Part shown: one piece after another, positions 1 through 64,000 of the stretch
Layout of the letters: each line of letters begins with the position of its first letter
How positions within the stretch are numbered: position 1 is the first letter of the stretch
DNA from: a virus
Length of the DNA stretch: 64,000 nucleotides
Direction: 5' to 3' (one strand)
Virus record (IMG/VR): IMGVR_UViG_3300042402_001861
Location: 113,365-177,364 of that record
Notes under the pieces: generated by a model
The model's database searches: none
Seen by the model: the letters and a program-made list of their open reading frames with translations, nothing else
What the model was told of the DNA's origin: nothing
Position numbers and translations under genes: made by a program

Positions 1-2
1 AC

Positions 3-290
3 GAGGATCTTGGAATCATGGGAGGCGGCGATGCTGCTGCCATACTGTCCACGGTGGTCGCCATCGCCAAGGAATTCGTCGCCAAGGTCAAGCCCATGGG
101 AATTCTCCTTGGCACGAAGATGGACGCAAAGGGAGCAAGGAGCCGAATCTATGCTGGCCTTGCAAGCAGAAACAATGCACGGATGATTCCCATTCCCTAC
201 TCGCCAAGGTCAGGCATGGGCAATGCGAACATGCTGTGGTTTGGCAAGGACAAGGACTTCCAGCCCGTCAGCAAGGAAGGCAAGCCATGA
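3..290 (+). CDS. Hypothetical phage protein, 5'-truncated by the window edge
   Basis: The reading frame is open from the first bases, so only the last 95 residues are visible and the true start lies upstream. The visible part has a small-residue-rich hydrophobic helix followed by a basic stretch with the motif SRIYAGLASR and ends in a charged tail. I do not recognise a named family. The stop overlaps the start of the next gene (ATGA at 287-290), which indicates translational coupling in one operon. Confidence 0.6.
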   Translation, partial: EDLGIMGGGDAAAILSTVVAIAKEFVAKVKPMGILLGTKMDAKGARSRIYAGLASRNNARMIPIPYSPRSGMGNANMLWFGKDKDFQPVSKEGKP

Positions 291-934
291 AGTCATTCAT
301 CGCATTCATCAGCGAGGCACAGTCCTTCGCACAATGGGTTGCACGGAATGCCGAGAAGCGCAAGGCACCCGCATCGGGTTCTCCCCGCAGTTCCTTCCCG
401 TGGATGCAGAATGCCAACATGGTTCCCGGTTGGTGGCATCCGACCAAGCAATGGTTCACTTTCGCCCACGGCAAGCAGGGCTACCATGTCACGCATCTTG
501 TGAACAACCTCTCAAAGTTCGGCATTTCCGAAAAGGAGTTGATGGCTGCTGCGGCGAAGGAAGCGCAGAGGCCATATTGGGACAACGAATTGAGAAAGCA
601 ACGGGGACACAATCTTGTCGATGCCGAGCGGGTGATCCACATGATCAAGAACGAGAACATCGACAACTCCTATCCGATCATGGCACTAGCCTACAAGCGT
701 GGATGGCTCAAGGCATACGGCGGGAAGTTCCACACCGGCGACCGTGGCGGCGCAATCGAAGGTTCCGACAAGAAGAGCATCAAGGCCGCGATCCGCGAGA
801 TAGAGCAGGCGGCATCCATGGCAGGAATCGATGACATCCGTATCGATGCAACGGAGCGGTCAAACACCACATACGAGCCAAAGTTCTTCGTTCTGGATTC
901 AAAGTTCAAGCGTGATGGATACATGAGGCAATGA
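287..934 (+). CDS. Hypothetical protein with capsid-targeting-like N-terminus
   Basis: 215 residues, started at the ATG that overlaps the preceding stop (ATGA). The N-terminus MKSFIAFISEAQ resembles the T4 internal-protein propeptide (MKTYQEFIAEA), which directs proteins into the prohead and is cut by the gp21 protease after (I/L)xE; ISE|A would be the equivalent site. The mature part is mixed alpha/beta with a Trp-rich start (residues around 40-60) and a basic C-terminal half. No catalytic family is recognised. Inference: a packaged internal head protein. It could equally be a non-packaged protein whose N-terminus matches by chance. Confidence 0.7.
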   Translation: MKSFIAFISEAQSFAQWVARNAEKRKAPASGSPRSSFPWMQNANMVPGWWHPTKQWFTFAHGKQGYHVTHLVNNLSKFGISEKELMAAAAKEAQRPYWDNELRKQRGHNLVDAERVIHMIKNENIDNSYPIMALAYKRGWLKAYGGKFHTGDRGGAIEGSDKKSIKAAIREIEQAASMAGIDDIRIDATERSNTTYEPKFFVLDSKFKRDGYMRQ

Positions 935-935
935 C

Positions 936-1409
936 ATGAGCAACCACTTTTCACAACTTCGTTTCTCTCCCGTCAGCAAGAGGAAGGTTCTGTATTCCTT
1001 CTATGACCTGACCATCCGCCCGATGCGGACCATGCCGCCATTCTCCTACGGTGTCAACAACATCGAAGGGCTCCGTGTCGTTACGATGACACCCGATGGC
1101 AAGGAGACTTCCAACACAGCATCCAAGGGAGACATCATCATGAGCGGGGTAAGCCGCGAGAAGTATGTCATCCGTGGGGCGAAGTTCGGGAAGTTGTATG
1201 TGGGCACCATCGGTTCCACCGTATATCCCGAGCAGTCACCGAGGATGGTCGCAAGGTATGACGGTCCCAATGTCACATTCAAGGCTCCGTGGGGCGAGGA
1301 CATGGTTGCCAAGAAGGGCGACTACATCGTCCGCGAGGGCGATGGTGCAGGATTCTACCGTGTGGCCAAGGCCGAATTCGAGAAGACCTACAACCCTCTG
1401 CCGAAATAA
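936..1409 (+). CDS. Conserved hypothetical protein with C-terminal GDYIV...FxxTY signature
   Basis: 157 residues beginning one base after the previous stop. The last third carries KKGDYIVREGDG followed by YRVAKAEFEKTY. I know this pattern from small phage and bacterial proteins in which a PGDYIV strand is followed by a Phe/Tyr-rich FxxTY end. The body looks beta-rich, with a run of positively charged strands (residues 60-90). No enzymatic motif is visible and the function is unknown. It is followed by a late promoter box just inside its 3' end. Confidence 0.65.
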   Translation: MSNHFSQLRFSPVSKRKVLYSFYDLTIRPMRTMPPFSYGVNNIEGLRVVTMTPDGKETSNTASKGDIIMSGVSREKYVIRGAKFGKLYVGTIGSTVYPEQSPRMVARYDGPNVTFKAPWGEDMVAKKGDYIVREGDGAGFYRVAKAEFEKTYNPLPK

Positions 1410-1412
1410 ATA
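1406..1412 (+). promoter_or_regulatory. T4-like late promoter box (ATAAATA)
   Basis: ATAAATA matches the T4 late consensus TATAAATA except for the first base. It overlaps the stop of the upstream gene and lies 18 bases before the ATG at 1431, with a GGAGAA ribosome site between. Confidence 0.55.
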
Positions 1413-1430
1413 CAAAAACAGGAGAACGCC

Positions 1431-1907
1431 ATGGGATTCAACGACAACTGGGACGGAGTGAAGCGCATCGACCTCAACGAAAAGTTGATCGGCAAGCAGC
1501 ACAAACTTGACTTCAACAAGGACGGCAAGTTGACCAAGACCGACTTCGACATCCTCAAGGGAATCCGCAAGGATGCCGAGAAGAAGAAGGACAAGAAGGA
1601 GTCCGTCGAAGAAGTCGATGAGGCCACGAATCAGGCACCGAGACTGCCGCACTTCACCGACCTGAAGGACTTCGCTGCCAATGTCCGAAAGACAGCAATG
1701 ACAGTCAAGTCTTCGGACATGCAGAACTATCTCCTGCAAGTCTCGGGTTCACTTGCTCATGCCGGTCAGCAGCAGGCATATTTCTTTGAAGGACTCATCA
1801 GTTCCCTTACGGACATTCACCGCAAGACCATGAGTCCTTCCAAGCACGGCAACATGGAAATACTGAAAGACCTTGAGATGGTGATCAAGGAACTCAAGAA
1901 GTATTGA
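1431..1907 (+). CDS. Hypothetical protein with one EF-hand-like calcium loop
   Basis: 158 residues with a good GGAGAA ribosome site. Residues about 27-40 read DFNKDGKLTKTDFD, which fits the EF-hand loop DxNxDGxLxxxDF and suggests calcium binding. It is followed by a Lys/Glu-rich linker and a helical C-terminal half (residues 65-158). The late promoter at 1406 suggests a virion or late role. Only one loop is visible, whereas EF-hands usually pair, so it may dimerise or be a dockerin-like half. The precise function is unknown. Confidence 0.7.
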   Translation: MGFNDNWDGVKRIDLNEKLIGKQHKLDFNKDGKLTKTDFDILKGIRKDAEKKKDKKESVEEVDEATNQAPRLPHFTDLKDFAANVRKTAMTVKSSDMQNYLLQVSGSLAHAGQQQAYFFEGLISSLTDIHRKTMSPSKHGNMEILKDLEMVIKELKKY

Positions 1908-1938
1908 AATAGGCATTCGTGGGGTTGCGACATTTGAC

Positions 1939-1966
1939 TTGCATTCGGCGGTTCATGCTGTATACT
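1939..1966 (+). promoter_or_regulatory. Sigma70-like promoter TTGCAT-16-TATACT
   Basis: The -35 is TTGCAT at 1939-1944 and the -10 is TATACT at 1961-1966, spacer 16. A TTGACT at 1934 is also present but would need a 21-base spacer. The TATACT -10 recurs before gp45, gp41 and gp61. Confidence 0.55.
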
Positions 1967-1992
1967 TGTCGCAACCATCAAGGACAAACACC

Positions 1993-2175
1993 ATGCAGAA
2001 AGCGGAAAATACGATTCAGCGGCTCCTTGCCCTGCGAGACAAGTACGAGTACAACGACGATATTCGTGATGTGTGCAATCTCGCGATTTCTCAACTTCAG
2101 ATGTTCGTCAAGGAAGATCGAAACACGATTGATCGTTTCTTCTTCCGTGGATGGGGAAAGGGAAAGGACGAGTGA
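1993..2175 (+). CDS. Small hypothetical protein (60 aa)
   Basis: The ATG at 1993 follows an AAGGA-type ribosome site and the promoter at 1939-1966. The product is 60 residues, helical and charged, with an aromatic Phe-Phe-Phe-Arg-Gly-Trp patch near the end. Its stop overlaps the next start (TGATG at 2173-2177), showing coupling. Early expression is inferred from the sigma70-like promoter. No family is recognised. Confidence 0.6.
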   Translation: MQKAENTIQRLLALRDKYEYNDDIRDVCNLAISQLQMFVKEDRNTIDRFFFRGWGKGKDE

Positions 2176-2429
2176 TGATGGATATTGCAAGATATCGCTT
2201 CCTGTCCAATGGGACGGGACCGTGTGTGAGGCTGACGAGGGAAGAGCAAGAGCAGGGATGGCATTGGTGTTGGGAGTGGGATGACATGCTTGTCGGTCCC
2301 CACATGGCCGAGGCTTTCTCATGCACCTGTGGCGTGAAGAATCTTGAGGAGTGGAAGAACTCCCCCGAGGGAAAGAAGTTCGAAGAGGAACAGTTCAAGT
2401 GCGAACCCTTGGACGGTGGAACTTTCTGA
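2175..2429 (+). CDS. Small hypothetical protein with Cys-Thr-Cys pair
   Basis: 84 residues starting MMDIARYR, overlapping the previous stop by one base. It is rich in Trp and acidic residues (WHWCWEWDDM) and has a SCTCG element that could contribute to metal binding, though a second Cys pair is not obvious. It looks co-transcribed with 1993-2175. Function unknown. Confidence 0.55.
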   Translation: MMDIARYRFLSNGTGPCVRLTREEQEQGWHWCWEWDDMLVGPHMAEAFSCTCGVKNLEEWKNSPEGKKFEEEQFKCEPLDGGTF

Positions 2430-2640
2430 TTTCCTAAACACTTGGGTGAAAGAACCCGAGCGAAGAAACATCCGCACCGTAAACTTCAAGATCGAAGGCG
2501 GTATCTCTGCAACTCTCGCAAGCAACATGATGATCCGTGAGAGCAACCGTGCCAAGGCTGAGGGATGGGAACAGGTATTGCTTGAAGTCCACACCAAGAA
2601 CAACACATTTCAGTTGACCCTGACGGGCATCAAGTACTGA
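2416..2640 (+). CDS. Small hypothetical protein, likely GTG start
   Basis: An alpha/beta-looking 74-residue protein if started at the GTG at 2416, which overlaps the previous gene by 14 bases. An upstream ATG at 2344 in the same frame would add 24 Arg/Ser-rich residues that look like out-of-frame sequence, so I prefer the GTG. It ends exactly at the convergent minus-strand gene. The start is uncertain and the function unknown. Confidence 0.45.
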   Translation: MELSDFLNTWVKEPERRNIRTVNFKIEGGISATLASNMMIRESNRAKAEGWEQVLLEVHTKNNTFQLTLTGIKY

Positions 2641-3918
2641 TTACTTGACGCAGCCCCAGAAAAGGTCTGCGCCAGCCTTGCTTGTTATGTCTATGCCCTT
2701 TTTGGCGGTAGTCTTTGACTTCGAACCCTCAACACGGGGAGCGATGGCAAAGGTCACTCTTGCCTTCTTGCTCTCTATTGTGCAAGACACATCAAATACG
2801 GACATTGATCTAGCCTGACGGTTTATGTCGGTTGCCTTTGTCGGAGTTGAGTGTACTTGTGTTATCTTTCCGATTTCTAGGTTTCCTGATGTTGCAGGGA
2901 ACGGTTTCATGCTATAGATGTACTGTTGACCGTTCACCTTGATCGTCTTGCTTGATGTGTTGAAGTCCACGGCTCCTGTCTTGGCAAGATTCGACAGGAC
3001 TTTCTCTTCCATGTAGACGGGCTTCCCTACCTTTATATCGTTTATGGATGCCGCTTGGATTCTTATCCTTCTTTTCAGGGCAACCGTGGTTTCGCTCAAT
3101 GATCCTCGCTTGAGGCGAACCTCCATCTCTCTCGCAGAATCATCCATCTTGTCAAGTGAGGAAATCGATGGGACTGTTCCGCCAACAAACCACGAAGGAA
3201 GTTTGGCACCAGAGTAAAGAAGCCCGATGTTTTCAATATAGACAAAGTGGTCACCGCCATTCTTTGCAAGACCTTGCAAAGTTGCCCAGTAACTGTCTAG
3301 GGTGATTCTCCACTTTTCGCCGCTTTCCTGTGTCGTGTACTTCTTCAGTATTGGATTCCATATTTCCTTTGTGACCCAGAAGTGTATGTTTCCCGAGATA
3401 GTGGATTGATCGTTCATCCACTTTCCGATAGTCGGCAACATGACATCAAGTCTGGCTTCCACGGTTGTCAACTTCTTGAGTACCGACTTTCGGTTTATCT
3501 CACTCATGGAGTTCCACTTGCCAAGGGACACCTCTGTGGGGCTCCACTTCTTGTTGTTTCGATTGAGAGTGATGCTGACTCCCTGTGCTTCTTCTTTCTT
3601 CACTTCGATCACGATAGGATCGCTGAGTCTCTTTCCGTTCTTGTCTAGTTTGTAGATTGTAATGTCAGGCTGTACAGAACCAATTCCCTTGTCTCCTCCA
3701 CCTTGAGAGAAATTGCTTACGACCTCTATCTTTCCCTGAAGATGCGAAGGCATTTCCTTGAGAAGTGCCTTGGCTATTTTGTTCTGCAACACACCGCCAG
3801 CCTGCCCACGAATCGACTTCTGCGGAGCCTTGGCTTCGAGGAACATACGGGCAGCAGGGGACAGCAGAGGAGAACTCTCGTCCAGATGGATGAACTGTTT
3901 TAGGGTTAGTGGCTTCAT
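2641..3918 (-). CDS. PD-(D/E)XK-like nuclease domain protein, possibly head-packaged
   Basis: 425 residues on the minus strand. Residues about 83-108 read QPDITIYK, then IVIEVKKEEA, which is the PD...ExK arrangement of the PD-(D/E)XK nuclease superfamily; PD and ExK would bind metal. The rest is basic and mixed alpha/beta with no second motif I can name. The N-terminus has KQFIHLDES, similar to the capsid-targeting-like starts of other genes here. A minus-strand GATAAATA box lies 6 bases upstream of the ATG, predicting late and nearly leaderless expression. It could be an inactive structural derivative. I am confident it is a gene, moderately of the fold. Confidence 0.7.
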   Translation of the reverse strand: MKPLTLKQFIHLDESSPLLSPAARMFLEAKAPQKSIRGQAGGVLQNKIAKALLKEMPSHLQGKIEVVSNFSQGGGDKGIGSVQPDITIYKLDKNGKRLSDPIVIEVKKEEAQGVSITLNRNNKKWSPTEVSLGKWNSMSEINRKSVLKKLTTVEARLDVMLPTIGKWMNDQSTISGNIHFWVTKEIWNPILKKYTTQESGEKWRITLDSYWATLQGLAKNGGDHFVYIENIGLLYSGAKLPSWFVGGTVPSISSLDKMDDSAREMEVRLKRGSLSETTVALKRRIRIQAASINDIKVGKPVYMEEKVLSNLAKTGAVDFNTSSKTIKVNGQQYIYSMKPFPATSGNLEIGKITQVHSTPTKATDINRQARSMSVFDVSCTIESKKARVTFAIAPRVEGSKSKTTAKKGIDITSKAGADLFWGCVK

Positions 3919-3924
3919 GCTCGG

Positions 3925-3938
3925 TATTTATCTAAATA
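3925..3938. promoter_or_regulatory. Divergent pair of T4-like late promoter boxes
   Basis: TATTTATC at 3925-3932 reads GATAAATA on the minus strand towards 3918. CTAAATA at 3932-3938 reads on the plus strand towards 3957. The two boxes share one base pair, so one 14-base element could drive both directions. Confidence 0.6.
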
Positions 3939-3956
3939 AAAACCGAGGATACCCCC

Positions 3957-4214
3957 ATGAAGAGTTTCAAGAAACTTAAGGAAGAGTTGGCAGGCCGTGT
4001 TCAGGTTCACTACGGATCGAAGGACGGCTTTGGTAAGGATGTCAAGATCATCGCCACGGTTCCCCCGATGACTGAACCTGCCATCGAAAACAAGTACGAC
4101 CTCATGCGAAAAATTGAAAAGTACATCAAAGACATGAAGACAAAGGGGTTGATCAAGGGGAATGGCTACAAAATCGTATACCCACATGACCCACAATGGC
4201 GTGGGAGTAAGTGA
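3957..4214 (+). CDS. Small hypothetical protein with basic N-terminus
   Basis: 85 residues starting MKSFKKLKEELAG, 18 bases after a CTAAATA late box. The start resembles the MKxFxxF family of N-termini in this window but lacks the FIxE core. The remainder has a short beta stretch and a helix with Lys pairs. No function recognised. Confidence 0.55.
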   Translation: MKSFKKLKEELAGRVQVHYGSKDGFGKDVKIIATVPPMTEPAIENKYDLMRKIEKYIKDMKTKGLIKGNGYKIVYPHDPQWRGSK

Positions 4215-4220
4215 GCAAAC

Positions 4221-4388
4221 ATGGGAAGAGAGCGTAAGGGAAAGATGGACAAGGGGGGCAAGAAGCCCGGACTTTCGTTGCAGGGACTGCCGAAGATTTA
4301 TCCACCCAATGGTCAACCCATAAGCAAGGAACTTCGTGCTTGGGCAGAGCGGAAGATTGCCGCCAACAAGGCAGCAGGCAAGCGTTAA
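4221..4388 (+). CDS. Very small basic protein (55 aa)
   Basis: An ATG six bases after the preceding stop opens a 55-residue frame ending at the TAA at 4386-4388. It is strongly basic and Gly/Lys-rich at the front and helical at the end (ELRAWAERKIAANKAAGKR). Its 3' end overlaps the convergent gene at 4385 by four bases. Tight packing supports it, but the ribosome site is weak. Confidence 0.45.
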   Translation: MGRERKGKMDKGGKKPGLSLQGLPKIYPPNGQPISKELRAWAERKIAANKAAGKR

Positions 4389-4684
4389 CGGTAGCGGACG
4401 ATCAGGGTCTTCTGCCAGATCGACCAAGTGACCTTCTCGTCATCGCCAACGATGTCCGAGAGAAGTTGCTCCACTTTTTGCCGAGCAGACTTGCGTAGTT
4501 CTGAATCGTCCTGCCGTTGCGAGTCACCAATTGGAATCTGTCCGTTGAGTCCCTGTATCAGGTTGAAGTCGGGTGCATTCCTGAATTCAGGTATCTCCAT
4601 CATTAGCCAACTAATGTCATAGGTCTTGATGACATCGGGACACATGAGCATCAGGCTCGTAAGCAGGACGGGAAGAATCTGCAT
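4385..4684 (-). CDS. Small hypothetical protein with hydrophobic N-terminus
   Basis: 99 residues. I start it at the ATG that overlaps the stop of the upstream minus-strand gene (TGATG at 4682-4686), giving MQILPVLLTSLMLMCPD. This hydrophobic start could be a signal peptide or a single membrane anchor. The C-terminal half is charged and helical. Translational coupling with 4684-4959 suggests a functional pair. No family recognised. Confidence 0.5.
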   Translation of the reverse strand: MQILPVLLTSLMLMCPDVIKTYDISWLMMEIPEFRNAPDFNLIQGLNGQIPIGDSQRQDDSELRKSARQKVEQLLSDIVGDDEKVTWSIWQKTLIVRYR

Positions 4685-4959
4685 CAGTATTGCTCCGAAT
4701 AGGGCTTGGCCCATGACAGGGCGATGATGTCCTCTATGCCTAGAGGATTTGCGATCCTACGCAGCACACCCTTTTCCGTGGATGTTGGCTCTCCCGGCGT
4801 ACCATTACGCATGGCACGGACGCACTTTTCAAGTGTTGCCTCGTCCAAGGATTTCAAAATTTCAAGGTATTCCTCGGGAATCGAAGCGGATTCGGGGACA
4901 GCCTCGTAGGCAATTTCAATCGGAGGCATTGAGATGTTTCCGTATCGGAATCTTGGCAT
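4684..4959 (-). CDS. Small hypothetical protein (91 aa)
   Basis: Started at MPRFRYGN because an AGGAGA ribosome site precedes it. The upstream in-frame ATG at 5040 would run through the promoter region. The product is acidic and Glu/Pro-rich, with a helical middle. It is coupled to the downstream minus-strand gene by TGATG. Confidence 0.55.
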   Translation of the reverse strand: MPRFRYGNISMPPIEIAYEAVPESASIPEEYLEILKSLDEATLEKCVRAMRNGTPGEPTSTEKGVLRRIANPLGIEDIIALSWAKPYSEQY

Positions 4960-4973
4960 GGAAGTCTCCTCTG

Positions 4974-5008
4974 TATCTATGGGGGCAGGCGAATTTGAGG
5001 AATAGATA
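4974..5008. promoter_or_regulatory. Divergent ATAGATA elements, possible variant late promoters
   Basis: ATAGATACAG occurs on the minus strand (box at 4974-4980, 14 bases before the start at 4959) and on the plus strand (AATAGATA at 5001-5008, 17 bases before the start at 5026). The mirrored placement suggests a weak variant of the TAAATA late box. This is inference only. Confidence 0.35.
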
Positions 5009-5025
5009 CAGTAGAGGAATTCCCC

Positions 5026-5496
5026 ATGGCATATGCACACAAGTTGGCAGAACTAGCCAACCAAATCACTAATCTCACCGAGGCTCCGATGCTTGCTCCA
5101 AGCACGGACACCGGCATGTTCGGCTACAGCAAGTCGCAGTTTGAGATGAAGATTCGCCAACTGCTTCAGAGAATGGGATTTGAGAAGGGCATCAACAAGA
5201 TGGAGATCGGCTCCAACGGTAAGATGATGCTCCACTTCGCCAATGCAGCGAAGGCACGGGACTTCATGATCACATTCAACGGCATGGTTCGTCGCATGGC
5301 CAAGGGCGGTGCCACGGCTGCACAGATGGTGACTTCCTTCGACAAGAACAAGTCTCCCGGCACGGCTGCCGTTGTATCCGTTGACTTCTCCGTGATGATG
5401 AAGAAGGAAGGTGTCGAGGTCACCGAGGACATCTTCGTGATGCTCGAAAGCCTGCACGATTCGTTCATCAAGGAACAAACTTCTACGGAAGAATAA
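5026..5496 (+). CDS. Hypothetical protein (156 aa)
   Basis: 156 residues with a GAGGAA ribosome site. The N-terminus has a helix followed by a Pro/Thr linker. Residues 35-100 look like a compact alpha/beta domain, and the C-terminal part has a beta-rich stretch (AAVVSVDFSVMM). The stop overlaps the next ATG (TAATG). No recognised family; it is adjacent to other presumed late small genes. Confidence 0.6.
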   Translation: MAYAHKLAELANQITNLTEAPMLAPSTDTGMFGYSKSQFEMKIRQLLQRMGFEKGINKMEIGSNGKMMLHFANAAKARDFMITFNGMVRRMAKGGATAAQMVTSFDKNKSPGTAAVVSVDFSVMMKKEGVEVTEDIFVMLESLHDSFIKEQTSTEE

Positions 5497-5810
5497 TGCA
5501 CTATCGTGACTTGAAGAAAAAGTTGGAAGAGGAGATTGCCAACACCACGGCGATCATCAATTATCCCGCAGGGTTCCAAGTAGACACGGTTCCATCTGAC
5601 TTCGATGTCGAAGACTTTCCCGAGGATGATGAGTGGAGCAGAGACAGAAAAGACCTTGGCGACAAGTGGGAAGTTGCAAATGCAGCGGCAGCACGGGAAC
5701 GCCGTGAGACTGTACTTCGCTGGCTTAAAGCCGCCTCTGGCAATCAGTTAAATGCGGTTGACAACAAGAGCCTCCCCAAGGTTCCCGGTTGGCAATCCGA
5801 GAAGTATTAA
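5496..5810 (+). CDS. Small acidic hypothetical protein
   Basis: 104 residues, coupled to the upstream gene by TAATG. It starts MHYRDLKKKLEEEIANT, a charged helix like that of the gene at 42732, followed by a very acidic middle (DVEDFPEDDEW) and a helical arginine-rich region. Function unknown. Confidence 0.6.
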   Translation: MHYRDLKKKLEEEIANTTAIINYPAGFQVDTVPSDFDVEDFPEDDEWSRDRKDLGDKWEVANAAAARERRETVLRWLKAASGNQLNAVDNKSLPKVPGWQSEKY

Positions 5811-5812
5811 AC

Positions 5813-5842
5813 TTGACACGAATTGTGGGGTGAATGTAGACT
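5813..5842 (+). promoter_or_regulatory. Sigma70-like promoter TTGACA-18-TAGACT
   Basis: A consensus -35 TTGACA lies at 5813-5818 and a -10 TAGACT at 5837-5842. It is followed by a leader of about 50 bases and a strong AAAGGAGAA ribosome site before the outer-membrane protein gene. This is the only gene-specific promoter here with a long leader. Confidence 0.6.
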
Positions 5843-5898
5843 CCCTCCCTATACATACCTATCCCTATCCATTGTGGGTCGGGAGTTACAAAGGAGAA

Positions 5899-6669
5899 AT
5901 GATGAAGAAAGTAATTACCTACGCTGCGGCTATGGTTGCCGCTCTTTCCTTCGGCCACATGGCTGCTGCTCAGGAGGCTGCTGCTCCTGCCGCTGCTCCG
6001 GTGTTCGAAGTCAAGAATTGGTACTTCCGCGAGAGCATCGATGTGAATGCCCTCAAGGATAACGGCGGCACCTTCGTTGGACTGAACCAGACCCTAGGAT
6101 TCGACATCATGAAGGATGTGACTGTCGATTTCAATGTTCCCGTGTATGCACAGAATGGCTACACCTCGGTGGCCAACCTCATGCTCGGTGCAAATTGGGC
6201 TGCGTTCAAGGGCAACAACAGCGTCCTTGGTGACTGGATGCTGAACTTCGGTGGCGGTTTCTACATTCCCGTTGGTACGGAATACTTCCGCAATGCGAAT
6301 GTGAACCCGTTCGTGAACACCAAGTTCGGCTTCGATCTGTGGAAGTTCGACTTCGCACAGACCGTTGACTACCGCTTCAACGGTGGAGAGTCCTACATCA
6401 CTTGGCTCGGAGCCAAGACCGATTCGGATGTCCTCACCCTTGTGTCGGATCTGTCCTATGCTTGGAACGCTTGGAACTTCGGCCTACAGTTTGACCAGTT
6501 GTACTATGTCAACAGCGGCGAGTACCAGTTGTTCCTTGGTCCGGTTGCTTCGTGGGAGGTTGCTTCGAATGTTTCGTTCGACGCTGCCATCCTCATCCCT
6601 GTTGCACAACAGGTCACTAGCGCCGAGTCCAATGCCTTCGTGAAGGCTGGCATCGAAGTCAAGTTCTGA
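5899..6669 (+). CDS. Signal-peptide outer-membrane beta-barrel protein
   Basis: 256 residues. Residues 1-25 form a clear signal peptide (MMKKVITYAAAMVAALSFG, then AAAQ|E). The mature protein alternates aromatic and small residues in repeated amphipathic strands and ends in GIEVKF. A C-terminal Phe after alternating hydrophobics is the classical signal for the BAM complex. I infer an outer-membrane beta barrel made in the infected cell. Expression is from its own sigma70-like promoter and ends at a strong terminator, so it is an isolated transcription unit. Possible roles are receptor masking, superinfection exclusion, nutrient uptake or membrane weakening; none can be chosen from sequence. 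It may be host-derived. Confidence 0.8.
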   Translation: MMKKVITYAAAMVAALSFGHMAAAQEAAAPAAAPVFEVKNWYFRESIDVNALKDNGGTFVGLNQTLGFDIMKDVTVDFNVPVYAQNGYTSVANLMLGANWAAFKGNNSVLGDWMLNFGGGFYIPVGTEYFRNANVNPFVNTKFGFDLWKFDFAQTVDYRFNGGESYITWLGAKTDSDVLTLVSDLSYAWNAWNFGLQFDQLYYVNSGEYQLFLGPVASWEVASNVSFDAAILIPVAQQVTSAESNAFVKAGIEVKF

Positions 6670-6693
6670 TTTCAAATTTCTGCTACTTCAACG

Positions 6694-6723
6694 GCAGGGA
6701 GTCGAAAGACTCCCTGCTGTTTT
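6694..6723 (+). terminator. Rho-independent terminator
   Basis: A perfect 10-bp stem with a GAAA tetraloop (6694-6717) is followed by TGTTTT. It ends the outer-membrane protein unit. Confidence 0.85.
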
Positions 6724-6724
6724 C

Positions 6725-6731
6725 CTAAATA
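6725..6731 (+). promoter_or_regulatory. T4-like late promoter box (CTAAATA)
   Basis: The box ends at 6731 and the next ATG is at 6737. By T4 geometry, with the start about six bases past the box, transcription would begin at the ATG itself. Confidence 0.55.
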
Positions 6732-6736
6732 TCCAT

Positions 6737-7621
6737 ATGCGTAGATTCCGAAGTTTCGTTTCCGAAGGTTACAACGGCGATGGCGATTGCATGGAAGCCG
6801 CCGCCAACCTAATGATGCGTTTTCACACTCCTTTCTTCGGAAAGCAGTTGCAGTCCAAGTCGGGAAATCCCATTCTCGTCCATGCCCTCGTCTACGGACA
6901 GGGGCCGGTGAAGAATCTTCGGTTCCCCCATGCATGGGTTGAGGATGGAGATACCGTCATCGACCAATCCAACGGTCGCGATATCCAAATGGACAAGCGA
7001 GTTTACTACGCAGTAGGCAAGATTGATCCCAAGCAGAAGGGTGCCTACAAGACATATACCTTCAAGGAAATGAAGAAGAAGTTGACATCTACAGGTCACT
7101 ACGGACATTGGGACTTGGATGAGAAACTTGAGGAAGTCACTTCGCGAATTGGCAAGATGCGAAAGCCGGTTGGACGCAAGGTGATGGACATCCTGAAGGA
7201 AGCAATCGTCAGCGGAGTGGGCGGTGGCGTAAGAAAGCCGATGCCCCCTTCATCCCCCGTCAAGAAGATTGAGTGGAACGAGTTGAAGCGGCTTGAGTCG
7301 ATGCTTGACAATCTGTTCGCCGCTGCAAAGTTGGACATCAAGTTCACCAAGCACTTCCTTGAGAGAGTCAACGGTTCCCGTGGGTACGGCGGCACCGTGA
7401 CGATGGGTGAGATTCAGGATGCCTTCAACAAGACATTCAAGAAGTATGCAAGCGTCATTCAGAACAAGCCCGTCGATTGGAAGGCAGTCATCAACGATGT
7501 CTCCAAGAATCTCAACATGCCGTTTGCGTTGGATTGGGACGCAAGCAAGAAAAGCATGGTGATCCTGACGGCGATGAAGAAACCCAACTTTGCCTCGCCC
7601 GACCCAAAGTTGAAGGTCTGA
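6737..7621 (+). CDS. Papain/transglutaminase-like domain protein with capsid-targeting-like N-terminus
   Basis: 294 residues. The N-terminus MRRFRSFVSEGY fits the (I/V)xE propeptide pattern. Residues 17-90 contain GDCMEAAA (Cys18), then FPHAWVEDGD and TVIDQSNG. The Cys...HAWVE...D arrangement is that of papain-like and transglutaminase-like enzymes, with Cys, His and Asp as triad. Residues about 200-290 form a second domain (IKFTKHFLERVN, then MGEIQDAF and SMVILTAM) of a type I know from T4-like phages of unknown role. There is no ribosome site, and a late box lies directly upstream, predicting a leaderless late mRNA. Inference: a head-packaged hydrolase or acyltransferase. Confidence 0.7.
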   Translation: MRRFRSFVSEGYNGDGDCMEAAANLMMRFHTPFFGKQLQSKSGNPILVHALVYGQGPVKNLRFPHAWVEDGDTVIDQSNGRDIQMDKRVYYAVGKIDPKQKGAYKTYTFKEMKKKLTSTGHYGHWDLDEKLEEVTSRIGKMRKPVGRKVMDILKEAIVSGVGGGVRKPMPPSSPVKKIEWNELKRLESMLDNLFAAAKLDIKFTKHFLERVNGSRGYGGTVTMGEIQDAFNKTFKKYASVIQNKPVDWKAVINDVSKNLNMPFALDWDASKKSMVILTAMKKPNFASPDPKLKV

Positions 7622-7665
7622 TAACAAACAAAGTTATTGGTCAAATTCCGCAGCATCCAAGGGGG

Positions 7666-7694
7666 TTGACGGCGAGAACGGATTTTGCTAAACT
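7666..7694 (+). promoter_or_regulatory. Sigma70-like promoter TTGACG-17-TAAACT
   Basis: -35 TTGACG at 7666-7671 and -10 TAAACT at 7689-7694. The ATG of the next gene is 12 bases after the -10, leaving a leader of about five bases. Confidence 0.5.
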
Positions 7695-7706
7695 TGGGTC
7701 AGACAA

Positions 7707-8579
7707 ATGACCACGACGATGACCGCCAACTCCCCAACCGTCACGAACCGCCCCCTGCTGCCCGAGATGCAACCGGACTTCGCGACGATGGCGGTGCCTT
7801 CGACCGCCGATTGGGATTTTGTCAGGGAAACGGTTTCTATGACAAATTTTGTCAGGGAAACCTACCGTGGTGTCGTGTTCAGCGCCAAAAAGGTGGAAGA
7901 TGCCCTAGAGCAACTACGCTCTCGCGGGGAAGTCTACGCCGCCGTCATGACGGTCGATGTTGATGAGTCCCGCCCCGTATCCTCCGACTACGATCCTACC
8001 GTGTTTGGTAGGGTCTACCTTCGGGTGGCTTATCGGAACAACGCAACACCGAACAATCCCGTCGATGTCACCGCCATTCCCTTGGCTTCGATGTACACGC
8101 AGTTCTATCCGACCGCGAGTGACCGTGAGCGGCTGAGGGCCACCGTCACCGAGATGGTGGAAACCGTCAGTCCGCTGACGGATTATTGGAAGTCCCTGCT
8201 CACCACGGCCAAGTCGATGGTGGCTTCTCCCGACCGTGTTGAAGCAGCACGGACGGAATTGATCCTTGGGATGATGGAGCAAATCCGCAACGATATGCGG
8301 GCTGCTCTCAACGACAAAATGCGCCGTGGCTGCAACATCGGAGTCAAGGTCGTGAGAGGACGCAAGGTTCCTGTTGGCACCATGGGCAAGGTCTTTTGGG
8401 CAGGCAAGAATCAATGGGGTCTTCGGGTCGGGCTGAAGACGGACAAGGGAACCGTCTATTGGACCAGCGTGGCAAATGTTGAAGTCACCGACCAGCCCAA
8501 CGAAATGGAAGTCCTGGCCACGGCTAGGCAGCGATACACCAACATCTACTCCGACCTGTTCGGTTCCGCCCGAGACTAA
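7707..8579 (+). CDS. Hypothetical protein with C-terminal SH3/KOW-like module
   Basis: 290 residues. The first 50 are Thr/Pro-rich and disordered-looking, with a local repeat (FVRETVSMTNFVRETY). The middle is mixed alpha/beta with a long helix (residues 155-205). The C-terminal 50 residues (VGTMGKVFWAGKNQWGLRVG and following) have the G-x-V-F/W pattern of a KOW or SH3-like nucleic-acid or protein-binding barrel. The gene stands alone between a sigma70-like promoter and a strong terminator, so it is probably early. Function unknown. Confidence 0.65.
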   Translation: MTTTMTANSPTVTNRPLLPEMQPDFATMAVPSTADWDFVRETVSMTNFVRETYRGVVFSAKKVEDALEQLRSRGEVYAAVMTVDVDESRPVSSDYDPTVFGRVYLRVAYRNNATPNNPVDVTAIPLASMYTQFYPTASDRERLRATVTEMVETVSPLTDYWKSLLTTAKSMVASPDRVEAARTELILGMMEQIRNDMRAALNDKMRRGCNIGVKVVRGRKVPVGTMGKVFWAGKNQWGLRVGLKTDKGTVYWTSVANVEVTDQPNEMEVLATARQRYTNIYSDLFGSARD

Positions 8580-8598
8580 CAAAAGTTTGTCTTTGCTG

Positions 8599-8622
8599 CC
8601 CCGCCCAAGAGGCGGGGTTTTT
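8599..8622 (+). terminator. Rho-independent terminator
   Basis: A 7-bp GC stem (CCCCGCC/GGCGGGG) with loop CAAGA is followed by TTTTTC. It separates the gene at 7707 from the tRNA promoter. Confidence 0.9.
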
Positions 8623-8627
8623 CTTTG

Positions 8628-8655
8628 TTGACATCAACCCCCCATGGGGTATAAT
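8628..8655 (+). promoter_or_regulatory. Strong sigma70 promoter of the tRNA cluster
   Basis: Consensus TTGACA (8628-8633) and TATAAT (8650-8655) with a 16-base spacer. The predicted start near 8662 lies three bases before the first tRNA. Confidence 0.8.
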
Positions 8656-8664
8656 CCCGACAAT

Positions 8665-8737
8665 GGCACGGTAGACCAACGGCAGAGTCAGTTGACTCAA
8701 AATCAACATAGTGTGGGTTCGAATCCCACCCGTGCTA
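8665..8737 (+). tRNA. tRNA-Leu(CAA) with a short variable arm
   Basis: Acceptor GGCACGG/CCGTGCT (one G-T pair), 3-bp D stem GAC/GTC, anticodon stem GTTGA/TCAAC with loop CTCAAAA, T arm GTGGG/CCCAC with TTCGAAT, discriminator A; CCA is not encoded. The anticodon CAA (8698-8700) reads UUG (Leu). The anticodon stem-loop resembles that of E. coli tRNA-Leu(CAA), but the variable region is only five bases (8708-8712), whereas bacterial leucine tRNAs normally have a long arm. Confidence 0.8.
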
Positions 8738-8749
8738 CTATAGATACTT

Positions 8750-8821
8750 GCGAATGTAACTCAGCGGTAGAGTCTCGGTTTTCCAAACCGATGGTCGTGG
8801 GTTCGAATCCCATCATTCGCT
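8750..8821 (+). tRNA. tRNA-Gly(TCC)
   Basis: Acceptor GCGAATG/CATTCGC, anticodon stem TCGGT/ACCGA with loop TTTCCAA, giving anticodon TCC (8782-8784) for GGA codons. The T arm is GTGGG/CCCAT with loop TTCGAAT, discriminator T. CCA is not encoded. All arms form with normal class I lengths. Confidence 0.88.
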
Positions 8822-8826
8822 TATAT

Positions 8827-8931
8827 GCGTAGTTAAGCAGCAGGGGATAAACCGCTAGGCTTACTAGGGTCGCCTACTTGCAAGGGGTGATCTGATACAG
8901 AGCAACAGAGGTGCAAGTCCTCCGCTACGCT
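8827..8931 (+). ncRNA. Candidate structured RNA of unknown type inside the tRNA cluster
   Basis: A 7-bp closing stem pairs 8827-8833 (GCGTAGT) with 8924-8930 (GCTACGC), like an acceptor stem. Inside, TAGGC/GCCTA (8856-8860/8872-8876) can form a hairpin. ACTTGCA (8876-8882) is the exact complement of TGCAAGT (8912-8918). An alternative reading treats TGCAAGT as a T-loop, but the 105-base length and lack of a clear anticodon arm do not fit a tRNA. T4 has two stable RNAs of unknown function in its tRNA cluster, which is the closest parallel I know. No protein-coding frame of note is present. Confidence 0.45.
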
Positions 8932-8935
8932 TCGA

Positions 8936-9007
8936 TGGCCCATAGCACAACGGTAGTGCGATCCGCTGTTAACGGATAGGTTGAAGGTTCGAATCCTTCT
9001 GGGCCAG
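8936..9007 (+). tRNA. tRNA-Asn(GTT)
   Basis: Acceptor TGGCCCA/TGGGCCA, anticodon arm ATCCG/CGGAT with loop CTGTTAA, giving anticodon GTT. The T arm is GAAGG/CCTTC with TTCGAAT and the discriminator is G, as expected for asparagine. CCA is not encoded. Confidence 0.9.
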
Positions 9008-9009
9008 TT

Positions 9010-9017
9010 TATAAATA
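9010..9017 (+). promoter_or_regulatory. Canonical T4 late promoter box TATAAATA
   Basis: A perfect TATAAATA lies three bases after the last tRNA and 36 bases before the protease ATG, with an AAAGGAGG ribosome site between. It is the only fully canonical box in the window. Confidence 0.75.
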
Positions 9018-9052
9018 ACCGTGTATGAGCCGATGTTGAAAGGAGGCTCACC

Positions 9053-9850
9053 ATGCGGATGCGTAATCTAGCGGCGGCTGCACTTGCGGTCGCTCTTCCC
9101 ACGGTAGGGCTGAATGCCTGCAAAGGTGTCAGCCCTTTGTCTTTCCATGAGTCGATGGAGGCACAGCGAACGGTGGTGATACGCAGGATAATTTCCTGCA
9201 ATATTGCAATCTCGTACAACAATGCATTGGGTTCGGGTGTTGTGTATCGCAAAGATGGAAAGTTGTATGCACTTACCGCTGCCCATGTCGTTGAAGACGA
9301 ACCCACCACGGTCGCAGCATTTTCGGTAAACGGTTCAGCACCGATTCCTTTCGTCACAAAGACCCACGGAACCAAGGACATACTTGTGTTTGCCGTGGAG
9401 GAAAATGGAACGAATGTGTATTATGCCTGCAAGGCAGACATTGTTCTTGTGGTTCCAGAAGAGGACATAGCGGTCTTGCAGTTGCAGGAAATACCCGGCT
9501 TGGTTGAAAACATTGGCAATTCAACTTTTGACTTTTCGACTCCAACCATTGGTGAAAGAGTCTTTGCCGTTGGCAACACCTCTTTCGAAATTGGAACTTT
9601 GTCGGCAGGGATAGTTCAGCATGGAAACAGAAAGCCCGCAGGAAGCACAGGAGAACAAAGATTCGTACAGAGCGACTGTGCAGGAGGACCGGGGATGAGT
9701 GGTGGTGGGCTGTTCCTGCAAAGCACGGGAGAGTGCATCGGAATCGTGTCCATGAAGAGCGATATCACGGGAAGCATTTATGCCATCCCTATGAGCAAAG
9801 TCAAAACTTCAATTTTGAATTCCCTTCGGAAGGATGTCTGTCCCGACTGA
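9053..9850 (+). CDS. Trypsin-like serine protease, predicted lipoprotein
   Basis: 265 residues. The N-terminus is a signal peptide ending in a lipobox-like LNAC, so Cys23 may be lipidated. The chymotrypsin/HtrA triad is readable: His78 in LTAAHVV, Asp138 in EEDIAVLQL and Ser216 in GGPGMSGGG. There is no PDZ domain, so it is shorter than DegP. A strong AGGAGG ribosome site and a canonical late promoter indicate high late expression. Its neighbour is a second exported protease. Likely site of action is the periplasm or outer membrane of the infected cell, perhaps in lysis or envelope remodelling (inference). Origin from a bacterial host is likely. Confidence 0.85.
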   Translation: MRMRNLAAAALAVALPTVGLNACKGVSPLSFHESMEAQRTVVIRRIISCNIAISYNNALGSGVVYRKDGKLYALTAAHVVEDEPTTVAAFSVNGSAPIPFVTKTHGTKDILVFAVEENGTNVYYACKADIVLVVPEEDIAVLQLQEIPGLVENIGNSTFDFSTPTIGERVFAVGNTSFEIGTLSAGIVQHGNRKPAGSTGEQRFVQSDCAGGPGMSGGGLFLQSTGECIGIVSMKSDITGSIYAIPMSKVKTSILNSLRKDVCPD

Positions 9851-9892
9851 ACATCCATTGTCTCTATCTCGTACTTCTAGCAGGAGATCACC

Positions 9893-11299
9893 ATGCTGCT
9901 ACCTCTAGCAACCACCCTGTCGCTTCTCGCCCCTCCACAGATTGCCGAAGTTCCGCAAGTGGATACCATGTTCATCCAATGGAAGCAGTCAGCAGACAAG
10001 GCACGAATACTTTCCTCGCTTGATGGCATTGAATCCGTACACCACTACGAGAACATTCCCAACCTTACTTTGGTTGACATGGTTGATGTTTCGTCAATGC
10101 AGCAGGCAACATCTAAACTTTCGGGAAATCCAAGCATTGAATTCATCGAAGAGGATCGATGGGTCATCGTTGAGAGGCAGACTTTCCCACCACCGAATGA
10201 TCCCGGCTTCTCTCAATGTTGGGGTCTTCGCAACACCGGCTCAAGTGGCGGTCAGGCGGGATGGGACATGAATGCCTTGGGTGCTTGGGATGTAACCACG
10301 GGGAATCCTGCCGTCAGAGTGATGATCATCGAAACGGGAGTGGATGAGACACATGCTGACCTGAACCTAGACCAAGGCAGGGACTTTACCACAGGTGCCG
10401 TAAATGGCATCTTGGGTGGGGGGCCAAGCAATCAATGTGACAATCATGGCACAGCCGTGGCAGGATGCATCTCCGCAAGGATCAACAACGCATCAGGCAC
10501 GGTCGGGATCGCTCCCAATTGCAAGGTGGTATCGGCAAAGGTAGGCATTGCAACTACGCCATGCAGCGGCTCATGGAATGGACAGATCAGTTGGACGGTG
10601 AATGCCTTGAATTGGGCAATCGGTGCAGGCATAAAGGTGACCAACAACAGCAACGATTACGGCACATCCTCCAATGCAATGAGCAGCGCATATTCGGCAG
10701 GCCGTGCAGCAGGCATCGTGCATTTTGCAAGTGCAGGCAACGGAGGAACGGAGGGCATGGGATTCCCCGCAAGATTGAGCAGCGTCAATGCTGTAGGCTC
10801 TGCCTCAAGGAATGGAACCAAGTCTTCTTTCTCAAGTTACGGCAACGGAATTGCATTCGTTGCTCCCGGTCAGTCCATCTATACAACCGACAGAACAGGA
10901 AGTGCAGGATACAATTCAACAAATTGGGTTACCATCGACGGCACATCGTTCTCGTCGCCATATGCAGCCGGTGTCGCTGCCCTGCTGTTTTCCGTAAATC
11001 CAACCTTGACTCCCACGCAAGTTGAAAATGCGATGAAGTCAACAGCCGATGACATGGGAACCGCAGGCTATGACACACTTACGGGATGGGGAATGATCGA
11101 TGCAGCAAAGGCCGTGCAGGCAGTTGCACCACAGCCCTGTCCTGCCGACTTGAACGGGGATTCAATCGTAGACGGAAATGATCTTGGAATTTTCCTGAGC
11201 CTGTGGGGGCAGTCAAATTCAGCAGCCGATTTCAACAATGACAATTTTGTAGATGGAATCGATCTTGGAATTTTGCTAAACGCTTGGGGTGGCTGCTGA
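9893..11299 (+). CDS. Subtilisin-like protease (S8) with C-terminal dockerin-like repeats
   Basis: 468 residues with a hydrophobic N-terminal signal (1-18), an I9-like propeptide (about 22-94) and an S8 domain (about 105-410). His185 lies in NHGTAVAG, oxyanion Asn283 in SAGNGG and Ser352 in GTSFSSP. The first triad position reads IIETG, so Glu147 replaces the usual Asp. Residues 415-468 contain two repeats, ADLNGDSIVDGNDLG and ADFNNDNFVDGIDLG, each with a calcium-binding loop and ending in W-G. Such C-terminal dockerin-like pairs are characteristic, to my knowledge, of Phycisphaerae/planctomycete exported proteins. AGGAG ribosome site; probably co-transcribed with the upstream protease. Confidence 0.88.
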   Translation: MLLPLATTLSLLAPPQIAEVPQVDTMFIQWKQSADKARILSSLDGIESVHHYENIPNLTLVDMVDVSSMQQATSKLSGNPSIEFIEEDRWVIVERQTFPPPNDPGFSQCWGLRNTGSSGGQAGWDMNALGAWDVTTGNPAVRVMIIETGVDETHADLNLDQGRDFTTGAVNGILGGGPSNQCDNHGTAVAGCISARINNASGTVGIAPNCKVVSAKVGIATTPCSGSWNGQISWTVNALNWAIGAGIKVTNNSNDYGTSSNAMSSAYSAGRAAGIVHFASAGNGGTEGMGFPARLSSVNAVGSASRNGTKSSFSSYGNGIAFVAPGQSIYTTDRTGSAGYNSTNWVTIDGTSFSSPYAAGVAALLFSVNPTLTPTQVENAMKSTADDMGTAGYDTLTGWGMIDAAKAVQAVAPQPCPADLNGDSIVDGNDLGIFLSLWGQSNSAADFNNDNFVDGIDLGILLNAWGGC

Positions 11300-11316
11300 A
11301 AGAAACCGAGAGTGGC

Positions 11317-11344
11317 TTGACTTTGCTGTCCCTGTCGTTATACT
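11317..11344 (+). promoter_or_regulatory. Sigma70-like promoter TTGACT-16-TATACT before gp45
   Basis: -35 TTGACT at 11317-11322 and -10 TATACT at 11339-11344, spacer 16. It drives the replication operon that starts with the sliding clamp. Confidence 0.7.
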
Positions 11345-11371
11345 GTGAGCAACACTTTGGAGAACTACACC

Positions 11372-12079
11372 ATGAAGATCAGCCAAGACACACTCGCAAT
11401 CCTCAAGAACTTCAGCACGATCAACAGCAATCTGCTCGTTCGTCCGGGAAACACCCTGACCACGATCAGCCCCACCAAGAACATCCTCGCTGAAGCCACC
11501 GTCACCGAGACATTTGATGTTGAGTTTGGAGTTTGGGATTTGTCCAAGTTCCTCGCCACCATCAGCCTGTTCAAGGATCCCGAGTTTGACTTCAGCGATT
11601 CCTATGTGGAGATTTCCTCCACCGGCAGCAAGGCTTCGGTGAAGTACTACTACAGCGAACCCGAACTGCTCGTCAAGGCCGATAAGAAGTTGAAGATGCC
11701 GGGGACTCCCGTGAACTTCACCCTCACGGCCAAGGACTACACGGAGTTGCAGAAGGCTGCATCCGTCCTTCAGGCACCTGACCTTGCATTGGAGTCCACC
11801 GACGATGACCGCATGGTTCTCCGTGTCTTTGATCGCAAGGACAGCACAAGCCACTCCTACAGCATCGATGTCGGAGAGAACAAGAGCGGTGCGGCTTTCT
11901 CTTTCCTCTTCAAGACCGAGAACCTGAAGATGATTCCTGGCACCTACGAGGTGGGCATCAGCGAGAAGAAGGTGAGTCAGTTCCGCAACAGCAACGGCAT
12001 CACCTATTGGATTTCACTAGAGGCAGACAGCGAGTACGAGGCTTCCAACAACAAGATCGCCAATGTCGCTTCTCGTTGA
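11372..12079 (+). CDS. 45: DNA polymerase sliding clamp, T4 gp45 homologue
   Basis: 235 residues. The N-terminus MKISQDTLAILKNFSTINS aligns with T4 gp45 (MKLSKDTTALLKNFATINS), which fixes the start at 11372; the more upstream ATG at 11345 would overlap the ribosome site. The C-terminus (TYWISLEADSEYE) matches the gp45 end. gp45 forms the trimeric ring that tethers gp43 to DNA and, in T4, also activates late transcription together with gp33 and gp55. That fits the late boxes in this genome. It overlaps gp44 by 17 bases. Confidence 0.95.
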   Translation: MKISQDTLAILKNFSTINSNLLVRPGNTLTTISPTKNILAEATVTETFDVEFGVWDLSKFLATISLFKDPEFDFSDSYVEISSTGSKASVKYYYSEPELLVKADKKLKMPGTPVNFTLTAKDYTELQKAASVLQAPDLALESTDDDRMVLRVFDRKDSTSHSYSIDVGENKSGAAFSFLFKTENLKMIPGTYEVGISEKKVSQFRNSNGITYWISLEADSEYEASNNKIANVASR

Positions 12080-12992
12080 AAAGTATCGTCCCGCCAAAAT
12101 TGCCGATTGCGTCCTGCCCAAGAACATCAAGAAGATGTTTGAGGATATCGCCAAGACTGGCGACATCCCCAACTTGATTCTCAACGGCGGTGCGGGTTGC
12201 GGCAAGACTACGGTAGCCAAGGCACTATGCAACGAACTAGGCATCGACTACCTGTTCGTGAATGCTAGTGAGGACAGCGGCATCGATGTGCTGCGGACTC
12301 GCATCCGCAACTTTGCATCGACCGTTGCCCTTGGTGGAGGGAAGAAGGTTGTCATCCTTGATGAGGCTGACTATCTCAATCCGCAGTCCACGCAACCCGC
12401 ACTCCGTGGGTTCATCGAAGAGTTCGCGGCAAACTGTCGCTTCATCATGACTTGCAACTTCAAGAGTCGGATCATCGAACCGCTGCACTCCCGCTGCACG
12501 ATGATCGACTTCAAGATTCCAAGCAAGGAGAAGCCAACGCTTGCATCGGAGTTTCTTGAACGGGCGAAGTTCGTGCTTGGCAGCGAGGGGATCGCTTATG
12601 ACGAGAAGGTGGTTGCCCAACTCATCGTAAAGAACTTCCCCGATTTCCGCAAGGTTCTCAACCTGATTCAGCGTTATTCTGTGTCGGGTGCGATTGACTC
12701 GGGCATCCTGTCTGCATCTACGGACATCACGGTCAACTCCCTCATCGAATCGATGAAGAAGAAGGACTTCAATGGCATCCGCAAGTGGGCAGTAGACAAC
12801 GCCGACAAGGAGATGGCAGGAATTTTCCGCCGTATTTATGATTCTCTGCAAGACCACATCGACGCTCCATCGATTCCACAGGCCGTGCTGATTCTGTCGG
12901 AGTATCAGTACAAGTCTGCGTTCGTCGCGGATCAGGAAATCAACCTAGTCGCTTGCTGTCTCATGCTTGCTTCCGATTGCACCTTTCGATAA
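12063..12992 (+). CDS. 44: Clamp loader large subunit, T4 gp44 homologue
   Basis: 309 residues, AAA+ ATPase close to the 319 of T4 gp44. Walker A NGGAGCGKTT is at residues 41-50, Walker B VVILDEAD at 96-103, and the SRC arginine finger (HSRCTMIDF) follows. It opens gp45 and loads it at primer-template junctions as a complex with gp62. The gene order 45-44-(insert)-62-regA follows T4 except for one extra gene. Confidence 0.95.
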   Translation: MSLLVEKYRPAKIADCVLPKNIKKMFEDIAKTGDIPNLILNGGAGCGKTTVAKALCNELGIDYLFVNASEDSGIDVLRTRIRNFASTVALGGGKKVVILDEADYLNPQSTQPALRGFIEEFAANCRFIMTCNFKSRIIEPLHSRCTMIDFKIPSKEKPTLASEFLERAKFVLGSEGIAYDEKVVAQLIVKNFPDFRKVLNLIQRYSVSGAIDSGILSASTDITVNSLIESMKKKDFNGIRKWAVDNADKEMAGIFRRIYDSLQDHIDAPSIPQAVLILSEYQYKSAFVADQEINLVACCLMLASDCTFR

Positions 12993-12995
12993 ATA
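12988..12995 (+). promoter_or_regulatory. T4-like late promoter box (GATAAATA)
   Basis: GATAAATA overlaps the gp44 stop region and precedes a GGGAGG ribosome site and the ATG at 13016. It suggests the next gene can be expressed late, independently of the replication operon. Confidence 0.6.
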
Positions 12996-13015
12996 GAGAG
13001 CGAAGGGAGGTCGGT

Positions 13016-13735
13016 ATGGACAAGAAGATCCCTAGCCTCAATGACCTGTCGATCAATCTGCACTTGATCAACAAGAAGTACAAGATCAAGGACTTCATCG
13101 CGGAGTACCGCGAGGAGATATCCAAGATCAATGATCTTCTTCGGCAGGAACTCATCACTTCGGATGGTCTGACCAATCCCGTGCAGAAAGTTGTGCAAAT
13201 CAGCCAAATGCTCACGGAAGAGGAGTTGGATCAGACGATAGAAGTAGTGGAGAAGTTGTCTCACAAGTACGACTACACCTCCTACATTGAAGAGTGCGAA
13301 ACCATTCGCAGAAACTTCATGGTTGACCGCGAGAACTACTTTGCGGTGAAGGCAACCAAAAGCCAAGCCAAGATAGTTGATGAAGTGACCACGATCTTTG
13401 AATTGACGGGAACCTCGGAGATAATTTTCTCAAAATGGATGGACAAGATCCTAGAGAAGATACAGCCCAAGACCCTTGAGATTGACTACGAAGACATCGA
13501 CGGCAAGCGCAAGAAGGCCAAGGCAAAGCACAAAGTTGCCTCAATGAGCGATGACTTTGTTGAAGCACCACTCATTGATCGCTATCATGGCATCAATGCA
13601 TACGACTCGTTCCTACTGCACTCGTTCTTTGATGTGTATCAGAACAAGTGGATTTACATACCAGTAAAGTTAATCATCTCATTGAGATGCGATGACGATA
13701 TCGATGACCTTGATGTCGGTGAAGGGAAAAAATGA
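13016..13735 (+). CDS. Hypothetical protein inserted between gp44 and gp62
   Basis: 239 residues with a GGGAGG ribosome site. It is highly helical, with long charged helices (residues 20-130), a Lys-rich linker (GKRKKAKAKHK) and an acidic end (CDDDIDDLD). The C-terminal part before the acidic tail is aromatic (FLLHSFFDVYQNKWIYIPVK). A late box directly upstream suggests a virion or late function rather than replication. Its stop overlaps gp62 (ATGA). I do not recognise a T4 counterpart. Confidence 0.7.
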   Translation: MDKKIPSLNDLSINLHLINKKYKIKDFIAEYREEISKINDLLRQELITSDGLTNPVQKVVQISQMLTEEELDQTIEVVEKLSHKYDYTSYIEECETIRRNFMVDRENYFAVKATKSQAKIVDEVTTIFELTGTSEIIFSKWMDKILEKIQPKTLEIDYEDIDGKRKKAKAKHKVASMSDDFVEAPLIDRYHGINAYDSFLLHSFFDVYQNKWIYIPVKLIISLRCDDDIDDLDVGEGKK

Positions 13736-14118
13736 ACCCGTTTGAGTTTGTGAAGAGCATCAACGAAAAGACCGGAAACATCCTTGAGCAGAATTCAGAC
13801 CTAGAGAAGGCATACACTCCCTTCTTGGTCAACCGTGGGCTGTCGTTCACTCCCGACACGATCCTCTCTGCCAACGAGATGAATGCCGCTCCATTCCTTG
13901 ACAAGCGAATGCAGTATGACTATCTGTATTCAACGGTTCGCAAGAAGAAGCGGTATGCCAAGTGGATCAAGGCAGAGCAGGACGATCTTGAGGATTTGGT
14001 GGTCGAACACTTTCAGGTCAGTCGCCGTAGGGCAGCAGAATATCTTGCCTTGCTGACCGATAGGGACTTGCAGGAAATCAAGGAAAGAAACAACAAGGGC
14101 GGAATTCGCAAATCCTGA
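13732..14118 (+). CDS. 62: Clamp loader small subunit, T4 gp62 homologue
   Basis: 128 residues, shorter than the 187 of T4 gp62. The segment KKKRYAKWIKAEQDD followed by VVEHFQVS corresponds to the RGKRYGKWAKLVEDS...LLAKRYQVN region of T4 gp62, and the position between gp44 and regA agrees. gp62 is the stator-like subunit of the 44/62 loader. The N-terminal part is divergent and reduced. Confidence 0.82.
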   Translation: MNPFEFVKSINEKTGNILEQNSDLEKAYTPFLVNRGLSFTPDTILSANEMNAAPFLDKRMQYDYLYSTVRKKKRYAKWIKAEQDDLEDLVVEHFQVSRRRAAEYLALLTDRDLQEIKERNNKGGIRKS

Positions 14119-14130
14119 AACACGGATTGA

Positions 14131-14137
14131 CTAAATA
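14131..14137 (+). promoter_or_regulatory. T4-like late promoter box (CTAAATA) before regA
   Basis: CTAAATA ends 29 bases before the regA ATG. It lies in a TTGACTAAATA context and could overlap an early element. The AGGAG ribosome site follows. Confidence 0.45.
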
Positions 14138-14166
14138 TCTCCTGTATGCCCAACTAGGAGATCGTC

Positions 14167-14574
14167 ATGGATTTGTCAACATTCATTGAGGTGACCCTGC
14201 CACAGCAGGAGAACTTCCTAAAGGTCAAGGAAACGCTTACCCGAATCGGGATTTCGTCCAAGACCGAAAATAAACTCTACCAGTCCTGCCACATTCTCCA
14301 CAAGAAGGGCAAGTACTACATCGTCCATTTCAAGGAATTGTTCATGCTTGACGGAATGCCAACGACATTCCCCGAGAGCGACATTGCCCGACGAAATACC
14401 ATCGCAAACCTATTGGCCGAGTGGGGCTTGGTCAAACTTGTCGAAACTGCCAAGAGCAAGGAACCTGTAGTGCCCGTGTCGTATTTGAAAATTCTGCCTT
14501 ACGGGGAAAAGAAGGATTGGGAATTGGTTCCCAAGTACAACATCGGCAGAAAAAAGTCACCTGACAGCGAGTGA
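14167..14574 (+). CDS. regA: RegA translational repressor
   Basis: 135 residues. The stretches FLKVKETLTRIGIS, LYQSCHILHKKGKYYIVHFK and WELVPKYNIG align almost residue for residue with T4 RegA. RegA binds ribosome-binding regions of many early T4 mRNAs and blocks translation; in T4 it also represses its own operon and gp44/gp62. Its presence implies post-transcriptional control here. This is interesting because several genes in this window appear to have leaders too short for a standard RegA site. Confidence 0.97.
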   Translation: MDLSTFIEVTLPQQENFLKVKETLTRIGISSKTENKLYQSCHILHKKGKYYIVHFKELFMLDGMPTTFPESDIARRNTIANLLAEWGLVKLVETAKSKEPVVPVSYLKILPYGEKKDWELVPKYNIGRKKSPDSE

Positions 14575-14578
14575 TTGC

Positions 14579-14607
14579 TTGACGGGGGTTGATTGCTGCG
14601 ATACAAT
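14579..14607 (+). promoter_or_regulatory. Sigma70-like promoter TTGACG-17-TACAAT before dut
   Basis: -35 TTGACG at 14579-14584 and -10 TACAAT at 14602-14607. The dut ATG is only nine bases after the -10, so the leader would be about three bases. Confidence 0.65.
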
Positions 14608-14616
14608 GTCTGAACT

Positions 14617-15168
14617 ATGAACAACGATGAACCAAGGACGCTTCGTTACCTGAAGTTGCATCCGAAGGTGGCCGATCTCGCTTTGGCCACGCAGGAATCC
14701 GCCTGCTTTGACCTTCGGGCATTCTTTCATCCCAACCTCAAGAAGATCGATGGCTTTAATGCTGATTCGACTTCCATCTCCTCCCCAATTTCAACGATTG
14801 AATGGAAAAAGGCAGACAGTCCAAGAGCGGTAGTCATCAATCCCGGCGAGAGAATGATGGTTCCCACGGGGATCATCTTTGACATTCCCAAGGGTTACTC
14901 TGTTCGCATCCATGCCCGCTCTGGTCTTGCCCTGAAGGCGGGTCTTGTGATGGGCAATGCCGAAGGCATCATTGATTCGGACTATACCGATGAGACTAAG
15001 ATCATCGTGCTGAACATCAGCAACATTCCGATTCGAATCAACCACGGTGACCGCATCGCACAGGCCGAGATGGTTCCTGTACTGAACTACAACCTCGTAC
15101 CCACCACCGAGGACATTGCCCAAAAGACCAACAGAGCGGGTGGCTTTGGCTCTACCGGAGTTTCATAA
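14617..15168 (+). CDS. dut: dUTP diphosphatase
   Basis: 183 residues. The trimeric dUTPase motifs are in order: ACFDLRA (I), HARSGLAL (II), EGIIDSDYT (III), INHGDRIAQ (IV) and the C-terminal RAGGFGSTG (V) that closes the active site. It converts dUTP to dUMP, preventing uracil incorporation and feeding the phage ThyX at 47388. It is somewhat longer than typical because of an insert of about 35 residues between motifs I and II. Confidence 0.95.
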   Translation: MNNDEPRTLRYLKLHPKVADLALATQESACFDLRAFFHPNLKKIDGFNADSTSISSPISTIEWKKADSPRAVVINPGERMMVPTGIIFDIPKGYSVRIHARSGLALKAGLVMGNAEGIIDSDYTDETKIIVLNISNIPIRINHGDRIAQAEMVPVLNYNLVPTTEDIAQKTNRAGGFGSTGVS

Positions 15169-15674
15169 TGAACCGAGAAGAACTTCTGAATATGCACTCG
15201 ACCCTCTGCGATAAGTCACGCAACCTGATGAGAAAGAAGAATGCTGACTACGCAGGAAAGCATGGTGTGGAGCCGTTTGCCAACTTCACCCGTGTGGAGT
15301 CGATGGGCATCTGCAAGACTGAGGCAGGAATGCTCGTTCGAATGACCGATAAGATGAGCAGACTGTCATCTTTTCTTGAGGCCGGTAAGTTTGAGGTCAA
15401 GGATGAGTCCCTTGAGGACACCATTCTTGACATGATTAATTATTCGGTACTTCTGTACTCCTACATTTCCGATAAGAAAAAGAGTCAGGAAAATTTCATC
15501 TCTGTGGGCGGGAATGCCGATACCAGTAATAGGGAACCCCCTGTTTACCTAACGGAGAACCATGAAAATGAAAAGTGCGAGATTGATCCTGTCGGCCCTC
15601 CTCATTTACGCAACGGTTGCTGTGGCGGCGGTGCCAACCTTTTCACGACACGAACGCCTCTTGCAGGCGATTGA
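15168..15674 (+). CDS. DUF1599-like (nucleotide-modification-associated) protein
   Basis: 168 residues, coupled to dut by TAATG. Residues 8-100 (KNADYAGKHG, MSRLSSFLEAGKFEV, DTILDMINYSVLLYSYI) match the all-alpha DUF1599 family, associated with nucleotide metabolism and base modification in phages. The last 60 residues are Gly/Cys/Pro-rich, unlike the family, and overlap the lysozyme gene by 113 bases in another frame. This tail may be a recent run-on after a lost stop codon. Confidence 0.75.
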   Translation: MNREELLNMHSTLCDKSRNLMRKKNADYAGKHGVEPFANFTRVESMGICKTEAGMLVRMTDKMSRLSSFLEAGKFEVKDESLEDTILDMINYSVLLYSYISDKKKSQENFISVGGNADTSNREPPVYLTENHENEKCEIDPVGPPHLRNGCCGGGANLFTTRTPLAGD

Positions 15675-15981
15675 GCAAGTTGAGTCGCGAGGAAACGCAA
15701 AGGCTGTGGGCGACAATGGACGAGCAATCGGTCCATTTCAGATTTGGCGTTCTTACTGGCAGGATGCCGTTGAGCATGACAAGAACATCGGAGGTCGTTA
15801 CGAGGATTGCTTCGACAAGGAGTATGCCAAGCGAATCGTCCTTGCCTATTGGGATCGTTATGCTCCTAAGAATGCAACAGATGAGCAATTGGCTAGGATC
15901 CACAACGGTGGCCCGAAAGGCCACCGAAACCCGAAGACTCTAGAGTATTGGACAAAGGTAAAGAGAGAACTACTGAAATGA
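15562..15981 (+). CDS. Exported lysozyme / lytic transglycosylase (probable endolysin)
   Basis: 139 residues with a GGAGAA ribosome site. Residues 1-23 are a signal peptide or signal anchor (ARLILSALLIYATVAVAA). The domain IEQVESRGNAKAVGDNGRA followed by GPFQI is the signature of transglycosylase/lysozyme-like enzymes, with the Glu of VESRG as the catalytic acid. It cleaves peptidoglycan, so the host probably has a murein layer. A secreted endolysin of this kind does not need a canonical holin to cross the membrane. It overlaps the upstream gene strongly and the downstream gene by ATGA. Confidence 0.82.
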   Translation: MKMKSARLILSALLIYATVAVAAVPTFSRHERLLQAIEQVESRGNAKAVGDNGRAIGPFQIWRSYWQDAVEHDKNIGGRYEDCFDKEYAKRIVLAYWDRYAPKNATDEQLARIHNGGPKGHRNPKTLEYWTKVKRELLK

Positions 15982-16376
15982 CAAACAACCCATTCGGATA
16001 CTCATACTACTTGGATATGTACAACTGCCGTGCAGGAGCAGCCGATGACTTGGAACTCACCTACCGATTCCTTGAGCGGGTGGTTGACCGCATCGGCATG
16101 ACTCGCATGAGTCAGCCCATTGTCATTCATGGGCCTACTCATTACGGCAAGGAACTGTATCCACAGAAGGCCGGTGTGAGCGGTTGGGTTCCGCTGATTG
16201 AAAGTGGAATTCAGATTCATTCCATGGAACCAACTCACTTCATCACTCTTGATGTTTATTCTTGCAACAAGTTCGACAAGAACATCATTCTTGAGTATGC
16301 CAAGGAGTGCTTCGATTTCACCGACTTCGAAGAAAACTTCTTTGTTCGTGGCAGGGGATACGGCAATATCGTCTGA
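15978..16376 (+). CDS. speD: S-adenosylmethionine decarboxylase-like protein
   Basis: 132 residues, the size of class 1b prokaryotic AdoMet decarboxylases. The segment LIESGIQIHS contains the Glu75-Ser76 bond expected to self-cleave and give the pyruvoyl group, with His81 after it; TLDVYSCNKFD supplies the catalytic Cys96. These match Ser63/His68/Cys83 of the family. The enzyme would make decarboxylated AdoMet for spermidine synthesis. speD occurs as an auxiliary gene in T4-like cyanophages. The start is the ATG coupled to the lysozyme stop. Confidence 0.8.
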   Translation: MTNNPFGYSYYLDMYNCRAGAADDLELTYRFLERVVDRIGMTRMSQPIVIHGPTHYGKELYPQKAGVSGWVPLIESGIQIHSMEPTHFITLDVYSCNKFDKNIILEYAKECFDFTDFEENFFVRGRGYGNIV

Positions 16377-16389
16377 TGCGGGGTGAGGT

Positions 16390-17073
16390 ATGCCGTATAA
16401 AGACAAAGAAAAGGCGAAGGCTGCTGCAAAGGCAAGATACCTTGCAAACAGAGATAAGAAAATTGCACAAGCAAAAGCATGGGCAGAAGCCCATCGTGAA
16501 CAGGTAAGAGAAAATCATAGAAGATGGCAGAAAGAAAACAGGAATCGGGTTAACAGATCAAAGAGGAAATACGAATCAAAAGATCCCCAAAAATGGAAGA
16601 AGTGGAGAAATAAATGGAGAAAAGATTGGTGGAGAAACAATCCCGAACAAGCAGCGGAGTTGTGTAGAAGAAAGAAATATCGGAAAACCCAAAGTTTAGT
16701 GCCACTTACAGTTAAAGAAATACAAGCAGTTCTTTTACTAGAGCGAACACGAAAGCAACTTCAAAAAAAGACAGGGCAAACCTACCACATAGATCACATT
16801 CTGCCGATTATTCACGGCGGCATTCATCACCCCGTCAATTTGAGAATACTTCATGCGAGTTACAATTGTTCAAAACGACATAAACTTCTTCCCGAAGCGA
16901 TTGATCTTGCACATGAACACTATAAGTTGTACTATGAGCGGATCGGTACTGAAAGAGCAGAGGAGTTCGTGAAGCAACTCGCAAAAGCCATTGGGCTGAA
17001 CGAGATAGACCCGAAGAGAGGCGTTTTGTCTTCCCTTCCAAAAAGAGTAACACTAGAGGATTTAATGGAATGA
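16390..17073 (+). CDS. HNH endonuclease (free-standing homing type)
   Basis: 227 residues. The first 110 are extremely basic, with repeated Trp-Lys/Arg helices suited to DNA contact. The HNH core is YHIDHILPIIHGG followed by NLRILHASYNCSKRHK. The AT-rich codon use differs from neighbours, which fits a mobile gene. Its stop overlaps the ATG of the DNA methyltransferase by ATGA, and a second HNH gene interrupts that methyltransferase, so this locus attracts homing nucleases. Confidence 0.88.
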   Translation: MPYKDKEKAKAAAKARYLANRDKKIAQAKAWAEAHREQVRENHRRWQKENRNRVNRSKRKYESKDPQKWKKWRNKWRKDWWRNNPEQAAELCRRKKYRKTQSLVPLTVKEIQAVLLLERTRKQLQKKTGQTYHIDHILPIIHGGIHHPVNLRILHASYNCSKRHKLLPEAIDLAHEHYKLYYERIGTERAEEFVKQLAKAIGLNEIDPKRGVLSSLPKRVTLEDLME

Positions 17074-17285
17074 ACACGCATCGGATCATCCAAGGTGACT
17101 GCATCAAGGGCATGGCAACATTGCCCGAAGGATGCATTAATACTTGCATCACATCTCCTCCCTATTTTGGCCTGCGTTCATATTTGCCCGATGGTGTAAA
17201 ACTCCGAGAGGATTTGACACCCGAACAGGTGGAGTATGTGTTAACTGAATTAAAAAATAGAGGTATTGACCATATTTCGGAGTGA
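17070..17285 (+). CDS. DNA methyltransferase, N-terminal piece (split gene)
   Basis: 71 residues beginning with HRIIQGDCIKGMATLP and the catalytic motif TSPPYFGLR of beta-class amino-methyltransferases (N4-cytosine or N6-adenine). The frame stops at 17283-17285 after a short divergent tail, and the rest of the enzyme resumes at 17877 in the same frame. Residues up to about KNRG align with the normal methyltransferase course. The HNH gene at 17314 lies between the two pieces. The two polypeptides might assemble, or the enzyme might be dead. Confidence 0.8.
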   Translation: MNTHRIIQGDCIKGMATLPEGCINTCITSPPYFGLRSYLPDGVKLREDLTPEQVEYVLTELKNRGIDHISE

Positions 17286-17313
17286 TCTTCCATATATAGT
17301 ATGGAGAAACTAT

Positions 17314-17880
17314 ATGGGTCAAAAAAGAAAACCTGATGGAACATTTGAGAAAAACAGCCATTGGAGAACCCCCAATAAACTGTGGGACAAACAATGGCTT
17401 GAAGAACAATATTTGTCAAAGCAGCGATCCATGCAAGACATAGCATCCGAAATGGGTGTATCAGAACCTGCTGTTCGTCATTGGATCAAAAAGCATCAAA
17501 TACCATCACGAAAAATATCCGAAGCAAGAGCAATCAAATATTGGGGTTCGTTTGGAGCGGACAATCCAATGTGGAACCGTAAAGGTGAACTAAATCCGAA
17601 CTGGAAAGGTGGGGTAACACCAGAAAGACAGGCATTCTATACGAGCAAGGAATGGAAGACTGCCTGTAGAACTGTTTGGAATCGTGATGGTGCGTGTTGT
17701 AGAAGATGTGGATTGCATAAATGCGAAGCAGAAGATGTTCCTTTTCACATCCACCACATAAGACCATTTAGTGAATCGATTGAGTTAAGAACAGATGTCA
17801 ACAATCTTGCTTTGGTTTGTGAAATATGTCACCATTGGATACACTCAAAACAAAACACACAGAAAGAGTTTTTGGTATGA
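17314..17880 (+). CDS. HNH endonuclease inserted within the methyltransferase gene
   Basis: 188 residues. Residues about 40-72 form a helix-turn-helix (MQDIASEMGVSEPAVRHWIK), followed by a NUMOD3-like linker (NPMWNRKGELNPNWKGG) and an HNH/zinc core (CRRCG, FHIHHIRPFSE, CEICHHWIH). It is AT-rich relative to its surroundings. The start is the ATG at 17314. The TGA overlaps the ATG that restarts the methyltransferase (ATGA at 17877-17880). Only about 30 bases separate it from the 5' methyltransferase stop, leaving no room for a group I intron core. Confidence 0.85.
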   Translation: MGQKRKPDGTFEKNSHWRTPNKLWDKQWLEEQYLSKQRSMQDIASEMGVSEPAVRHWIKKHQIPSRKISEARAIKYWGSFGADNPMWNRKGELNPNWKGGVTPERQAFYTSKEWKTACRTVWNRDGACCRRCGLHKCEAEDVPFHIHHIRPFSESIELRTDVNNLALVCEICHHWIHSKQNTQKEFLV

Positions 17881-18770
17881 TCTATAAGAAGTCTGACATC
17901 CCCGATGATCTCATGAAGTTTTTTGAACCCGCCGAGATAGGGCAGGAGGACACCGTTGAGGGATATGTAAAGAAAATGGTTGAAGTCTTCCGTGGGGTTC
18001 GTCGCATTCTTCGTGATGATGGAACTTTGTGGCTCAATTTGGGGGACTCTTACATGTCGGCTACTTGCGTTCCTCCTCCACAGACGGTGGCAAATGGCAA
18101 CAATCGTGGGATGCCAACCGACTCCATCCCTGCCAATCGACAGAAGCAGAACGGTCTGAAGCAGAAGGACTTGATCGGCATTCCTTGGCGGGTGGCACTT
18201 GCTCTTCAGGCGGATGGTTGGTATCTCCGTCAGGACATTATCTGGCACAAGCCAAACCCGATGCCCGAAAGCGTGGAAGACCGTTGCACCAAGGCACACG
18301 AATATATCTTCTTGCTGTCCAAGAAGCCAAAGTATTATTATGACCACAATGCAATCAAGGAACCACACAAGTGGAGTCATGTTGGGGAAATGCGTAAAGG
18401 CAAGGAAAGTAAAAATGGAGGAAGCATCGAAGAACCCATAAAGGGCAGAGGAAACACCACCGGCAGTTTCAGAGCCTTTGGGGAAGGCGGCAAGAACAAG
18501 CGTTCTGTTTGGACTGTCACCACCAAGCCTTTCCGTGGGGCACATTTTGCAACTTTCCCAAAAGAACTTATCGAACCTTGTGTCTTGGCAGGATGCCCCA
18601 AGGGAGGAACGGTATTCGATCCCTTCACGGGCAGCGGCACAACGGCGGTAGTTGCATTGAACAACGAAAGGAACTATATTGGTACGGAACTGAATCCCGA
18701 CTACATCGCCCTTGCAGAGGGCCGCATTCGGGATGAGGTGACTGCCAGCCTTTCGGAGTTCCTTGCTTGA
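17877..18770 (+). CDS. DNA methyltransferase, C-terminal piece (split gene)
   Basis: 297 residues from the ATG coupled to the HNH stop. It contains the continuation of the beta-class methyltransferase (VKKMVEVFRGVRRILRDDG, LWLNLGDSY) and the AdoMet-binding motif VFDPFTGSGTT near the end. With the 71-residue N-terminal piece it would make a full enzyme. If the 612 bases from 17265 to 17876 were removed, the frame would join without a shift. Role: self-protection of phage DNA or interference with host restriction. Confidence 0.85.
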   Translation: MIYKKSDIPDDLMKFFEPAEIGQEDTVEGYVKKMVEVFRGVRRILRDDGTLWLNLGDSYMSATCVPPPQTVANGNNRGMPTDSIPANRQKQNGLKQKDLIGIPWRVALALQADGWYLRQDIIWHKPNPMPESVEDRCTKAHEYIFLLSKKPKYYYDHNAIKEPHKWSHVGEMRKGKESKNGGSIEEPIKGRGNTTGSFRAFGEGGKNKRSVWTVTTKPFRGAHFATFPKELIEPCVLAGCPKGGTVFDPFTGSGTTAVVALNNERNYIGTELNPDYIALAEGRIRDEVTASLSEFLA

Positions 18771-21316
18771 AGCCCTTCTATACGAACATCTCTATTCGTG
18801 GCAACAGCATCCTTCACCGTGGCTATGATGCCAACGGCAAGCGGGTGCATGAGAAGGTTTCCTACAGCCCGACCCTATTCGTCCCGAGCAAGGGAGGAAA
18901 TCCCGAGTGGCATACTCTTGATGGCCGTGGGGTGGAGCCGTTCAAGCCGGGAGACATCAAGGATTGCCGCGAGTTCGTGGAAGAATACCGAGATGTCGGT
19001 GGGTTCGAAATCTTCGGCAACACCGAGTACATCTACCAATACATCGGTGACACCTTTGAGGGCGAGGTTGAGTATGATCCTTCTCTCCTACGCATTGGAT
19101 TCATCGACATCGAAACGGAGTCCGAGGAAGGATTTCCGCAGATCAATACCGCCAACGAGCGGGTGAATGCAATCACCCTGAAGTTCAGGGACAAGACATT
19201 CGTGTTTGGTCTTGGACAGTTCTCTATCCCTGACGAGAATGTCAAGTGCTTTCAGTACGACGATGAGGGACGGATGCTGCGGGAGTTTCTTGCGGCATGG
19301 GAGTCCCTTGATCTTGACATCATCACGGGGTGGAATGTCAACTTCTTCGACATTCCTTATCTTGTCAATCGCATCACTCGCCTGTTTGGCGAGAAGGAAG
19401 CCATGCGGCTGTCGCCGTGGCGGGTCATCAAGAGCCGAATCGTTGAGGTCATGGAGCGAGAGAACGAGGTGTATGATCTGATCGGCATGTCGATCCTTGA
19501 CTACTTCGACCTGTATCGCAAGTTCACCTATGTCACACGGGAGTCCTACAAACTAGACCACATCGCATGGGTTGAATTGTCCGACCGAAAGATCGCCTAC
19601 GATGGATCGTTGGCAGACTTCTACCGCAATGACTTTCAGCGGTTCATTGAGTACAACATCCACGACACCAATCTCGTTGACCGTCTTGAGCAGAAGTTGA
19701 AGTTGATGGAACTTGCCCTTGCGCTTGCTTACAGCGCAAAGGTGAACCTGAACGATGTCTTCTCCCAAGTCCGCACATGGGACGCAATCATCTACCACGA
19801 ACTCTGCAAGCGAAAGATCGCCATCCCCATGAAGCGGGGAGGGATCGAAAAGGAGGACAAGTTCGAAGGTGCATATGTCAAGGAGCCCATCGTCGGGGAG
19901 CATCAATGGGTGGCATCCTTCGACTTGGATTCCCTGTACCCACACCTGATGATGCAGTACAACCTCAGCCCCGAGACAAAGACCAATCATGGCAAGCGTA
20001 ATGCTTTTCCCGTGGATCAGTTCCTGTCTGGCCCGTGGCAGGAGGATTCGGACATAGCCAAGCAGATGGCCAAGTGGCAGGACAATGACTTGTCGGTTGC
20101 CGCCAATTGCATCACCTTCCGCCGCGATGTGCAGGGCATGTTGCCTTACCTCATGGAAGTGATGTATGAGGAACGCAAGATGTACAAGGGCAAGTTGCTT
20201 GATGCCAAGCGCAGGCTCAAGACCTTGGGCGATGATGCGGATCCAGAGGAAGTCAAGAAAGTCAAGAACGACATCTCCAAGTTTCACAACTTCCAACTTG
20301 TGCGTAAGATTCAGTTGAACTCGGCATTCGGTGCCTGCGGTAACGAGTACTTCCGCTATTACGATCAGGACATTGCGGAAGCCATCACGCTGTCGGGTCA
20401 GTTGTCCATCCGTTGGATCGAACGCCATCTCAATGACTTCCTGAACAAGAGCCTGAAGACCAAGAAGACCGAAGACTTCATCATTGCCGCAGACACGGAC
20501 TCCGTTTATCTGCGGTTGGGAAAGTTGGTCGAACAGGTAATGCCGCAGGAAACAGACAAGCAGAAGATCACCAAGTTCCTTGACAAGTTCTGCAACGATG
20601 TATTGCAGCCCTTCATCAACAAGAAGTATGAAGACCTCGCCAAGCAGCAGAATGCCTACGGTCAGAAGATGCACATGAAGCGGGAGGCGATTGCATCCAA
20701 GGGCATATGGACGGCAAAGAAGCGGTACATGCTCAATGTCTTCATGGGAGAGGAGAATGTTCTGCTTGGCACTCCCGACCTGAAGATCATGGGTATCGAA
20801 ACTTCGCGGTCATCGACCCCACAGATTGTTCGTGATGCCTTGAAGGAATCGATTCGGATCATCATGAACGGCACCGAGGAGCAGTTGATAGCCTTCGTCG
20901 CGGACTTCCATGATCGCTTCCGCAAGTCCCCGATCCACGAAATTGCCTTCCCCCGTTCCTGCAAGAAGATGTCCGAATACAGAGACTCTTCCTCCATCTA
21001 CCGCAAGTCAACTCCCATCGCGGTCAAGGGCTCGCTCGTATACAATCATTGGTTGAAGGAGAAGGGATTGTCGAAGAAGTATCCTCTCATCAGCGAGGGC
21101 GAGAAGATCAAGTTCGTGTACCTGAAGATTCCCAATACGATTCGTGAACATGTGATCTCGTTTTCTTCGGCGTTTCCAAGCGAGTTGGGCTTGGATAAAT
21201 ACATTGACTATGATACGCAGTTCGAAAAGTCCTTTCAGGAACCCCTGCGGACAATCATCAACTGCATCGGATGGAAGATGGAGAAGACAAGTTCATTGGA
21301 AGACCTGTTCGCATGA
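18767..21316 (+). CDS. 43: Family B DNA polymerase, T4 gp43 homologue
   Basis: 849 residues. The start is a TTG overlapping the methyltransferase stop (TTGA); homology of the first residues (KPFYTNISIRGNSI) to T4 gp43 (KEFYISIETVGNNI) supports it. The 3'-5' exonuclease motif is DIET (Asp114/Glu116). Polymerase motif A is DLDSLYPHLM (Asp386), motif B is IQLNSAFGACGN and motif C is AADTDSVYL (Asp576/Asp578). It is the replicative polymerase, working with gp45, gp44/62, gp41 and gp61. Length is slightly below T4 (898). Confidence 0.97.
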   Translation: MKPFYTNISIRGNSILHRGYDANGKRVHEKVSYSPTLFVPSKGGNPEWHTLDGRGVEPFKPGDIKDCREFVEEYRDVGGFEIFGNTEYIYQYIGDTFEGEVEYDPSLLRIGFIDIETESEEGFPQINTANERVNAITLKFRDKTFVFGLGQFSIPDENVKCFQYDDEGRMLREFLAAWESLDLDIITGWNVNFFDIPYLVNRITRLFGEKEAMRLSPWRVIKSRIVEVMERENEVYDLIGMSILDYFDLYRKFTYVTRESYKLDHIAWVELSDRKIAYDGSLADFYRNDFQRFIEYNIHDTNLVDRLEQKLKLMELALALAYSAKVNLNDVFSQVRTWDAIIYHELCKRKIAIPMKRGGIEKEDKFEGAYVKEPIVGEHQWVASFDLDSLYPHLMMQYNLSPETKTNHGKRNAFPVDQFLSGPWQEDSDIAKQMAKWQDNDLSVAANCITFRRDVQGMLPYLMEVMYEERKMYKGKLLDAKRRLKTLGDDADPEEVKKVKNDISKFHNFQLVRKIQLNSAFGACGNEYFRYYDQDIAEAITLSGQLSIRWIERHLNDFLNKSLKTKKTEDFIIAADTDSVYLRLGKLVEQVMPQETDKQKITKFLDKFCNDVLQPFINKKYEDLAKQQNAYGQKMHMKREAIASKGIWTAKKRYMLNVFMGEENVLLGTPDLKIMGIETSRSSTPQIVRDALKESIRIIMNGTEEQLIAFVADFHDRFRKSPIHEIAFPRSCKKMSEYRDSSSIYRKSTPIAVKGSLVYNHWLKEKGLSKKYPLISEGEKIKFVYLKIPNTIREHVISFSSAFPSELGLDKYIDYDTQFEKSFQEPLRTIINCIGWKMEKTSSLEDLFA

Positions 21317-22065
21317 TCGACTCATTTCTGCGCCATAATGCCAAGGCTTATCTGTCGGAGTTCGCAAAGCGACTCCCAAGCGGCTATGCACACACATACG
21401 CAGGATCGGTCAGCATCTTCCACCCCGAGAATCCGAATCCCAATCTTCCATCCATGCTTGTGGCAACCGGTTGGCACGGTGATGAGGAAGCGGCTACCCT
21501 AGGTTTGATGGATTTTGTTGGTTACGATGATTCCAAGTTCTTCGCTAAGAACATCAACATTTCCTACATGCCTTTGGTTTCCGTGGAGGGAAACATGATG
21601 GGAATGCGGAACAACATCCGTAGCCAAGACCCCAACTATGCCGAACCCGAGAACCGCAAGTTGATACAGAGCGTAATTGAGCCATCCTCCGAGGCCCAAG
21701 GTCTATTTGATAATTTGGATCTTGTCCTGCGTCTTGCTAGGAATGGCTATTACACTATGCACGAAGACATGAGGAATCGCTATGGTGGTGCATACATCTA
21801 CTATGCCGGGGATGATGATGCCCTGCCTTTCACGCTTGTGAACGAATTGGAGCAATGGATGGAGGTCAGCGACAGCAACACGATCATCGAAACCCACAAG
21901 AAGGGGTCTTTTGAAAGTTTCATGCACGATCAGGGGGTTCCTGAAGTGGTCTGCACGGAAACAATTGCCTGTCAGCAATGCAATGTTCCCGAACGAGTCC
22001 GTCGAATTGCCCATGTCAACTGTCTGCGAATTTACTGCGAACACATCGTTGCACTTGGCACATGA
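21313..22065 (+). CDS. Zinc carboxypeptidase / AstE-ASPA-like metallohydrolase
   Basis: 250 residues, starting at the ATG that overlaps the gp43 stop. TGWHGDEEAA gives the HxxE zinc motif (His55, Glu58). IIETHKKGSFESF supplies a later His, and CTET a candidate catalytic Glu. This order fits the M14/succinylglutamate desuccinylase-aspartoacylase fold, which removes C-terminal residues or acyl groups. In a phage it could trim murein peptides or act on small molecules. Its position between gp43 and uvsX is unusual. Substrate unknown. Confidence 0.7.
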   Translation: MIDSFLRHNAKAYLSEFAKRLPSGYAHTYAGSVSIFHPENPNPNLPSMLVATGWHGDEEAATLGLMDFVGYDDSKFFAKNINISYMPLVSVEGNMMGMRNNIRSQDPNYAEPENRKLIQSVIEPSSEAQGLFDNLDLVLRLARNGYYTMHEDMRNRYGGAYIYYAGDDDALPFTLVNELEQWMEVSDSNTIIETHKKGSFESFMHDQGVPEVVCTETIACQQCNVPERVRRIAHVNCLRIYCEHIVALGT

Positions 22066-22076
22066 TGTGATATAAT
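22049..22076 (+). promoter_or_regulatory. Sigma70-like promoter TTGCAC-16-TATAAT before uvsX
   Basis: -35 TTGCAC at 22049-22054 and a perfect -10 TATAAT at 22071-22076, spacer 16. The uvsX ATG follows 23 bases later, after a GAGG element. Confidence 0.7.
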
Positions 22077-22099
22077 CACTCAACAATGAGGTCTACACT

Positions 22100-23152
22100 A
22101 TGAGCAACTTTCTGAAGAGCATTCTCAAGGATTCTGGCAACGAACACGCATCTCTGGCAGTCGATGGATTGGAGTCCGATGTATCGGGCTTCGTTGATAC
22201 CGGCTCCTATTCATTCAATGCCCTGCTGTCAGGGACGATCTACGGCGGTATGCCCGACAACAAGATCCTCGGCATCGCTGGCGAGTCGGCAACGGGTAAG
22301 ACATACTTTGCCTTGGGCATTGCCCGCAAGTTCCTAGAGGAAAAGAAGGACGGGGCAATCCTGTACTTTGACACGGAGCAGGCCGTGACAAGCGACATGA
22401 TCAACGACCGTGGGCTTGATCCCAAGCGGGTTGCCGTTTTCCCTGTTGCAACGGTTGAGCAGTTCCGCCACCAGATGTTGCAGATTCTTGACAGTTACGG
22501 CAAGATGAAGGAAGAGGATCGCAAGCCGATCCTGGTTGTACTTGACTCTCTCGGGATGCTTTCCACCAGCAAGGAAATGAACGACGGTCTTGAAGGCAAG
22601 GAAGTCCGCGACATGACCCGTTCGCAGATTATCAAGTCGGTCTTCCGTACCGTGACCCTGAAGTTGGGCAAGTACAACATTCCCCTGATCGTCACCAACC
22701 ACACCTACGATGTGATTGGTGCCTATGTCCCAACCAAGGAGATGGGCGGCGGCACGGGACTCAAGTACGCAGCCTCCACCATCGTGTACCTTTCCAAGAA
22801 GAAGGAGAAGGTGGACAACGAGGTGATCGGCAACATCATCCATTGCAAGTTGTACAAGGGTCGCCTTACCCGCGAGAACAAGATGATCGATACCCTGTTG
22901 ACCTTCGACAAGGGCTTGGACAAGTACTATGGACTCGTCCCGCTTGCCATCAAGCACGGGGTCTTCAAGAAGAGTTCGACCAAGATCGAACTGCCCGATG
23001 GCAAGTCCGTCTTTGAGTCACAGATCAACAAGAACCCGGAAAAGTATTACACCGAGGAAATCCTAAAGGCCATCGATGCCGCAGCCTCCAAGGAATTCAA
23101 GTATGGCATGGAAGAGGTGGAAGCCGATGGAGCGGAAAAGACTGCTGATTAA
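22100..23152 (+). CDS. uvsX: RecA-like recombinase UvsX
   Basis: 350 residues. Walker A GESATGKT is followed by LYFDTEQA and a Walker B-like PILVVLDSLG. ATGKT-type Walker A sequences are typical of UvsX from marine T4-like phages. UvsX catalyses strand exchange for repair and recombination-dependent replication. The C-terminal tail is acidic, as in UvsX proteins that bind UvsY and gp32. The gene has its own promoter, and its end overlaps the first sugar-cluster gene by 26 bases. Confidence 0.95.
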   Translation: MSNFLKSILKDSGNEHASLAVDGLESDVSGFVDTGSYSFNALLSGTIYGGMPDNKILGIAGESATGKTYFALGIARKFLEEKKDGAILYFDTEQAVTSDMINDRGLDPKRVAVFPVATVEQFRHQMLQILDSYGKMKEEDRKPILVVLDSLGMLSTSKEMNDGLEGKEVRDMTRSQIIKSVFRTVTLKLGKYNIPLIVTNHTYDVIGAYVPTKEMGGGTGLKYAASTIVYLSKKKEKVDNEVIGNIIHCKLYKGRLTRENKMIDTLLTFDKGLDKYYGLVPLAIKHGVFKKSSTKIELPDGKSVFESQINKNPEKYYTEEILKAIDAAASKEFKYGMEEVEADGAEKTAD

Positions 23153-23801
23153 GTTCCCTTCCCGGTCAAGGCCGGGTCGGTTCATGGAGACATTCGGGCT
23201 GTACAAGAACATGCTTTCGGGTATGCACGATGTCACATTCGTCTTGTCATTTGACAAGGATGACATCACCATGAACAACAAGGGGATGCACAGTTGGCTT
23301 GAGAGGCAAGGAGAGAATGTCAAGTGGTTCTATGGGGAATCCAATTCCAAGATTTCCGCAGTCAATGCTGATCTTGATCGTGGATGGGATTACGATGTTC
23401 TTCTCCTTGCCTCTGATGACATGATTCCCGTCAAGGCAGGATACGATGACATCATCATGAAGGACATGGTTCTATGTTATCCTGACTTTGATGGAGTGCT
23501 GCACTACAACGATGGGCGGCGAGGAGAAAGCCTCAACACCCTGTGCATCCTCGGCAAGAAGTACTATGATCGCTTCGGGTACATTTACCATCCTTCCTAC
23601 AAGAGTGTCTACTGCGACAACGAATTCACGGATGTCAGCAGAATCCTCCACAAGGTGACCTATATCGACAACACTATCATCAAGCACTATTGGATTGACA
23701 TTGGTGTCGATGCCTTGTACATGAGGAACGAGAATCCTGCGTTCTATTCCGTCGATGGGGAGAACTACAAGAACCGAAGAGACAAGAACTTCGGGCTTTG
23801 A
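23127..23801 (+). CDS. Glycosyltransferase-like protein, paralogue of 26363-27082
   Basis: 224 residues from the ATG giving MERKRLLIKFPSRSRPGRF. It shares order and motifs with the protein at 26363: a KFPSRSRP start, SFDKDD/SMDSDD, YGESNSKI/YGESKGKI, LLASDDMIP/VATADDME, YYDRFGYIYHP/LYDRFGYIYHP and an Asn-Phe-Gly end. The D-D-M element fits the metal-binding DxD of GT-A fold enzymes, so a nucleotide-sugar transferase is likely. It is the first gene of the duplicated sugar module. Acceptor unknown. Confidence 0.75.
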   Translation: MERKRLLIKFPSRSRPGRFMETFGLYKNMLSGMHDVTFVLSFDKDDITMNNKGMHSWLERQGENVKWFYGESNSKISAVNADLDRGWDYDVLLLASDDMIPVKAGYDDIIMKDMVLCYPDFDGVLHYNDGRRGESLNTLCILGKKYYDRFGYIYHPSYKSVYCDNEFTDVSRILHKVTYIDNTIIKHYWIDIGVDALYMRNENPAFYSVDGENYKNRRDKNFGL

Positions 23802-24794
23802 GTGGATAAGGTAGCAGTCATCACCGGAGTGAATGGGCAGGATGGTTCCTATCTTGCCGAATTCTTGCTTGGCAAGGGCTATCGTGTGGTCGGACTGCGC
23901 CGTTCTCCGTCCTCAAGCACCCACAGGATCGAATCCATCCTGAGCAATCCGAACTTTGAGTTGGAGATATGCGATGTCAGCGATGTGTCTCGTACCAACC
24001 ACATAGTGAAGACATATCTGCCCGATGAGATATACAACCTTGCAGCGCAGTCCCATGTGGGGATTTCCTTCCAGATGCCCGAACATACGGCGGAAACGAT
24101 ATGCCAAGGCACGATGAACTTGCTCAATGTCATCAAGTCGGTGTCGCCCAAGACAAAGTTTTACCAAGCATCCTCCTCTGAGATGTTCGGCATCAGCAAG
24201 GGATCGGGACCGAATGGATTCAACGAGAACAGCCCATTCAAGCCCGTTTCCCCGTATGCATTGTCCAAGGTCTACGCACACTATTGCGCTCAGATGTATC
24301 GATCTGCCTACGGACTCTATGCCTCAAGCGGCATCCTGTTCAACCATGAGAGCCCACGCCGTGGAGAGACATTCGTGACTCGCAAGATCACGATTGGAGC
24401 AGCAAGGATACGGGAGGGATTGCAGGACAACCTTGTGTTGGGAAACATCGATGTCAAGCGTGATTGGGGCTTTGCGGGGGATTATGTCGAAGCCATGTGG
24501 CTGATGATGCAGCAGACGGAAGCGGATGATTTCGTGATATCCACGGGGAAGGAACACACAGTCAGAGAATTCCTTCAAGTGGTATTCGATCATGCGGGAC
24601 TTGGTTCGTATGAGGATTATGTGGTGGTCGATCCGAAGTTGTTTCGACCAAACGAGATACCATCCCTTGTTGGGGATTCGTCAAAGGCACATTCCATCCT
24701 TGGGTGGAAACCAGAGGTTGACTTTGCAACCTTGGCGAAAATGATGTATGATTACGACCTTTCAAAGGTGAGGAAAGACCATGCCAACAGATAG
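23802..24794 (+). CDS. gmd: GDP-mannose 4,6-dehydratase
   Basis: 330 residues, GTG start immediately after the previous stop. The Rossmann motif GVNGQDGSYLAE is followed by LAAQSHVGISF, the SSSEMFG active-site segment and the SPYALSKVYAHY pair (Tyr/Lys). NHESPRRGETFVTRKIT is diagnostic of GMD. It converts GDP-mannose to GDP-4-keto-6-deoxymannose, precursor of fucose, rhamnose and perosamine-type sugars. No reductase or epimerase is visible in the window, so the product may depend on host enzymes. It links directly to the GDP-mannose-using GT15 homologues downstream. Confidence 0.95.
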   Translation: MDKVAVITGVNGQDGSYLAEFLLGKGYRVVGLRRSPSSSTHRIESILSNPNFELEICDVSDVSRTNHIVKTYLPDEIYNLAAQSHVGISFQMPEHTAETICQGTMNLLNVIKSVSPKTKFYQASSSEMFGISKGSGPNGFNENSPFKPVSPYALSKVYAHYCAQMYRSAYGLYASSGILFNHESPRRGETFVTRKITIGAARIREGLQDNLVLGNIDVKRDWGFAGDYVEAMWLMMQQTEADDFVISTGKEHTVREFLQVVFDHAGLGSYEDYVVVDPKLFRPNEIPSLVGDSSKAHSILGWKPEVDFATLAKMMYDYDLSKVRKDHANR

Positions 24795-25386
24795 AAACAA
24801 TGTCCTGTTCACCGTGATGATCCTGTCGATTCCGAGCAGGATCGAAAAGTACTATCTTCCATTGCAGGAAAAGTTGGAGAAGCAAATCACGGATGGCAGC
24901 GTGGAGGTTCTTACGCTCATCGATAATAAGTGCATGACCATCGGAGAGAAGCGGCAGGCTCTTCTTGGGGCTGCACGGGGCAAGTGGATGGGGTTTCTTG
25001 ACGATGATGACATGGTTTCCAATGATTATGTCTCGTCCCTCACCGAGGCGATGCAAAAAACGCCTGCGGATGTGATCACCTTTGACCAACATTGCTCCGT
25101 GAATGGCGAGGAATTCATGGTGAACTTCAAAGTTGGCAACCCGCATGAGCCGTGGGTGCCGGGATCGGGCATGAGGACGATTCGTCGGCCTCCATACCAC
25201 ATGTGCTTCTGGCGCTCCAAAATCACAAAGAACATTCCGTTTCGCCCATCGTCATATGGCGAGGACTTGGATTGGGTCATGCGGATGCTTCCGTATGTGA
25301 CTTCCGAAACCCACATAGATAAAGTGCTGCATCACTACCGATACAGCGACAGTACATCTGAATCCATACAGTATGCAGGAAGGTGA
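24781..25386 (+). CDS. GT2-like glycosyltransferase, paralogue of 27690-28349
   Basis: 201 residues. The sequence LSIPSRIEKYYLPL, LTLIDNKCMTIGEKRQALL and MGFLDDDDMVSNDY fit a GT2-type GT-A fold with an Asp-rich metal site. RPPYHMCFWRS and the GEDLDWVMRML acidic element follow. The protein at 27690 has the same elements in the same order. The start overlaps the gmd end by 14 bases. Acceptor and donor are unknown. Confidence 0.8.
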   Translation: MPTDRNNVLFTVMILSIPSRIEKYYLPLQEKLEKQITDGSVEVLTLIDNKCMTIGEKRQALLGAARGKWMGFLDDDDMVSNDYVSSLTEAMQKTPADVITFDQHCSVNGEEFMVNFKVGNPHEPWVPGSGMRTIRRPPYHMCFWRSKITKNIPFRPSSYGEDLDWVMRMLPYVTSETHIDKVLHHYRYSDSTSESIQYAGR

Positions 25387-25396
25387 AATCTAGATC

Positions 25397-26362
25397 ATGG
25401 CTCAAAATGCGGTAGTTACATACATGTCTTGCATGAGGGACTTGCCGATTCTTCATCGGAGTCTCGTCATGCTGTTCAAGAACTGGAAGTACGCACAGCA
25501 GTATCCTGTCCTTGTCTTTCATGATGACTTGAATCGTGTGGCAATGTCAAGTCTCATGGTTGCCCTGCACCGTGAACTTGGATTCATGCCAAAGATAAAC
25601 TTCGAAGAGTTGAAGTGGGAGATGCCTTCGTGGGTTTCTCCTGATCCATCGAAGTACACCACATCCCTCAACGAGTTCTGGATGGGGTATCGTCATATGT
25701 GTCGGTTCTATTCGGGTGGGATCTATCGCCATCCAAGCATGGCTCAGTATGATTGGTACTGGCGATTGGATTCAGACTCATACATTCTCTCTCCCGTGGA
25801 TTACGATCCATTCCAAAGAATGGCAGACAACGGATACGAGTATGCCTACATGGGAGATACTGATGAGAAGGATTTGCCCCGTGTCTGTATGGGGCTGTGG
25901 GATACAACCATGGACTTCATGAAGAAGAATGGCATATCCATGAGCAAGCAGTTGAAGGAACATTCCTTGGAAGATGGCAAGACATGGGATCACACCATGT
26001 ATTACACCAACTTTGAAATTGGAAAGTTGTCATTCTTCCGAGGCAACGATTACATGGCATACTTTGACCATCTTGATCAGACGGGACAGATTTACTACAA
26101 CCGATGGGGCGACAATGTGATCCATTGGCTAGGAGTCAACATGCTCATGGACGAAAGCAAGACATGGGCAGTCAAGGACATGACCTATCAGCACAACAAT
26201 TGGCTGAGAAATCTGAGTTCCCTGAAGGATGGAAAGGTTTCGGATGACATTCTCCGCTATGTTGATGGGGACAGCAATCCCAAGGGAAGAAGAGCGAGGC
26301 TTCTATATGCCTTGGATCGATACGCAAAGACTGGAATTGACGGCTGCAATTGGAGCGATTAA
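25397..26362 (+). CDS. GT15-family (KRE2/MNT1-like) mannosyltransferase homologue, copy 1
   Basis: 321 residues. The segments YRHMCRFYSGGIYRHP, YDWYWRLDSDSYI, MYYTNFEIG, YFDHLDQTGQIYYNRWGD and IHWLGVNMLM correspond in order to fungal Kre2/Mnt1 alpha-1,2-mannosyltransferases (YRHMCRFNSGFFFRHP...YDWYWRVEP...NFEIGDLDFW...[23 protein letters not shown]). Family GT15 uses GDP-mannose and is mainly fungal. No signal anchor is present, so the enzyme is cytoplasmic. The DSDSY element replaces the EPG of fungal members. A second copy lies at 28342. Confidence 0.85.
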   Translation: MAQNAVVTYMSCMRDLPILHRSLVMLFKNWKYAQQYPVLVFHDDLNRVAMSSLMVALHRELGFMPKINFEELKWEMPSWVSPDPSKYTTSLNEFWMGYRHMCRFYSGGIYRHPSMAQYDWYWRLDSDSYILSPVDYDPFQRMADNGYEYAYMGDTDEKDLPRVCMGLWDTTMDFMKKNGISMSKQLKEHSLEDGKTWDHTMYYTNFEIGKLSFFRGNDYMAYFDHLDQTGQIYYNRWGDNVIHWLGVNMLMDESKTWAVKDMTYQHNNWLRNLSSLKDGKVSDDILRYVDGDSNPKGRRARLLYALDRYAKTGIDGCNWSD

Positions 26363-27082
26363 ATGCACATACTATTGAAATACCCGACTCGTCAGCGACC
26401 ACAAAAGTTTGTCACCAACTTCTTGGGATACATGGATCGCATCTCCGAGAAGCATGAGATCACCGTTGTAATCAGCATGGACAGCGATGATCCCCTCATG
26501 AACAACGACAGGATTCGTGGGTTCCTTGCCAAGCAGAACCAAAGGGGTACTGCCAAGATCATGTACCATTACGGCGAAAGCAAAGGCAAGATCAACGCAA
26601 TCAATCGTGACATTCCCTTGGATGTTCCTTGGGATGTTGTGGTGGCAACAGCCGATGACATGGAGCCGCAGGAAAATGGTTGGGATGACATCATCGCCAA
26701 TGACATGCTCACCGAATTCCCTGATACCAACGGTGCCATCAACTACAATACCGATCCTAGGCTTGAAACCAAGATTGATGGGCGACCTGAAGGATGGAAG
26801 GGACTCATCACCCTGCCTGTGATTGGCCGCAAACTGTATGATCGCTTCGGATACATCTATCATCCCGACTATGTTTCGGAGTCCTGTGATGACGAACAGA
26901 CTCTGGTATTCACGAAGTTGGGAGTGTTGCGTCATATCGACCGAAGACCCATCTTCCACAATTTCGTCCCATGGCATGATGAGTTGATGGTTCGGAACAT
27001 GAGAATCGGGCAGACCGTTGATCGTCAGAAGTTCTTGGAGAGAAAGGCAATCAACTTTGGGTTGCCTGTGGAGATTTCGTGA
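26363..27082 (+). CDS. Glycosyltransferase-like protein, paralogue of 23127-23801
   Basis: 239 residues, beginning right after the previous stop with MHILLKYPTRQRPQKF. It shares the ordered motifs listed for 23127 (SMDSDD, YGESKGKI, ADDME, LYDRFGYIYHP, INFG). The DD/DxD element suggests a GT-A-type transferase. As the first gene of the second module copy it is followed by an FkbM methyltransferase where the first copy has gmd. Confidence 0.75.
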   Translation: MHILLKYPTRQRPQKFVTNFLGYMDRISEKHEITVVISMDSDDPLMNNDRIRGFLAKQNQRGTAKIMYHYGESKGKINAINRDIPLDVPWDVVVATADDMEPQENGWDDIIANDMLTEFPDTNGAINYNTDPRLETKIDGRPEGWKGLITLPVIGRKLYDRFGYIYHPDYVSESCDDEQTLVFTKLGVLRHIDRRPIFHNFVPWHDELMVRNMRIGQTVDRQKFLERKAINFGLPVEIS

Positions 27083-27693
27083 TGTTCTACTCGCAACAGT
27101 CAGAGGATGTCATTCTGTGGAAGAAGTACCTGAACTACCGCAACGGATTCTTCGTTGAACTTGGTGCGATGGATGGGGTGACCTATTCGAACACGAAGTT
27201 CTTTGAAGATGAACTTGGTTGGACCGGCATTCTCATTGAACCCGAACCCAACCAGTACAAGCGTCTGTGGGCAAACAGGCCGAATTGCAAGAACTTCAAC
27301 TACGCAGTATCTGAGGTTGATGGAACGGTACTGTTCTACTCAAGAAACGGTGGTGATTCCGGTGGCGGGATCAAGGACACCCACATAGAAACGAATCTGT
27401 ATGGAAAGGAACACGAAATACCCGTACAGAGCAAGCCATTCCATGCCATCCTTGCCGAGGCAGGAAAGCCCAACAGAATCGACCTCTTGGTGGTTGATGT
27501 TGAGGGTGGCGAGTATGGTGTTCTCAAGACATTTGATTGGTCGATACCGACTTATGTTGTTCTGGTAGAGTTTCATCAGAATAATCATGCCACAGAAGAA
27601 TGTAAGCGAATGCTTTCTGAAAATGGCTTCGAATACGGCATGACGATTGGCTGCAACGAAGCATGGATAAATCACAAGGTGGGAAACGCATGA
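27082..27693 (+). CDS. FkbM-family methyltransferase, copy 1
   Basis: 203 residues, ATG overlapping the previous stop (a GTG one codon earlier is possible). YSQQSEDVILWKKYL, FFVELGAMDGVTYSNT, GWTGILIEPEPNQY and DLLVVDVEGGEYGVLKTF are the FkbM signature of AdoMet-dependent methyltransferases that O-methylate sugars. The likely substrate is a hydroxyl on the glycan built by the neighbouring transferases. It is related to the gene at 29286. Confidence 0.88.
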   Translation: MFYSQQSEDVILWKKYLNYRNGFFVELGAMDGVTYSNTKFFEDELGWTGILIEPEPNQYKRLWANRPNCKNFNYAVSEVDGTVLFYSRNGGDSGGGIKDTHIETNLYGKEHEIPVQSKPFHAILAEAGKPNRIDLLVVDVEGGEYGVLKTFDWSIPTYVVLVEFHQNNHATEECKRMLSENGFEYGMTIGCNEAWINHKVGNA

Positions 27694-28349
27694 CTGACAT
27701 CAAACTTTCAATATGCATTCCGAGCATCCCCAATCGCCTGAGAATGTACTTGCATCCTCTGTATTCTCGCCTGCTCACACAGATTGGCGACAGCAAGGAC
27801 ATAGAGGTTCTGTCTTTGGTTGACAACAAGATGATGAGCATAGGAAGAAAGAAGTCCCTGTTGCTCTCCATGGCAACCGGAAAGTATTCATGCATCATTG
27901 ATGATGACGATGATGTGGTTGGTGACTACATCGCAACCATGCGTGGACTCATCACGGAAGAAATGGATATGGATGTGATTTGCTACAATCAAGAAGCCAC
28001 CATCAACGGCAAGACATGGTTGGTGAAGACGAGCCTTGACCATAACAGAGTTCATCCTTTCGACCAACTTGAAGTTGATTCCAAGGGCAACACTATTCCT
28101 TGCAAGCGTCCTCCTTGGCAATGGTGTGCATGGAAGACTTCCATGATAAAGACGGTTCCGTTTGGTGACAGCAATTGGGCCGAGGATGCCGCATTCACTC
28201 TCGGTGCATTGGAGAAGGCCAAGACGCAATATGTCTTGGATAAGGTGATGTGCGTATACAGATGGTCACCCCAAGTCACGGAAACACAACGGCCAACAGA
28301 ACAGACAAACATTCAGGAAATGCGGAAAGTGAATTTGACAAATGGCTGA
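27690..28349 (+). CDS. GT2-like glycosyltransferase, paralogue of 24781-25386
   Basis: 219 residues from the ATG overlapping the FkbM stop. It carries SICIPSIPNRLRMYLHPLY, LSLVDNKMMSIGRKKSLLL, CIIDDDDDVVGDY, RPPWQWCAWKTSM and a WAEDAAFTLGAL acidic element, matching the first copy position by position. This is the third gene of the repeated module. Confidence 0.8.
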   Translation: MTDIKLSICIPSIPNRLRMYLHPLYSRLLTQIGDSKDIEVLSLVDNKMMSIGRKKSLLLSMATGKYSCIIDDDDDVVGDYIATMRGLITEEMDMDVICYNQEATINGKTWLVKTSLDHNRVHPFDQLEVDSKGNTIPCKRPPWQWCAWKTSMIKTVPFGDSNWAEDAAFTLGALEKAKTQYVLDKVMCVYRWSPQVTETQRPTEQTNIQEMRKVNLTNG

Positions 28350-29289
28350 GAATGCCGCGATCATCTATATGTCACGAAAGCGTGACTTGCCCCTGCTTTA
28401 CCGCAGTCTCAGTTTGCTTTGCTACAACTTCAAGCAAGCACGGGAATATCCGATCATCGTGTTCCATGATGACATAACCAAGACTGATGTTGCCAACCTG
28501 ACGGTTCAGTTGCATCGTCAACTTGGCTACATTCCGAGCATTCGCTTTGAACTTCTTTCTTTCGAAATGCCTTCTTGGGTATCTGCCGATGAAAGCAAGT
28601 ACATCGTGCCATTGAGCGAGGCTTGGATGGGTTACCGACACATGTGTCGCTTCCATTCGGGAGGAATCTATCGGGATGAGAGATTGCTCAAGTATGATTG
28701 GTATTGGAGGCTTGATTCCGATTCCTACATCTACTCCCCCATTTCTTACGATCCATTTGAGCGAATGAAGAATGAAGGCTATGAATATGCCTACATGAGT
28801 GAGGAAGATGGAGAGGTTCCTAGCGTTGCACAGGGTCTATGGGAAGAAACCGAGAACTTCCTGAAGACAAACAACATCGAAATGAGCGAGTATTTCAAGA
28901 GTTGCTTGGTGGATGGAAAGTGGAACTATCGGCTCTTCTACACGAACTTTGAGATTGCAAAGTTCTCTTTCTTCCGAGGCAAGGAGTACATGGATTACTT
29001 CGATCATCTTGACCGGACAGGAAACATTTATTATCGACGGTGGGGGGATGCACCCATCCATTGGTTGGGTGTAAAGATGTTCCTTGATCCCAAGAAGACA
29101 TGGGCGGTCAAGGACATAGCATATCACCACAACGCATGGGTAAGGAATTTGAGTGCCATACCCAACAAGCAAGTCCCTGAAAAAATCTGGCAAATCTTGC
29201 AGGGAGATGACTACAGGATGAACCGTTTGTCGCAAGGGATGGCTAAATACATTTCGGGCGGCAATGATGGCCTGAATTGGGGTGAATGA
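28342..29289 (+). CDS. GT15-family (KRE2/MNT1-like) mannosyltransferase homologue, copy 2
   Basis: 315 residues. It parallels the gene at 25397: YRHMCRFHSGGIYRDE, YDWYWRLDSDSYIYSP, FYTNFEIAKFSFFRG, YFDHLDRTGNIYYRRWGD, APIHWLGVKMF and YHHNAWVRNL. The RWGDAPIH segment is even closer to fungal Kre2 than copy 1. It overlaps its upstream neighbour by eight bases. Two divergent copies suggest two successive mannosyl additions or different linkages (inference). Confidence 0.85.
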   Translation: MAENAAIIYMSRKRDLPLLYRSLSLLCYNFKQAREYPIIVFHDDITKTDVANLTVQLHRQLGYIPSIRFELLSFEMPSWVSADESKYIVPLSEAWMGYRHMCRFHSGGIYRDERLLKYDWYWRLDSDSYIYSPISYDPFERMKNEGYEYAYMSEEDGEVPSVAQGLWEETENFLKTNNIEMSEYFKSCLVDGKWNYRLFYTNFEIAKFSFFRGKEYMDYFDHLDRTGNIYYRRWGDAPIHWLGVKMFLDPKKTWAVKDIAYHHNAWVRNLSAIPNKQVPEKIWQILQGDDYRMNRLSQGMAKYISGGNDGLNWGE

Positions 29290-29900
29290 TGTATTCGCAA
29301 GCATTTCAAGATGAATTCGTAGACATTCTTCTGTCTCGTCCCACCAAGGGGTTCTTTGTGGATGTCGGTGCTGGATATGACCAAGCCATCGACATAAACA
29401 GCAATTCTTTGATGTTTGAGGAAAGAGGGTGGGAAGGTATAGCCATAGATGGAAGCATGGAGCGAATGTTGGGTAGAAAGTGCAAATGTGTTTCTTGCTT
29501 CATCGGGGATGGGTCAGAAGGAACAGTCCTTCTTTCCGATGTTCTCTCTGCAAATGGATGCCCAACTGTGGTTGACTATCTGTCCGTGGATATAGAAGGA
29601 AATGACTACAAGGCCATTGAGTCTTTTGTTGGTGGTGGTTATGAATTCAAGATCGCAACCATAGAACACAATTTATATTCTCGTAATGCTGGAGTGGATG
29701 AACTCAAGAGAGATGTGTTTGACCTCTTGACTCGCAACGGTTACATAAGAATCGTTGACAATGTGGGTCACATGGCGATTTCCTCGGATCTACACAGAGG
29801 ATGGCCGTTCGAAGACTGGTACATCAATCCGAAATATGTGAAGTATAAAGAGACAATGAACACAATAAAGACCATGAAGGAAAATGGAGAAGCAAGATGA
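29286..29900 (+). CDS. FkbM-family methyltransferase, copy 2
   Basis: 204 residues. YSQAFQDEFVDILL, FFVDVGAGYD, GWEGIAIDGS and VDYLSVDIEGNDYKAIE give the FkbM pattern; the motif I Asp/Gly set is present. It starts at an ATG overlapping the GT15 stop. It is more diverged than copy 1 and has a Lys-rich tail. Confidence 0.82.
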   Translation: MMYSQAFQDEFVDILLSRPTKGFFVDVGAGYDQAIDINSNSLMFEERGWEGIAIDGSMERMLGRKCKCVSCFIGDGSEGTVLLSDVLSANGCPTVVDYLSVDIEGNDYKAIESFVGGGYEFKIATIEHNLYSRNAGVDELKRDVFDLLTRNGYIRIVDNVGHMAISSDLHRGWPFEDWYINPKYVKYKETMNTIKTMKENGEAR

Positions 29901-30805
29901 AACTCGACAAAGTGGTGTTTGGATGCTCCGAGACATTTAGCCCGTGGTGGAACATTCAGTCCCGTGTATGGAAGACCAAGTTCAATGTTGAACCGGTATG
30001 CCTGTTGTTTGGTGACAAGAACAAGTGTGGCATGTCTGAGAAATATGGGCAAGTAGTGGAGATGCAGTTTGACAAAGACTTGCCGGACATCATTCAGATA
30101 CAGTTCTGCAAATTTTACTATCCAAAGACCGAGCCAGACAAGACATGGATCATTGGTGACATTGATCAGATACCTTTGCAGACCGAGTACTTCTTGGAAG
30201 ACCTTCCTAGCATTCCCGACGATGCCTATGCTCACCTGAACTATACTCTTACTGCACAGATGCGTCCCGATGCTCGAACGGATGGATTCCCCGGAATCCC
30301 CGCCGATACCTTTATGAAGTTGGGATCGTATGCAAATGGTGGCTTTGATCTTCCCGGACATTACCATGTTGCAAAGGGTCATCTTTATGAAAAGTTGTTC
30401 TTCAACGGTCGTTCCTTCAAGGAAGTTGTTCAATATGTGATTGAAGCACAGAGGCATGGGATGATAAAGGAGGATGCCAGAAAGACCCTCAATCAGAACA
30501 TTCATGGTATGTACTGGATTGCTGAGGAAGGCTATACCTCCGAACAGATATGGTATGGATTGAAGTCCAAGAAGATCAGCGGCTTCTACGGCAAGGAATA
30601 CCACATTTGGAATCAGAAGATCGACAGAGTAGGAAGACTGTTTGATGCTCAGGGAAGATTTACACCTCAATGGACAGGTAGCAACTATCTGTATGATGAG
30701 AACAAATTGAGGAACAAGGGATACATGGATTTGCATTGCCATCGGCCTTATCACGAACAGGAAAGGCCCATGATGCGTATTCTTGAAATCGCTGAGATGA
30801 TCTGA
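29897..30805 (+). CDS. Probable glycosyltransferase with DxD motif
   Basis: 302 residues, ATGA-coupled to the previous gene. TWIIGDIDQIPLQ resembles the DxD-containing strand end of GT-A transferases, and the GGFDLPGHYHVAKG region could form the acceptor pocket. It is rich in aromatic residues. I do not recognise a GT family, so this rests on the motif and on its position inside the sugar cluster. It ends in the frame overlap with the kinase-aldolase gene. Confidence 0.6.
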   Translation: MKLDKVVFGCSETFSPWWNIQSRVWKTKFNVEPVCLLFGDKNKCGMSEKYGQVVEMQFDKDLPDIIQIQFCKFYYPKTEPDKTWIIGDIDQIPLQTEYFLEDLPSIPDDAYAHLNYTLTAQMRPDARTDGFPGIPADTFMKLGSYANGGFDLPGHYHVAKGHLYEKLFFNGRSFKEVVQYVIEAQRHGMIKEDARKTLNQNIHGMYWIAEEGYTSEQIWYGLKSKKISGFYGKEYHIWNQKIDRVGRLFDAQGRFTPQWTGSNYLYDENKLRNKGYMDLHCHRPYHEQERPMMRILEIAEMI

Positions 30806-32211
30806 TGGCATTCATCTGCATATCCGGCAGTTCGGGTGTGGGAAAGACCACGATATCGACTTTGATGCAGTCGGTATTGGGTGCGGAGAATTGCACCACT
30901 CTGAGCGGAGATGATCTACACAGATGGGAAAGAACAAGTCCCGTGTGGAAGATCAAAACTCACTTGGATCCAGAAGAGAACGACTTGGAGCGAGGCTATG
31001 CTGACATACGGGCTCTCATGGACGGCAAAACCATCGAACGGAGAAAGTACAACCACGACACGGGAATATGGGATTCTCCAATTTTGGTTCAACCAAGGGA
31101 ACATGTTCTGTACGAAGGGCTTCATGCCCTGTACCACATTCCGACCTATAGCCTTGCTGACCTGACGATCTTTGTTGATACGGATGATACGCTGAAGACC
31201 GAGTGGAAGGTGAAGCGAGATACGAAGAAGAGGGGCTACACGGAAAGCCAAGTTCTTGAAACGATGAAGAGGCGAAAGAAGGACGAGGAATTGTACATCA
31301 CGCCGCAGAAAGAGAGAGCGGATGTGGTGGTGAAGTTCACGAAGGGAAGGGACGGATCGATATCGCTAGAGTACATCTCTGTGAACGGCAAGGGAATTGC
31401 ATTGATGGACAGGATGAAGGAATTCTACGATTCTCTTCGGGATTACATGAATCTCTGCAAGTGGATATCGCTTGATCCTTCCTTAGTACAGGGACCGGGA
31501 GGAAATGTTTCCGTGAAGTCAAAGAGCGGAATCATTATCAAGTCATCAGGTGCGAGAATGTCCGATGTAAATCTACATCACGGATTCAGTCTTTGTGACA
31601 TAGATGGGGACTTTCCTGAATTTCAGTCGGAGGAGGAATACACGGAGTTCGTTCATCGTTCACGGAAAATGGGCAGCAGGCCATCTATGGAAACAGGATT
31701 CCATGTAGTGTTGCCCGAGCGAGTGGTAGTACATACGCATCCTATCCATCTCAATGCCATCCTTTGCAGCAAGGAGGCTAGGGGAACCATCAGGGACATC
31801 TTCCACGATCTTTCATACGATTTCATTGAATACACAAGACCCGGCATGATGCTCACCAACAGGTTGATAGAAGACATGCCAGCGAACATCATATTTCTAG
31901 AGAACCACGGACTGATCGTGTGTTCCGAAAGCCCGCAGGAGGCATTGGAGACAACCGAAAGAATAAACAACCGATGCAAGAGATGGCTTGCTAATCATGT
32001 TGAGTCTTTCGTTGATCTTGAAGATTGCAAGCAAGAATCTCTGCCACTTTTCCCCGATGCTGCCGTCTTGCCTGATGAAATGCGCTCAACCAACAACTAC
32101 ATACTTGGTCTGCTGAATGCAGCCTGTCTATCTCCGAATTACCTTTCGGAGGAAGAGGCAACGGCACTCAACTCAATGATTTCAGAAAAGTATAGGAAGG
32201 CTATAGCATGA
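30805..32211 (+). CDS. Fusion of a P-loop kinase and a class II aldolase/adducin domain
   Basis: 468 residues. Residues 1-195 form a uridine kinase/phosphoribulokinase-like domain with P-loop GSSGVGKTT (8-16) and an R-rich lid (KRDTKKRGYTESQVLETMKR). Residues about 210-420 form a class II aldolase domain: QGPGGNVSVKSKSG, the zinc pair His310/His312 in VVHTHPIHLNA, and FLENHGLIVCS. A phosphorylated sugar or polyol could be made by the kinase and cut or condensed by the aldolase. With the next two genes it looks like a small pathway for an unusual activated sugar. Confidence 0.82.
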   Translation: MAFICISGSSGVGKTTISTLMQSVLGAENCTTLSGDDLHRWERTSPVWKIKTHLDPEENDLERGYADIRALMDGKTIERRKYNHDTGIWDSPILVQPREHVLYEGLHALYHIPTYSLADLTIFVDTDDTLKTEWKVKRDTKKRGYTESQVLETMKRRKKDEELYITPQKERADVVVKFTKGRDGSISLEYISVNGKGIALMDRMKEFYDSLRDYMNLCKWISLDPSLVQGPGGNVSVKSKSGIIIKSSGARMSDVNLHHGFSLCDIDGDFPEFQSEEEYTEFVHRSRKMGSRPSMETGFHVVLPERVVVHTHPIHLNAILCSKEARGTIRDIFHDLSYDFIEYTRPGMMLTNRLIEDMPANIIFLENHGLIVCSESPQEALETTERINNRCKRWLANHVESFVDLEDCKQESLPLFPDAAVLPDEMRSTNNYILGLLNAACLSPNYLSEEEATALNSMISEKYRKAIA

Positions 32212-33044
32212 AGATTGTGATTCCGATGGCAGGGACGGGGAATCGGTTCGTGGAAAAGGGTTATGCCGATCCCAAGCCGCTCATTCGTGTGAACGGCAAG
32301 CGCATTATCGATTACATTCTTGATATGTTCGACACGGAAAACGATGAGTTCGTCTTCATCTGTAATGATGTTCACTTGGCAACGACCAACATGGAGAAAA
32401 TCCTTCGGGCAATCGTCAAGAATGCAACCATCATTTCGATGCCGCAGCACAAGTTGGGCCCGGTCTACACGGTTCAGGCTGCTTACGATCACATCAAGGA
32501 TGACGAGGAAGTCATCATCTCGTACTGCGATAACCCACATCTGTGGGATCGCAAGGACTTCGAAACCAAGATGCATGAGGGAGGATATGCCGGTTGCGTA
32601 CTCACGCACACGGGATTCCATCCACACACCCTTGCTCACACGAAGATGGCTTTCGTCAAGGGAAGCAACAATATCCTTGAGGAGATCAAGGAGAAGGCTT
32701 GCTACACGGACAATCCGATGGATGAACATGCATCCACGGGAGTCTATTACTTCAGCAAGGGTGCCTATATCAAGAAGTATTTTGACCAAGCAGTAGCCGA
32801 GAAGATACAGTACAACGGCGAGTTCTATGTTACGCTTGTCTACAATCTTCTCGTTCGTGATGGATTGAAGGTTGGATACTACGATACACCCTATGTCACG
32901 GTGTTTGGGACTCCAGAGGAAGTAGAGAATTTTGAGGCTTGGGCCACGATTCTCAAGGGAACGCAAGTGAAGAATGTCATCGATCTTGTGGCCTGCTATC
33001 AATATTGGAAGAAGTACCATGAGGAGGAAGCAACAGTACTATGA
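32208..33044 (+). CDS. Sugar-phosphate nucleotidyltransferase
   Basis: 278 residues, overlapping the previous stop. The N-terminal signature IPMAGTGNRFVEKGYADPKP is the nucleotide-binding loop of NTP-sugar transferases of the glucose-1-phosphate thymidylyl/cytidylyltransferase type, with a following YCDNPHLW metal-binding element. It would activate a sugar phosphate as an NDP-sugar. The base specificity cannot be read from sequence. It probably uses the product of the kinase-aldolase fusion. Confidence 0.85.
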   Translation: MKIVIPMAGTGNRFVEKGYADPKPLIRVNGKRIIDYILDMFDTENDEFVFICNDVHLATTNMEKILRAIVKNATIISMPQHKLGPVYTVQAAYDHIKDDEEVIISYCDNPHLWDRKDFETKMHEGGYAGCVLTHTGFHPHTLAHTKMAFVKGSNNILEEIKEKACYTDNPMDEHASTGVYYFSKGAYIKKYFDQAVAEKIQYNGEFYVTLVYNLLVRDGLKVGYYDTPYVTVFGTPEEVENFEAWATILKGTQVKNVIDLVACYQYWKKYHEEEATVL

Positions 33045-33511
33045 TCTACATTTCACACAGAGGAAATCTCAACGGCATCAAGCCTGAACTTGAGAATGCC
33101 CCAACCTACATCGATGAGTGCATCCATCGTGGCTTTGACTGTGAGATAGACCTACGGATGCGGGATGGTATGCCTCACTTGGGGCACGACACACCCGACT
33201 TTGTTGTTTCTGCCTCTTGGCTGAACAATCGAAAGGACAGGCTATGGATTCATGTCAAGGAATACGAGGCTTTGGTGTGGCTGATGGAGAATTGCCCTGA
33301 TTGTAAGTTTTTCTGCCACGAAAGTGATCGATACACATTGATAAGCAATGGATGGATATGGTCGCATGATTTGACAAATAAAATGACAGAGAAGTGCGTG
33401 GTTCCATTGCTTTCAAAAGAATCGATAGAGGCGTATTCTCAAGAACCAACATTCGGTGCAGTCTGTTCGGATTTTGTGTTTGATTGCATGGAGAAGTTCG
33501 ATCTGGACTGA
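33041..33511 (+). CDS. Glycerophosphodiester phosphodiesterase-like protein (short)
   Basis: 156 residues, ATGA-coupled. ISHRGNLNG, ENAPTYI, CEIDLRMRDGMPHLGHD are the GDPD active-site elements (His-Arg, Glu-x-Asp and a later His). At 156 residues it is shorter than a full TIM barrel of about 240, so it may be a reduced form of the kind sometimes found in polysaccharide clusters. It would hydrolyse or form a phosphodiester on a sugar. It is the last gene of the sugar operon. Confidence 0.75.
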   Translation: MIYISHRGNLNGIKPELENAPTYIDECIHRGFDCEIDLRMRDGMPHLGHDTPDFVVSASWLNNRKDRLWIHVKEYEALVWLMENCPDCKFFCHESDRYTLISNGWIWSHDLTNKMTEKCVVPLLSKESIEAYSQEPTFGAVCSDFVFDCMEKFDLD

Positions 33512-33518
33512 ACCTGTC

Positions 33519-33546
33519 TTGACTTCGGTGTTGGGTGCTGTATACT
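33519..33546 (+). promoter_or_regulatory. Sigma70-like promoter TTGACT-16-TATACT before gp41
   Basis: -35 TTGACT at 33519-33524 and -10 TATACT at 33541-33546. The gp41 ATG is seven bases after the -10, so the mRNA should start at or next to the ATG. Confidence 0.72.
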
Positions 33547-33553
33547 TTGCCCA

Positions 33554-34975
33554 ATGACTTCTGATCGAATCGAAACCCTTGTACTTCGTTCGCTGATTCA
33601 CGATGATGAGTTCGCTCGTCGGGCTTTGCCGTTCATCAAGCCCGAGTACTTCATGGATCGAAACGAGAAGGTGGTCTATGAAACCATCCACTCGTTCATC
33701 ACTACCTATAACAAGACTCCTACCGCAGAATCACTCTGCATCGACCTATCGAACCGTGATGGACTTTCCGAAGAAGAGTTCAAGCAGGCAAAGAAGGTAA
33801 TCGAAGAGATCGCGGAGTACAACAAGCCCGACACAGACTGGCTTGTCAAAAGCACCGAGAAGTTCTGCCGGGACAAGGCCATCTACAATGCCATCATGGA
33901 GTCGATTCAGATCATCGATGGCAAGGGCAATAAGACACAGAACGCCATTCCCGAGATTCTATCTGATGCCTTGGCTGTTTCGTTCGACACACACATCGGC
34001 CATGACTTCATCGATGACCACAACGAACGGTACGACTTCTACCACAAGATCGAACGGAAGATGCCGTTTGACCTTGAATACCTGAACAAGATCACTCAAG
34101 GAGGTGTACCGAGCAAGACACTCAATGTCATCCTCGCGGGCACGGGTGTGGGCAAGAGCCTCTTCATGTGCCATCATGCCGCCCAATGCCTTATCGGTGG
34201 GAACAATGTCCTGTACATCACCTGTGAGATGGCAGAGGAGAGGATCGCAGAACGCATCGATGCCAATCTCATGGACATCTCCCTTGATGACCTGAAGAAG
34301 TTGCCCAAGGACATCTACACCCGAAAAATGCAGAGGATCATGTCCTCCACTTCATCGAAGTTGATCATCAAGGAGTATCCCACAGCAACGGCAAATGCTA
34401 TGCACTTTGAACACCTGTTGGATGAACTGCGGCTGAAGAAGAACTTCAAGCCCGATATCGTGTTCATCGACTATCTCAACATCTGTGCATCAAGTCGCTT
34501 CAAGGCTAACTCCAATGTGAACTCCTACACTTATGTCAAGGCGATTGCCGAGGAACTTCGTGGCATGGCCGTCAAGTACGATGTTCCCATCTTCACGGCA
34601 ACACAGACCAATCGCGAAGGGTTCGGAAACAGCGATGTGGAACTCACCAACACAAGCGAGTCCTTCGGTCTTCCCGCCACGGCTGACTTCATGGTTGCCC
34701 TGATTTCCACCGAGGAACTTGAGGAACTTGGACAGTTGATGGTAAAGCAGTTGAAGAATCGATATGGTGACCCGTCAAGTAACAGGCGATTCGTTGTCGG
34801 TGTTGACCGCAGCAAGATGAAGTTGTTTGATTTGGATGCCTCCGCACAGCAAGGCATTTCTAAAATGGGCGATGCCGAGAAGGACGAGGAGCAGGAACAG
34901 GGAGGATTCAGGACTTTCCGTCAGCGGATGGAGGACAAGTTTGTCAAGAAGAATAATTTCGATGACTGGTCTTGA
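33554..34975 (+). CDS. 41: Replicative DNA helicase, T4 gp41 homologue
   Basis: 473 residues, matching the 475 of T4 gp41. The N-terminus (TLVLRSLIHDDEFARRALPF) aligns with T4 EIILSHLIFDQAYFSKVWPY. Walker A is AGTGVGKS, Walker B DIVFIDYLN, and KAIAEELRGMAVKYDVPI with the ATQTNREG sensor follow. gp41 is the hexameric 5'-3' helicase that pairs with gp61. There is no ribosome site before the ATG, and the promoter directly abuts it. Confidence 0.96.
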   Translation: MTSDRIETLVLRSLIHDDEFARRALPFIKPEYFMDRNEKVVYETIHSFITTYNKTPTAESLCIDLSNRDGLSEEEFKQAKKVIEEIAEYNKPDTDWLVKSTEKFCRDKAIYNAIMESIQIIDGKGNKTQNAIPEILSDALAVSFDTHIGHDFIDDHNERYDFYHKIERKMPFDLEYLNKITQGGVPSKTLNVILAGTGVGKSLFMCHHAAQCLIGGNNVLYITCEMAEERIAERIDANLMDISLDDLKKLPKDIYTRKMQRIMSSTSSKLIIKEYPTATANAMHFEHLLDELRLKKNFKPDIVFIDYLNICASSRFKANSNVNSYTYVKAIAEELRGMAVKYDVPIFTATQTNREGFGNSDVELTNTSESFGLPATADFMVALISTEELEELGQLMVKQLKNRYGDPSSNRRFVVGVDRSKMKLFDLDASAQQGISKMGDAEKDEEQEQGGFRTFRQRMEDKFVKKNNFDDWS

Positions 34976-34999
34976 ACTTGTCAACATACAAGGTATACT
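34972..34999 (+). promoter_or_regulatory. Sigma70-like promoter TTGAAC-16-TATACT
   Basis: -35 TTGAAC (34972-34977) overlaps the gp41 end and -10 TATACT is at 34994-34999. The next ATG is seven bases after the -10, again predicting a leaderless mRNA. Confidence 0.6.
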
Positions 35000-35006
35000 T
35001 TACACC

Positions 35007-35246
35007 ATGACATATCGCCTACACATTGACATTCCGATTGAAGCCTGCTCCGTGGAGGAGGCTCAAGAGAAGGCAAGAGGAATCCTGAATGAACTTTCGA
35101 TTCGTGAAGATGCCCAAATGGGTCATCTCGTTGAAGAGATCAATTACAGATTGGGTCATGACGATGATCGGCAGCGTTCGAATTATCTGGACATCGATAC
35201 TAGAGGGCATTGCTCAAGCAAGAAGAGCAAAGTACGGTTCAGATAA
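35007..35246 (+). CDS. Small hypothetical protein, probably leaderless
   Basis: 79 residues beginning MTYRLHIDIPIEACSVEEAQ, a beta strand followed by a charged helix as in small ferredoxin-like folds. The C-terminus is basic and probably disordered. Its 3' third overlaps the following zinc-ribbon gene. The promoter position supports the start. No family recognised. Confidence 0.55.
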   Translation: MTYRLHIDIPIEACSVEEAQEKARGILNELSIREDAQMGHLVEEINYRLGHDDDRQRSNYLDIDTRGHCSSKKSKVRFR

Positions 35247-35511
35247 GTATCCCACCAACGGGCCGACTTGCCTGAATTGCGGCTGTGCCACGCTTCGAAC
35301 ATTGCGAGATCATCAGTTTGAGATCGGAAGCAGGGAAAATGCACGGACAGAACCATTGGTCAAGGCAACCATCGTCTACAACCTTCCCGTATATCAATGC
35401 GTCAATGCCAAGTGTGGCTACTACTACACCGATGAGGAGGCAATGCTCATAGTCGATCCAATCTACAAAGCCTTGCTGAAGCACATACAGAGAACCAAGT
35501 CACTTGAGTGA
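35164..35511 (+). CDS. Zinc-ribbon protein (YgiT/MqsA-like finger), start uncertain
   Basis: The conserved part is a C-terminal module with CLNCG and, 60 residues later, YQCVNAKCGYYYTDEEA. These Cys pairs followed by an acidic helix resemble the zinc finger of MqsA/YgiT antitoxins. The ATG at 35164 gives 115 residues, with 83 bases of overlap with the upstream gene; a later non-ATG start is possible. No partner toxin is recognisable, so antitoxin function is not claimed. Confidence 0.5.
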   Translation: MIGSVRIIWTSILEGIAQARRAKYGSDKYPTNGPTCLNCGCATLRTLRDHQFEIGSRENARTEPLVKATIVYNLPVYQCVNAKCGYYYTDEEAMLIVDPIYKALLKHIQRTKSLE

Positions 35512-35519
35512 CACCGAAT

Positions 35520-35593
35520 GGGGCGAGGGGGTCTTTGGTTGGCCCAGGAGAGTTTATACCTCTCTGGCGCAGGTTCGAATCCTGATCGCCCTA
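35520..35593 (+). tRNA. tRNA-Ile(TAT), slightly irregular
   Basis: Acceptor GGGGCGA/TCGCCCT (one G-T pair), D arm GGGT/GGCC(C), anticodon stem GAGAG/CTCTC with loop TTTATAC giving anticodon TAT (35555-35557) for AUA, and T arm CAGG/CCTG with TTCGAAT. The discriminator is A and CCA is not encoded. Position 8 is G instead of U, and two bases separate the D and anticodon stems. It stands alone, far from the other tRNAs. Confidence 0.7.
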
Positions 35594-35600
35594 CTTGACG

Positions 35601-35608
35601 GATAAATA
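35601..35608 (+). promoter_or_regulatory. T4-like late promoter box (GATAAATA)
   Basis: GATAAATA lies just after the tRNA-Ile and 20 bases before the ATG at 35629, with an AAAGGAGA ribosome site between. Confidence 0.6.
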
Positions 35609-35628
35609 CCACCACAAAGGAGATTGCC

Positions 35629-36018
35629 ATGCTTATTCCAAATACTGACTACATCATCATCGAAACCACCAAGGAAGAATTCGAGAAGCGAACTGACAGA
35701 AGCAACGCCAACTTCACCACGGACATGCTCTACAATGTCACGGGCCGAATCTATGCTGTGGGTGACAGCAAGTTCTCTGACAGCCCTGTGATGGGAGATG
35801 GACGGTCTTTCTCTTGGGCACGGAGGCCGGACGAGTTCCCGCTGAAGAACGGCGAGGAAGTCGTATGTGGTTCTTGGGAACACGCCACGGTCCATGAGGG
35901 AAAGCACTTGTTCCTCGTCCGCAAGGACACCGTGCTTGCTGTTTATCGTGAACGGGAACAGGTCGAAGCGACTTTGTTTGACACCGCAGAGGAACAGGAA
36001 GTCCAACTTAACGCTTGA
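35629..36018 (+). CDS. GroES-like co-chaperonin homologue (possible gp31 counterpart)
   Basis: 129 residues with a strong AAAGGAGA ribosome site. The pattern NVTGRIYAVGDSKF, FPLKNGEEVVCGSW and KHLFLVRKDTVLAVYRE follows the GroES barrel (..GKVVAVG...VKVGDEVL...YLIVREDDILAVI). T4 gp31 replaces GroES so that GroEL folds the major capsid protein gp23, so a late co-chaperonin fits here. The mobile loop would be around residues 25-35 (RSNANFTTDML). The C-terminus is acidic. The fold call rests on the pattern only. Confidence 0.6.
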   Translation: MLIPNTDYIIIETTKEEFEKRTDRSNANFTTDMLYNVTGRIYAVGDSKFSDSPVMGDGRSFSWARRPDEFPLKNGEEVVCGSWEHATVHEGKHLFLVRKDTVLAVYREREQVEATLFDTAEEQEVQLNA

Positions 36019-36061
36019 AATTCAATAAATGCACCCCGCCAGAGATAGCATCTCCGGCCCG

Positions 36062-36094
36062 ACAGCCCCCGCTAGCAGGGGGCTGTTTCTTTAA
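36062..36094 (+). terminator. Rho-independent terminator
   Basis: A 9-bp stem ACAGCCCCC/GGGGGCTGT with a 7-base loop (36062-36086) is followed by TTCTTT. It ends the GroES-like transcription unit before the next late promoter. Confidence 0.85.
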
Positions 36095-36111
36095 ATCAGG
36101 ATGGGGGAAAG

Positions 36112-36119
36112 GATAAATA
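36112..36119 (+). promoter_or_regulatory. T4-like late promoter box (GATAAATA)
   Basis: The box ends at 36119, six bases before the ATG at 36125, so the predicted +1 is the start codon itself. Confidence 0.62.
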
Positions 36120-36124
36120 TGACC

Positions 36125-37372
36125 ATGATAAGGACTTTCTCAAGCCTGATCGAAGAGCGGCAACCCGTCATGGAGGCGGTGCAGTCGCAGCATCTTGATC
36201 ACCTTGAGGACTTGATCTTTTTGGATGGAGGGGTAAAGAAAGCCACCGAAATCCTTAAGAATCTGGTGAAGTCCTTGGCTTCAGCCACCCCTACGGCAAA
36301 GATGGTCATCACCACGAAGTGGGATGGGGCACCGGCAATAGTGGCAGGAATCCACCCGGCAACTAAGAAGTTCTTCGTGGCACTCAAGGGAGCAACCCTT
36401 TCTGCCAATCCCAAGATTTGCTATACACAGGCAGACATCAACCGGGAGTATGGAGACAAGGCGGAACTTGCATCCAAACTTTCAGTTTGCCTGAAGAACC
36501 TTCCCTCCGTGTTGCCTGCAAAGGGAATCTATCATGGGGACTTGCTCTTCACAGACAACAAGAAGATCGCCACAATTGACGGTACATCTATGGTGACTTT
36601 CCGACCAAACACGATCATGTATGCCGTTCCTGCTGACAGCCCAATGGGAGTGAAGATAAAGGCTGCAAAGATGGGAATCGTATTCCATACGCAGTACACG
36701 GGCACGGGCAAGGAACTCAAGGATCTGTCCAAGTCTCCCCTTTCCTCGCTGCAAGGGTTCAAGCAGACAACTGCCGTATGGTTCACGGGTGCCACTTTGC
36801 CGTCCCCGCCATCAGGATCAACCTTCCTCACGGCAAGCAACGCCAAGCAGATAGTTGACCTTATTGGATTGATTGCGGCATCGGCAACCCAAGTCAACTC
36901 ATTTCTCAAGATTGTGAAGAAGTCCCACGAAAAGGACATCTACGCAGAACTGATGCCCTTCATCAATTCGGGGGTTCGGGCAGGAATTTCAAAATACGAT
37001 TCCGCCAAGTTGAAGGTGTTCATCGAAGGTAAATACAATGCAGCAATCGCGAAGTTGAAGACACAGACAAAGATAGCAGAGAAACAAAACGACAAGAAGA
37101 AGGCAATTGCCTTCATCGATGCATACGCAGGGCAGTTTGATCAGTTGTTCAAGGTTCACTCGTTGGTGTCGGAAGCAAAGATGGTGGTAATCAGCAAGTT
37201 GTCTGAAGTAAAGACGATAGGAACATACTTGCCAACCGCATCCGGCTTGAAGGCAACCAATCCCGAAGGATTCGTTGCCGTGTGTGGAAAGACTTGTTCA
37301 ACCATCAAGTTGATAGACAGATTGGTGTTCGCAAACGCAAACATGAACATAACCAAGGATTGGAAGAAATGA
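36125..37372 (+). CDS. Nucleotidyltransferase/ligase-fold protein with capsid-targeting-like N-terminus
   Basis: 415 residues. ITTKWDGAPAIVAG (Lys65, motif KxDG) is motif I of covalent nucleotidyltransferases (DNA/RNA ligases, capping enzymes). GIYHGDLLFTD resembles motif III and MGIVFHTQY motif IV. A related family with KxDG is widespread in T4-like cyanophages. The C-terminal 170 residues are helical and unlike known ligases. The start MIRTFSSLIEERQ fits the propeptide pattern (IEE|R). I chose the ATG at 36125 because it coincides with the predicted +1; the ATG at 36119 lies inside the promoter box. It may act on nucleic acid or protein after injection (inference). Confidence 0.75.
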   Translation: MIRTFSSLIEERQPVMEAVQSQHLDHLEDLIFLDGGVKKATEILKNLVKSLASATPTAKMVITTKWDGAPAIVAGIHPATKKFFVALKGATLSANPKICYTQADINREYGDKAELASKLSVCLKNLPSVLPAKGIYHGDLLFTDNKKIATIDGTSMVTFRPNTIMYAVPADSPMGVKIKAAKMGIVFHTQYTGTGKELKDLSKSPLSSLQGFKQTTAVWFTGATLPSPPSGSTFLTASNAKQIVDLIGLIAASATQVNSFLKIVKKSHEKDIYAELMPFINSGVRAGISKYDSAKLKVFIEGKYNAAIAKLKTQTKIAEKQNDKKKAIAFIDAYAGQFDQLFKVHSLVSEAKMVVISKLSEVKTIGTYLPTASGLKATNPEGFVAVCGKTCSTIKLIDRLVFANANMNITKDWKK

Positions 37373-40300
37373 AAACCTTCTCGGAAGCAACAAAGAACTT
37401 CAAGCCAAAGGGCAAGTCCGTAGTAGTGGCTGTTGGGAGGTTCAATCCCCCCACCACAGGGCATGAACTTCTTCTCAAGAAGGTCAAGGAAGTGCAGTCT
37501 GCAAAGGGTGCCGATGCTCATGTCATCTACTACAGTTATTCCAACGATCCTAAGAAGAATCCCCTGACTGCGGCGCAGAAAGCCAAGTATCTCAAGCAAT
37601 TCTTCCCCGGCTACAAGTTCAAGCAGATGCCCAAGCCTTCGGCAAAGGGTTCGGGTGTATATGCCTGTATGCAGGAGTTGAGCGACCAAGGCTACACACA
37701 GGTTTATGTTGTGACCGGTGCCGATCACATGACGGAATACCAACTTGTCAAGAAGTACATCAAGAAGACCCCGACACAGAAGGACGGGTACAACTTCAGC
37801 AAGTACGAGATAATCAGCGCAGGAGAGCGTGATCCCGATTCTGAGGGAGTGGTCGGCATGTCTGCAAGCAAGATGCGTAAGGCCGCATTCGATAAGGACA
37901 TCAAGACCTTCATGACGGGCATTCCTTCAGGAGTTTCCAAGACGGTAGCAAAGCAGATGTACAATGATGTCCGCAAGGGAATGAGCCTAAAGGAAGAGGT
38001 GATCGTAGAGGAAACCAAGACACCCGTGACGATCATCGCTCTCACTTCAAGCATGGAAGAGAGCGAGAAAAGCACAATCGGAAAGATGGAGGAAGCCTGC
38101 AAGAAGTACAAGGTGAACTTCCATCCGATCCGCATCAAGACCGCCACCATCAACATCGCCAAGGCAAGTCCCGACAAGATCACCATAGAGAACTTCGATG
38201 GCGAAGGAAATGATGTCACCATCATCCCGAACCAGACCCTGTGCGTTGTCCGTGGTGGCACGATGAACAGCGAAGTCGGCATTGCCCTCCTCATGTTGTT
38301 GCAGAACAACGGCGTATTCATGGTGAACGAACGAGGCGGCATGGATCTGTGTGCAAACAAGTTGCAGACTGCCATCACGCTAAAGCGACACAACATTCCT
38401 CACCCAAAGACTGCATTCGTCGCAGATGCTGAATCCATTCCCGATGCCCTGAAGCAGATCGGAGGGAAGTTCCCCGTCATCGTCAAAACCCTGACGGGAG
38501 CGGAGGGAATTGGCGTATCGATCATCGAAAGCGAAAAGTCACTTGTGTCCGTGCTGCAAAGCCTGTGGAAGTACGGTGCCGAGATCATTCTTCAGGAATT
38601 CATTCCCGGCTTCACCCATGATGTCCGAAGCATCTGTCTCAACGGCAAGATTTTCGCATCTGCCAAGCGAGACAAGGCCAAGGGAGACTTCAGAACGAAT
38701 ATTGCCCGTGGTTCAAAGGGCGGTTCATTCGAACTATCTGAGGACGAGATCAAGTTGGTGGAAACCGTGGCGAGGGTTTCCAAGTGCTACTATGTCGGAG
38801 TCGATCATGTGGTCGCTGGTGGAAAGCCTTACATCATAGAGATGAATGCGAGCCCCGGAAGCGGAAATGTCTACACTCTGTATGAGGACGGAAAGCCGAC
38901 AAAGGATGTTGATGGCGATGAACTTGTCGAAGAACTCGTCAAGCACCTGTCCAACAAGCAGAATTGGAAGTTGTTCAGTTCCGTCGCGGTGGTCGAACCA
39001 ATAAAGGTCGCAGGCGAGGAATTCTACGGCAAGGTGGATACGGGCAACAGCGGTTACAACTCAATCCATGCCACGGACATTAAGATCAACGAGAAGAACC
39101 ACACAGTCACCTTCAAGTTCAATGGCGAGAAGGAGATGACCAAGCCCATACAGAGCCGTATTCGTCTTCGCCATGGTTCTTCCAAGGAAGAGGCAGTCCG
39201 TCCGACTGTCCTGTTTGATGTTGAATTTAATGGCAGGGAATTCAAGAATGTCAAGTTCAGTCTTGCCGACAGAAGCCACATGAACTACAAGGTTCTTCTT
39301 GGTCTTCGTTTCCTCGTTCAGGCCGGTGTCATGGTCGATCCCAAGGACATGTCGGCTTCGAAGACGAAGATCGATGAGGAGAAACTTGCCATGCAAGGCA
39401 AGGAAATGAAGAGTCACCTTGACGGTCTGATTTCAAAGATCAGGGAAAAGCATGGAAGCACAAATGTGACCTATTCGCAGGCTATGAAGATCGTAGGTGC
39501 GACAGGTGCTGCTCGTCTTGCTGCCCGTGGAATGATTAAGCGTGACAGCGGCAAGAAGGAAAAGGGAGAACTTGGCAAGGAATCCGTGGAGGAATCCAAG
39601 TACACAACCAAGACCGGAAAGGCCGTGTCTCCTGCAAGAGACACGAAGGCCGACTTGCCGAAGAAGTATGTCGCTGGCCTGAGCAAGACGCAGAAGGCAA
39701 AGCGAAAGGCACAATTTGACAAGCGCAAGGACATTCCCGACAGCGATCCCCGTGCATGGAAGAAGTTGCCGGGTGATCCAAAGGAAACCAAGAGAAAGTC
39801 CAAGTACACTCAATTGTTTGCCAAGAAGTTTGGGAAGAAGGTTGAAGAGGCAATCGATCAATTGATGAAGATCGATTCACTCTCCATCCCCATGTCGGAA
39901 AAGGTCGAACGAGTCAGGGAATACCAATCCAAGTTGCAGACGAAGGAAGAAAGAGACATCTGCACGGTCTTTATTGAAGTCGTCAAGAACGAGATGTACG
40001 AACCATATTCCAACATCAAGACAACCTTGGACGAGGATTTCGAGTGGATGATGTACAACAGTACGGATTCAGAGTCCACGGCAAGAATCATTAAGAAGAA
40101 GTTGCAGGAAGTTCTTGAAATCGGAACCAACGAAATCGTCAAGGCGTATTCCAAGATGACTCCGGGGCAGAAGTACTACACCGAGGACAAGGCCAAGGAA
40201 GAGCAGGATGCCCTTTACAAGGAATGGGAAAAGTTGGTCAACATGGGTCCAAAGGAGTTGGAGTCCTTCATCGATTCAGATGAGGGCGAAGAAGCAGGAC

Positions 40301-40554
40301 TTTCCCGCAAGGAGGCTTCCAAAGCAGGAGCCAAGGGCGGAAAGATCAAGTCCGGACGAGACTCGGCCCGTGCCATTGTACGCATGTTGCAGACCAAGAA
40401 GAAGGATTGGACACCCAACGATTGGGAATGGGCACGAAGACAGGTCAATTTCATCACACGCATGAAGGGAGCCCAAGGACCGATGCGTGACGAAAAGGGT
40501 CGCCCAACAAGGAAACTTCTGGCTCTGAAGATTTGGGGCCACAACCCGGAATAA
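37369..40554 (+). CDS. Fusion: NMNAT-like nucleotidyltransferase + RimK-like ATP-grasp + LysX-type aspartyl peptidase
   Basis: 1061 residues from the ATG overlapping the ligase-fold stop. Domain 1 (about 17-205) has GRFNPPTTGH and SASKMR, the HxGH and SxxxxR motifs of cytidylyl/NMN adenylyltransferases. Domain 2 (about 218-535) is a RimK-like ATP-grasp ligase ending in IIEMNASPG. Domain 3 (about 550-660) has KVDTGNSGYNSIHA, RPTVLFDVEF and LADRSHMNYKVLLG of the RimK-associated zinc/aspartyl peptidase family. Residues 680-1061 are Lys-rich, with a phage-type DPRAWKKLPGD and a helical end. MKTFSEAT could be a weak capsid-targeting start. RimK enzymes add Glu-type residues to proteins; the paired peptidase may remove or process them. 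Confidence 0.85.
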   Translation: MKTFSEATKNFKPKGKSVVVAVGRFNPPTTGHELLLKKVKEVQSAKGADAHVIYYSYSNDPKKNPLTAAQKAKYLKQFFPGYKFKQMPKPSAKGSGVYACMQELSDQGYTQVYVVTGADHMTEYQLVKKYIKKTPTQKDGYNFSKYEIISAGERDPDSEGVVGMSASKMRKAAFDKDIKTFMTGIPSGVSKTVAKQMYNDVRKGMSLKEEVIVEETKTPVTIIALTSSMEESEKSTIGKMEEACKKYKVNFHPIRIKTATINIAKASPDKITIENFDGEGNDVTIIPNQTLCVVRGGTMNSEVGIALLMLLQNNGVFMVNERGGMDLCANKLQTAITLKRHNIPHPKTAFVADAESIPDALKQIGGKFPVIVKTLTGAEGIGVSIIESEKSLVSVLQSLWKYGAEIILQEFIPGFTHDVRSICLNGKIFASAKRDKAKGDFRTNIARGSKGGSFELSEDEIKLVETVARVSKCYYVGVDHVVAGGKPYIIEMNASPGSGNVYTLYEDGKPTKDVDGDELVEELVKHLSNKQNWKLFSSVAVVEPIKVAGEEFYGKVDTGNSGYNSIHATDIKINEKNHTVTFKFNGEKEMTKPIQSRIRLRHGSSKEEAVRPTVLFDVEFNGREFKNVKFSLADRSHMNYKVLLGLRFLVQAGVMVDPKDMSASKTKIDEEKLAMQGKEMKSHLDGLISKIREKHGSTNVTYSQAMKIVGATGAARLAARGMIKRDSGKKEKGELGKESVEESKYTTKTGKAVSPARDTKADLPKKYVAGLSKTQKAKRKAQFDKRKDIPDSDPRAWKKLPGDPKETKRKSKYTQLFAKKFGKKVEEAIDQLMKIDSLSIPMSEKVERVREYQSKLQTKEERDICTVFIEVVKNEMYEPYSNIKTTLDEDFEWMMYNSTDSESTARIIKKKLQEVLEIGTNEIVKAYSKMTPGQKYYTEDKAKEEQDALYKEWEKLVNMGPKELESFIDSDEGEEAGLSRKEASKAGAKGGKIKSGRDSARAIVRMLQTKKKDWTPNDWEWARRQVNFITRMKGAQGPMRDEKGRPTRKLLALKIWGHNPE

Positions 40555-40559
40555 TTCAA

Positions 40560-40826
40560 ATGCAAAGATTCAAAAACTACATCTCCGAAGACAAGCCAGC
40601 CGCACATACATCCTTGGAGAAGAAGTCCAAGGCTTCAGGCATCCCTTACCGCTTCCTCAAGCAAGTCTATGACCGTGGAGTGGTCGCATGGAAGGGAGGC
40701 CATAGGCCGGGGGCTGGCCCCGAGCAATGGGGTCTGGCAAGAGTCAACAGTTTCATCGTCGGCGGCAAGACTCGTCATACCGCCGATGCAGACATTTGGA
40801 AAAAGTACAAGGGCAGCAAGCGTTAA
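40560..40826 (+). CDS. Small conserved phage protein with capsid-targeting-like N-terminus
   Basis: 88 residues. MQRFKNYISEDK fits the propeptide pattern (ISE|D). The rest, YRFLKQVYDRGVVAWK, GHRPGAGPEQWGLARVN and RHTADADIWKK, is a compact family I recognise from T4-like marine phages, where it often ends larger internal proteins. It directly follows the large fusion protein. Function unknown. Confidence 0.7.
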   Translation: MQRFKNYISEDKPAAHTSLEKKSKASGIPYRFLKQVYDRGVVAWKGGHRPGAGPEQWGLARVNSFIVGGKTRHTADADIWKKYKGSKR

Positions 40827-40832
40827 ATTTCG

Positions 40833-40839
40833 CTAAATA
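40833..40839 (+). promoter_or_regulatory. T4-like late promoter box (CTAAATA)
   Basis: CTAAATA ends 31 bases before the ATG at 40871, with a GAGGTA ribosome site between. Confidence 0.5.
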
Positions 40840-40870
40840 CCCAAGCATCAACTTCACCTAGAGGTAAACA

Positions 40871-41788
40871 ATGCACAGTAACAAAATCTCTGCCAATTTG
40901 CAAAATGACATTCTGAAGGTTCTTCGTGGCGAAACTATTTCGAAGACCGAACTCCCGACCGCCATCATGGAGGCCGCAAAGCAGGCTTCCATCGATCTGG
41001 GTCATGCCTTCCTTGACGAGGGCTATCTGTCGGCAGAACGCCGCCGCGACATCCTTCGCCGCAACCTCGCAGAGGGGTTGAAGAAGTGCGGATGCACTCC
41101 GACCACGGAAATGATCAACCGCTACGAGGAAGAGGCTTCCAAGCCCGTTCAGGTTGATGCTAAGAAGGAAGTTGCCGAGGAAACCAAGAAGGAAGAAGTC
41201 GTTGATGAGGCAGTAGTGACCGAAACCGAAGAAGAAACTCTTACCGAAAGCAAGGCTAAGGTCACACAAACAAAAGATGGCCGTTATTTCTTCGAATATC
41301 CAGGAATGAGTGCAACAACACGGGCTGGACTTATGCTCTGGGTAAGAGAGGTGTTTGGAACAAACGACAAAACCTACACCTCGGCTAATACTAAGAAAGC
41401 ATATGACACACTTGCCAAACATGCAGATGGAATCAATGCATGGATGAAAAAGAACAATTTCGGATCATTTGCCAACGGTACGCACCCTAACTATAAGCAC
41501 CTTATTGGTTATTATCTGAAGAACCTAAAGGGTGTAAATATTAAGGGCAAGTACGATGTTAAGAATGATCTCGGAGCCGGTAAGACTTTAAAGAAGGAAG
41601 AAGTCGTTGATGAGGCTGCATCCGACATGATGCTTCGCTCTTGGATTCGCAACAATTATCCAAGCGCCGACAACACCAAGTTCAACAAGATCCTCGCAGC
41701 AATGCAGAAGCAGTACAACAAAGACCCCAAGGGCTATACCTACGGTGGCGGCTTCAGCAAGGTTGCAAAGGACGCAGGGATCAAGTAA
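40871..41788 (+). CDS. Hypothetical late protein with an inserted domain
   Basis: 305 residues. Residues 1-100 are helical (YLSAERRRDILRRNLAEGLK), then comes an acidic Glu/Val linker. Residues about 125-235 form a distinct domain (RYFFEYPGMSATTRAGL, KNNFGSFANGTHPNYKHLIG) in more AT-rich DNA. The C-terminal 60 residues (SWIRNNYPSADN, YGGGFSKVAKDAGIK) return to local style. The insert is flanked by two identical 26-base copies encoding KKEEVVDEA. A late promoter and position suggest a virion or internal protein. Function unknown. Confidence 0.7.
   Translation: MHSNKISANLQNDILKVLRGETISKTELPTAIMEAAKQASIDLGHAFLDEGYLSAERRRDILRRNLAEGLKKCGCTPTTEMINRYEEEASKPVQVDAKKEVAEETKKEEVVDEAVVTETEEETLTESKAKVTQTKDGRYFFEYPGMSATTRAGLMLWVREVFGTNDKTYTSANTKKAYDTLAKHADGINAWMKKNNFGSFANGTHPNYKHLIGYYLKNLKGVNIKGKYDVKNDLGAGKTLKKEEVVDEAASDMMLRSWIRNNYPSADNTKFNKILAAMQKQYNKDPKGYTYGGGFSKVAKDAGIK
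41186..41211 (+). repeat. 26-base direct repeat, copy 1
   Basis: This 26-base sequence is identical to 41591-41616, 405 bases (135 codons) downstream and in frame. It bounds the compositionally different domain inside the gene at 40871. Confidence 0.9.
41591..41616 (+). repeat. 26-base direct repeat, copy 2
   Basis: Second exact copy of the repeat at 41186-41211. Recombination between the copies would delete exactly 135 codons and keep the frame. Confidence 0.9.
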
Positions 41789-41803
41789 TCCCTTTCCGAG
41801 AGA

Positions 41804-41810
41804 CTAAATA
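41804..41810 (+). promoter_or_regulatory. T4-like late promoter box (CTAAATA)
   Basis: CTAAATA ends 26 bases before the ATG at 41837, with an AAAGGAGAA ribosome site. This is the best ribosome site among the virion genes and suggests abundant product. Confidence 0.62.
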
Positions 41811-41836
41811 ACAGAGCCCCCAAAGGAGAACCATAG

Positions 41837-42718
41837 ATGCCACTCTGGAAGAACAACAATCGCGAAGAGTCGAAGCCGTCATGGCTGAACAAGATCGAGA
41901 AGAGACTTTGCGTCCGCACCGTCCGTGGTTGGGAGAAGCCCCTTGATGGGTCTTTCTTCAGCCAAGGAACCACCGCAACCAACTCGGTTCCTGTTCAGAT
42001 GGAACTCCTTGTCACCATGCCTTATGATCCTTCGATCACGGGTGGCGTAAACAGCGCATATGCCTACAGAACAGTAGGCGGGCTCTCCTCGGACAGCCGT
42101 GGCATCACTTCGTCCACCGAAGTGCAGTATTCTCCCTACTTCTCGACTCCTTTCGATGGAGACAGCGCCACCGCAGGCGGTCCTGCTGGTGTTGGAGTCA
42201 CCCACGACAACATCACCTATGTTGTTCCCAATGGTGCAACTCGCGGTGCTGGAGTCGGCTACCAGTATGGCGTGAATGCCTATGGCGTGTCCACCCTCGG
42301 TGGCCTGACCGGCGTTACCGCTTACATCAAGATTGTTGCCAACGATACCAACCTGACACAGAACCTAACTATCGGTCTGTCGGGAACCTACAACGGAATG
42401 GCTCTCTACACCGGCATCGGACTGACTGTCGGCAATGCCGCTCCTGCCATTCCAGAGGTTGTGTACAACGCCTTCTTCGGTGCAACCGGAGATGATCCGG
42501 GGATCAAGCAGTATCGTCAAGACAACATCGCTGTTCTTGTTGTCGGTGGCCAGACTGCTGCCGGTACAAAGGTTGTTGATCTAATCGTTCGCGACAACTC
42601 GGGTGTCACCTTCGGCACCATCAACGGTCTGACGGGAGCAACCGGCTTTGCCGAATTCACGCTGTCGTTCGACCGTAATGCCGCCGATGCCAAGTGGATC
42701 ACTTCGTACTCGAAGTAA
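41837..42718 (+). CDS. Virion structural protein
   Basis: 293 residues. The start MPLWKNNNREESKPSWLNK followed by RTVRGWEKPL matches a structural protein type common in T4-like cyanophages (NTARGWVR-like start). The rest is Gly/Thr/Ala-rich and beta-rich, as in capsid decoration or tail-surface proteins. A strong late promoter and ribosome site indicate high expression. Exact position in the particle is unknown. Confidence 0.75.
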   Translation: MPLWKNNNREESKPSWLNKIEKRLCVRTVRGWEKPLDGSFFSQGTTATNSVPVQMELLVTMPYDPSITGGVNSAYAYRTVGGLSSDSRGITSSTEVQYSPYFSTPFDGDSATAGGPAGVGVTHDNITYVVPNGATRGAGVGYQYGVNAYGVSTLGGLTGVTAYIKIVANDTNLTQNLTIGLSGTYNGMALYTGIGLTVGNAAPAIPEVVYNAFFGATGDDPGIKQYRQDNIAVLVVGGQTAAGTKVVDLIVRDNSGVTFGTINGLTGATGFAEFTLSFDRNAADAKWITSYSK

Positions 42719-42731
42719 GTAAGGAGTCAAG

Positions 42732-43328
42732 ATGCGTTTCAAGGACTTGCGTAAGAAGATTGAGGAAGCAATGCTTCCTACCGACTACTACGGTGGGTAT
42801 GTTGTCGGCACAAAGGTTGGACCCTTGGACTCTCAGGACAATGCAGTTGATGCTCCCGAGGCCAGCGTCCACAAACTCACGCATCAGGAATTGAAGAGAC
42901 TCAACACCTTCCTTGGTGCTTCAGAGGACAAGGCTTACATTGATGTGAATGTAGCCATCAACAACATGAAGCAGAAGTTGCAGACACAGGGCATTTCGTT
43001 TGACTTCAAGCCCGATGATGTGATGGAAGACGGCGATCACATCTTCCCGCTGAAGCAGTTCGGCGGACGCTACGGAATGGACGGGACATCCTACAATCCA
43101 ATCAACGACGATGGCATCACCCATCGTCTTGGTCACGGATTGAACCTGATGATCACCACCATGCGTCAGTCAAACGGCCTCACCAACATGTGTGCCAAGA
43201 TTTGTCCTGCCAATGAAATGCCAACCTCTCCCGAGATGAAGCCCAAGAATGCACCCATGAACATGTCGGCAAGCACGGTAATGGCAAACAAGAATCCATT
43301 CACCAACCCGACATTCTCCAAGCAATAA
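42732..43328 (+). CDS. Hypothetical late protein with charged N-terminal helix
   Basis: 198 residues, AAGGAG ribosome site. MRFKDLRKKIEEAML could be a capsid-targeting-like start (IEE|A). The middle has a helical repeat region and an FPLKQFGGRYGMDG loop; the C-terminus is Met/Asn/Pro-rich (NAPMNMSASTVMANKNPF) and probably extended. It is co-transcribed with the structural gene upstream and ends at a terminator. Confidence 0.65.
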   Translation: MRFKDLRKKIEEAMLPTDYYGGYVVGTKVGPLDSQDNAVDAPEASVHKLTHQELKRLNTFLGASEDKAYIDVNVAINNMKQKLQTQGISFDFKPDDVMEDGDHIFPLKQFGGRYGMDGTSYNPINDDGITHRLGHGLNLMITTMRQSNGLTNMCAKICPANEMPTSPEMKPKNAPMNMSASTVMANKNPFTNPTFSKQ

Positions 43329-43345
43329 TCGAAGATATGAAGAAA

Positions 43346-43380
43346 GGGGCATCAGTTTCGGCTGGTGCCCCTTGTTATTT
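43346..43380 (+). terminator. Rho-independent terminator
   Basis: A 10-bp stem GGGGCATCAG/CTGGTGCCCC (one G-T) with a 6-base loop is followed by TTGTTATTT. Confidence 0.85.
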
Positions 43381-43382
43381 GG

Positions 43383-43389
43383 ATAGATA
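43383..43389 (+). promoter_or_regulatory. ATAGATA element, possible variant late promoter
   Basis: ATAGATA lies right after a terminator and 21 bases before the ATG at 43411, so some promoter is needed here. It is the same variant seen at 4974-5008. Confidence 0.35.
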
Positions 43390-43410
43390 ATGGTGTATCA
43401 ATGACTCATC

Positions 43411-43800
43411 ATGCAATTCAAGAAACTAGACAATGACAACTACTCGCTGTATGCAGCGAAATACTACGACAATCCAACTTGTCGTGGAGTTGAGGAATTC
43501 AACGAGGATTTGACCCGCCTGATATACCTCAAGCGTCTGTTTCGCCGCTATCGAAGGACGGGTGAATTGCGTGAGCGATTGATACTGAATCATTTGATTA
43601 CTTTCTACAATGTCTTTGGTGTGGAAGCCGCAACTCGGCTTCTCTTTTTCAAAATAGACCCCGATTTGTATGATGTGTTGAAGACCTTCATTGTGTTCCT
43701 GAACTACATGGACCCAAAGACAAACACCATAGATGGCATAGATATTATTGCAATTCAGTTGGATCAGACGATCATAGATCGATTAAGGACACTCGGGTGA
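43411..43800 (+). CDS. Conserved T4-like phage protein of unknown function
   Basis: 129 residues. DNYSLYAAKYYDNPTCRGVE, LKRLFRRYRRTGELRERLIL and NHLITFYNVFGVEAATRLLF match a small protein that is highly conserved in T4-like marine phages, usually near virion genes. It is highly helical and lacks catalytic motifs. Its stop overlaps the next gene's GTG start. Confidence 0.78.
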   Translation: MQFKKLDNDNYSLYAAKYYDNPTCRGVEEFNEDLTRLIYLKRLFRRYRRTGELRERLILNHLITFYNVFGVEAATRLLFFKIDPDLYDVLKTFIVFLNYMDPKTNTIDGIDIIAIQLDQTIIDRLRTLG

Positions 43801-44525
43801 AGAGCAAGGCACAAGACAAACTCATACAGCATCGCCTGCTTGATCTTGTGCTGACCTCTTGGACAGAACAGCCTGCCTTCATGTGGGGCATCATCAACGA
43901 GCATGGGGCGATTCTACGCAATCGTGTATCCCTTATGACCAAGGAAGAGAAGGCTGCATATCCAAGCAACTTCTATGCTCTTGCATGGAAATTCAAGAAA
44001 CTCCTTGAGACAGCCAAGACTCCAACCGAGATTGCCAAGGCCATCGTCGCTCTCTACGACATCCGCGAGAAGACGAAGGAAGACATGGTGAATCCAAAGT
44101 CCATCGATGAAGCCGCAAGGATCATCTTCAAGGAAACAAACATCGACCTACAGTCGCTACTTGAAGAGAACCACGATGCCCGTCCGCTTATCGGAAAGTA
44201 TGAACTAGACGGAAAGCCCGTGTCATTCGAAAAGCCAGTCATGCCGATTGATGAAATCCTTGGATTCCCAATTTACAGAAATGGTGAAGACTTGTTCCTG
44301 ACTCTTGAGGCAAAGAAGACTAGCAGCGAGGATGGAGCAGCAGCCGTGGCTGTTCCTGCCAACAATGTCGGATCAGGAAACATCGCCGGTGTGTCGCCGG
44401 GTCAGGAACCGCCGGGTCCAAAGGGTGGGTTCAAGGCATTGGCCAAGATGAAGAAGAAAAGGATCATGCAACTCAGGAGGGATTCAAAGACCCTCAATGT
44501 GATTGCCAAAGAAGACAAGGAGTAA
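43797..44525 (+). CDS. Probable virion-associated protein
   Basis: 242 residues with a GTG start overlapping the previous stop. The N-terminal half is helical (LLDLVLTSWTEQPAFMWGII). The C-terminal part has an Ala/Gly linker NNVGSGNIAGVSPGQEPPG and a basic end. That linker type (GxGNIAGxxxGQEPPG) is recurrent in structural proteins of T4-like cyanophages. Function unknown. Confidence 0.65.
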   Translation: MKSKAQDKLIQHRLLDLVLTSWTEQPAFMWGIINEHGAILRNRVSLMTKEEKAAYPSNFYALAWKFKKLLETAKTPTEIAKAIVALYDIREKTKEDMVNPKSIDEAARIIFKETNIDLQSLLEENHDARPLIGKYELDGKPVSFEKPVMPIDEILGFPIYRNGEDLFLTLEAKKTSSEDGAAAVAVPANNVGSGNIAGVSPGQEPPGPKGGFKALAKMKKKRIMQLRRDSKTLNVIAKEDKE

Positions 44526-44528
44526 GAC

Positions 44529-45419
44529 ATGCTTTTTAGATGCTTTGCCGTGGTGTTGGGGGCAACCATCCTATTTGCAAATGGCTGCAAGAGCCTTCCT
44601 CCTGTCGAACCTTCCACGGGTGCAGCATCCGCAACCCTCAATTCCGTGGTTGACAGAACCAACGATGAGGTGGCAAACATCAAGCGAGATGCCTTGGAGA
44701 TCAAGGAAAATACCAAGAGTGCAATGCTGTCAAAGAGTGGACCAGAGATGGTGTTGGGCAAGATCGACAGCGAGGCAGACGCAATCGTTGCCTCTGCCAA
44801 TGACATACAGAAGGAAACCGCCAAACTCAAGAAACTCACGGCAGAGGTGACTAAACTTGAAAAGTCCCTGACTACCTTGAGGATTGCCATGGAAGAAGCC
44901 AAGGCCGCTGCACTTGAACGGCTTTATGGCTACATCACTTTGTTCTGGGTAATCGGCTTCATCTTGATCGCGGCTGGCGCTGCGGTTGCGTTCTTTCTCA
45001 ACAAGACATATGGTGGGATGTTGGCGCTCCTAGGTGCCCTGATGCTTGGGTTTGCCTCTGCATCGCATCGCTATCTTGACGAGATCGCCATGGTCGGTGC
45101 CATACTTCTTGTGGCAGGGTTCATCACGGCTGTGGGAATGATTGTCTGGTCAACCATCAACAGCAAGAGAAGCAGCATTGCCGTCAAGGAAATCGTGGAG
45201 ATGATGCAGATTCTCAAGGAAACCATGACAGACGATGAGAGAAATCGAATCTTCGGGCCGGATGGGATTGCAAGCAAGGTGCAGTCCGATCTGACCAAGG
45301 AGATCATCGCAAAGGTCAAGGAGAAGAATGGTTTCAAGCGGCTTGAGGAAATCCGCAATGCCATGAAGGAGTCGGAGAAGACAGGAGCAACGGGGGCAGC
45401 ACCGCCCGAGTCAAAGTGA
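44529..45419 (+). CDS. Predicted lipoprotein with periplasmic coiled coil and membrane helices
   Basis: 296 residues. The N-terminal signal ends in FANGC, a lipobox-like site (Cys20). Residues about 35-130 form a heptad-rich coiled coil (KLKKLTAEVTKLEKSLTTLR). Three hydrophobic helices follow (about 138-160, 162-180, 190-212), then a charged cytoplasmic tail of about 80 residues. A lipid anchor at one end and membrane helices at the other is the topology of unimolecular spanins, which join outer and inner membranes at lysis. The size and extra helices differ from known spanins, so another membrane role is possible. Confidence 0.7.
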   Translation: MLFRCFAVVLGATILFANGCKSLPPVEPSTGAASATLNSVVDRTNDEVANIKRDALEIKENTKSAMLSKSGPEMVLGKIDSEADAIVASANDIQKETAKLKKLTAEVTKLEKSLTTLRIAMEEAKAAALERLYGYITLFWVIGFILIAAGAAVAFFLNKTYGGMLALLGALMLGFASASHRYLDEIAMVGAILLVAGFITAVGMIVWSTINSKRSSIAVKEIVEMMQILKETMTDDERNRIFGPDGIASKVQSDLTKEIIAKVKEKNGFKRLEEIRNAMKESEKTGATGAAPPESK

Positions 45420-45581
45420 CGCTATGTATGCGTGACCGTTGCTGAAAATCCCACTTTTTCGGGCAGTTACAACAATTATTTTTGCGGCGAGAAAAAGAGG
45501 GCGGAAGTCAACTTTTAGTGAGCGAATCGTTGAGATTTGCTGTTGACTGTCTTCGTTGGTGGTGTATACTTTCCGAACCAC
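45420..45581. other. Intergenic region before the primase
   Basis: 162 bases without a plausible gene. It holds an AT-rich stretch and the primase promoter at its end. I see no convincing terminator for the lipoprotein gene. Confidence 0.5.
45543..45570 (+). promoter_or_regulatory. Sigma70-like promoter TTGACT-16-TATACT before gp61
   Basis: -35 TTGACT at 45543-45548 and -10 TATACT at 45565-45570. The primase ATG is 11 bases after the -10, leaving a leader of only about five bases. Confidence 0.7.
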
Positions 45582-46622
45582 ATGAGCAACTACATCGACA
45601 GCAAGTACATCAACATCATCTCCCCTAGGCTGCAACGCTTTGGGTGGAAGAAGCAGAGCCTTGCTGTCTGTCGATGCCCCATCTGTGGAGACAGCCAGAA
45701 GTCCAAGAGCAAGACGAGGTTCTACTTCTACGAGAAGAAGGGCGGATTCTTCGTCCGTTGCCACAATTGCGACTATGGCACCACCTTGGGGAAGTTCATC
45801 GAATACATCGATCCGTTCGTGTACAAGCAGTACATGCTTGAGAAGTACCGTGATGGTCTTGAGGGTCGCCATGACGGAAAGGCCGATGCCGAGAAGCAGT
45901 TCAAGTTTGAAAAGCCCGTGTTCGAAAGCAAGCGCAGGGAACTTCTGCTTGAATCCCTTGAGCCCTTGACCGATCTGCCCGATGACCACAAGGCGGTGGA
46001 ATTCGTCAGGAACCGAAGGATTCCCGTGGAGCAATGGGAGAGGCTTTACTTCACGGAGGACTTTGGGTGGTGGGCCAAGCAAGTCGATCCCGAGATCGAA
46101 TCCCCTCCCGACGAGCGGTTGGTCATTCCAATCATGCGTGGCAATCGATTGGTTGCAGCACAGGGAAGATCGCTGTCTTCCACGGCTTCCGGCAGGATCA
46201 TTCGCTACATCACCATCAAGCGAGACAAGGACTTGCAGTCCATCTGGTTCGGCTTGGAGCGCATCGACAAGACCAAGCCCGTGATTGTGGTCGAAGGACC
46301 GCTCGATTCGCTGTTCCTTCCCAACTGCGTGGCAATGCTTGGAGCAAAGCACATCGGTGAACTGCCTGCGGAACTTGAGGGATGCAACATTACCTTTGCC
46401 CTTGACAATGAGCCAAGGAACAAGGAAGTGGTGGGAATTTATCAAAAACTCGTGGAAGACGGATACCGTGTCTGCTTCTGGCCTGAGAACATTCGGGTGA
46501 AGGACATCAACGACATGGTGATTGCAGGACACGAACCCAAGGAAATTGAAAGAACGATACGGGAAAATTCGTCAAGTGGGCTGATTGCCAGACTGAAACT
46601 GTCCACATGGCGGCATACATGA
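45582..46622 (+). CDS. 61: DNA primase, T4 gp61 homologue
   Basis: 346 residues, close to the 342 of T4 gp61. The zinc finger is CRCPICGD...VRCHNCDYG, and the TOPRIM catalytic core has VVEGPLDSLFLPN and ALDNEPRNKE. gp61 makes pentaribonucleotide primers on the lagging strand as part of the gp41/gp61 primosome. The start at 45582 is chosen because the longer frame from 45537 would include the promoter. Confidence 0.94.
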   Translation: MSNYIDSKYINIISPRLQRFGWKKQSLAVCRCPICGDSQKSKSKTRFYFYEKKGGFFVRCHNCDYGTTLGKFIEYIDPFVYKQYMLEKYRDGLEGRHDGKADAEKQFKFEKPVFESKRRELLLESLEPLTDLPDDHKAVEFVRNRRIPVEQWERLYFTEDFGWWAKQVDPEIESPPDERLVIPIMRGNRLVAAQGRSLSSTASGRIIRYITIKRDKDLQSIWFGLERIDKTKPVIVVEGPLDSLFLPNCVAMLGAKHIGELPAELEGCNITFALDNEPRNKEVVGIYQKLVEDGYRVCFWPENIRVKDINDMVIAGHEPKEIERTIRENSSSGLIARLKLSTWRHT

Positions 46623-46623
46623 A

Positions 46624-46630
46624 CTAAATA
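46624..46630 (+). promoter_or_regulatory. T4-like late promoter box (CTAAATA)
   Basis: The box ends six bases before the ATG at 46636, so the predicted +1 is the start codon. No ribosome site is visible between. Confidence 0.6.
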
Positions 46631-46635
46631 CCAAC

Positions 46636-47373
46636 ATGAGCGAAGAATCAACAGAACAACCACAGAATGACGAAACAGAAGTTCAGTCCTCTCCCATTGG
46701 CGATCTGATCGACCGTCTGCAAAGCAAGGACTTGATCGGAGGAAAGGACATGATTCGTTCCATCCTCTTCTCCAAGTTGAGGGGACGGCTAGACACCCTC
46801 AATTCAACTACGGCTCCTATCGATGGAATCGAAGTCAATGAACCCGAGGTTGAGATTGCTGAAAGCGGCGTTGGTGCTGCCCTGACTCCTGACAAGCAGG
46901 GAACCGCCCGTAGAGGATTCAAGCCTCACTACCGTCAGTTCCCGACCGAGTTCGTGTGGACCGCCGAGAAGGATGGTCAAATCATCGACACCGCAAAGAT
47001 GAACGCCGAGACTCTTGATCGGGCACAGGAAGCCATGAAGGAACTTGGCAAGATCATGGCCGAGAAGGGTGCGGAGGTCATCAAGATTCATGGTCGCGAT
47101 GGCAAGGTTCTTTCGTCCATGAAAATCGGTGAGTCCGTGGAGGCCGGGGGGTGGAACCTAGGTGACTTGGACAAGATCACCGGAACAGGCAAGGCCATGG
47201 GTGCAAAGGTCAGCGACATGATGGTGAACATCCGCGAAAAGATCGTCAAGCGTGGCGAGAAGTTCGTCATCCTTTCCAAGGATGGCAGCAAGCAACTTGG
47301 CGAGTACGACAACCTTGCGGATGCCGAGAAACGCCTGCGGCAGATTGAGTATTTCAAGCACATGAAGAAGTGA
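46636..47373 (+). CDS. Probable prohead core/virion-associated protein
   Basis: 245 residues. Residues 1-60 are Glu/Gln-rich with a helix (IRSILFSKLRGRLDTLN), the middle is variable, and the C-terminal domain (KRGEKFVILSKDGSKQLGEY followed by ADAEKRLRQIEYFKH) is a small alpha/beta module found in many phages, in which a strand pair is followed by a helix ending in xxIxxxK. The acidic helical composition suits a scaffold or core protein. A late promoter abuts the ATG. Confidence 0.6.
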   Translation: MSEESTEQPQNDETEVQSSPIGDLIDRLQSKDLIGGKDMIRSILFSKLRGRLDTLNSTTAPIDGIEVNEPEVEIAESGVGAALTPDKQGTARRGFKPHYRQFPTEFVWTAEKDGQIIDTAKMNAETLDRAQEAMKELGKIMAEKGAEVIKIHGRDGKVLSSMKIGESVEAGGWNLGDLDKITGTGKAMGAKVSDMMVNIREKIVKRGEKFVILSKDGSKQLGEYDNLADAEKRLRQIEYFKHMKK

Positions 47374-47387
47374 CAAGGAGATAGATC

Positions 47388-48131
47388 ATGCAAGTTACTG
47401 AAGTGTTGGGTGGGCGACCGAAGAGTGTCCTTGCTTTGGACAAGGGGTTCGTTGAATATATCGATCATCTTGGCGATGACCTGACCGTGGTGAATGCGGC
47501 TCGGGTTTCGTTCCACAAGGAAAGCAGTTGGGAGTGGGAGGATTCACATGTCCCCCGTGGTCATCTGTCCGAGAAGGACCAGAAACTCATCAAGTACCTT
47601 GCCAAGCACAAGCATTGGACACCTTTCGCTCACCCACAGGTGACGCTCCGAATCAAGGCTCCAATCTTCGTTCGGACGCAACTCTTCAAGCACAAGGTAG
47701 GATTCACCGAGAACGAGGTTTCTCGTCGCTATATCTCTGAGCCGCCACAGGTCTATTACCCCCGTTGGCGTGGCAAGCCCACAAACGGCGCAAAGCAGGG
47801 TTCCGATGACTTTCTGCCCGTCAACGAAGAACTCAATACCATCAATCGACACTACGAGATGACGGTCAGGGAGTCTCTTCTGACCTATCACGAACTAATT
47901 GATCGTGGGGTTGCACCCGAGCAGGCACGGGCGGTCTTGCCGCAGGGAACCTACACGGAGTGGTGGTGGACTGGATCTTTGTCCGCATATGCCCGTGTGT
48001 ATGCACAGCGCATAGACGCACACGCACAATGGGAAGTTCAGCAGTATGCACAGGCCATCAATTTGATTATTGCGCCTTTGTTCAAGCATTCTTGGGCGGC
48101 ACTCACGGAAAAGCCATCTGCGGGTATCTAA
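47388..48131 (+). CDS. thyX: Flavin-dependent thymidylate synthase ThyX
   Basis: 247 residues, AAGGAGA ribosome site. The ThyX core is present: HKHWTPFAHPQVTLRIKAP, then FKHKVGFTENEVSRRY, the phage-type variant of the RHRxxSxNExSxRY motif with one extra residue and Lys for Arg. The C-terminal WWWTGSLSAYARVYAQRID contacts dUMP and FAD. It makes dTMP from dUMP, following on from the phage dUTPase. ThyX-type synthases occur in many marine phages. Confidence 0.95.
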   Translation: MQVTEVLGGRPKSVLALDKGFVEYIDHLGDDLTVVNAARVSFHKESSWEWEDSHVPRGHLSEKDQKLIKYLAKHKHWTPFAHPQVTLRIKAPIFVRTQLFKHKVGFTENEVSRRYISEPPQVYYPRWRGKPTNGAKQGSDDFLPVNEELNTINRHYEMTVRESLLTYHELIDRGVAPEQARAVLPQGTYTEWWWTGSLSAYARVYAQRIDAHAQWEVQQYAQAINLIIAPLFKHSWAALTEKPSAGI

Positions 48132-48134
48132 ATA
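48128..48134 (+). promoter_or_regulatory. T4-like late promoter box (CTAAATA)
   Basis: CTAAATA overlaps the thyX stop and ends six bases before the ATG at 48141, so the fibre mRNA should be leaderless or nearly so. Confidence 0.6.
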
Positions 48135-48140
48135 CCTTGC

Positions 48141-49595
48141 ATGGCCAAATTCCGAGACTTCATAGGCAAGGAACCCGATCCCGAAGGGTTGGAAGAACTG
48201 TACAAGGAATTTCAGGAGTTCATGGAGGCTCCTGAGCCGGATGTAGTCTCGTCTGCAACATCCAAGCAAAAAATCCGAGTAGTGAGGGGTTCACCCGGCC
48301 CGAAGGGCGAAAAGGGTGACAAGGGAGACACCGGCGAACGGGGTCTTCGTGGTTTGCGTGGAATCACAGGCCCAAGGGGCGAAAGAGGTGACCGTGGCGA
48401 GAAGGGCGACAAGGGCGAGCGTGGCGAAAAGGGTCCGCAGGGCGAAAGAGGTCCGCAAGGCGAGGTCGGCCCCCGTGGGGAAAAAGGAAGTGACGGGAAA
48501 GCGGGTGCCCAAGGCACACCTGGACCCCAAGGTCTTCGTGGCGAAAAAGGTGACAAGGGAGACAGAGGAGAAGCAGGGCCGCAAGGACTGAAGGGGGTTG
48601 CTGGTCCCAAGGGGGACAAGGGAGAGAAGGGCGATGTAGGCCCACGGGGTATCGCTGGCCCCAAGGGAGACAAAGGAGATAAGGGCGATAAGGGAGACAA
48701 GGGTGAGCCGGGTCTTCAGGGAATCGCCGGAGTCGCGGGAGCCAAAGGAGAGAAGGGTGCTGTTGGTCCAGTTGGTCCGCAGGGCAAGCGTGGTTCCAAG
48801 GGACAAAAGGGTGACCGTGGAGAAAAGGGCGAGAAGGGTGATGTTGGTCCTGCCGGTCCACAAGGTGAGAAGGGTGCCACGGGAGACTCTGGCGTTCTTC
48901 ATGCAATCTATCCACTCAAGTACGATCCCAAGTCAAAGACACTCAAGGTAGACCTTACCAACCTGAATCGCGGAACCACCGTACTGGGCAATCCCGGCGG
49001 CGGAATGGGTGAAGCATTCAAGTTCGTTGAAGTCGCAGGACAGCCCGGTCTTACTGCCATCCAGTATCAGGCAGAGACTCTTCGGTTCGATGCAGGCAAC
49101 AATGTACAACTGATCACCAACCCTGCGACGAACAGCATAACCATATCCTCTTCGGGCACGAACTTCTTCTATCAGCCCGATCCCCCGACATCGGGATTCA
49201 CCGCCGGTTCACGATGGATGGATTCGGATGATGGACAGGAGTACATCTACATCAATGACGGCAACACGCAGCAATGGGTGCAGCCCACGGTGAATCCTGC
49301 AATGGTGGTTGCCGTGACATCGGTAACGGGAAGCACATACCTAGCCACGGGTAGGGATCACTACATCGGTGTCAACGCAACCGGACCCGTGACGATAACT
49401 CTTCCTTCCCTGCCGTTCACGGGAAGGGAAATCATCGTCAAGGATGAGTCGGGTCGGGCAGGAGAGCCTTATCGATACATCACCATAGTCGGTGCAACGG
49501 CGGCAGACACGGTTGACAACCAAGAGTCCGCAACCATCAATCTAAATAACGCAGGACTGCATTTCATATACAACAATGGGTGGAGAATAGTATGA
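48141..49595 (+). CDS. Collagen-like tail fibre protein
   Basis: 484 residues. The first 48 residues (MAKFRDFIGKEP...) are not collagen-like and may be an attachment segment. Residues about 50-253 are Gly-X-Y repeats rich in GEKGDKG, GPKGDKG and GPQG, expected to form a trimeric collagen triple helix. The C-terminal 230 residues are a beta-rich head ending in [10 protein letters not shown], with a DGQEYIYINDGNTQQWVQ element typical of fibre receptor domains. Part of the phage receptor-binding apparatus. The start fits a late leaderless mRNA. Confidence 0.9.
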   Translation: MAKFRDFIGKEPDPEGLEELYKEFQEFMEAPEPDVVSSATSKQKIRVVRGSPGPKGEKGDKGDTGERGLRGLRGITGPRGERGDRGEKGDKGERGEKGPQGERGPQGEVGPRGEKGSDGKAGAQGTPGPQGLRGEKGDKGDRGEAGPQGLKGVAGPKGDKGEKGDVGPRGIAGPKGDKGDKGDKGDKGEPGLQGIAGVAGAKGEKGAVGPVGPQGKRGSKGQKGDRGEKGEKGDVGPAGPQGEKGATGDSGVLHAIYPLKYDPKSKTLKVDLTNLNRGTTVLGNPGGGMGEAFKFVEVAGQPGLTAIQYQAETLRFDAGNNVQLITNPATNSITISSSGTNFFYQPDPPTSGFTAGSRWMDSDDGQEYIYINDGNTQQWVQPTVNPAMVVAVTSVTGSTYLATGRDHYIGVNATGPVTITLPSLPFTGREIIVKDESGRAGEPYRYITIVGATAADTVDNQESATINLNNAGLHFIYNNGWRIV

Positions 49596-50827
49596 GTTAC
49601 CTTTTCAACGATCAAGTGCAATTCAAGGGAAATGCAGTAGATGCCTTCAACCGATTGAAAGTCTCTGCACCTTTCACGCTTTTCGACAGCCAGAATCGCT
49701 ATCAGATGAACGACAAGTGGGACACATTCGGTGCCACCGGAGGTACTGCCACATTCGCAGTACTTGAAAGCGCCATCAACATGACCGTGGGAACAACGGC
49801 AGGAAGCAAGGTCACACGGGAAACCAAGAGGGTGTTCCCCTACCAACCCGGCAAGTCCCTGCTCGTCCTCAACACCTTTGCAATGAACACTCCCAAGGAT
49901 GGTCTGTTGCAGCGGGTAGGGTATTTCGGCATCACGGGAGGGGCGACCGCATCCGTTCCCTTCAATGGCATCTACTTGCAGCAAGACGGGCTCACGATGT
50001 CCATGTGCTTGGCTAGTGCGTCACTTGGCAACACAATCACGGTCAATCAGTCAAATTGGAATGGAGACAAGTTCGATGGAAACGGAGAGTCGGGAAGGAC
50101 TCTTGATCCAACCAAGGGAAACATAATGTGGATGGACATTGAATGGCTCGGTGTCGGTGATGTGAGGACAGGGTTCATTGTAGATGGACGGCCAATCGTT
50201 GCCCATACATTCCACAACGACAACCTGAATCCAACGACCTACATGACAACGGCGATATTGCCGATTCGGTATGAACTGATGAATACCAAGGGGCAGACCG
50301 GAAGCAGCACGATGAAGCAGATATGCTCATCCGTGATAAGCGAGGGTGGATATGAAGGATTCAGCCGCAGACACAATGTCACCCATAACGGAGCAACCCT
50401 AAAGACCCTGACCACGGCGGGGGTGCAGTATCCGATCATCGCACTTCGACTCAATTCCAATCGGCTCGACAGCGTTGTGGTTCCTTCCAACATCAATGCC
50501 GTGATTCAGGAAACCAGCAACAACAAGCCCAACACGGCACAGTATCGCATACTGTTCAACCCATCGATAAGCGGCGGTTCATGGGTCACCCACTACAACG
50601 GAAATGTTGACTACAACAACACAATGGCAAGCATAACTGGTGGAACCGACATCATAGGCGGATACATCAGCAGCAGCGGATCTTTGGTAATATCGGATGT
50701 CAATGACTTCAATTTCCAAATCGGAAGAACCCAACTTGGAGTTAGCGATGTGATCGTGTTCACCATGACACCAATCTATGATGGTGCAAAGATATGCGCT
50801 GACTTCTCTTGGTTTGAGATCATCTGA
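49592..50827 (+). CDS. Virion structural protein, tail or baseplate associated
   Basis: 411 residues. [20 protein letters not shown] and [19 protein letters not shown] are features of a large structural protein found in marine T4-like phages next to fibre genes. The rest is beta-rich with no catalytic motif. Its ATG overlaps the stop of the collagen-like fibre, and its own stop overlaps the next fibre's ATG (TGATG), so the fibre genes form one coupled operon. Confidence 0.75.
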
Positions 50828-52362
50828 TGCCCTTGGACTTTCCGTCGAATCCCTTCCTAAACCAGGTCTATGCTGCCAATGGCAAGGCTTGGCGATGGAA
50901 CGGAGCCGCATGGGAGACACACAACGCATCCCTTACGGTTGATTATGTCTCGGACATTAACGGCATATCCGGCAGCGTATCACTCACGGCTGGTGCAAAT
51001 GTAACCATCACGAAGTCGGGACAGACCCTGACAATTGCGTCTAGCGGAGGCGGCGGTGGAGGAACAGGAAGCGGCGCAAATGGTGCCACAGGAGCAACAG
51101 GTGCTACTGGTCCTGTGGGTGCCACAGGTCCGCAGGGTGCTACTGGTTCCACGGGTCCGCAGGGTGCCACGGGTACACAAGGCCCAACAGGCCCACAGGG
51201 TGCAACGGGTACACAAGGCCCAACAGGCCCACAGGGTGCAACAGGTCCTCAAGGAGAAATTGGCCCTCAAGGCATTCAGGGTGAAAGTTTTTACTTTAGA
51301 GGCCCTTACGGTGGTTCAGAGATTGTTTATAATCTCAATGATGTAGTTACATTCATTGGCAATTCTTATATTTGTTTAACTAATGGTCTTACTGGCTCTC
51401 AACCAGATTCTTTAGTGGGTTGGGATGTATTTGTAGAAAAGGGTTCAACTGGCCCACAGGGTGCAACAGGTCCGCAAGGTGCAACTGGTGCAAATTCAAC
51501 TGTTCCCGGCCCAACAGGCCCAACAGGTCTGCAAGGTGCAACGGGCTCACAGGGTGCAACGGGTACACAAGGCCCAACAGGCCCACAGGGTGCAACGGGT
51601 ACACAAGGATCAACAGGCCCACAGGGTGCAACAGGTCCGCAAGGTGCAACGGGCTCACAGGGTGCCACGGGTGCTACAGGAAGAATAGCGTTCACCTATG
51701 GTGCAACTGCTCCATCTTCGCCTCAAATGGGAGATCAATGGCTCAATGAAGTCAATGGAAATCTTTATACTTGGCTGGTCGATGAGGGAGAAGGAACAGG
51801 CCAATGGGTCAACTACAACACAAGCATCACGACAATAGGTGGCGATGGTGCAACAGGAGTCAACAAATTTACCTACAGTTCTATGGAACCAACTGGTTCC
51901 ACATCTGGAGATGAATGGCTGAATTCTGTTGACGGGAAACTCTACACCTACCTTGTGGATGCAGGCGAAGTGACAGGACAATGGGTAGAACTTTCCGTGA
52001 TTCCCGATGCCATAAACACATCGTTCCGTGGACCATCAGGAAACACCTTGGGACCATTGACATTCTCTCAGCAGGCTACATCCGACTATACGCTTGTCAT
52101 TGGTGATTCTGCCAAGACCATAGAGATGGTATATGGTTCTGCCAACACATTGCAGATTCCCTCATACTCCAATGTTGCATTCCCCACGGGTACTCAGATC
52201 ATGGTCATGCAGGCTGGGGCAGGGAACACATCATTGACAGGGGCTGCCGGTGTTACCCTGAATTCAAGAAATTCAATGTTTTCTCTGAACGGCCAATGGT
52301 CGGTCGTGACTCTTGTAAATAGGTCAATAGATACTTGGGTCGTACACGGAGACTTGGCCTGA
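50827..52362 (+). CDS. Collagen-like tail fibre with embedded modules
   Basis: 511 residues. The N-terminus [20 protein letters not shown] with WRWNGAAWE is an attachment module shared with the gene at 61384. Two Gly-X-Y blocks (about 85-150 and 205-290; GATG, GPQGAT repeats) flank a binding-like module (about 155-205, WDVFVEKG end) in AT-richer DNA. Two tandem copies of a [19 protein letters not shown]-type unit follow (about 288-395), then a C-terminal head. The GAT/GPT repeats are unlike the GEKGDKG type of the fibre at 48141, so the two were probably acquired separately. Confidence 0.88.
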
Positions 52363-55300
52363 TGGGAGCAGAAGATATCATCATAAAGTTGAAGCGTGGT
52401 GTTTCGGGTGGGGCAGCACCGACTGGCCTGACCCACGGTGAACTTGCCATAAACACCACGGATGTCCGTCTGTATGTTGGTTCCTTGACTGGCTCGGTTC
52501 TGGCGATAAACAACAGGTTCTTCACCGGGGCTACCGCTCCCGATTACCCAATCGAAGGAGACAGATGGTACAACGGCACATATGAAAGTGCCTACATCTC
52601 TGGTTCTTGGCAGGCTGTGGGCGGTGGAGGTGGAACTGGATCATTCAATCCTGCAAACTTGCTGATGTTTGTCGCTGGGGCAAGTGGTTCTGGCGGAATT
52701 ACCTTCTCGGGAAATTTTACGATCACCAACAATCTTGGTGGAACTACTGAAATTCTAAACGGTCTGACCGTTGTTGGGGGAATCACAGGAAGCATTCTGA
52801 CCGCAACCCAACCAAATATCACCTTGGTGGGAATCCTTTCCTCGCTTACTGCATCGGGGCTGATCTCTGCAAACGCCGGTCTGTCGGCAAGCAACCTGTT
52901 TGTTACCAATGGTGCCACCTTTGGCTCCAACATCTATGCGCCAAACATGGTCACGGGTGTCAATGGAATCACAGGTGCGGTAACCATCACATCCGGTTCC
53001 AACATCACGATCACTCAGTCGGGCAAACAGATAACAATAGCGGCTGCTGCAACTCCCGCAACTCTTGCCACCTCAAGTGTTACCGGTGTTGCCTCTTTCC
53101 GTGCAGCGGACTTTGATGTATCTGTGACTGGTTCGGTGAGTCTCACGGGAACCGTGGCAAGAACCAATGTTTCTCAGACATTCACCGGATTGCAGACATT
53201 TGGTTCCGGCATTTCTGGCAACGGCATCACGGGAACTTTGCTGACTTCGACGCAGCCAAACATAACATTGCTTGGTTCGTTGTCTGCGCTTACTGCTGCC
53301 AATGTTCAGGTTTCTGGCGGTGGGCTCAGCGTAACAGGCGGAATCGCGGGAACAATAGTTACGGCTTCTCAACCCAATATTACTGCAATAGGAACTCTAT
53401 CTTCTTTCAGTACGGCAGGACTTACCTCGTTCGAAAGAATCAACATCACCAATGGTGGACTTTCTGCCTCTGGTCCTGTCTTCATTCAGTCCAATGGCCT
53501 AAGTGTAACTGGTGGAATCGCAGGAACCCTGTTGACCGCTGCACAGACCAACATCACATCGGTTGGTGTACTCAACGGATTGTCTGTCAACAACGGACTC
53601 AGCGTCACGGGTTCTCTGGTTGTGACGGGATCAGCAGACATCTTTGGTGGTCTATTCATTGACTCCGGTGGCTTGAGTGTTACTGGCGGCATTGCAGGAA
53701 CAATAGTCACACCATCACAGACCAACATTACATCCGTTGGTGTTCTGAACGGACTTTCTGTTAACAATGGTTTGAGTGTCACGGGTGGAATTAGCGTAAC
53801 TGGTGGAGTTAGTGTTGGTGGTGGAGGACTTAGTGTAACTGGCGGAATCGCAGGAACCCTGTTGACTTCTGCACAAACCAACATCACATCAGTTGGAACC
53901 TTGTCGAACCTGACGGCAACGAATGTTCAAATTTCAAGTGGTGGACTAAGTGTCACGGGTGGCTTGAGTGTGACTGGTGGTGAAACCCTCTTTGGTGGCT
54001 CAAGGATTCAAAGTGGTGGCTTGAGTGTCACGGGAGGCATTGCCGGAACTCTTGTAACTGCTGTACAGACAAACATCACTTCGGTTGGAACCTTGACTTC
54101 CTTGTCCACAGCAGGACTCACTTCCTCTCAGAGGATCAATATCACCAACGGTGGTCTATCGGCAGCAGGACCAATATTCATCCAATCCAATGGCTTGAGT
54201 GTGACTGGTGGCATTGCGGGAACACTATTGACCGCTGCACAAACCAACATCACATCAGTTGGAACCTTGTCGAACCTGACGGCAACAAATGTTCAAATTT
54301 CAAGTGGTGGACTGAGCGTCACGGGTGGCTTGAGTGTGACTGGCGGATCTACTCTGTTTGGGGGAGGAACGATACAAAGTGGTGGCTTGAGTGTCACGGG
54401 AGGCATTGCCGGAACTTTGCTCACAGCAGCACAACCCAATATCACATCCGTGGGAACCCTGACTTCACTCAATTCCTCGGGCCTGATCTCTACTACTGCG
54501 GGTCTTTCTGGGAATAGCCTTAATATTGCTGCCGGTGCAACATTCAATGGTGCGGTAAGGATCTTTGGAGACTTGTTGGTGAGTGGTGGAATCACCACGA
54601 CCGTTAGTGAAAATGTCCTGATCGAAGACAACTTCATCGTCCTCAATTCCAACGCAACTGTAGCAGACAGCGGAGGCATAGAAGTTTATCGTGGACCAGC
54701 CGCTACTAATCGTATTCTTAGGTGGAACGAGTCTAGCGGTACATGGCAATACACAAATGATGGAACCACCTATTTCAACATAGCGGCTGCCGGTGCGCTT
54801 CCACTAGCATCCGCTACCGTTACGGGTGTTGCCTCGTTTGGCAATGAGTTTGTCGTATCCGCTCTTGGTGCAGTAAGCCTGACAAGCAATTATGTGCGAT
54901 CCGTGAATGGTGTAACAGGTGGTGTTACCGGTGTCGCCTGGAACTTCCTGCCACAGACATTCACAGGGTATCAATCCTTCTCAAGCGGTGTTTCGTCTTC
55001 AAACCTCTATGTCTCCACGGGTGCAACATTTGCCGGTGGAGTAAACATAAGTTCTGGTGGCTTGAGTGTCACGGGAGGAATTGCCGGAACTATCGTAACT
55101 CCAAGCCAGACCAACATCACGACTGTTGGTTCCTTGGTGTCCTTGTCAACGGCAGGACTTACTTCTTCACAGAGAATCAATATCACCAATGGTGGTTTGT
55201 CTGCTGCCGGACCAGTATTCATCCAATCCAACGGGTTGAGTGTAACTGGCGGAATCGCAGGAACTTTGTTGACAGCGACACAAACAAACATCACATCGGT

Positions 55301-58300
55301 CGGTGTACTCAACGGACTGTCTGTAAATAATGGCCTGAGTGTCACGGGTTCGATGGTTGTCACGGGATCAGCGGACATCTTTGGTGGTTTGTTTGTTGAC
55401 TCGGGTGGTTTGAGCGTAACTGGCGGCATTGCCGGAACTCTTCTAACTGCTGCACAGACCAACATCACTTCGGTTGGAACCTTGACTTCCTTGGCTTCCG
55501 CAGGACTCACTTCCTCTCAGAGGATCAATATCACCAATGGTGGTCTATCGGCAGCAGGACCAGTATTCATCCAATCCAATGGCTTGAGTGTAACTGGCGG
55601 CATCGCAGGAACCCTGTTGACCGCTGCACAGACCAATATCACTTCGGTCGGTGTACTTAATGGTCTTTCGGTTAACAATGGATTGAGTGTAACTGGTGGA
55701 ATTTCAATTACGGGTGGTATTCTTCAATTTGGACCATCAAGGATTGCTGATGGCTTGAGTGTCACAGGTTCGATGGTGGTAACCGGAGGTGCCGACATCT
55801 TCGGTGGACTATTTGTTGACTCTGGTGGCTTGAGTGTCACAGGTGGGGCAAGCATAACGGGCGGAGAAGCAATCTTTGGCGGATCAAGGATTCAATCGGG
55901 TGGCTTGAGTGTGACTGGCGGGATTGCGGGAACCTTGGTAACGCCATCACAGACCAACATCACGGCTGTGGGTTCCTTGGTGTCTTTGTCAACGGCAGGA
56001 CTTACCTCGTCCGAAAGAATCAATATCACAAATGGCGGTATCTCTGCGGCTGGTCCTGTATTCATTCAGTCCAATGGGTTGAGTGTGACTGGTGGCATTG
56101 CAGGTATTCTTCTAACTGCTGCACAGACCAACATCACTTCGGTTGGTGTACTAAACGGTCTATCTGTCAACAATGGTCTTAGCGTTACTGGTGGAGTAAG
56201 TATAACAGGAGGAGAAACGATCTTTGGTGGGTCTAGAATTCAATCAGGTGGATTGAGTGTTACGGGTTCCATGGTTGTTACAGGATCAGCAGACATCTTT
56301 GGTGGGTTGTTTGTTGACTCGGGTGGCTTGAGTGTGACTGGTGGCATCGCTGGAACTCTAGTCACTTCATCACAGACCAACATCACTTCAATCGGAACTT
56401 TGACTTCCTTGTCTACGGCAGGACTTACCTCGTCTGAAAGAGTCAACATTACCAATGGTGGTCTGTCTGCTTCTGGTCCTGTCTTCATCCAATCCAATGG
56501 CTTGAGTGTGACTGGTGGCATCGCTGGAACTTTGTTGACCGCTGCACAGACCAATATCACGACTGTTGGTTCCTTGGTGTCCTTGTCTACCGCAGGACTC
56601 ACTTCCTCTCAGAGGATCAATATCACCAATGGTGGTCTATCGGCAGCAGGACCAGTATTCATCCAATCCAATGGCTTGAGTGTAACTGGCGGAATCGCAG
56701 GAACTTTGATCACGCCAAGTCAAACGAACATTACTGGCTTGGGTACATTGACTTCACTAAGCACAGCAGGACTTACTTCATCCGAGAGAGTAAACATCAC
56801 CAATGGTGGTTTATCCGCAGCAGGACCAGTATTCATTCAGTCCAACGGTTTGAGTGTAACCGGTGGAATCGCCGGAACTCTTCTAACTCCTGCACAGACC
56901 AACATCACATCGGTCGGTGTACTCAACGGACTGTCTGTAAATAATGGCCTGAGTGTCACGGGTTCCATGGTTGTGACTGGTGGCGAATCAATCTTTGGTG
57001 GATCAAGGATACAATCTGGTGGATTGAGTGTCACGGGTAGTGCCACAATCACGGGCGGATTGAATGCGTATGGTCAATTGAGTGCTTACAATGGCATCGA
57101 AATACTACAATCGGGGTTGAGGGTAAGTAAAGGAGGAATCGATACCAATCTTGGTGTAACTTTCGGAAATCCCGCATATGGTTTCGGGGATGATCCTGTA
57201 ATCAATCTGTATCGTGGCACCAACGAATTGCTGAGAATAGGTGCAGCCCGTGGTGGAAGTTTCCTAGGTGGACTGAACAATGTGTATGTCTTTGACATCT
57301 TGGGTCCAAATGCCGCACAGACAAGAGCAATCAACTTCAGAAGAGGAACCAACTTTGACGGGGCATCGGCAAGCAACCATGTGACCATCATGTCGTTTGA
57401 TACGAGCGACAATGTAGGCATAAGGACTGCATCTCCGGGTGCTACATTTGATGTAGCGGGAACTCTTCGTGCTAGCGGAATCGGAACATTCACAAGTGGA
57501 CTGACAACCAACAATCTTTATGTCTCCCAAGGAACCACATTTGCAAGTGGTATCAACATTGCTTCGGGAGGCATTAGCGTCACAGGTGGTATCGCTGGAA
57601 CAATAACCAATCCATCACAGAACAACATCACGGCTGTGGGTTCCTTGGTATCCTTGTCCACGGCAGGACTTACATCTTCGCAGAGAGTCAACATCACCAA
57701 TGGTGGTCTGTCTGCCGGTGGTGGAATATGGGTACAGAGCGGTGGAATAAGCGTCACGGGGGGTATCGCTGGAACCCTGTTGACCGCTGCACAGACCAAC
57801 ATCACATCGGTTGGTGTACTTAATGGTCTATCTGTAAACAATGGACTCAGCGTGACTGGTGGCATTAGTATCACGGGTGGACTTCTTCAGTTTGGTCCTA
57901 GCCGAATTGCAGATGGACTTAGCGTTACTGGTGGTGTAAACATTACCGGTGGTGCAAACTTCTTCGGCAACATCATTGCAAATGGTGGAGTCACGGCATA
58001 TGGCGGTGTATCGACTCCTAGGATATTGTTTGGCAACACAGGTGCAAATTCCATAAGCGCAATCTATGACTTTGATACCTATGACACCCTCTCCTTTGAG
58101 GGATCTGCCGGACAACTATTCTCTATTTACAACAACTTGTCCTCGGGAACAATATTCTCCGTAAATGACATTTCGGGAATACCGAGCATAGAGGTAAATG
58201 CAGATGGAACTGTGTTGCTTGCAGGATTTACGGGAAATGTAGGCATCGGCATCACTTCTGCATCTGGAACTGAAAAAGTCCATGTCGGTGGTTCCTTGCG

Positions 58301-60860
58301 GGTACTGGGTTCAGTCAATTCTAGTGGACTGAGTGTCACAGGCTCTGCCATAATCACAGGTGGTGCCGATGTGTTTGGTGGATTGTTTGTTGATTCAGGT
58401 GGCTTGAGTGTCACGGGAGGTATTGCAGGAACTCTGTTGACTGCTGCACAACCCAACATCACATCAGTTGGTGTACTCAATGGTCTATCTGTAAACAATG
58501 GACTCAGCGTTACTGGTGGATTAAGTGTAACTGGTGGTTTTGTTCTCTATGGTCCTTTGACTTTGCCAGAAGGGACTCTGAATCTATCCATTATTAATGC
58601 ATCTAATGCGATTTCGATAACGGGAAATCTTTTCATCACGGGTGGCAATCTCACCGCAAATTCATTGTTTGCCAACCGTGCATCATTCTTGCAACCATTG
58701 ACCATCAGCAATGCCGGTGATGTGTCCTCGATTGGGAGCAGAAGCATAACATCTCATCATTTGAACTCCGATGTTCTCTATACGAGATCAATTGTTACAA
58801 GCAGCCCAACAGGAAACATCTACCTTGAAGGTCAAAATGTTTGGGTGAGAAATTCTGTGCTTACCATAACTGGACCGCATGGATTCGGAGCAGGAGCATC
58901 CGCTTATGTCTTGATAGACAGACCCGCTTATATCACGGGAAGTTCCACTCAATCCATTCGTGCCTTGACTTCCAAGGGGAATAACTCCTTTGAAAATGGA
59001 TACATTTGGTTAGGAAAGCAAGTAGACATGCCTTGGGATTGGTATTGGGGCTCTCCGTCCTACGGTCTGACATATCCCGGTTCAAATGTCTTTGATGTTG
59101 AATGCTATTTGCCGTCCGAATTCTTCAATACCACGACACATAACTTCAAATCAAGTTGGACAACAAGACTCGCAATAAACAAAGATCGTCCCGAGTCACC
59201 CGGTGTCTCTGGCGGAATAGTTTCTCCAATTCCAAGCGATTACAACATACTGAGACTTACTCAGAGAACAGCACCAACAGGAACCGTTTCTGCCGGACAC
59301 GGTTTTGTGGCACCTTCGGGTCTTTTGAATGTTGGTTACTCTGTATATGGTACAGGTGTGCCTATCATAAGTGATCCCAGATATGATGTTGTCTCTCTTG
59401 CGGTAGCAACTACTGGCCCAACATCTGTGATCGGTGTAGTTGTTCATACCGGTGGTGTAGAAATTACTGGAAATTCTAGTTTCAATCAGGATTTGACTAT
59501 TCGAGGAAACCTCTTCGTATTTGGGTCTTATCCTGGTTCAACTGGTTCTTCTACAGGTGTCACGAGTTTGAACGGGCTTGTTGGTTCCTTGACATTGACT
59601 GGTGGAACTGGCGTTTCGGTAACCTCGGTTGGTACGAACATCTTGAGAATCAGTTTCTCTGGTGCGGGTTCATTCACCGGTGGCATCGAAGTTTATGGCG
59701 GTGCCAAAATTCAATCAGGTGGCATGAGTCTTACTGGCGGTGCATCGATTACTGGTGGCCTAACGGTATATGGCAGTTCGATGATGGCAAACGGTCTGAG
59801 TGTGACGGGCGGAATGTATCTCACGGGAGGAATGACTGCTTACGGTCGATTGAATCTCCAAAGTGGGTTAGATGTCGATAGCGGTTTGGTTAATATTCGA
59901 AATGGTTGTGTCTTTCAGTCATCGATAAATTCTGTTGACTTCTATCCTGATGTCTATTTTACCAGCAACAGCACTATAAGGATGTTGTCTGGAACAAATT
60001 TCTTGGGATTGGGAATCAGCGGCGGTGCAACTGCATACGGTGGAATCAAGATACAGAGCGGTGGATTGAGCGTAACTGGCGGCATCGATGTCACCGGTGG
60101 TGCTACCGTGTTTGGAGAAATGGATGTCGGCAATGGGATTAGTGTAACTGGTGGCATGGCGATTACCGGAGCGATTGTTTCGTTCGGTGGAGTACAGATC
60201 AACAGCGGGGGGTTGAGTGTAACTGGTGGAGCAAGAATTCAAGGACTATTGACAGTTACTGGAACAAACTCATTGACCGTGTTTGGTGGATTCCGTGTTG
60301 AAAATGGTGTCAGTATCACAGGCGGAATAGATGTTACTGGTGGTGCAACGGTGTTTGGAACAATCAATGCCGGTAATGGCATTAGTGTAACTGGCGGAGC
60401 AATAGTAACCGGGTCAGCAGACATCTTTGGTGGACTCTTCGTTGACTCTGGTGGCTTGAGTGTCACGGGTGGTGCAAGCATCACCGGAAACATCAGGATC
60501 AATGCCTCTTCTCTTTCTCCTGTTGGAGCCGCACCTTCGGCAACCGTTCGAGCATGGGTAAACTACAATCAGGCAACTCCTTCGACAAGAGGAAGCATGA
60601 ATGTCTCAAGCGTTTCGGACAATGCAGCAGGTCTTTTCTCGTTGAATTACACCACAAATCTATCAACCACGGGTTATGCTGTTTCGGCAATAGGAGAAAG
60701 AGTGGGTGCCAACGGAACAACATTGGTAGTTCTGCAAAATACCACCAATCCTCTAGGGACAACCGGTGTTGCTTTGCAGACGATTGAAAATGCCGGAGGT
60801 GCTGGTGTTCCCGGCACAAACACCGATTTAACTTATGTCACCATCATAGTGGTTCAATGA
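52362..60860 (+). CDS. Giant repeat-rich tail fibre protein (2832 aa)
   Basis: 2832 residues from the ATG overlapping the previous stop. Residues 1-50 (IIIKLKRGVSGGAAPTGLTH, then GELAINTTDVRLYVG) are the common phage fibre attachment module. A long array follows, built on GLSVTGG, GIAGTLLTAAQTNITSVG and STAGLTSSQRINITNGG units; I count about 40 copies of GLSVTG. Unique islands interrupt it: an ENVLIEDNFIVLNSNATV module (nt 54600-54830), two NVGI-type modules (nt 57400 and 58240) and a larger unique region (nt 58600-59560). No protease or sialidase head is visible. Such fibres bind the cell surface. It would form a very long trimeric fibre. Confidence 0.92.
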   Translation: MGAEDIIIKLKRGVSGGAAPTGLTHGELAINTTDVRLYVGSLTGSVLAINNRFFTGATAPDYPIEGDRWYNGTYESAYISGSWQAVGGGGGTGSFNPANLLMFVAGASGSGGITFSGNFTITNNLGGTTEILNGLTVVGGITGSILTATQPNITLVGILSSLTASGLISANAGLSASNLFVTNGATFGSNIYAPNMVTGVNGITGAVTITSGSNITITQSGKQITIAAAATPATLATSSVTGVASFRAADFDVSVTGSVSLTGTVARTNVSQTFTGLQTFGSGISGNGITGTLLTSTQPNITLLGSLSALTAANVQVSGGGLSVTGGIAGTIVTASQPNITAIGTLSSFSTAGLTSFERINITNGGLSASGPVFIQSNGLSVTGGIAGTLLTAAQTNITSVGVLNGLSVNNGLSVTGSLVVTGSADIFGGLFIDSGGLSVTGGIAGTIVTPSQTNITSVGVLNGLSVNNGLSVTGGISVTGGVSVGGGGLSVTGGIAGTLLTSAQTNITSVGTLSNLTATNVQISSGGLSVTGGLSVTGGETLFGGSRIQSGGLSVTGGIAGTLVTAVQTNITSVGTLTSLSTAGLTSSQRINITNGGLSAAGPIFIQSNGLSVTGGIAGTLLTAAQTNITSVGTLSNLTATNVQISSGGLSVTGGLSVTGGSTLFGGGTIQSGGLSVTGGIAGTLLTAAQPNITSVGTLTSLNSSGLISTTAGLSGNSLNIAAGATFNGAVRIFGDLLVSGGITTTVSENVLIEDNFIVLNSNATVADSGGIEVYRGPAATNRILRWNESSGTWQYTNDGTTYFNIAAAGALPLASATVTGVASFGNEFVVSALGAVSLTSNYVRSVNGVTGGVTGVAWNFLPQTFTGYQSFSSGVSSSNLYVSTGATFAGGVNISSGGLSVTGGIAGTIVTPSQTNITTVGSLVSLSTAGLTSSQRINITNGGLSAAGPVFIQSNGLSVTGGIAGTLLTATQTNITSVGVLNGLSVNNGLSVTGSMVVTGSADIFGGLFVDSGGLSVTGGIAGTLLTAAQTNITSVGTLTSLASAGLTSSQRINITNGGLSAAGPVFIQSNGLSVTGGIAGTLLTAAQTNITSVGVLNGLSVNNGLSVTGGISITGGILQFGPSRIADGLSVTGSMVVTGGADIFGGLFVDSGGLSVTGGASITGGEAIFGGSRIQSGGLSVTGGIAGTLVTPSQTNITAVGSLVSLSTAGLTSSERINITNGGISAAGPVFIQSNGLSVTGGIAGILLTAAQTNITSVGVLNGLSVNNGLSVTGGVSITGGETIFGGSRIQSGGLSVTGSMVVTGSADIFGGLFVDSGGLSVTGGIAGTLVTSSQTNITSIGTLTSLSTAGLTSSERVNITNGGLSASGPVFIQSNGLSVTGGIAGTLLTAAQTNITTVGSLVSLSTAGLTSSQRINITNGGLSAAGPVFIQSNGLSVTGGIAGTLITPSQTNITGLGTLTSLSTAGLTSSERVNITNGGLSAAGPVFIQSNGLSVTGGIAGTLLTPAQTNITSVGVLNGLSVNNGLSVTGSMVVTGGESIFGGSRIQSGGLSVTGSATITGGLNAYGQLSAYNGIEILQSGLRVSKGGIDTNLGVTFGNPAYGFGDDPVINLYRGTNELLRIGAARGGSFLGGLNNVYVFDILGPNAAQTRAINFRRGTNFDGASASNHVTIMSFDTSDNVGIRTASPGATFDVAGTLRASGIGTFTSGLTTNNLYVSQGTTFASGINIASGGISVTGGIAGTITNPSQNNITAVGSLVSLSTAGLTSSQRVNITNGGLSAGGGIWVQSGGISVTGGIAGTLLTAAQTNITSVGVLNGLSVNNGLSVTGGISITGGLLQFGPSRIADGLSVTGGVNITGGANFFGNIIANGGVTAYGGVSTPRILFGNTGANSISAIYDFDTYDTLSFEGSAGQLFSIYNNLSSGTIFSVNDISGIPSIEVNADGTVLLAGFTGNVGIGITSASGTEKVHVGGSLRVLGSVNSSGLSVTGSAIITGGADVFGGLFVDSGGLSVTGGIAGTLLTAAQPNITSVGVLNGLSVNNGLSVTGGLSVTGGFVLYGPLTLPEGTLNLSIINASNAISITGNLFITGGNLTANSLFANRASFLQPLTISNAGDVSSIGSRSITSHHLNSDVLYTRSIVTSSPTGNIYLEGQNVWVRNSVLTITGPHGFGAGASAYVLIDRPAYITGSSTQSIRALTSKGNNSFENGYIWLGKQVDMPWDWYWGSPSYGLTYPGSNVFDVECYLPSEFFNTTTHNFKSSWTTRLAINKDRPESPGVSGGIVSPIPSDYNILRLTQRTAPTGTVSAGHGFVAPSGLLNVGYSVYGTGVPIISDPRYDVVSLAVATTGPTSVIGVVVHTGGVEITGNSSFNQDLTIRGNLFVFGSYPGSTGSSTGVTSLNGLVGSLTLTGGTGVSVTSVGTNILRISFSGAGSFTGGIEVYGGAKIQSGGMSLTGGASITGGLTVYGSSMMANGLSVTGGMYLTGGMTAYGRLNLQSGLDVDSGLVNIRNGCVFQSSINSVDFYPDVYFTSNSTIRMLSGTNFLGLGISGGATAYGGIKIQSGGLSVTGGIDVTGGATVFGEMDVGNGISVTGGMAITGAIVSFGGVQINSGGLSVTGGARIQGLLTVTGTNSLTVFGGFRVENGVSITGGIDVTGGATVFGTINAGNGISVTGGAIVTGSADIFGGLFVDSGGLSVTGGASITGNIRINASSLSPVGAAPSATVRAWVNYNQATPSTRGSMNVSSVSDNAAGLFSLNYTTNLSTTGYAVSAIGERVGANGTTLVVLQNTTNPLGTTGVALQTIENAGGAGVPGTNTDLTYVTIIVVQ
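53318..58530 (+). repeat. Degenerate tandem repeat array within the giant fibre gene
   Basis: Units of roughly 60-160 bases recur many times with high nucleotide identity, for example GGCTTGAGTGTCACGGG and ACCAACATCACATCGGT elements in changing order. Sparser copies continue to about 60480. The shuffled unit order suggests past internal recombination. Confidence 0.85.
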
Positions 60861-60893
60861 CATATCTACTATTAAGAAACGGAGGGAATACAC

Positions 60894-61103
60894 ATGGCTT
60901 TGTCTGACATTTCAAAGAGGGTGGTATCTGTCAATGACGATGGAACGATTCGGATATTGATTCCTACTCCTGAGTATCTTGAAAATCACACAATAGAGGA
61001 TTTGATAGCAAAGGACATCCCTCCCGGGATTCAATACTACATCATCGATGCATCGGAGATGCCCACCGACAGAACATTCAGGAATGCATGGACATGGGAA
61101 TAA
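60894..61103 (+). CDS. Small fibre-associated protein
   Basis: 69 residues, GGAGGG ribosome site. TIRILIPTPEYLENHTIEDL and an AWTWE end match small proteins that sit between tail fibres and their assembly factors in many phages. Overlaps the next gene by ten bases. Possibly a fibre chaperone. Confidence 0.6.
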   Translation: MALSDISKRVVSVNDDGTIRILIPTPEYLENHTIEDLIAKDIPPGIQYYIIDASEMPTDRTFRNAWTWE

Positions 61104-61345
61104 AGATAAACATCGAGAAGGCCAAGGAGATATCCCACGACATTCGCAGGCGAGTTCGTGCAAAGGAATTTGAACCACTTGACAACATCATTGCCAAGCG
61201 CATTCCGGGCACACCTGAGGCAGCCGTGGAGGTGCAGCGGCAGGAAATCCGCGACCGCTATGCCGCCATTCAAGAGCAGATAGATGCCGCCGAAACCGTG
61301 GAAGAATTGAAGGCTTTGCCGATATTTGATAATCGAAACACCTGA
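61094..61345 (+). CDS. Small helical fibre-assembly-like protein
   Basis: 83 residues starting MGIKINIEKAKEISHDIRRR; an ATG six bases earlier is possible but is too close to the AGGAA ribosome site. The pattern IKINxEKAKEIxxDxIR with a long helix and a TVEELKAL end is typical of small phage proteins paired with the preceding one near fibre genes. Role inferred as fibre assembly or attachment. Confidence 0.62.
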   Translation: MGIKINIEKAKEISHDIRRRVRAKEFEPLDNIIAKRIPGTPEAAVEVQRQEIRDRYAAIQEQIDAAETVEELKALPIFDNRNT

Positions 61346-61367
61346 ATTTCGTGTGTTTCTTTAGAAA

Positions 61368-61374
61368 CTAAATA
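61368..61374 (+). promoter_or_regulatory. T4-like late promoter box (CTAAATA)
   Basis: CTAAATA ends nine bases before the ATG at 61384. The predicted leader is about four bases with no ribosome site. Confidence 0.55.
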
Positions 61375-61383
61375 CTCGGCACT

Positions 61384-61812
61384 ATGCCCCTAAATTTCCC
61401 GTCTGGCCCAACTTCAGGTGCGATTTACTCGTTCAATGGCAAGACATGGACATGGAATGGATATGCCTGGGACATCCTCGTAGCCACCGTAGGAACCACA
61501 GGAACCGTTTCAACCATCAATGGCATTACCGCCGACTCGTTCGGCAATGTCACCCTTGAACTTGAGGATTTATCCAATGTCAACATCGGCTCCAAGCAGG
61601 ACGATGACATACTGCGTTGGGATGCCGACACTTCAAAGTGGATCACCCTGAGTTCGGGAGTCAGCGCAGGCAATTTTATAATTCTGTCAGCAGGAGGAAC
61701 CGCAGGAACGGGCAAGTTGCCTGCCGTGGATGGTTCCCTGCTCTTGGATGTCAACGCTTACTATTTGAGAAACAAATCACCAGATCAGATCACCGATGGC
61801 GGTTCGTTCTGA
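61384..61812 (+). CDS. Short fibre attachment protein
   Basis: 142 residues. MPLNFPSGPTSGAIYSFNGK with WTWNGYAWD is the same N-terminal module as in the fibre at 50827. The remainder (ITADSFGNVTLELEDLSNVN, DDDILRWDADTSKWITL) is a fibre shaft unit. It lacks a receptor head, so it may be a linker or a truncated fibre. Confidence 0.75.
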   Translation: MPLNFPSGPTSGAIYSFNGKTWTWNGYAWDILVATVGTTGTVSTINGITADSFGNVTLELEDLSNVNIGSKQDDDILRWDADTSKWITLSSGVSAGNFIILSAGGTAGTGKLPAVDGSLLLDVNAYYLRNKSPDQITDGGSF

Positions 61813-61815
61813 ATG

Positions 61816-61822
61816 CTAAATA
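61816..61822 (+). promoter_or_regulatory. T4-like late promoter box (CTAAATA)
   Basis: CTAAATA ends 43 bases before the ATG at 61866; an AGGAGA ribosome site follows. Confidence 0.5.
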
Positions 61823-61865
61823 ACCAGCCATCACCTCAACAATGGGTCAATAACAGGAGATAGAT

Positions 61866-63401
61866 ATGCCAAGAGAGAGTTTAATTCGTATTCTTCGTTC
61901 TACGACTACCGATGTCCCCGCAGGGTTGACATTCGGTGAACTTGCTTATTCTGATCTCAACGGCAAGTTGTTTGCAGGCAAGAACGATGGAACAAGTCTC
62001 TGGATTGGCGCTCAGGTAACCGGTGGTGACATTGCCAACGACAGCCCATACATGGTTCCGACCCAATCTGCGGTCAAGGCTTATGTTACAGGGGTGGTCG
62101 GTGGTGGATCAGGAGTTGTAAACAGCGTAAACGCAACCGGTGGTGCAATTACCATCACGGGTGACGGTGGTGCAATCAGCAATGTTCAGGTCAACAAGGC
62201 CAACACCATCACGGCTCGTCTTGCAAGCACATCCGTCACAGGTGTTGCATCTTTCTCTTCTGACAACTTTGCCGTTGATGCAAACGGACAAGTCACGGTA
62301 AAGAACGGCGGAATCGCCAACGACGAACTGGTTAATTCTTCAGTAACTGTCAACTCAGGTACAGGTCTTGCCGGTGGTGGTGCGGTTGCACTTGGTGGTT
62401 CCATCACCCTAACAAATATCGGCGTGGTCAGCCTAAACGGACTGACAGGTGCAAGAAGCCTGACAGGTGACGGTGGTGCAGTATACGGCGTGGGTAACGA
62501 CAGAATCGCTGCTCGTGTTGCAAGCACATCGCTCACAGGTGTGGCTTACTTCTCCTCCGACAACTTTGCCGTCGCTGGCGATGGCTTAGTCACCGTGAAG
62601 GATGGCGGCATCGCAAATGTTGAACTCGTCAATTCCTCGGTCACGGTGAATACGGGTGTTGGTCTTGATGGTGGTGGCACGGTTGCACTCGGCTCCTCCA
62701 TCACAATCAACAACAATGGTGTTCGTTCCTTCAATGGCGCAACGGGTGCAGTAACCTTCTCCGTCACGGGTGACGGTGGTGCGCTGTTTGGCACAGGAAA
62801 CGGCACAAGCACAAGCACTATTGCTGCCCGTGTTGCCACGGCAAGTCTTACCGGCGTTGCCTCCTTCAACAGCGGAAACTTCAACATCGGCTCTACGGGA
62901 CATGTGGAAATCAAGGCTGGTGGCGTAAGCAATACAAACCTTGCAAATTCCTCGGTTACCGTAAATGCTGGCGGCAGCAGCACCCTGAGCCTAGGAAACA
63001 CGCTTACGCTGACGGGTGGCGCTCAGGACAACATCAAGTTCACCAACAGCGGAAACACGATCACCGCCACGCTTTCGGACAATGTGACGATTTCCGGCAA
63101 CCTGACCGTCAATGGCACGGTCATGACGGCGAATGTCGATACCTTCACGGTCGAAGATTCGCTCATCATGCTTGCCACGGGAAACAACCTGAACAGCCTT
63201 GATATTGGCTTCTTCGGTCAATATGCACCATCAGGCGTAGGCGTTCAGTTCACGGGTCTGTTCCGTGATGCTGATGATGGAAAGTGGAACCTCTTCGCCG
63301 GATTGACAAGCGGCTCTGTGCCGGGAACCACGGTAAACAAGAGCGGTTCCGGTTACACGGTGGCAACACTCATCGCCAACATCGACGGCGGAACATTCTA
63401 A
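61866..63401 (+). CDS. Tail fibre protein with repeated SVTG shaft units
   Basis: 511 residues. The start PRESLIRILRSTTTDVPAGL with LTFGELAYSDLNGKLF is the fibre attachment module shared with 63466 and, more distantly, 52362. Three shaft units of the form STSVTGVASFSSDNFAV...VKNGGIANDELVNSSVTVN repeat at about 90-residue spacing. A SGNLTVNGTVMTANVDTFTV and LFRDADDGKWNLFAGL end is a common fibre domain. Confidence 0.85.
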   Translation: MPRESLIRILRSTTTDVPAGLTFGELAYSDLNGKLFAGKNDGTSLWIGAQVTGGDIANDSPYMVPTQSAVKAYVTGVVGGGSGVVNSVNATGGAITITGDGGAISNVQVNKANTITARLASTSVTGVASFSSDNFAVDANGQVTVKNGGIANDELVNSSVTVNSGTGLAGGGAVALGGSITLTNIGVVSLNGLTGARSLTGDGGAVYGVGNDRIAARVASTSLTGVAYFSSDNFAVAGDGLVTVKDGGIANVELVNSSVTVNTGVGLDGGGTVALGSSITINNNGVRSFNGATGAVTFSVTGDGGALFGTGNGTSTSTIAARVATASLTGVASFNSGNFNIGSTGHVEIKAGGVSNTNLANSSVTVNAGGSSTLSLGNTLTLTGGAQDNIKFTNSGNTITATLSDNVTISGNLTVNGTVMTANVDTFTVEDSLIMLATGNNLNSLDIGFFGQYAPSGVGVQFTGLFRDADDGKWNLFAGLTSGSVPGTTVNKSGSGYTVATLIANIDGGTF

Positions 63402-63409
63402 AAAACAAA

Positions 63410-63453
63410 GTAGACATCCCGAATCCATAAAACCGTGGGTTCGGGCTGTCTAC
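63410..63453. terminator. Long hairpin, probable terminator (possibly bidirectional)
   Basis: GTAGACA (63410-63416) pairs with TGTCTAC (63447-63453), enclosing CCCGAA/TTCGGG. It is flanked by an A-run on the left and ATACTTT on the right. Confidence 0.65.
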
Positions 63454-63465
63454 ATACTTTAGGTC

Positions 63466-64000
63466 ATGCCGAGAGAAAGTACCATACGAATCTACCGCTC
63501 GGATACGGCAGGAACAGTACCGTCCCTGACTGCCGGTGAAATCGCCATAAACATACCCGATAGTAGGCTCTTCGTGGGCAACTCTACGGGTGGGGTGATA
63601 CCATTCTTTGGAAATGGGGTCACGGGTGTCAATGGAATCACGGGTGCCGTTGTCTTGGCTCAAGGTTCTGGTATCAGCATCACCCCATCCGGTAAGCAAC
63701 TTACGATTGCTTCGACCATTACTCAATACACCGCACCTTTGGCTACCTCTAGCGTCACAGGTGTTGCTTCGTTCAGGGCAGCAGATTTTGATGTGTCTAC
63801 AACTGGTTCCGTGAGTTTGACCGGGAATGTTGCAAGAACCAATGTTGCACAGACATTCACGGCGATACAGTCATTCCCGAATGGACTTTCTGCCCAAGGC
63901 GCAACCTTTGCGGGAATGGTAAGTGTTGCCGATTTCTTGGCGAGAACTGTTGGTGGTGACGAGGGAGGTGAGATCAAACTTGGTCTTGCTCAAACAAACA
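63466..64000 (+). CDS. Tail fibre protein, 3'-truncated by the window edge
   Basis: At least 178 residues and open at the window end. MPRESTIRIYRSDTAGTVPS with GEIAINIPDSRLFVG is the fibre attachment module. The following GNGVTGVNGITGAVVL, ATSSVTGVASFRAADFDVS and VARTNVAQTFTAIQSF closely match residues of the giant fibre at nt 52950-53200. It is therefore a paralogue of the giant fibre's front end. Confidence 0.82.
   Translation, partial: MPRESTIRIYRSDTAGTVPSLTAGEIAINIPDSRLFVGNSTGGVIPFFGNGVTGVNGITGAVVLAQGSGISITPSGKQLTIASTITQYTAPLATSSVTGVASFRAADFDVSTTGSVSLTGNVARTNVAQTFTAIQSFPNGLSAQGATFAGMVSVADFLARTVGGDEGGEIKLGLAQTN

What the first reader, a model, noticed from the sequence alone, without database searches (positions are those of the whole stretch)
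37369..40554. Three-enzyme fusion: NMNAT-like transferase, RimK ATP-grasp and LysX-type peptidase
One 1061-residue protein contains GRFNPPTTGH (nucleotidyltransferase), an ATP-grasp ending EMNASPG and a KVDTGN aspartyl/zinc peptidase domain. RimK-like ligases and this peptidase family are known genomic partners, but I know of no phage protein that joins them to an NMNAT-like domain. With its possible capsid-targeting start and its neighbour, a ligase-fold protein coupled by ATGA, it could be an injected protein-tagging system acting on host ribosomes or RNA polymerase.
Basis: partly seen in the sequence, partly recalled or inferred. Interest (0 to 1): 0.85.

Follow-up and report, generated by a model that had tools for sequence, protein, structure and literature searches.

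The report
Phage head polyprotein carrying glutamate-tagging enzymes
A T4-like phage and at least 70 relatives encode one long protein joining an NAD-type nucleotidyltransferase, a glutamate-adding enzyme and a glutamate-chain-cutting protease; its leader and cut-site pattern suggest it is loaded into the phage head, cut apart there and injected, so the phage may be able to tag host proteins with glutamate from the first moment of infection.

Summary
The ORF is real and the three-enzyme fusion is real: an NMNAT/NadD-like domain (~15-205), a RimK-type ATP-grasp (~218-530) and a PF05618 retropepsin of the RimB/RloA family (~534-660). It is not "LysX-type". A ~390-residue, mostly basic tail follows. 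About 75 other IMG/VR contigs hold the same fusion (46-64% identity, five at 100%), which excludes an assembly artefact. New here: (1) relatives start with a T4-type capsid-targeting leader ending (L/I)xE (26 of 34 distinct leaders; shuffled mean 1.6); (2) low-confidence linkers between domains carry (L/I)xE sites, the T4 prohead protease motif, and its homologue is in this genome; (3) separate lineages encode stand-alone RimK-RimB with the same leader (73/73 Mosig-type proteins), and phage YerA41's is annotated as structural; (4) behind RimB, 33 of 59 distinct proteins carry 5-8 consecutive glutamates, RimB's own substrate; runs of six or more occur nowhere else in 507,000 residues of these loci. 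The window protein itself lacks the poly-Glu run and has a degenerate leader. Best reading: a prohead-core polyprotein, cut by the gp21-type protease and injected, delivering a glutamylation enzyme pair. The host target (ribosomal S6?) is untested.

The parts
37369..40554 (+). NMNAT-like / RimK / RimB-type / basic-tail polyprotein, 1061 aa
37369..37410 (+). Leader MKTFSEATKNFKPK: degenerate capsid-targeting-like start (F4, F-S-E-A); canonical (L/I)xE leaders in most relatives
   Evidence: (pLDDT<50 at 1-14)
37411..37983 (+). NMNAT/NadD-like nucleotidyltransferase domain, residues ~15-205 (GRFNPPTTGH, GMSASKMR)
37987..38022 (+). Linker 1, residues 207-218 (LKEEVIVEETKT) with two (L/I)xE sites; pLDDT<50 at 209-218; [LI]xE present in 27/27 representatives
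38020..38958 (+). RimK-type alpha-L-glutamate ligase (pre-ATP-grasp + ATP-grasp), residues 218-530
38968..39348 (+). PF05618 retropepsin-like peptidase of the RimB/RloA family, residues 534-660; catalytic DTG 557-559; poly-Glu-binding equivalents K555, R611, R635
39349..39381 (+). Linker 2, residues 661-671, with IDE (668-670); in 33 of 59 distinct relatives this place holds a run of 5-8 Glu, usually followed by (L/I)xE
39382..40551 (+). Basic tail, residues 672-1061: DUF5824 first half (764-831), DUF3140 (952-1043), DUF6321 (1013-1056); pI 9.6; variable length in relatives
36125..37372 (+). DUF6267 protein (415 aa from MIRTFSSLIEER), ATGA-coupled partner with its own capsid-targeting-like leader; possible ligase-type nucleotidyltransferase core
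40560..40826 (+). Next gene, DUF5824 second half, starting MQRFKNYISED: canonical capsid-targeting-like leader

Best explanation
The protein is a precursor packaged in the head of a T4-like phage. Its N-terminal leader targets it to the prohead core. The gp21-type prohead protease (gene at genome 70699-71136) then cuts at (L/I)xE sites in the leader and at the two domain linkers, releasing an NMNAT-like enzyme, a RimK-RimB unit and a basic tail that stay with the DNA and enter the host with it. In the cell RimK ligates glutamates to the C-terminus of one or more host proteins (S6/RpsF is the precedent) and RimB trims such chains or stimulates their synthesis, so translation could be altered before phage genes are expressed. 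The NMNAT part would support NAD supply. In many relatives the poly-Glu run directly behind RimB would be a site that RimB itself can cut, and whose new Glu end RimK could extend. SHOWN: domain identity, conservation of catalytic and poly-Glu-binding residues, conserved fusion, leader and LxE sites beyond chance, presence of the protease, poly-Glu restricted to this site. INFERRED: packaging of this protein, actual cleavage, injection, substrate, self-cutting.
For: Domains. RimB pocket: K46, R114 and R137 of RloA (poly-Glu contacts; R114A and R137A had the strongest effects, PMC12239564) map to K555, R611, R635, conserved in 26, 27 and 27 of 27. T4 gp21 cuts after L/I-x-E; capsid targeting lies at residues 4 and 7 and processing at 8 and 10 of the leader (PMC9026906). 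26 of 34 distinct leaders carry a hydrophobic/aromatic residue then (L/I/M)xE against a shuffled mean of 1.6, maximum 6. Linker 1 has [LI]xE in 27/27 and [LIVFM]xEA in 19/27 (shuffled 12.6 and 1.4); linker 2 [LI]xE in 19/25 (13.2, P=0.0085). Linkers have pLDDT<50 at 1-14, 209-218 and 653-680. Protease and Gp23 present; protease also in relative L030's contig. Independent lineages: Mosig-type stand-alone RimK-RimB leaders with F-x-x-[YF]-[LI]-x-E in 73/73; Melnitz RimK starts TQKFSQFITEE. Virion data for relatives: YerA41 RimK-RimB annotated as structural protein in a phage with LC-MS/MS of particles (PMC7354516); cytidylyltransferase T4-GC190 in S-SM1 virions (PMC3037559) and a cytidyltransferase in S-CREM2 virions (PMC10665884). 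RimB cuts runs of about six or more Glu, also internal ones (PMC11957791).
Against: The window protein's own leader lacks (L/I)xE and it has no poly-Glu run. LxE is a short motif, linker 2 enrichment is modest, and shuffles ignore relatedness among sequences. No virion proteomics exists for this phage, and the S-CREM2 authors note that highly expressed enzymes can contaminate virions. S-RIM32 encodes a RimK with no such leader. No substrate evidence; the host is unknown; the genome has no S6 or S21 homologue. RloA needed 8 Glu and did not cut 6, so shorter tracts may not be cut. Overall AlphaFold confidence is modest (pLDDT 61.5).
Confidence: 0.55

Rival explanations
1. An infected-cell enzyme that is never packaged: a multifunctional protein of NAD and glutamate-chain metabolism, expressed beside the replication genes and acting on host proteins from within.
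For: The gene sits near the gp41-type helicase and a primase, not beside the head genes; the window leader is degenerate; S-RIM32 has RimK without a leader.
Against: Leaders and linker sites beyond chance; stand-alone relatives with exact leaders; cytidylyltransferase relatives found in virions (PMC3037559, PMC10665884).
Confidence: 0.2
2. RimK-RimB works inside the assembling head on phage proteins: gp21 products end in Glu (LxE), a plausible RimK acceptor, so head peptides would be glutamylated or free poly-Glu made and stored with the DNA.
For: Cutting after LxE leaves C-terminal Glu (PMC9026906); the poly-Glu tract lies directly before an LxE site in relatives; RimB stimulates poly-Glu synthesis by RimK (PMC11957791).
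Against: Needs ATP and glutamate within the prohead; no such modification of head proteins is known to me; does not explain the NMNAT part.
Confidence: 0.12
3. The poly-Glu tract is only an acidic spacer that helps core binding or exposes the adjoining prohead protease site, unrelated to RimB specificity. (A rival on the tract alone; compatible with packaging.)
For: The scaffold-like protein of this phage is acidic and rich in LxE sites; about half the family manages without the tract.
Against: All 39 runs of six or more Glu in 507,000 residues lie at this one place, with mixed GAA/GAG codons, while only one run of six or more Asp occurs; RimB reads Glu but not Asp.
Confidence: 0.4
4. Assembly artefact or frame joining of separate genes.
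For: None found.
Against: Same continuous frame in about 75 other contigs from many samples.
Confidence: 0.01

Closest known systems
RimBK hybrid enzyme (Desulfotalea psychrophila DP2392) and the rimABK system
   Same: RimK glutamate ligase and RimB retropepsin in one chain; the hybrid cuts poly-glutamylated RpsF (PMC11957791)
   Different: Bacterial hybrid has RimB N-terminal; the phage order is RimK then RimB, preceded by an NMNAT-like domain and followed by basic modules; phage RimB scores far below the NCBIfam RimB cut-off (27.8 against 200)
T4 internal head proteins and Alt (capsid-targeting sequence, gp21 processing, injection)
   Same: Leader register with aromatic residue and (L/I)xE, protease of the same family, enzymatic cargo like Alt
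   Different: Cargo is a glutamate ligase/protease and an NMNAT-like enzyme in one multi-domain precursor; packaging not shown here
Cyanophage cytidyltransferase T4-GC190 (Syn9 gp184, S-PM2 p142)
   Same: Homologous NMNAT-like domain and gene neighbourhood behind gp41 with DUF6267-like genes; found in virions; Syn9 gp184 starts MKKFSAFLSEA
   Different: No RimK-RimB; in S-PM2 fused to part of a DUF6267-like protein instead
Stand-alone RimK-RimB of Pelagibacter phage Mosig and Yersinia phages YerA41/GN1
   Same: Same RimK then RimB order, 28-29% identity over 95-96%
   Different: No NMNAT domain, no basic tail, no poly-Glu tract in the Mosig type
RloA/RloC of Pseudomonas aeruginosa
   Same: Retropepsin with the same poly-Glu-contact residues, encoded beside an ATP-grasp protein
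   Different: RloA is secreted and separate; role in osmotic stress
Polyvalent proteins of phages and conjugative elements
   Same: Multi-domain enzymatic proteins proposed to enter with the DNA (PMC5512222)
   Different: RimK and aspartyl peptidases are not mentioned there

Membership tests
RimK family (TIGR00768/PF08443) | ATP-grasp fold and RimK profile match | tested here: met
   PF08443 107.9 bits, cut-off 21; TIGR00768 139.8 against 143.4, just below, while Mosig and YerA41 pass; Foldseek 7qys 1.6e-9
RimK family (TIGR00768/PF08443) | Metal and ATP-binding residues (D479, E491, N493, K373, R442) | tested here: met
   Near-invariant in the alignment; roles assigned from knowledge of RimK
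RimK family (TIGR00768/PF08443) | Adds glutamate to S6 | not testable with these tools
   needs an assay
RimB/RloA retropepsins (PF05618) | DTG active site and family profile | tested here: met
   PF05618 39.7 bits, cut-off 27; DTG in 27/27; 9g58 1.7e-10
RimB equivalog (NF052261) | Score above curated cut-off | tested here: not met
   27.8-34.6 bits against 200; RloA3 36.6-40.1 against 210
RimB/RloA retropepsins (PF05618) | Poly-Glu-contact Lys/Arg | tested here: met
   K555, R611, R635
NMNAT/NadD-like nucleotidyltransferases | (H/T)xGH and SxTxxR-type motifs and Rossmann-like fold | tested here: met
   GRFNPPTTGH, GMSASKMR; Foldseek to NadD 1.4e-5, TM 0.60; Pfam 19.4 bits, below cut-off 21
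NMNAT/NadD-like nucleotidyltransferases | NMN or NaMN specificity | not tested
   substrate could be another nucleotide; CoaD structures also match
T4-type packaged internal head protein | Capsid-targeting leader ending (L/I)xE | tested here: inconclusive
   26/34 distinct leaders in the family, not the window's own
T4-type packaged internal head protein | gp21-type protease in the same genome | tested here: met
   PF03420 2.0e-37
T4-type packaged internal head protein | Present and cleaved in virions | not testable with these tools
   only relatives have virion data (PMC3037559, PMC10665884; YerA41 annotation)
RimBK hybrid | RimB N-terminal to RimK | tested here: not met
   order is RimK then RimB

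The most novel reading that the evidence does not exclude
A self-acting poly-glutamate cassette: in the poly-Glu-bearing relatives RimB cuts its own chain at the genome-encoded glutamate run and RimK then extends the exposed Glu end, so the virion carries an enzyme that poly-glutamylates itself or gp21-made Glu ends of other head proteins, and injects these chains or the primed enzyme into the host. This would be a new kind of protein modification in virus heads.
Probability: 0.15. Interest if true: 0.88.

Novelty: new variant of a known kind. Interest (0 to 1): 0.68.

Why it matters
If true, T4-like phages of fresh and sea water inject a glutamate-ligase/retropepsin pair at infection, a possible parallel to T4 Alt but with a different chemistry, aimed perhaps at the ribosome. 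It would give RimB-type proteases a genome-encoded poly-Glu substrate (a search of periplasmic and extracellular P. aeruginosa proteins for one for RloA found none, PMC12239564), help explain why cytidyltransferases appear in cyanophage virions, and turn "DUF" genes around gp41 into testable head cargo.

Tried and rejected
Assembly artefact: rejected by about 75 other contigs. "LysX-type peptidase": rejected; LysX is an ATP-grasp enzyme and the peptidase matches PF05618. Longer GTG start at 37282: not preferred, because homologues and the ATGA overlap fit 37369. Sequence-profile search of the NMNAT domain in the PDB gave nothing significant; the fold was settled by structure comparison. Bacterial source of the RimK-RimB order: the genome scan gave one good hit, L096, which by its neighbours (clamp-loader-like and DNA-polymerase-like frames) and its resemblance to Mosig looks like a pelagiphage piece in an alphaproteobacterial MAG, plus three RimK-only hits in Phycisphaera/Planctomycetaceae MAGs; the scan used only two peptide patterns, so absence is weak. 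Phage-encoded S6 or S21 as target: none in this genome. Whole-genome leader scan: the loose pattern gives 25 against 11.8 and the strict one 7 against 1.2 (shuffle maximum 8), suggestive only. A paper on ATP-grasp amidoligases was not held.

Full report
OBSERVATION. The window is bases 113365-177364 of a 177,364-base IMG/VR virus record. The frame 37369-40554 encodes 1061 residues. Residues ~15-205 are an NMNAT-like nucleotidyltransferase: PHROG cytidyltransferase families at 3.9e-57 and 4.6e-44, Pfam CTP_transf_like weak at 1.3e-3, motifs GRFNPPTTGH and GMSASKMR, and a model matching NadD (8aih 1.4e-5, TM 0.60). Residues 218-530 are a RimK-type ATP-grasp (Pfam 6.4e-31; solved RimK by sequence 2.3e-27; Foldseek 1.6e-9). 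Residues 534-660 are a PF05618 retropepsin, closest by profile to 9g58 (1.7e-10) and to the RloA3 and RimB models. A mostly basic tail of about 390 residues (pI 9.6) holds the first half of DUF5824, DUF3140 and DUF6321; the second half of DUF5824 is the next gene.

CONSERVATION. A viral-contig scan found 84 stretches; 79 distinct loci carry the same frame, five of them identical to the window and the rest at 46-64%. The NMNAT-RimK-RimB core is constant and the tail changes length and make-up. In 50,697 annotated phage records no place covers 80% of the protein. RimK then RimB without NMNAT occurs in Pelagibacter phage Mosig and Yersinia phages YerA41 and GN1 and in many marine contigs (221 Mosig relatives; 547 relatives of RimK-RimB overall). 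NMNAT without RimK occurs in hundreds of cyanophages, in the same place behind gp41 and beside DUF6267-like genes in Syn9 and S-PM2. The DUF6267 gene lies directly upstream in 26 of 26 representative relatives.

CATALYTIC STATE. RimK residues K373, E410, R442, D479, E491, N493 and the retropepsin DTG are near-invariant. In RloA the poly-glutamate contacts K46, R114 and R137 matter, and alanine at R114 or R137 had the strongest effect (PMC12239564). By the alignment these are K555, R611 and R635 here, conserved in 26, 27 and 27 of 27. So the enzyme parts look active, in the window protein too.

PACKAGING AND CUTTING. T4 gp21 cuts after L/I-x-E; targeting in the T4 leader depends on residues 4 and 7 and processing on 8 and 10 (PMC9026906). 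Most relatives begin in that way: MERFATHITE|A, MTKRFADHITE|A, MKNFAQHITE|A, MKKLSQIITE|A (| marks the expected cut; GTG starts read as M). Of 34 distinct leaders 26 fit, against a shuffled mean of 1.6 and maximum of 6. The window's MKTFSEATKNF does not fit strictly. In the model the leader (1-14), linker 1 (209-218) and linker 2 (653-680) have pLDDT below 50. Linker 1 has [LI]xE in 27 of 27 representatives (shuffled 12.6) and [LIVFM]xEA in 19 (1.4); linker 2 has [LI]xE in 19 of 25 (13.2, P 0.0085). Shuffling does not correct for shared descent. The genome has a Peptidase_S77 (gp21-type) gene and a Gp23 capsid gene; a poly-Glu-bearing relative (L030) has the protease too. The stand-alone Mosig-type proteins give independent support: in 73 of 73 the leader reads F-x-x-(Y/F)-(L/I)-x-E while neighbouring positions vary; the Melnitz RimK leader is TQKFSQFITEE. 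Virion data exist for relatives only: YerA41's RimK-RimB is annotated as a structural protein in a phage with LC-MS/MS of particles (PMC7354516); cytidylyltransferase T4-GC190 is in S-SM1 virions (PMC3037559) and a cytidyltransferase is in S-CREM2 virions, where the authors caution about contamination (PMC10665884). Syn9 gp184, of this family, starts MKKFSAFLSEA.

POLY-GLU TRACT. Behind the RimB domain 33 of 59 distinct proteins carry five or more consecutive Glu, typically GDEEEEEEL(S/N/A)E. All 39 runs of six or more Glu in 507,000 translated residues of these loci lie at this spot and none elsewhere; codons mix GAA and GAG, and only one run of six or more Asp occurs. RimB cuts runs of about six or more Glu, including internal ones, and not Asp (PMC11957791); RloA needed eight. 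The window's clade lacks the tract. I read this as selection tied to the adjoining protease, but an acidic spacer is possible.

MECHANISM. Most likely a prohead-core precursor, cut by the gp21-type protease into NMNAT, RimK-RimB and tail pieces that enter the host with the DNA. The host target is inferred from RimK precedent (S6). The phage has no S6 or S21 gene of its own. Steps shown: domains, active-site conservation, leader and site statistics, protease presence. Steps inferred: packaging, cleavage, injection, target, self-cutting.

NEIGHBOUR. DUF6267 models well (pLDDT 85.9; leader 1-22 disordered), has invariant K65-x-D-G, E381-G and K395, and its best Foldseek hits are DNA ligases but at low probability (0.69, E 0.086). 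A ligase-type nucleotidyltransferase is plausible, not shown.

NOVELTY. RimB-RimK hybrids are known in bacteria in the opposite order (PMC11957791), cytidyltransferases in cyanophage virions are known, and injected head enzymes are known from T4. The joined, apparently processed NMNAT-RimK-RimB precursor, the packaged-RimK idea across lineages, and the genome-encoded poly-Glu behind RimB were not found in the papers searched. New variant of a known kind.

Noticed in passing
window 236-934 and 40560-40826: Two more genes with exact T4-type leaders: MKSFIAFISEAQSF (215 aa) and MQRFKNYISED (DUF5824). The whole genome gives 7 strict leaders against 1.2 expected (shuffle maximum 8).
   Followed up: partly
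L081 497-706: Pelagibacter phage Mosig carries a putative ribosomal protein S21 gene about 5 kb from its RimK-RimB gene, both possible ribosome-directed functions.
   Followed up: no
L095 3986-4864: Cyanophage S-RIM32 RimK lies just behind protease, scaffold and gp23 genes but has no capsid-targeting leader and no RimB.
   Followed up: partly
L094 82-1131: Methylophilales phage Melnitz RimK (no RimB) starts with a capsid-targeting-like leader TQKFSQFITEE.
   Followed up: partly
L096: Contig in an alphaproteobacterial MAG (TMED93) holds a Mosig-like RimK-RimB with clamp-loader-like and DNA-polymerase-like frames: probably a mis-binned pelagiphage fragment.
   Followed up: partly
window 37369-40554 and 40560-40826: DUF5824 is split between the tail of this protein (first half) and the next gene (second half), while HTVC008M gp130 carries a similar stretch within its cytidyltransferase protein.
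   Followed up: no
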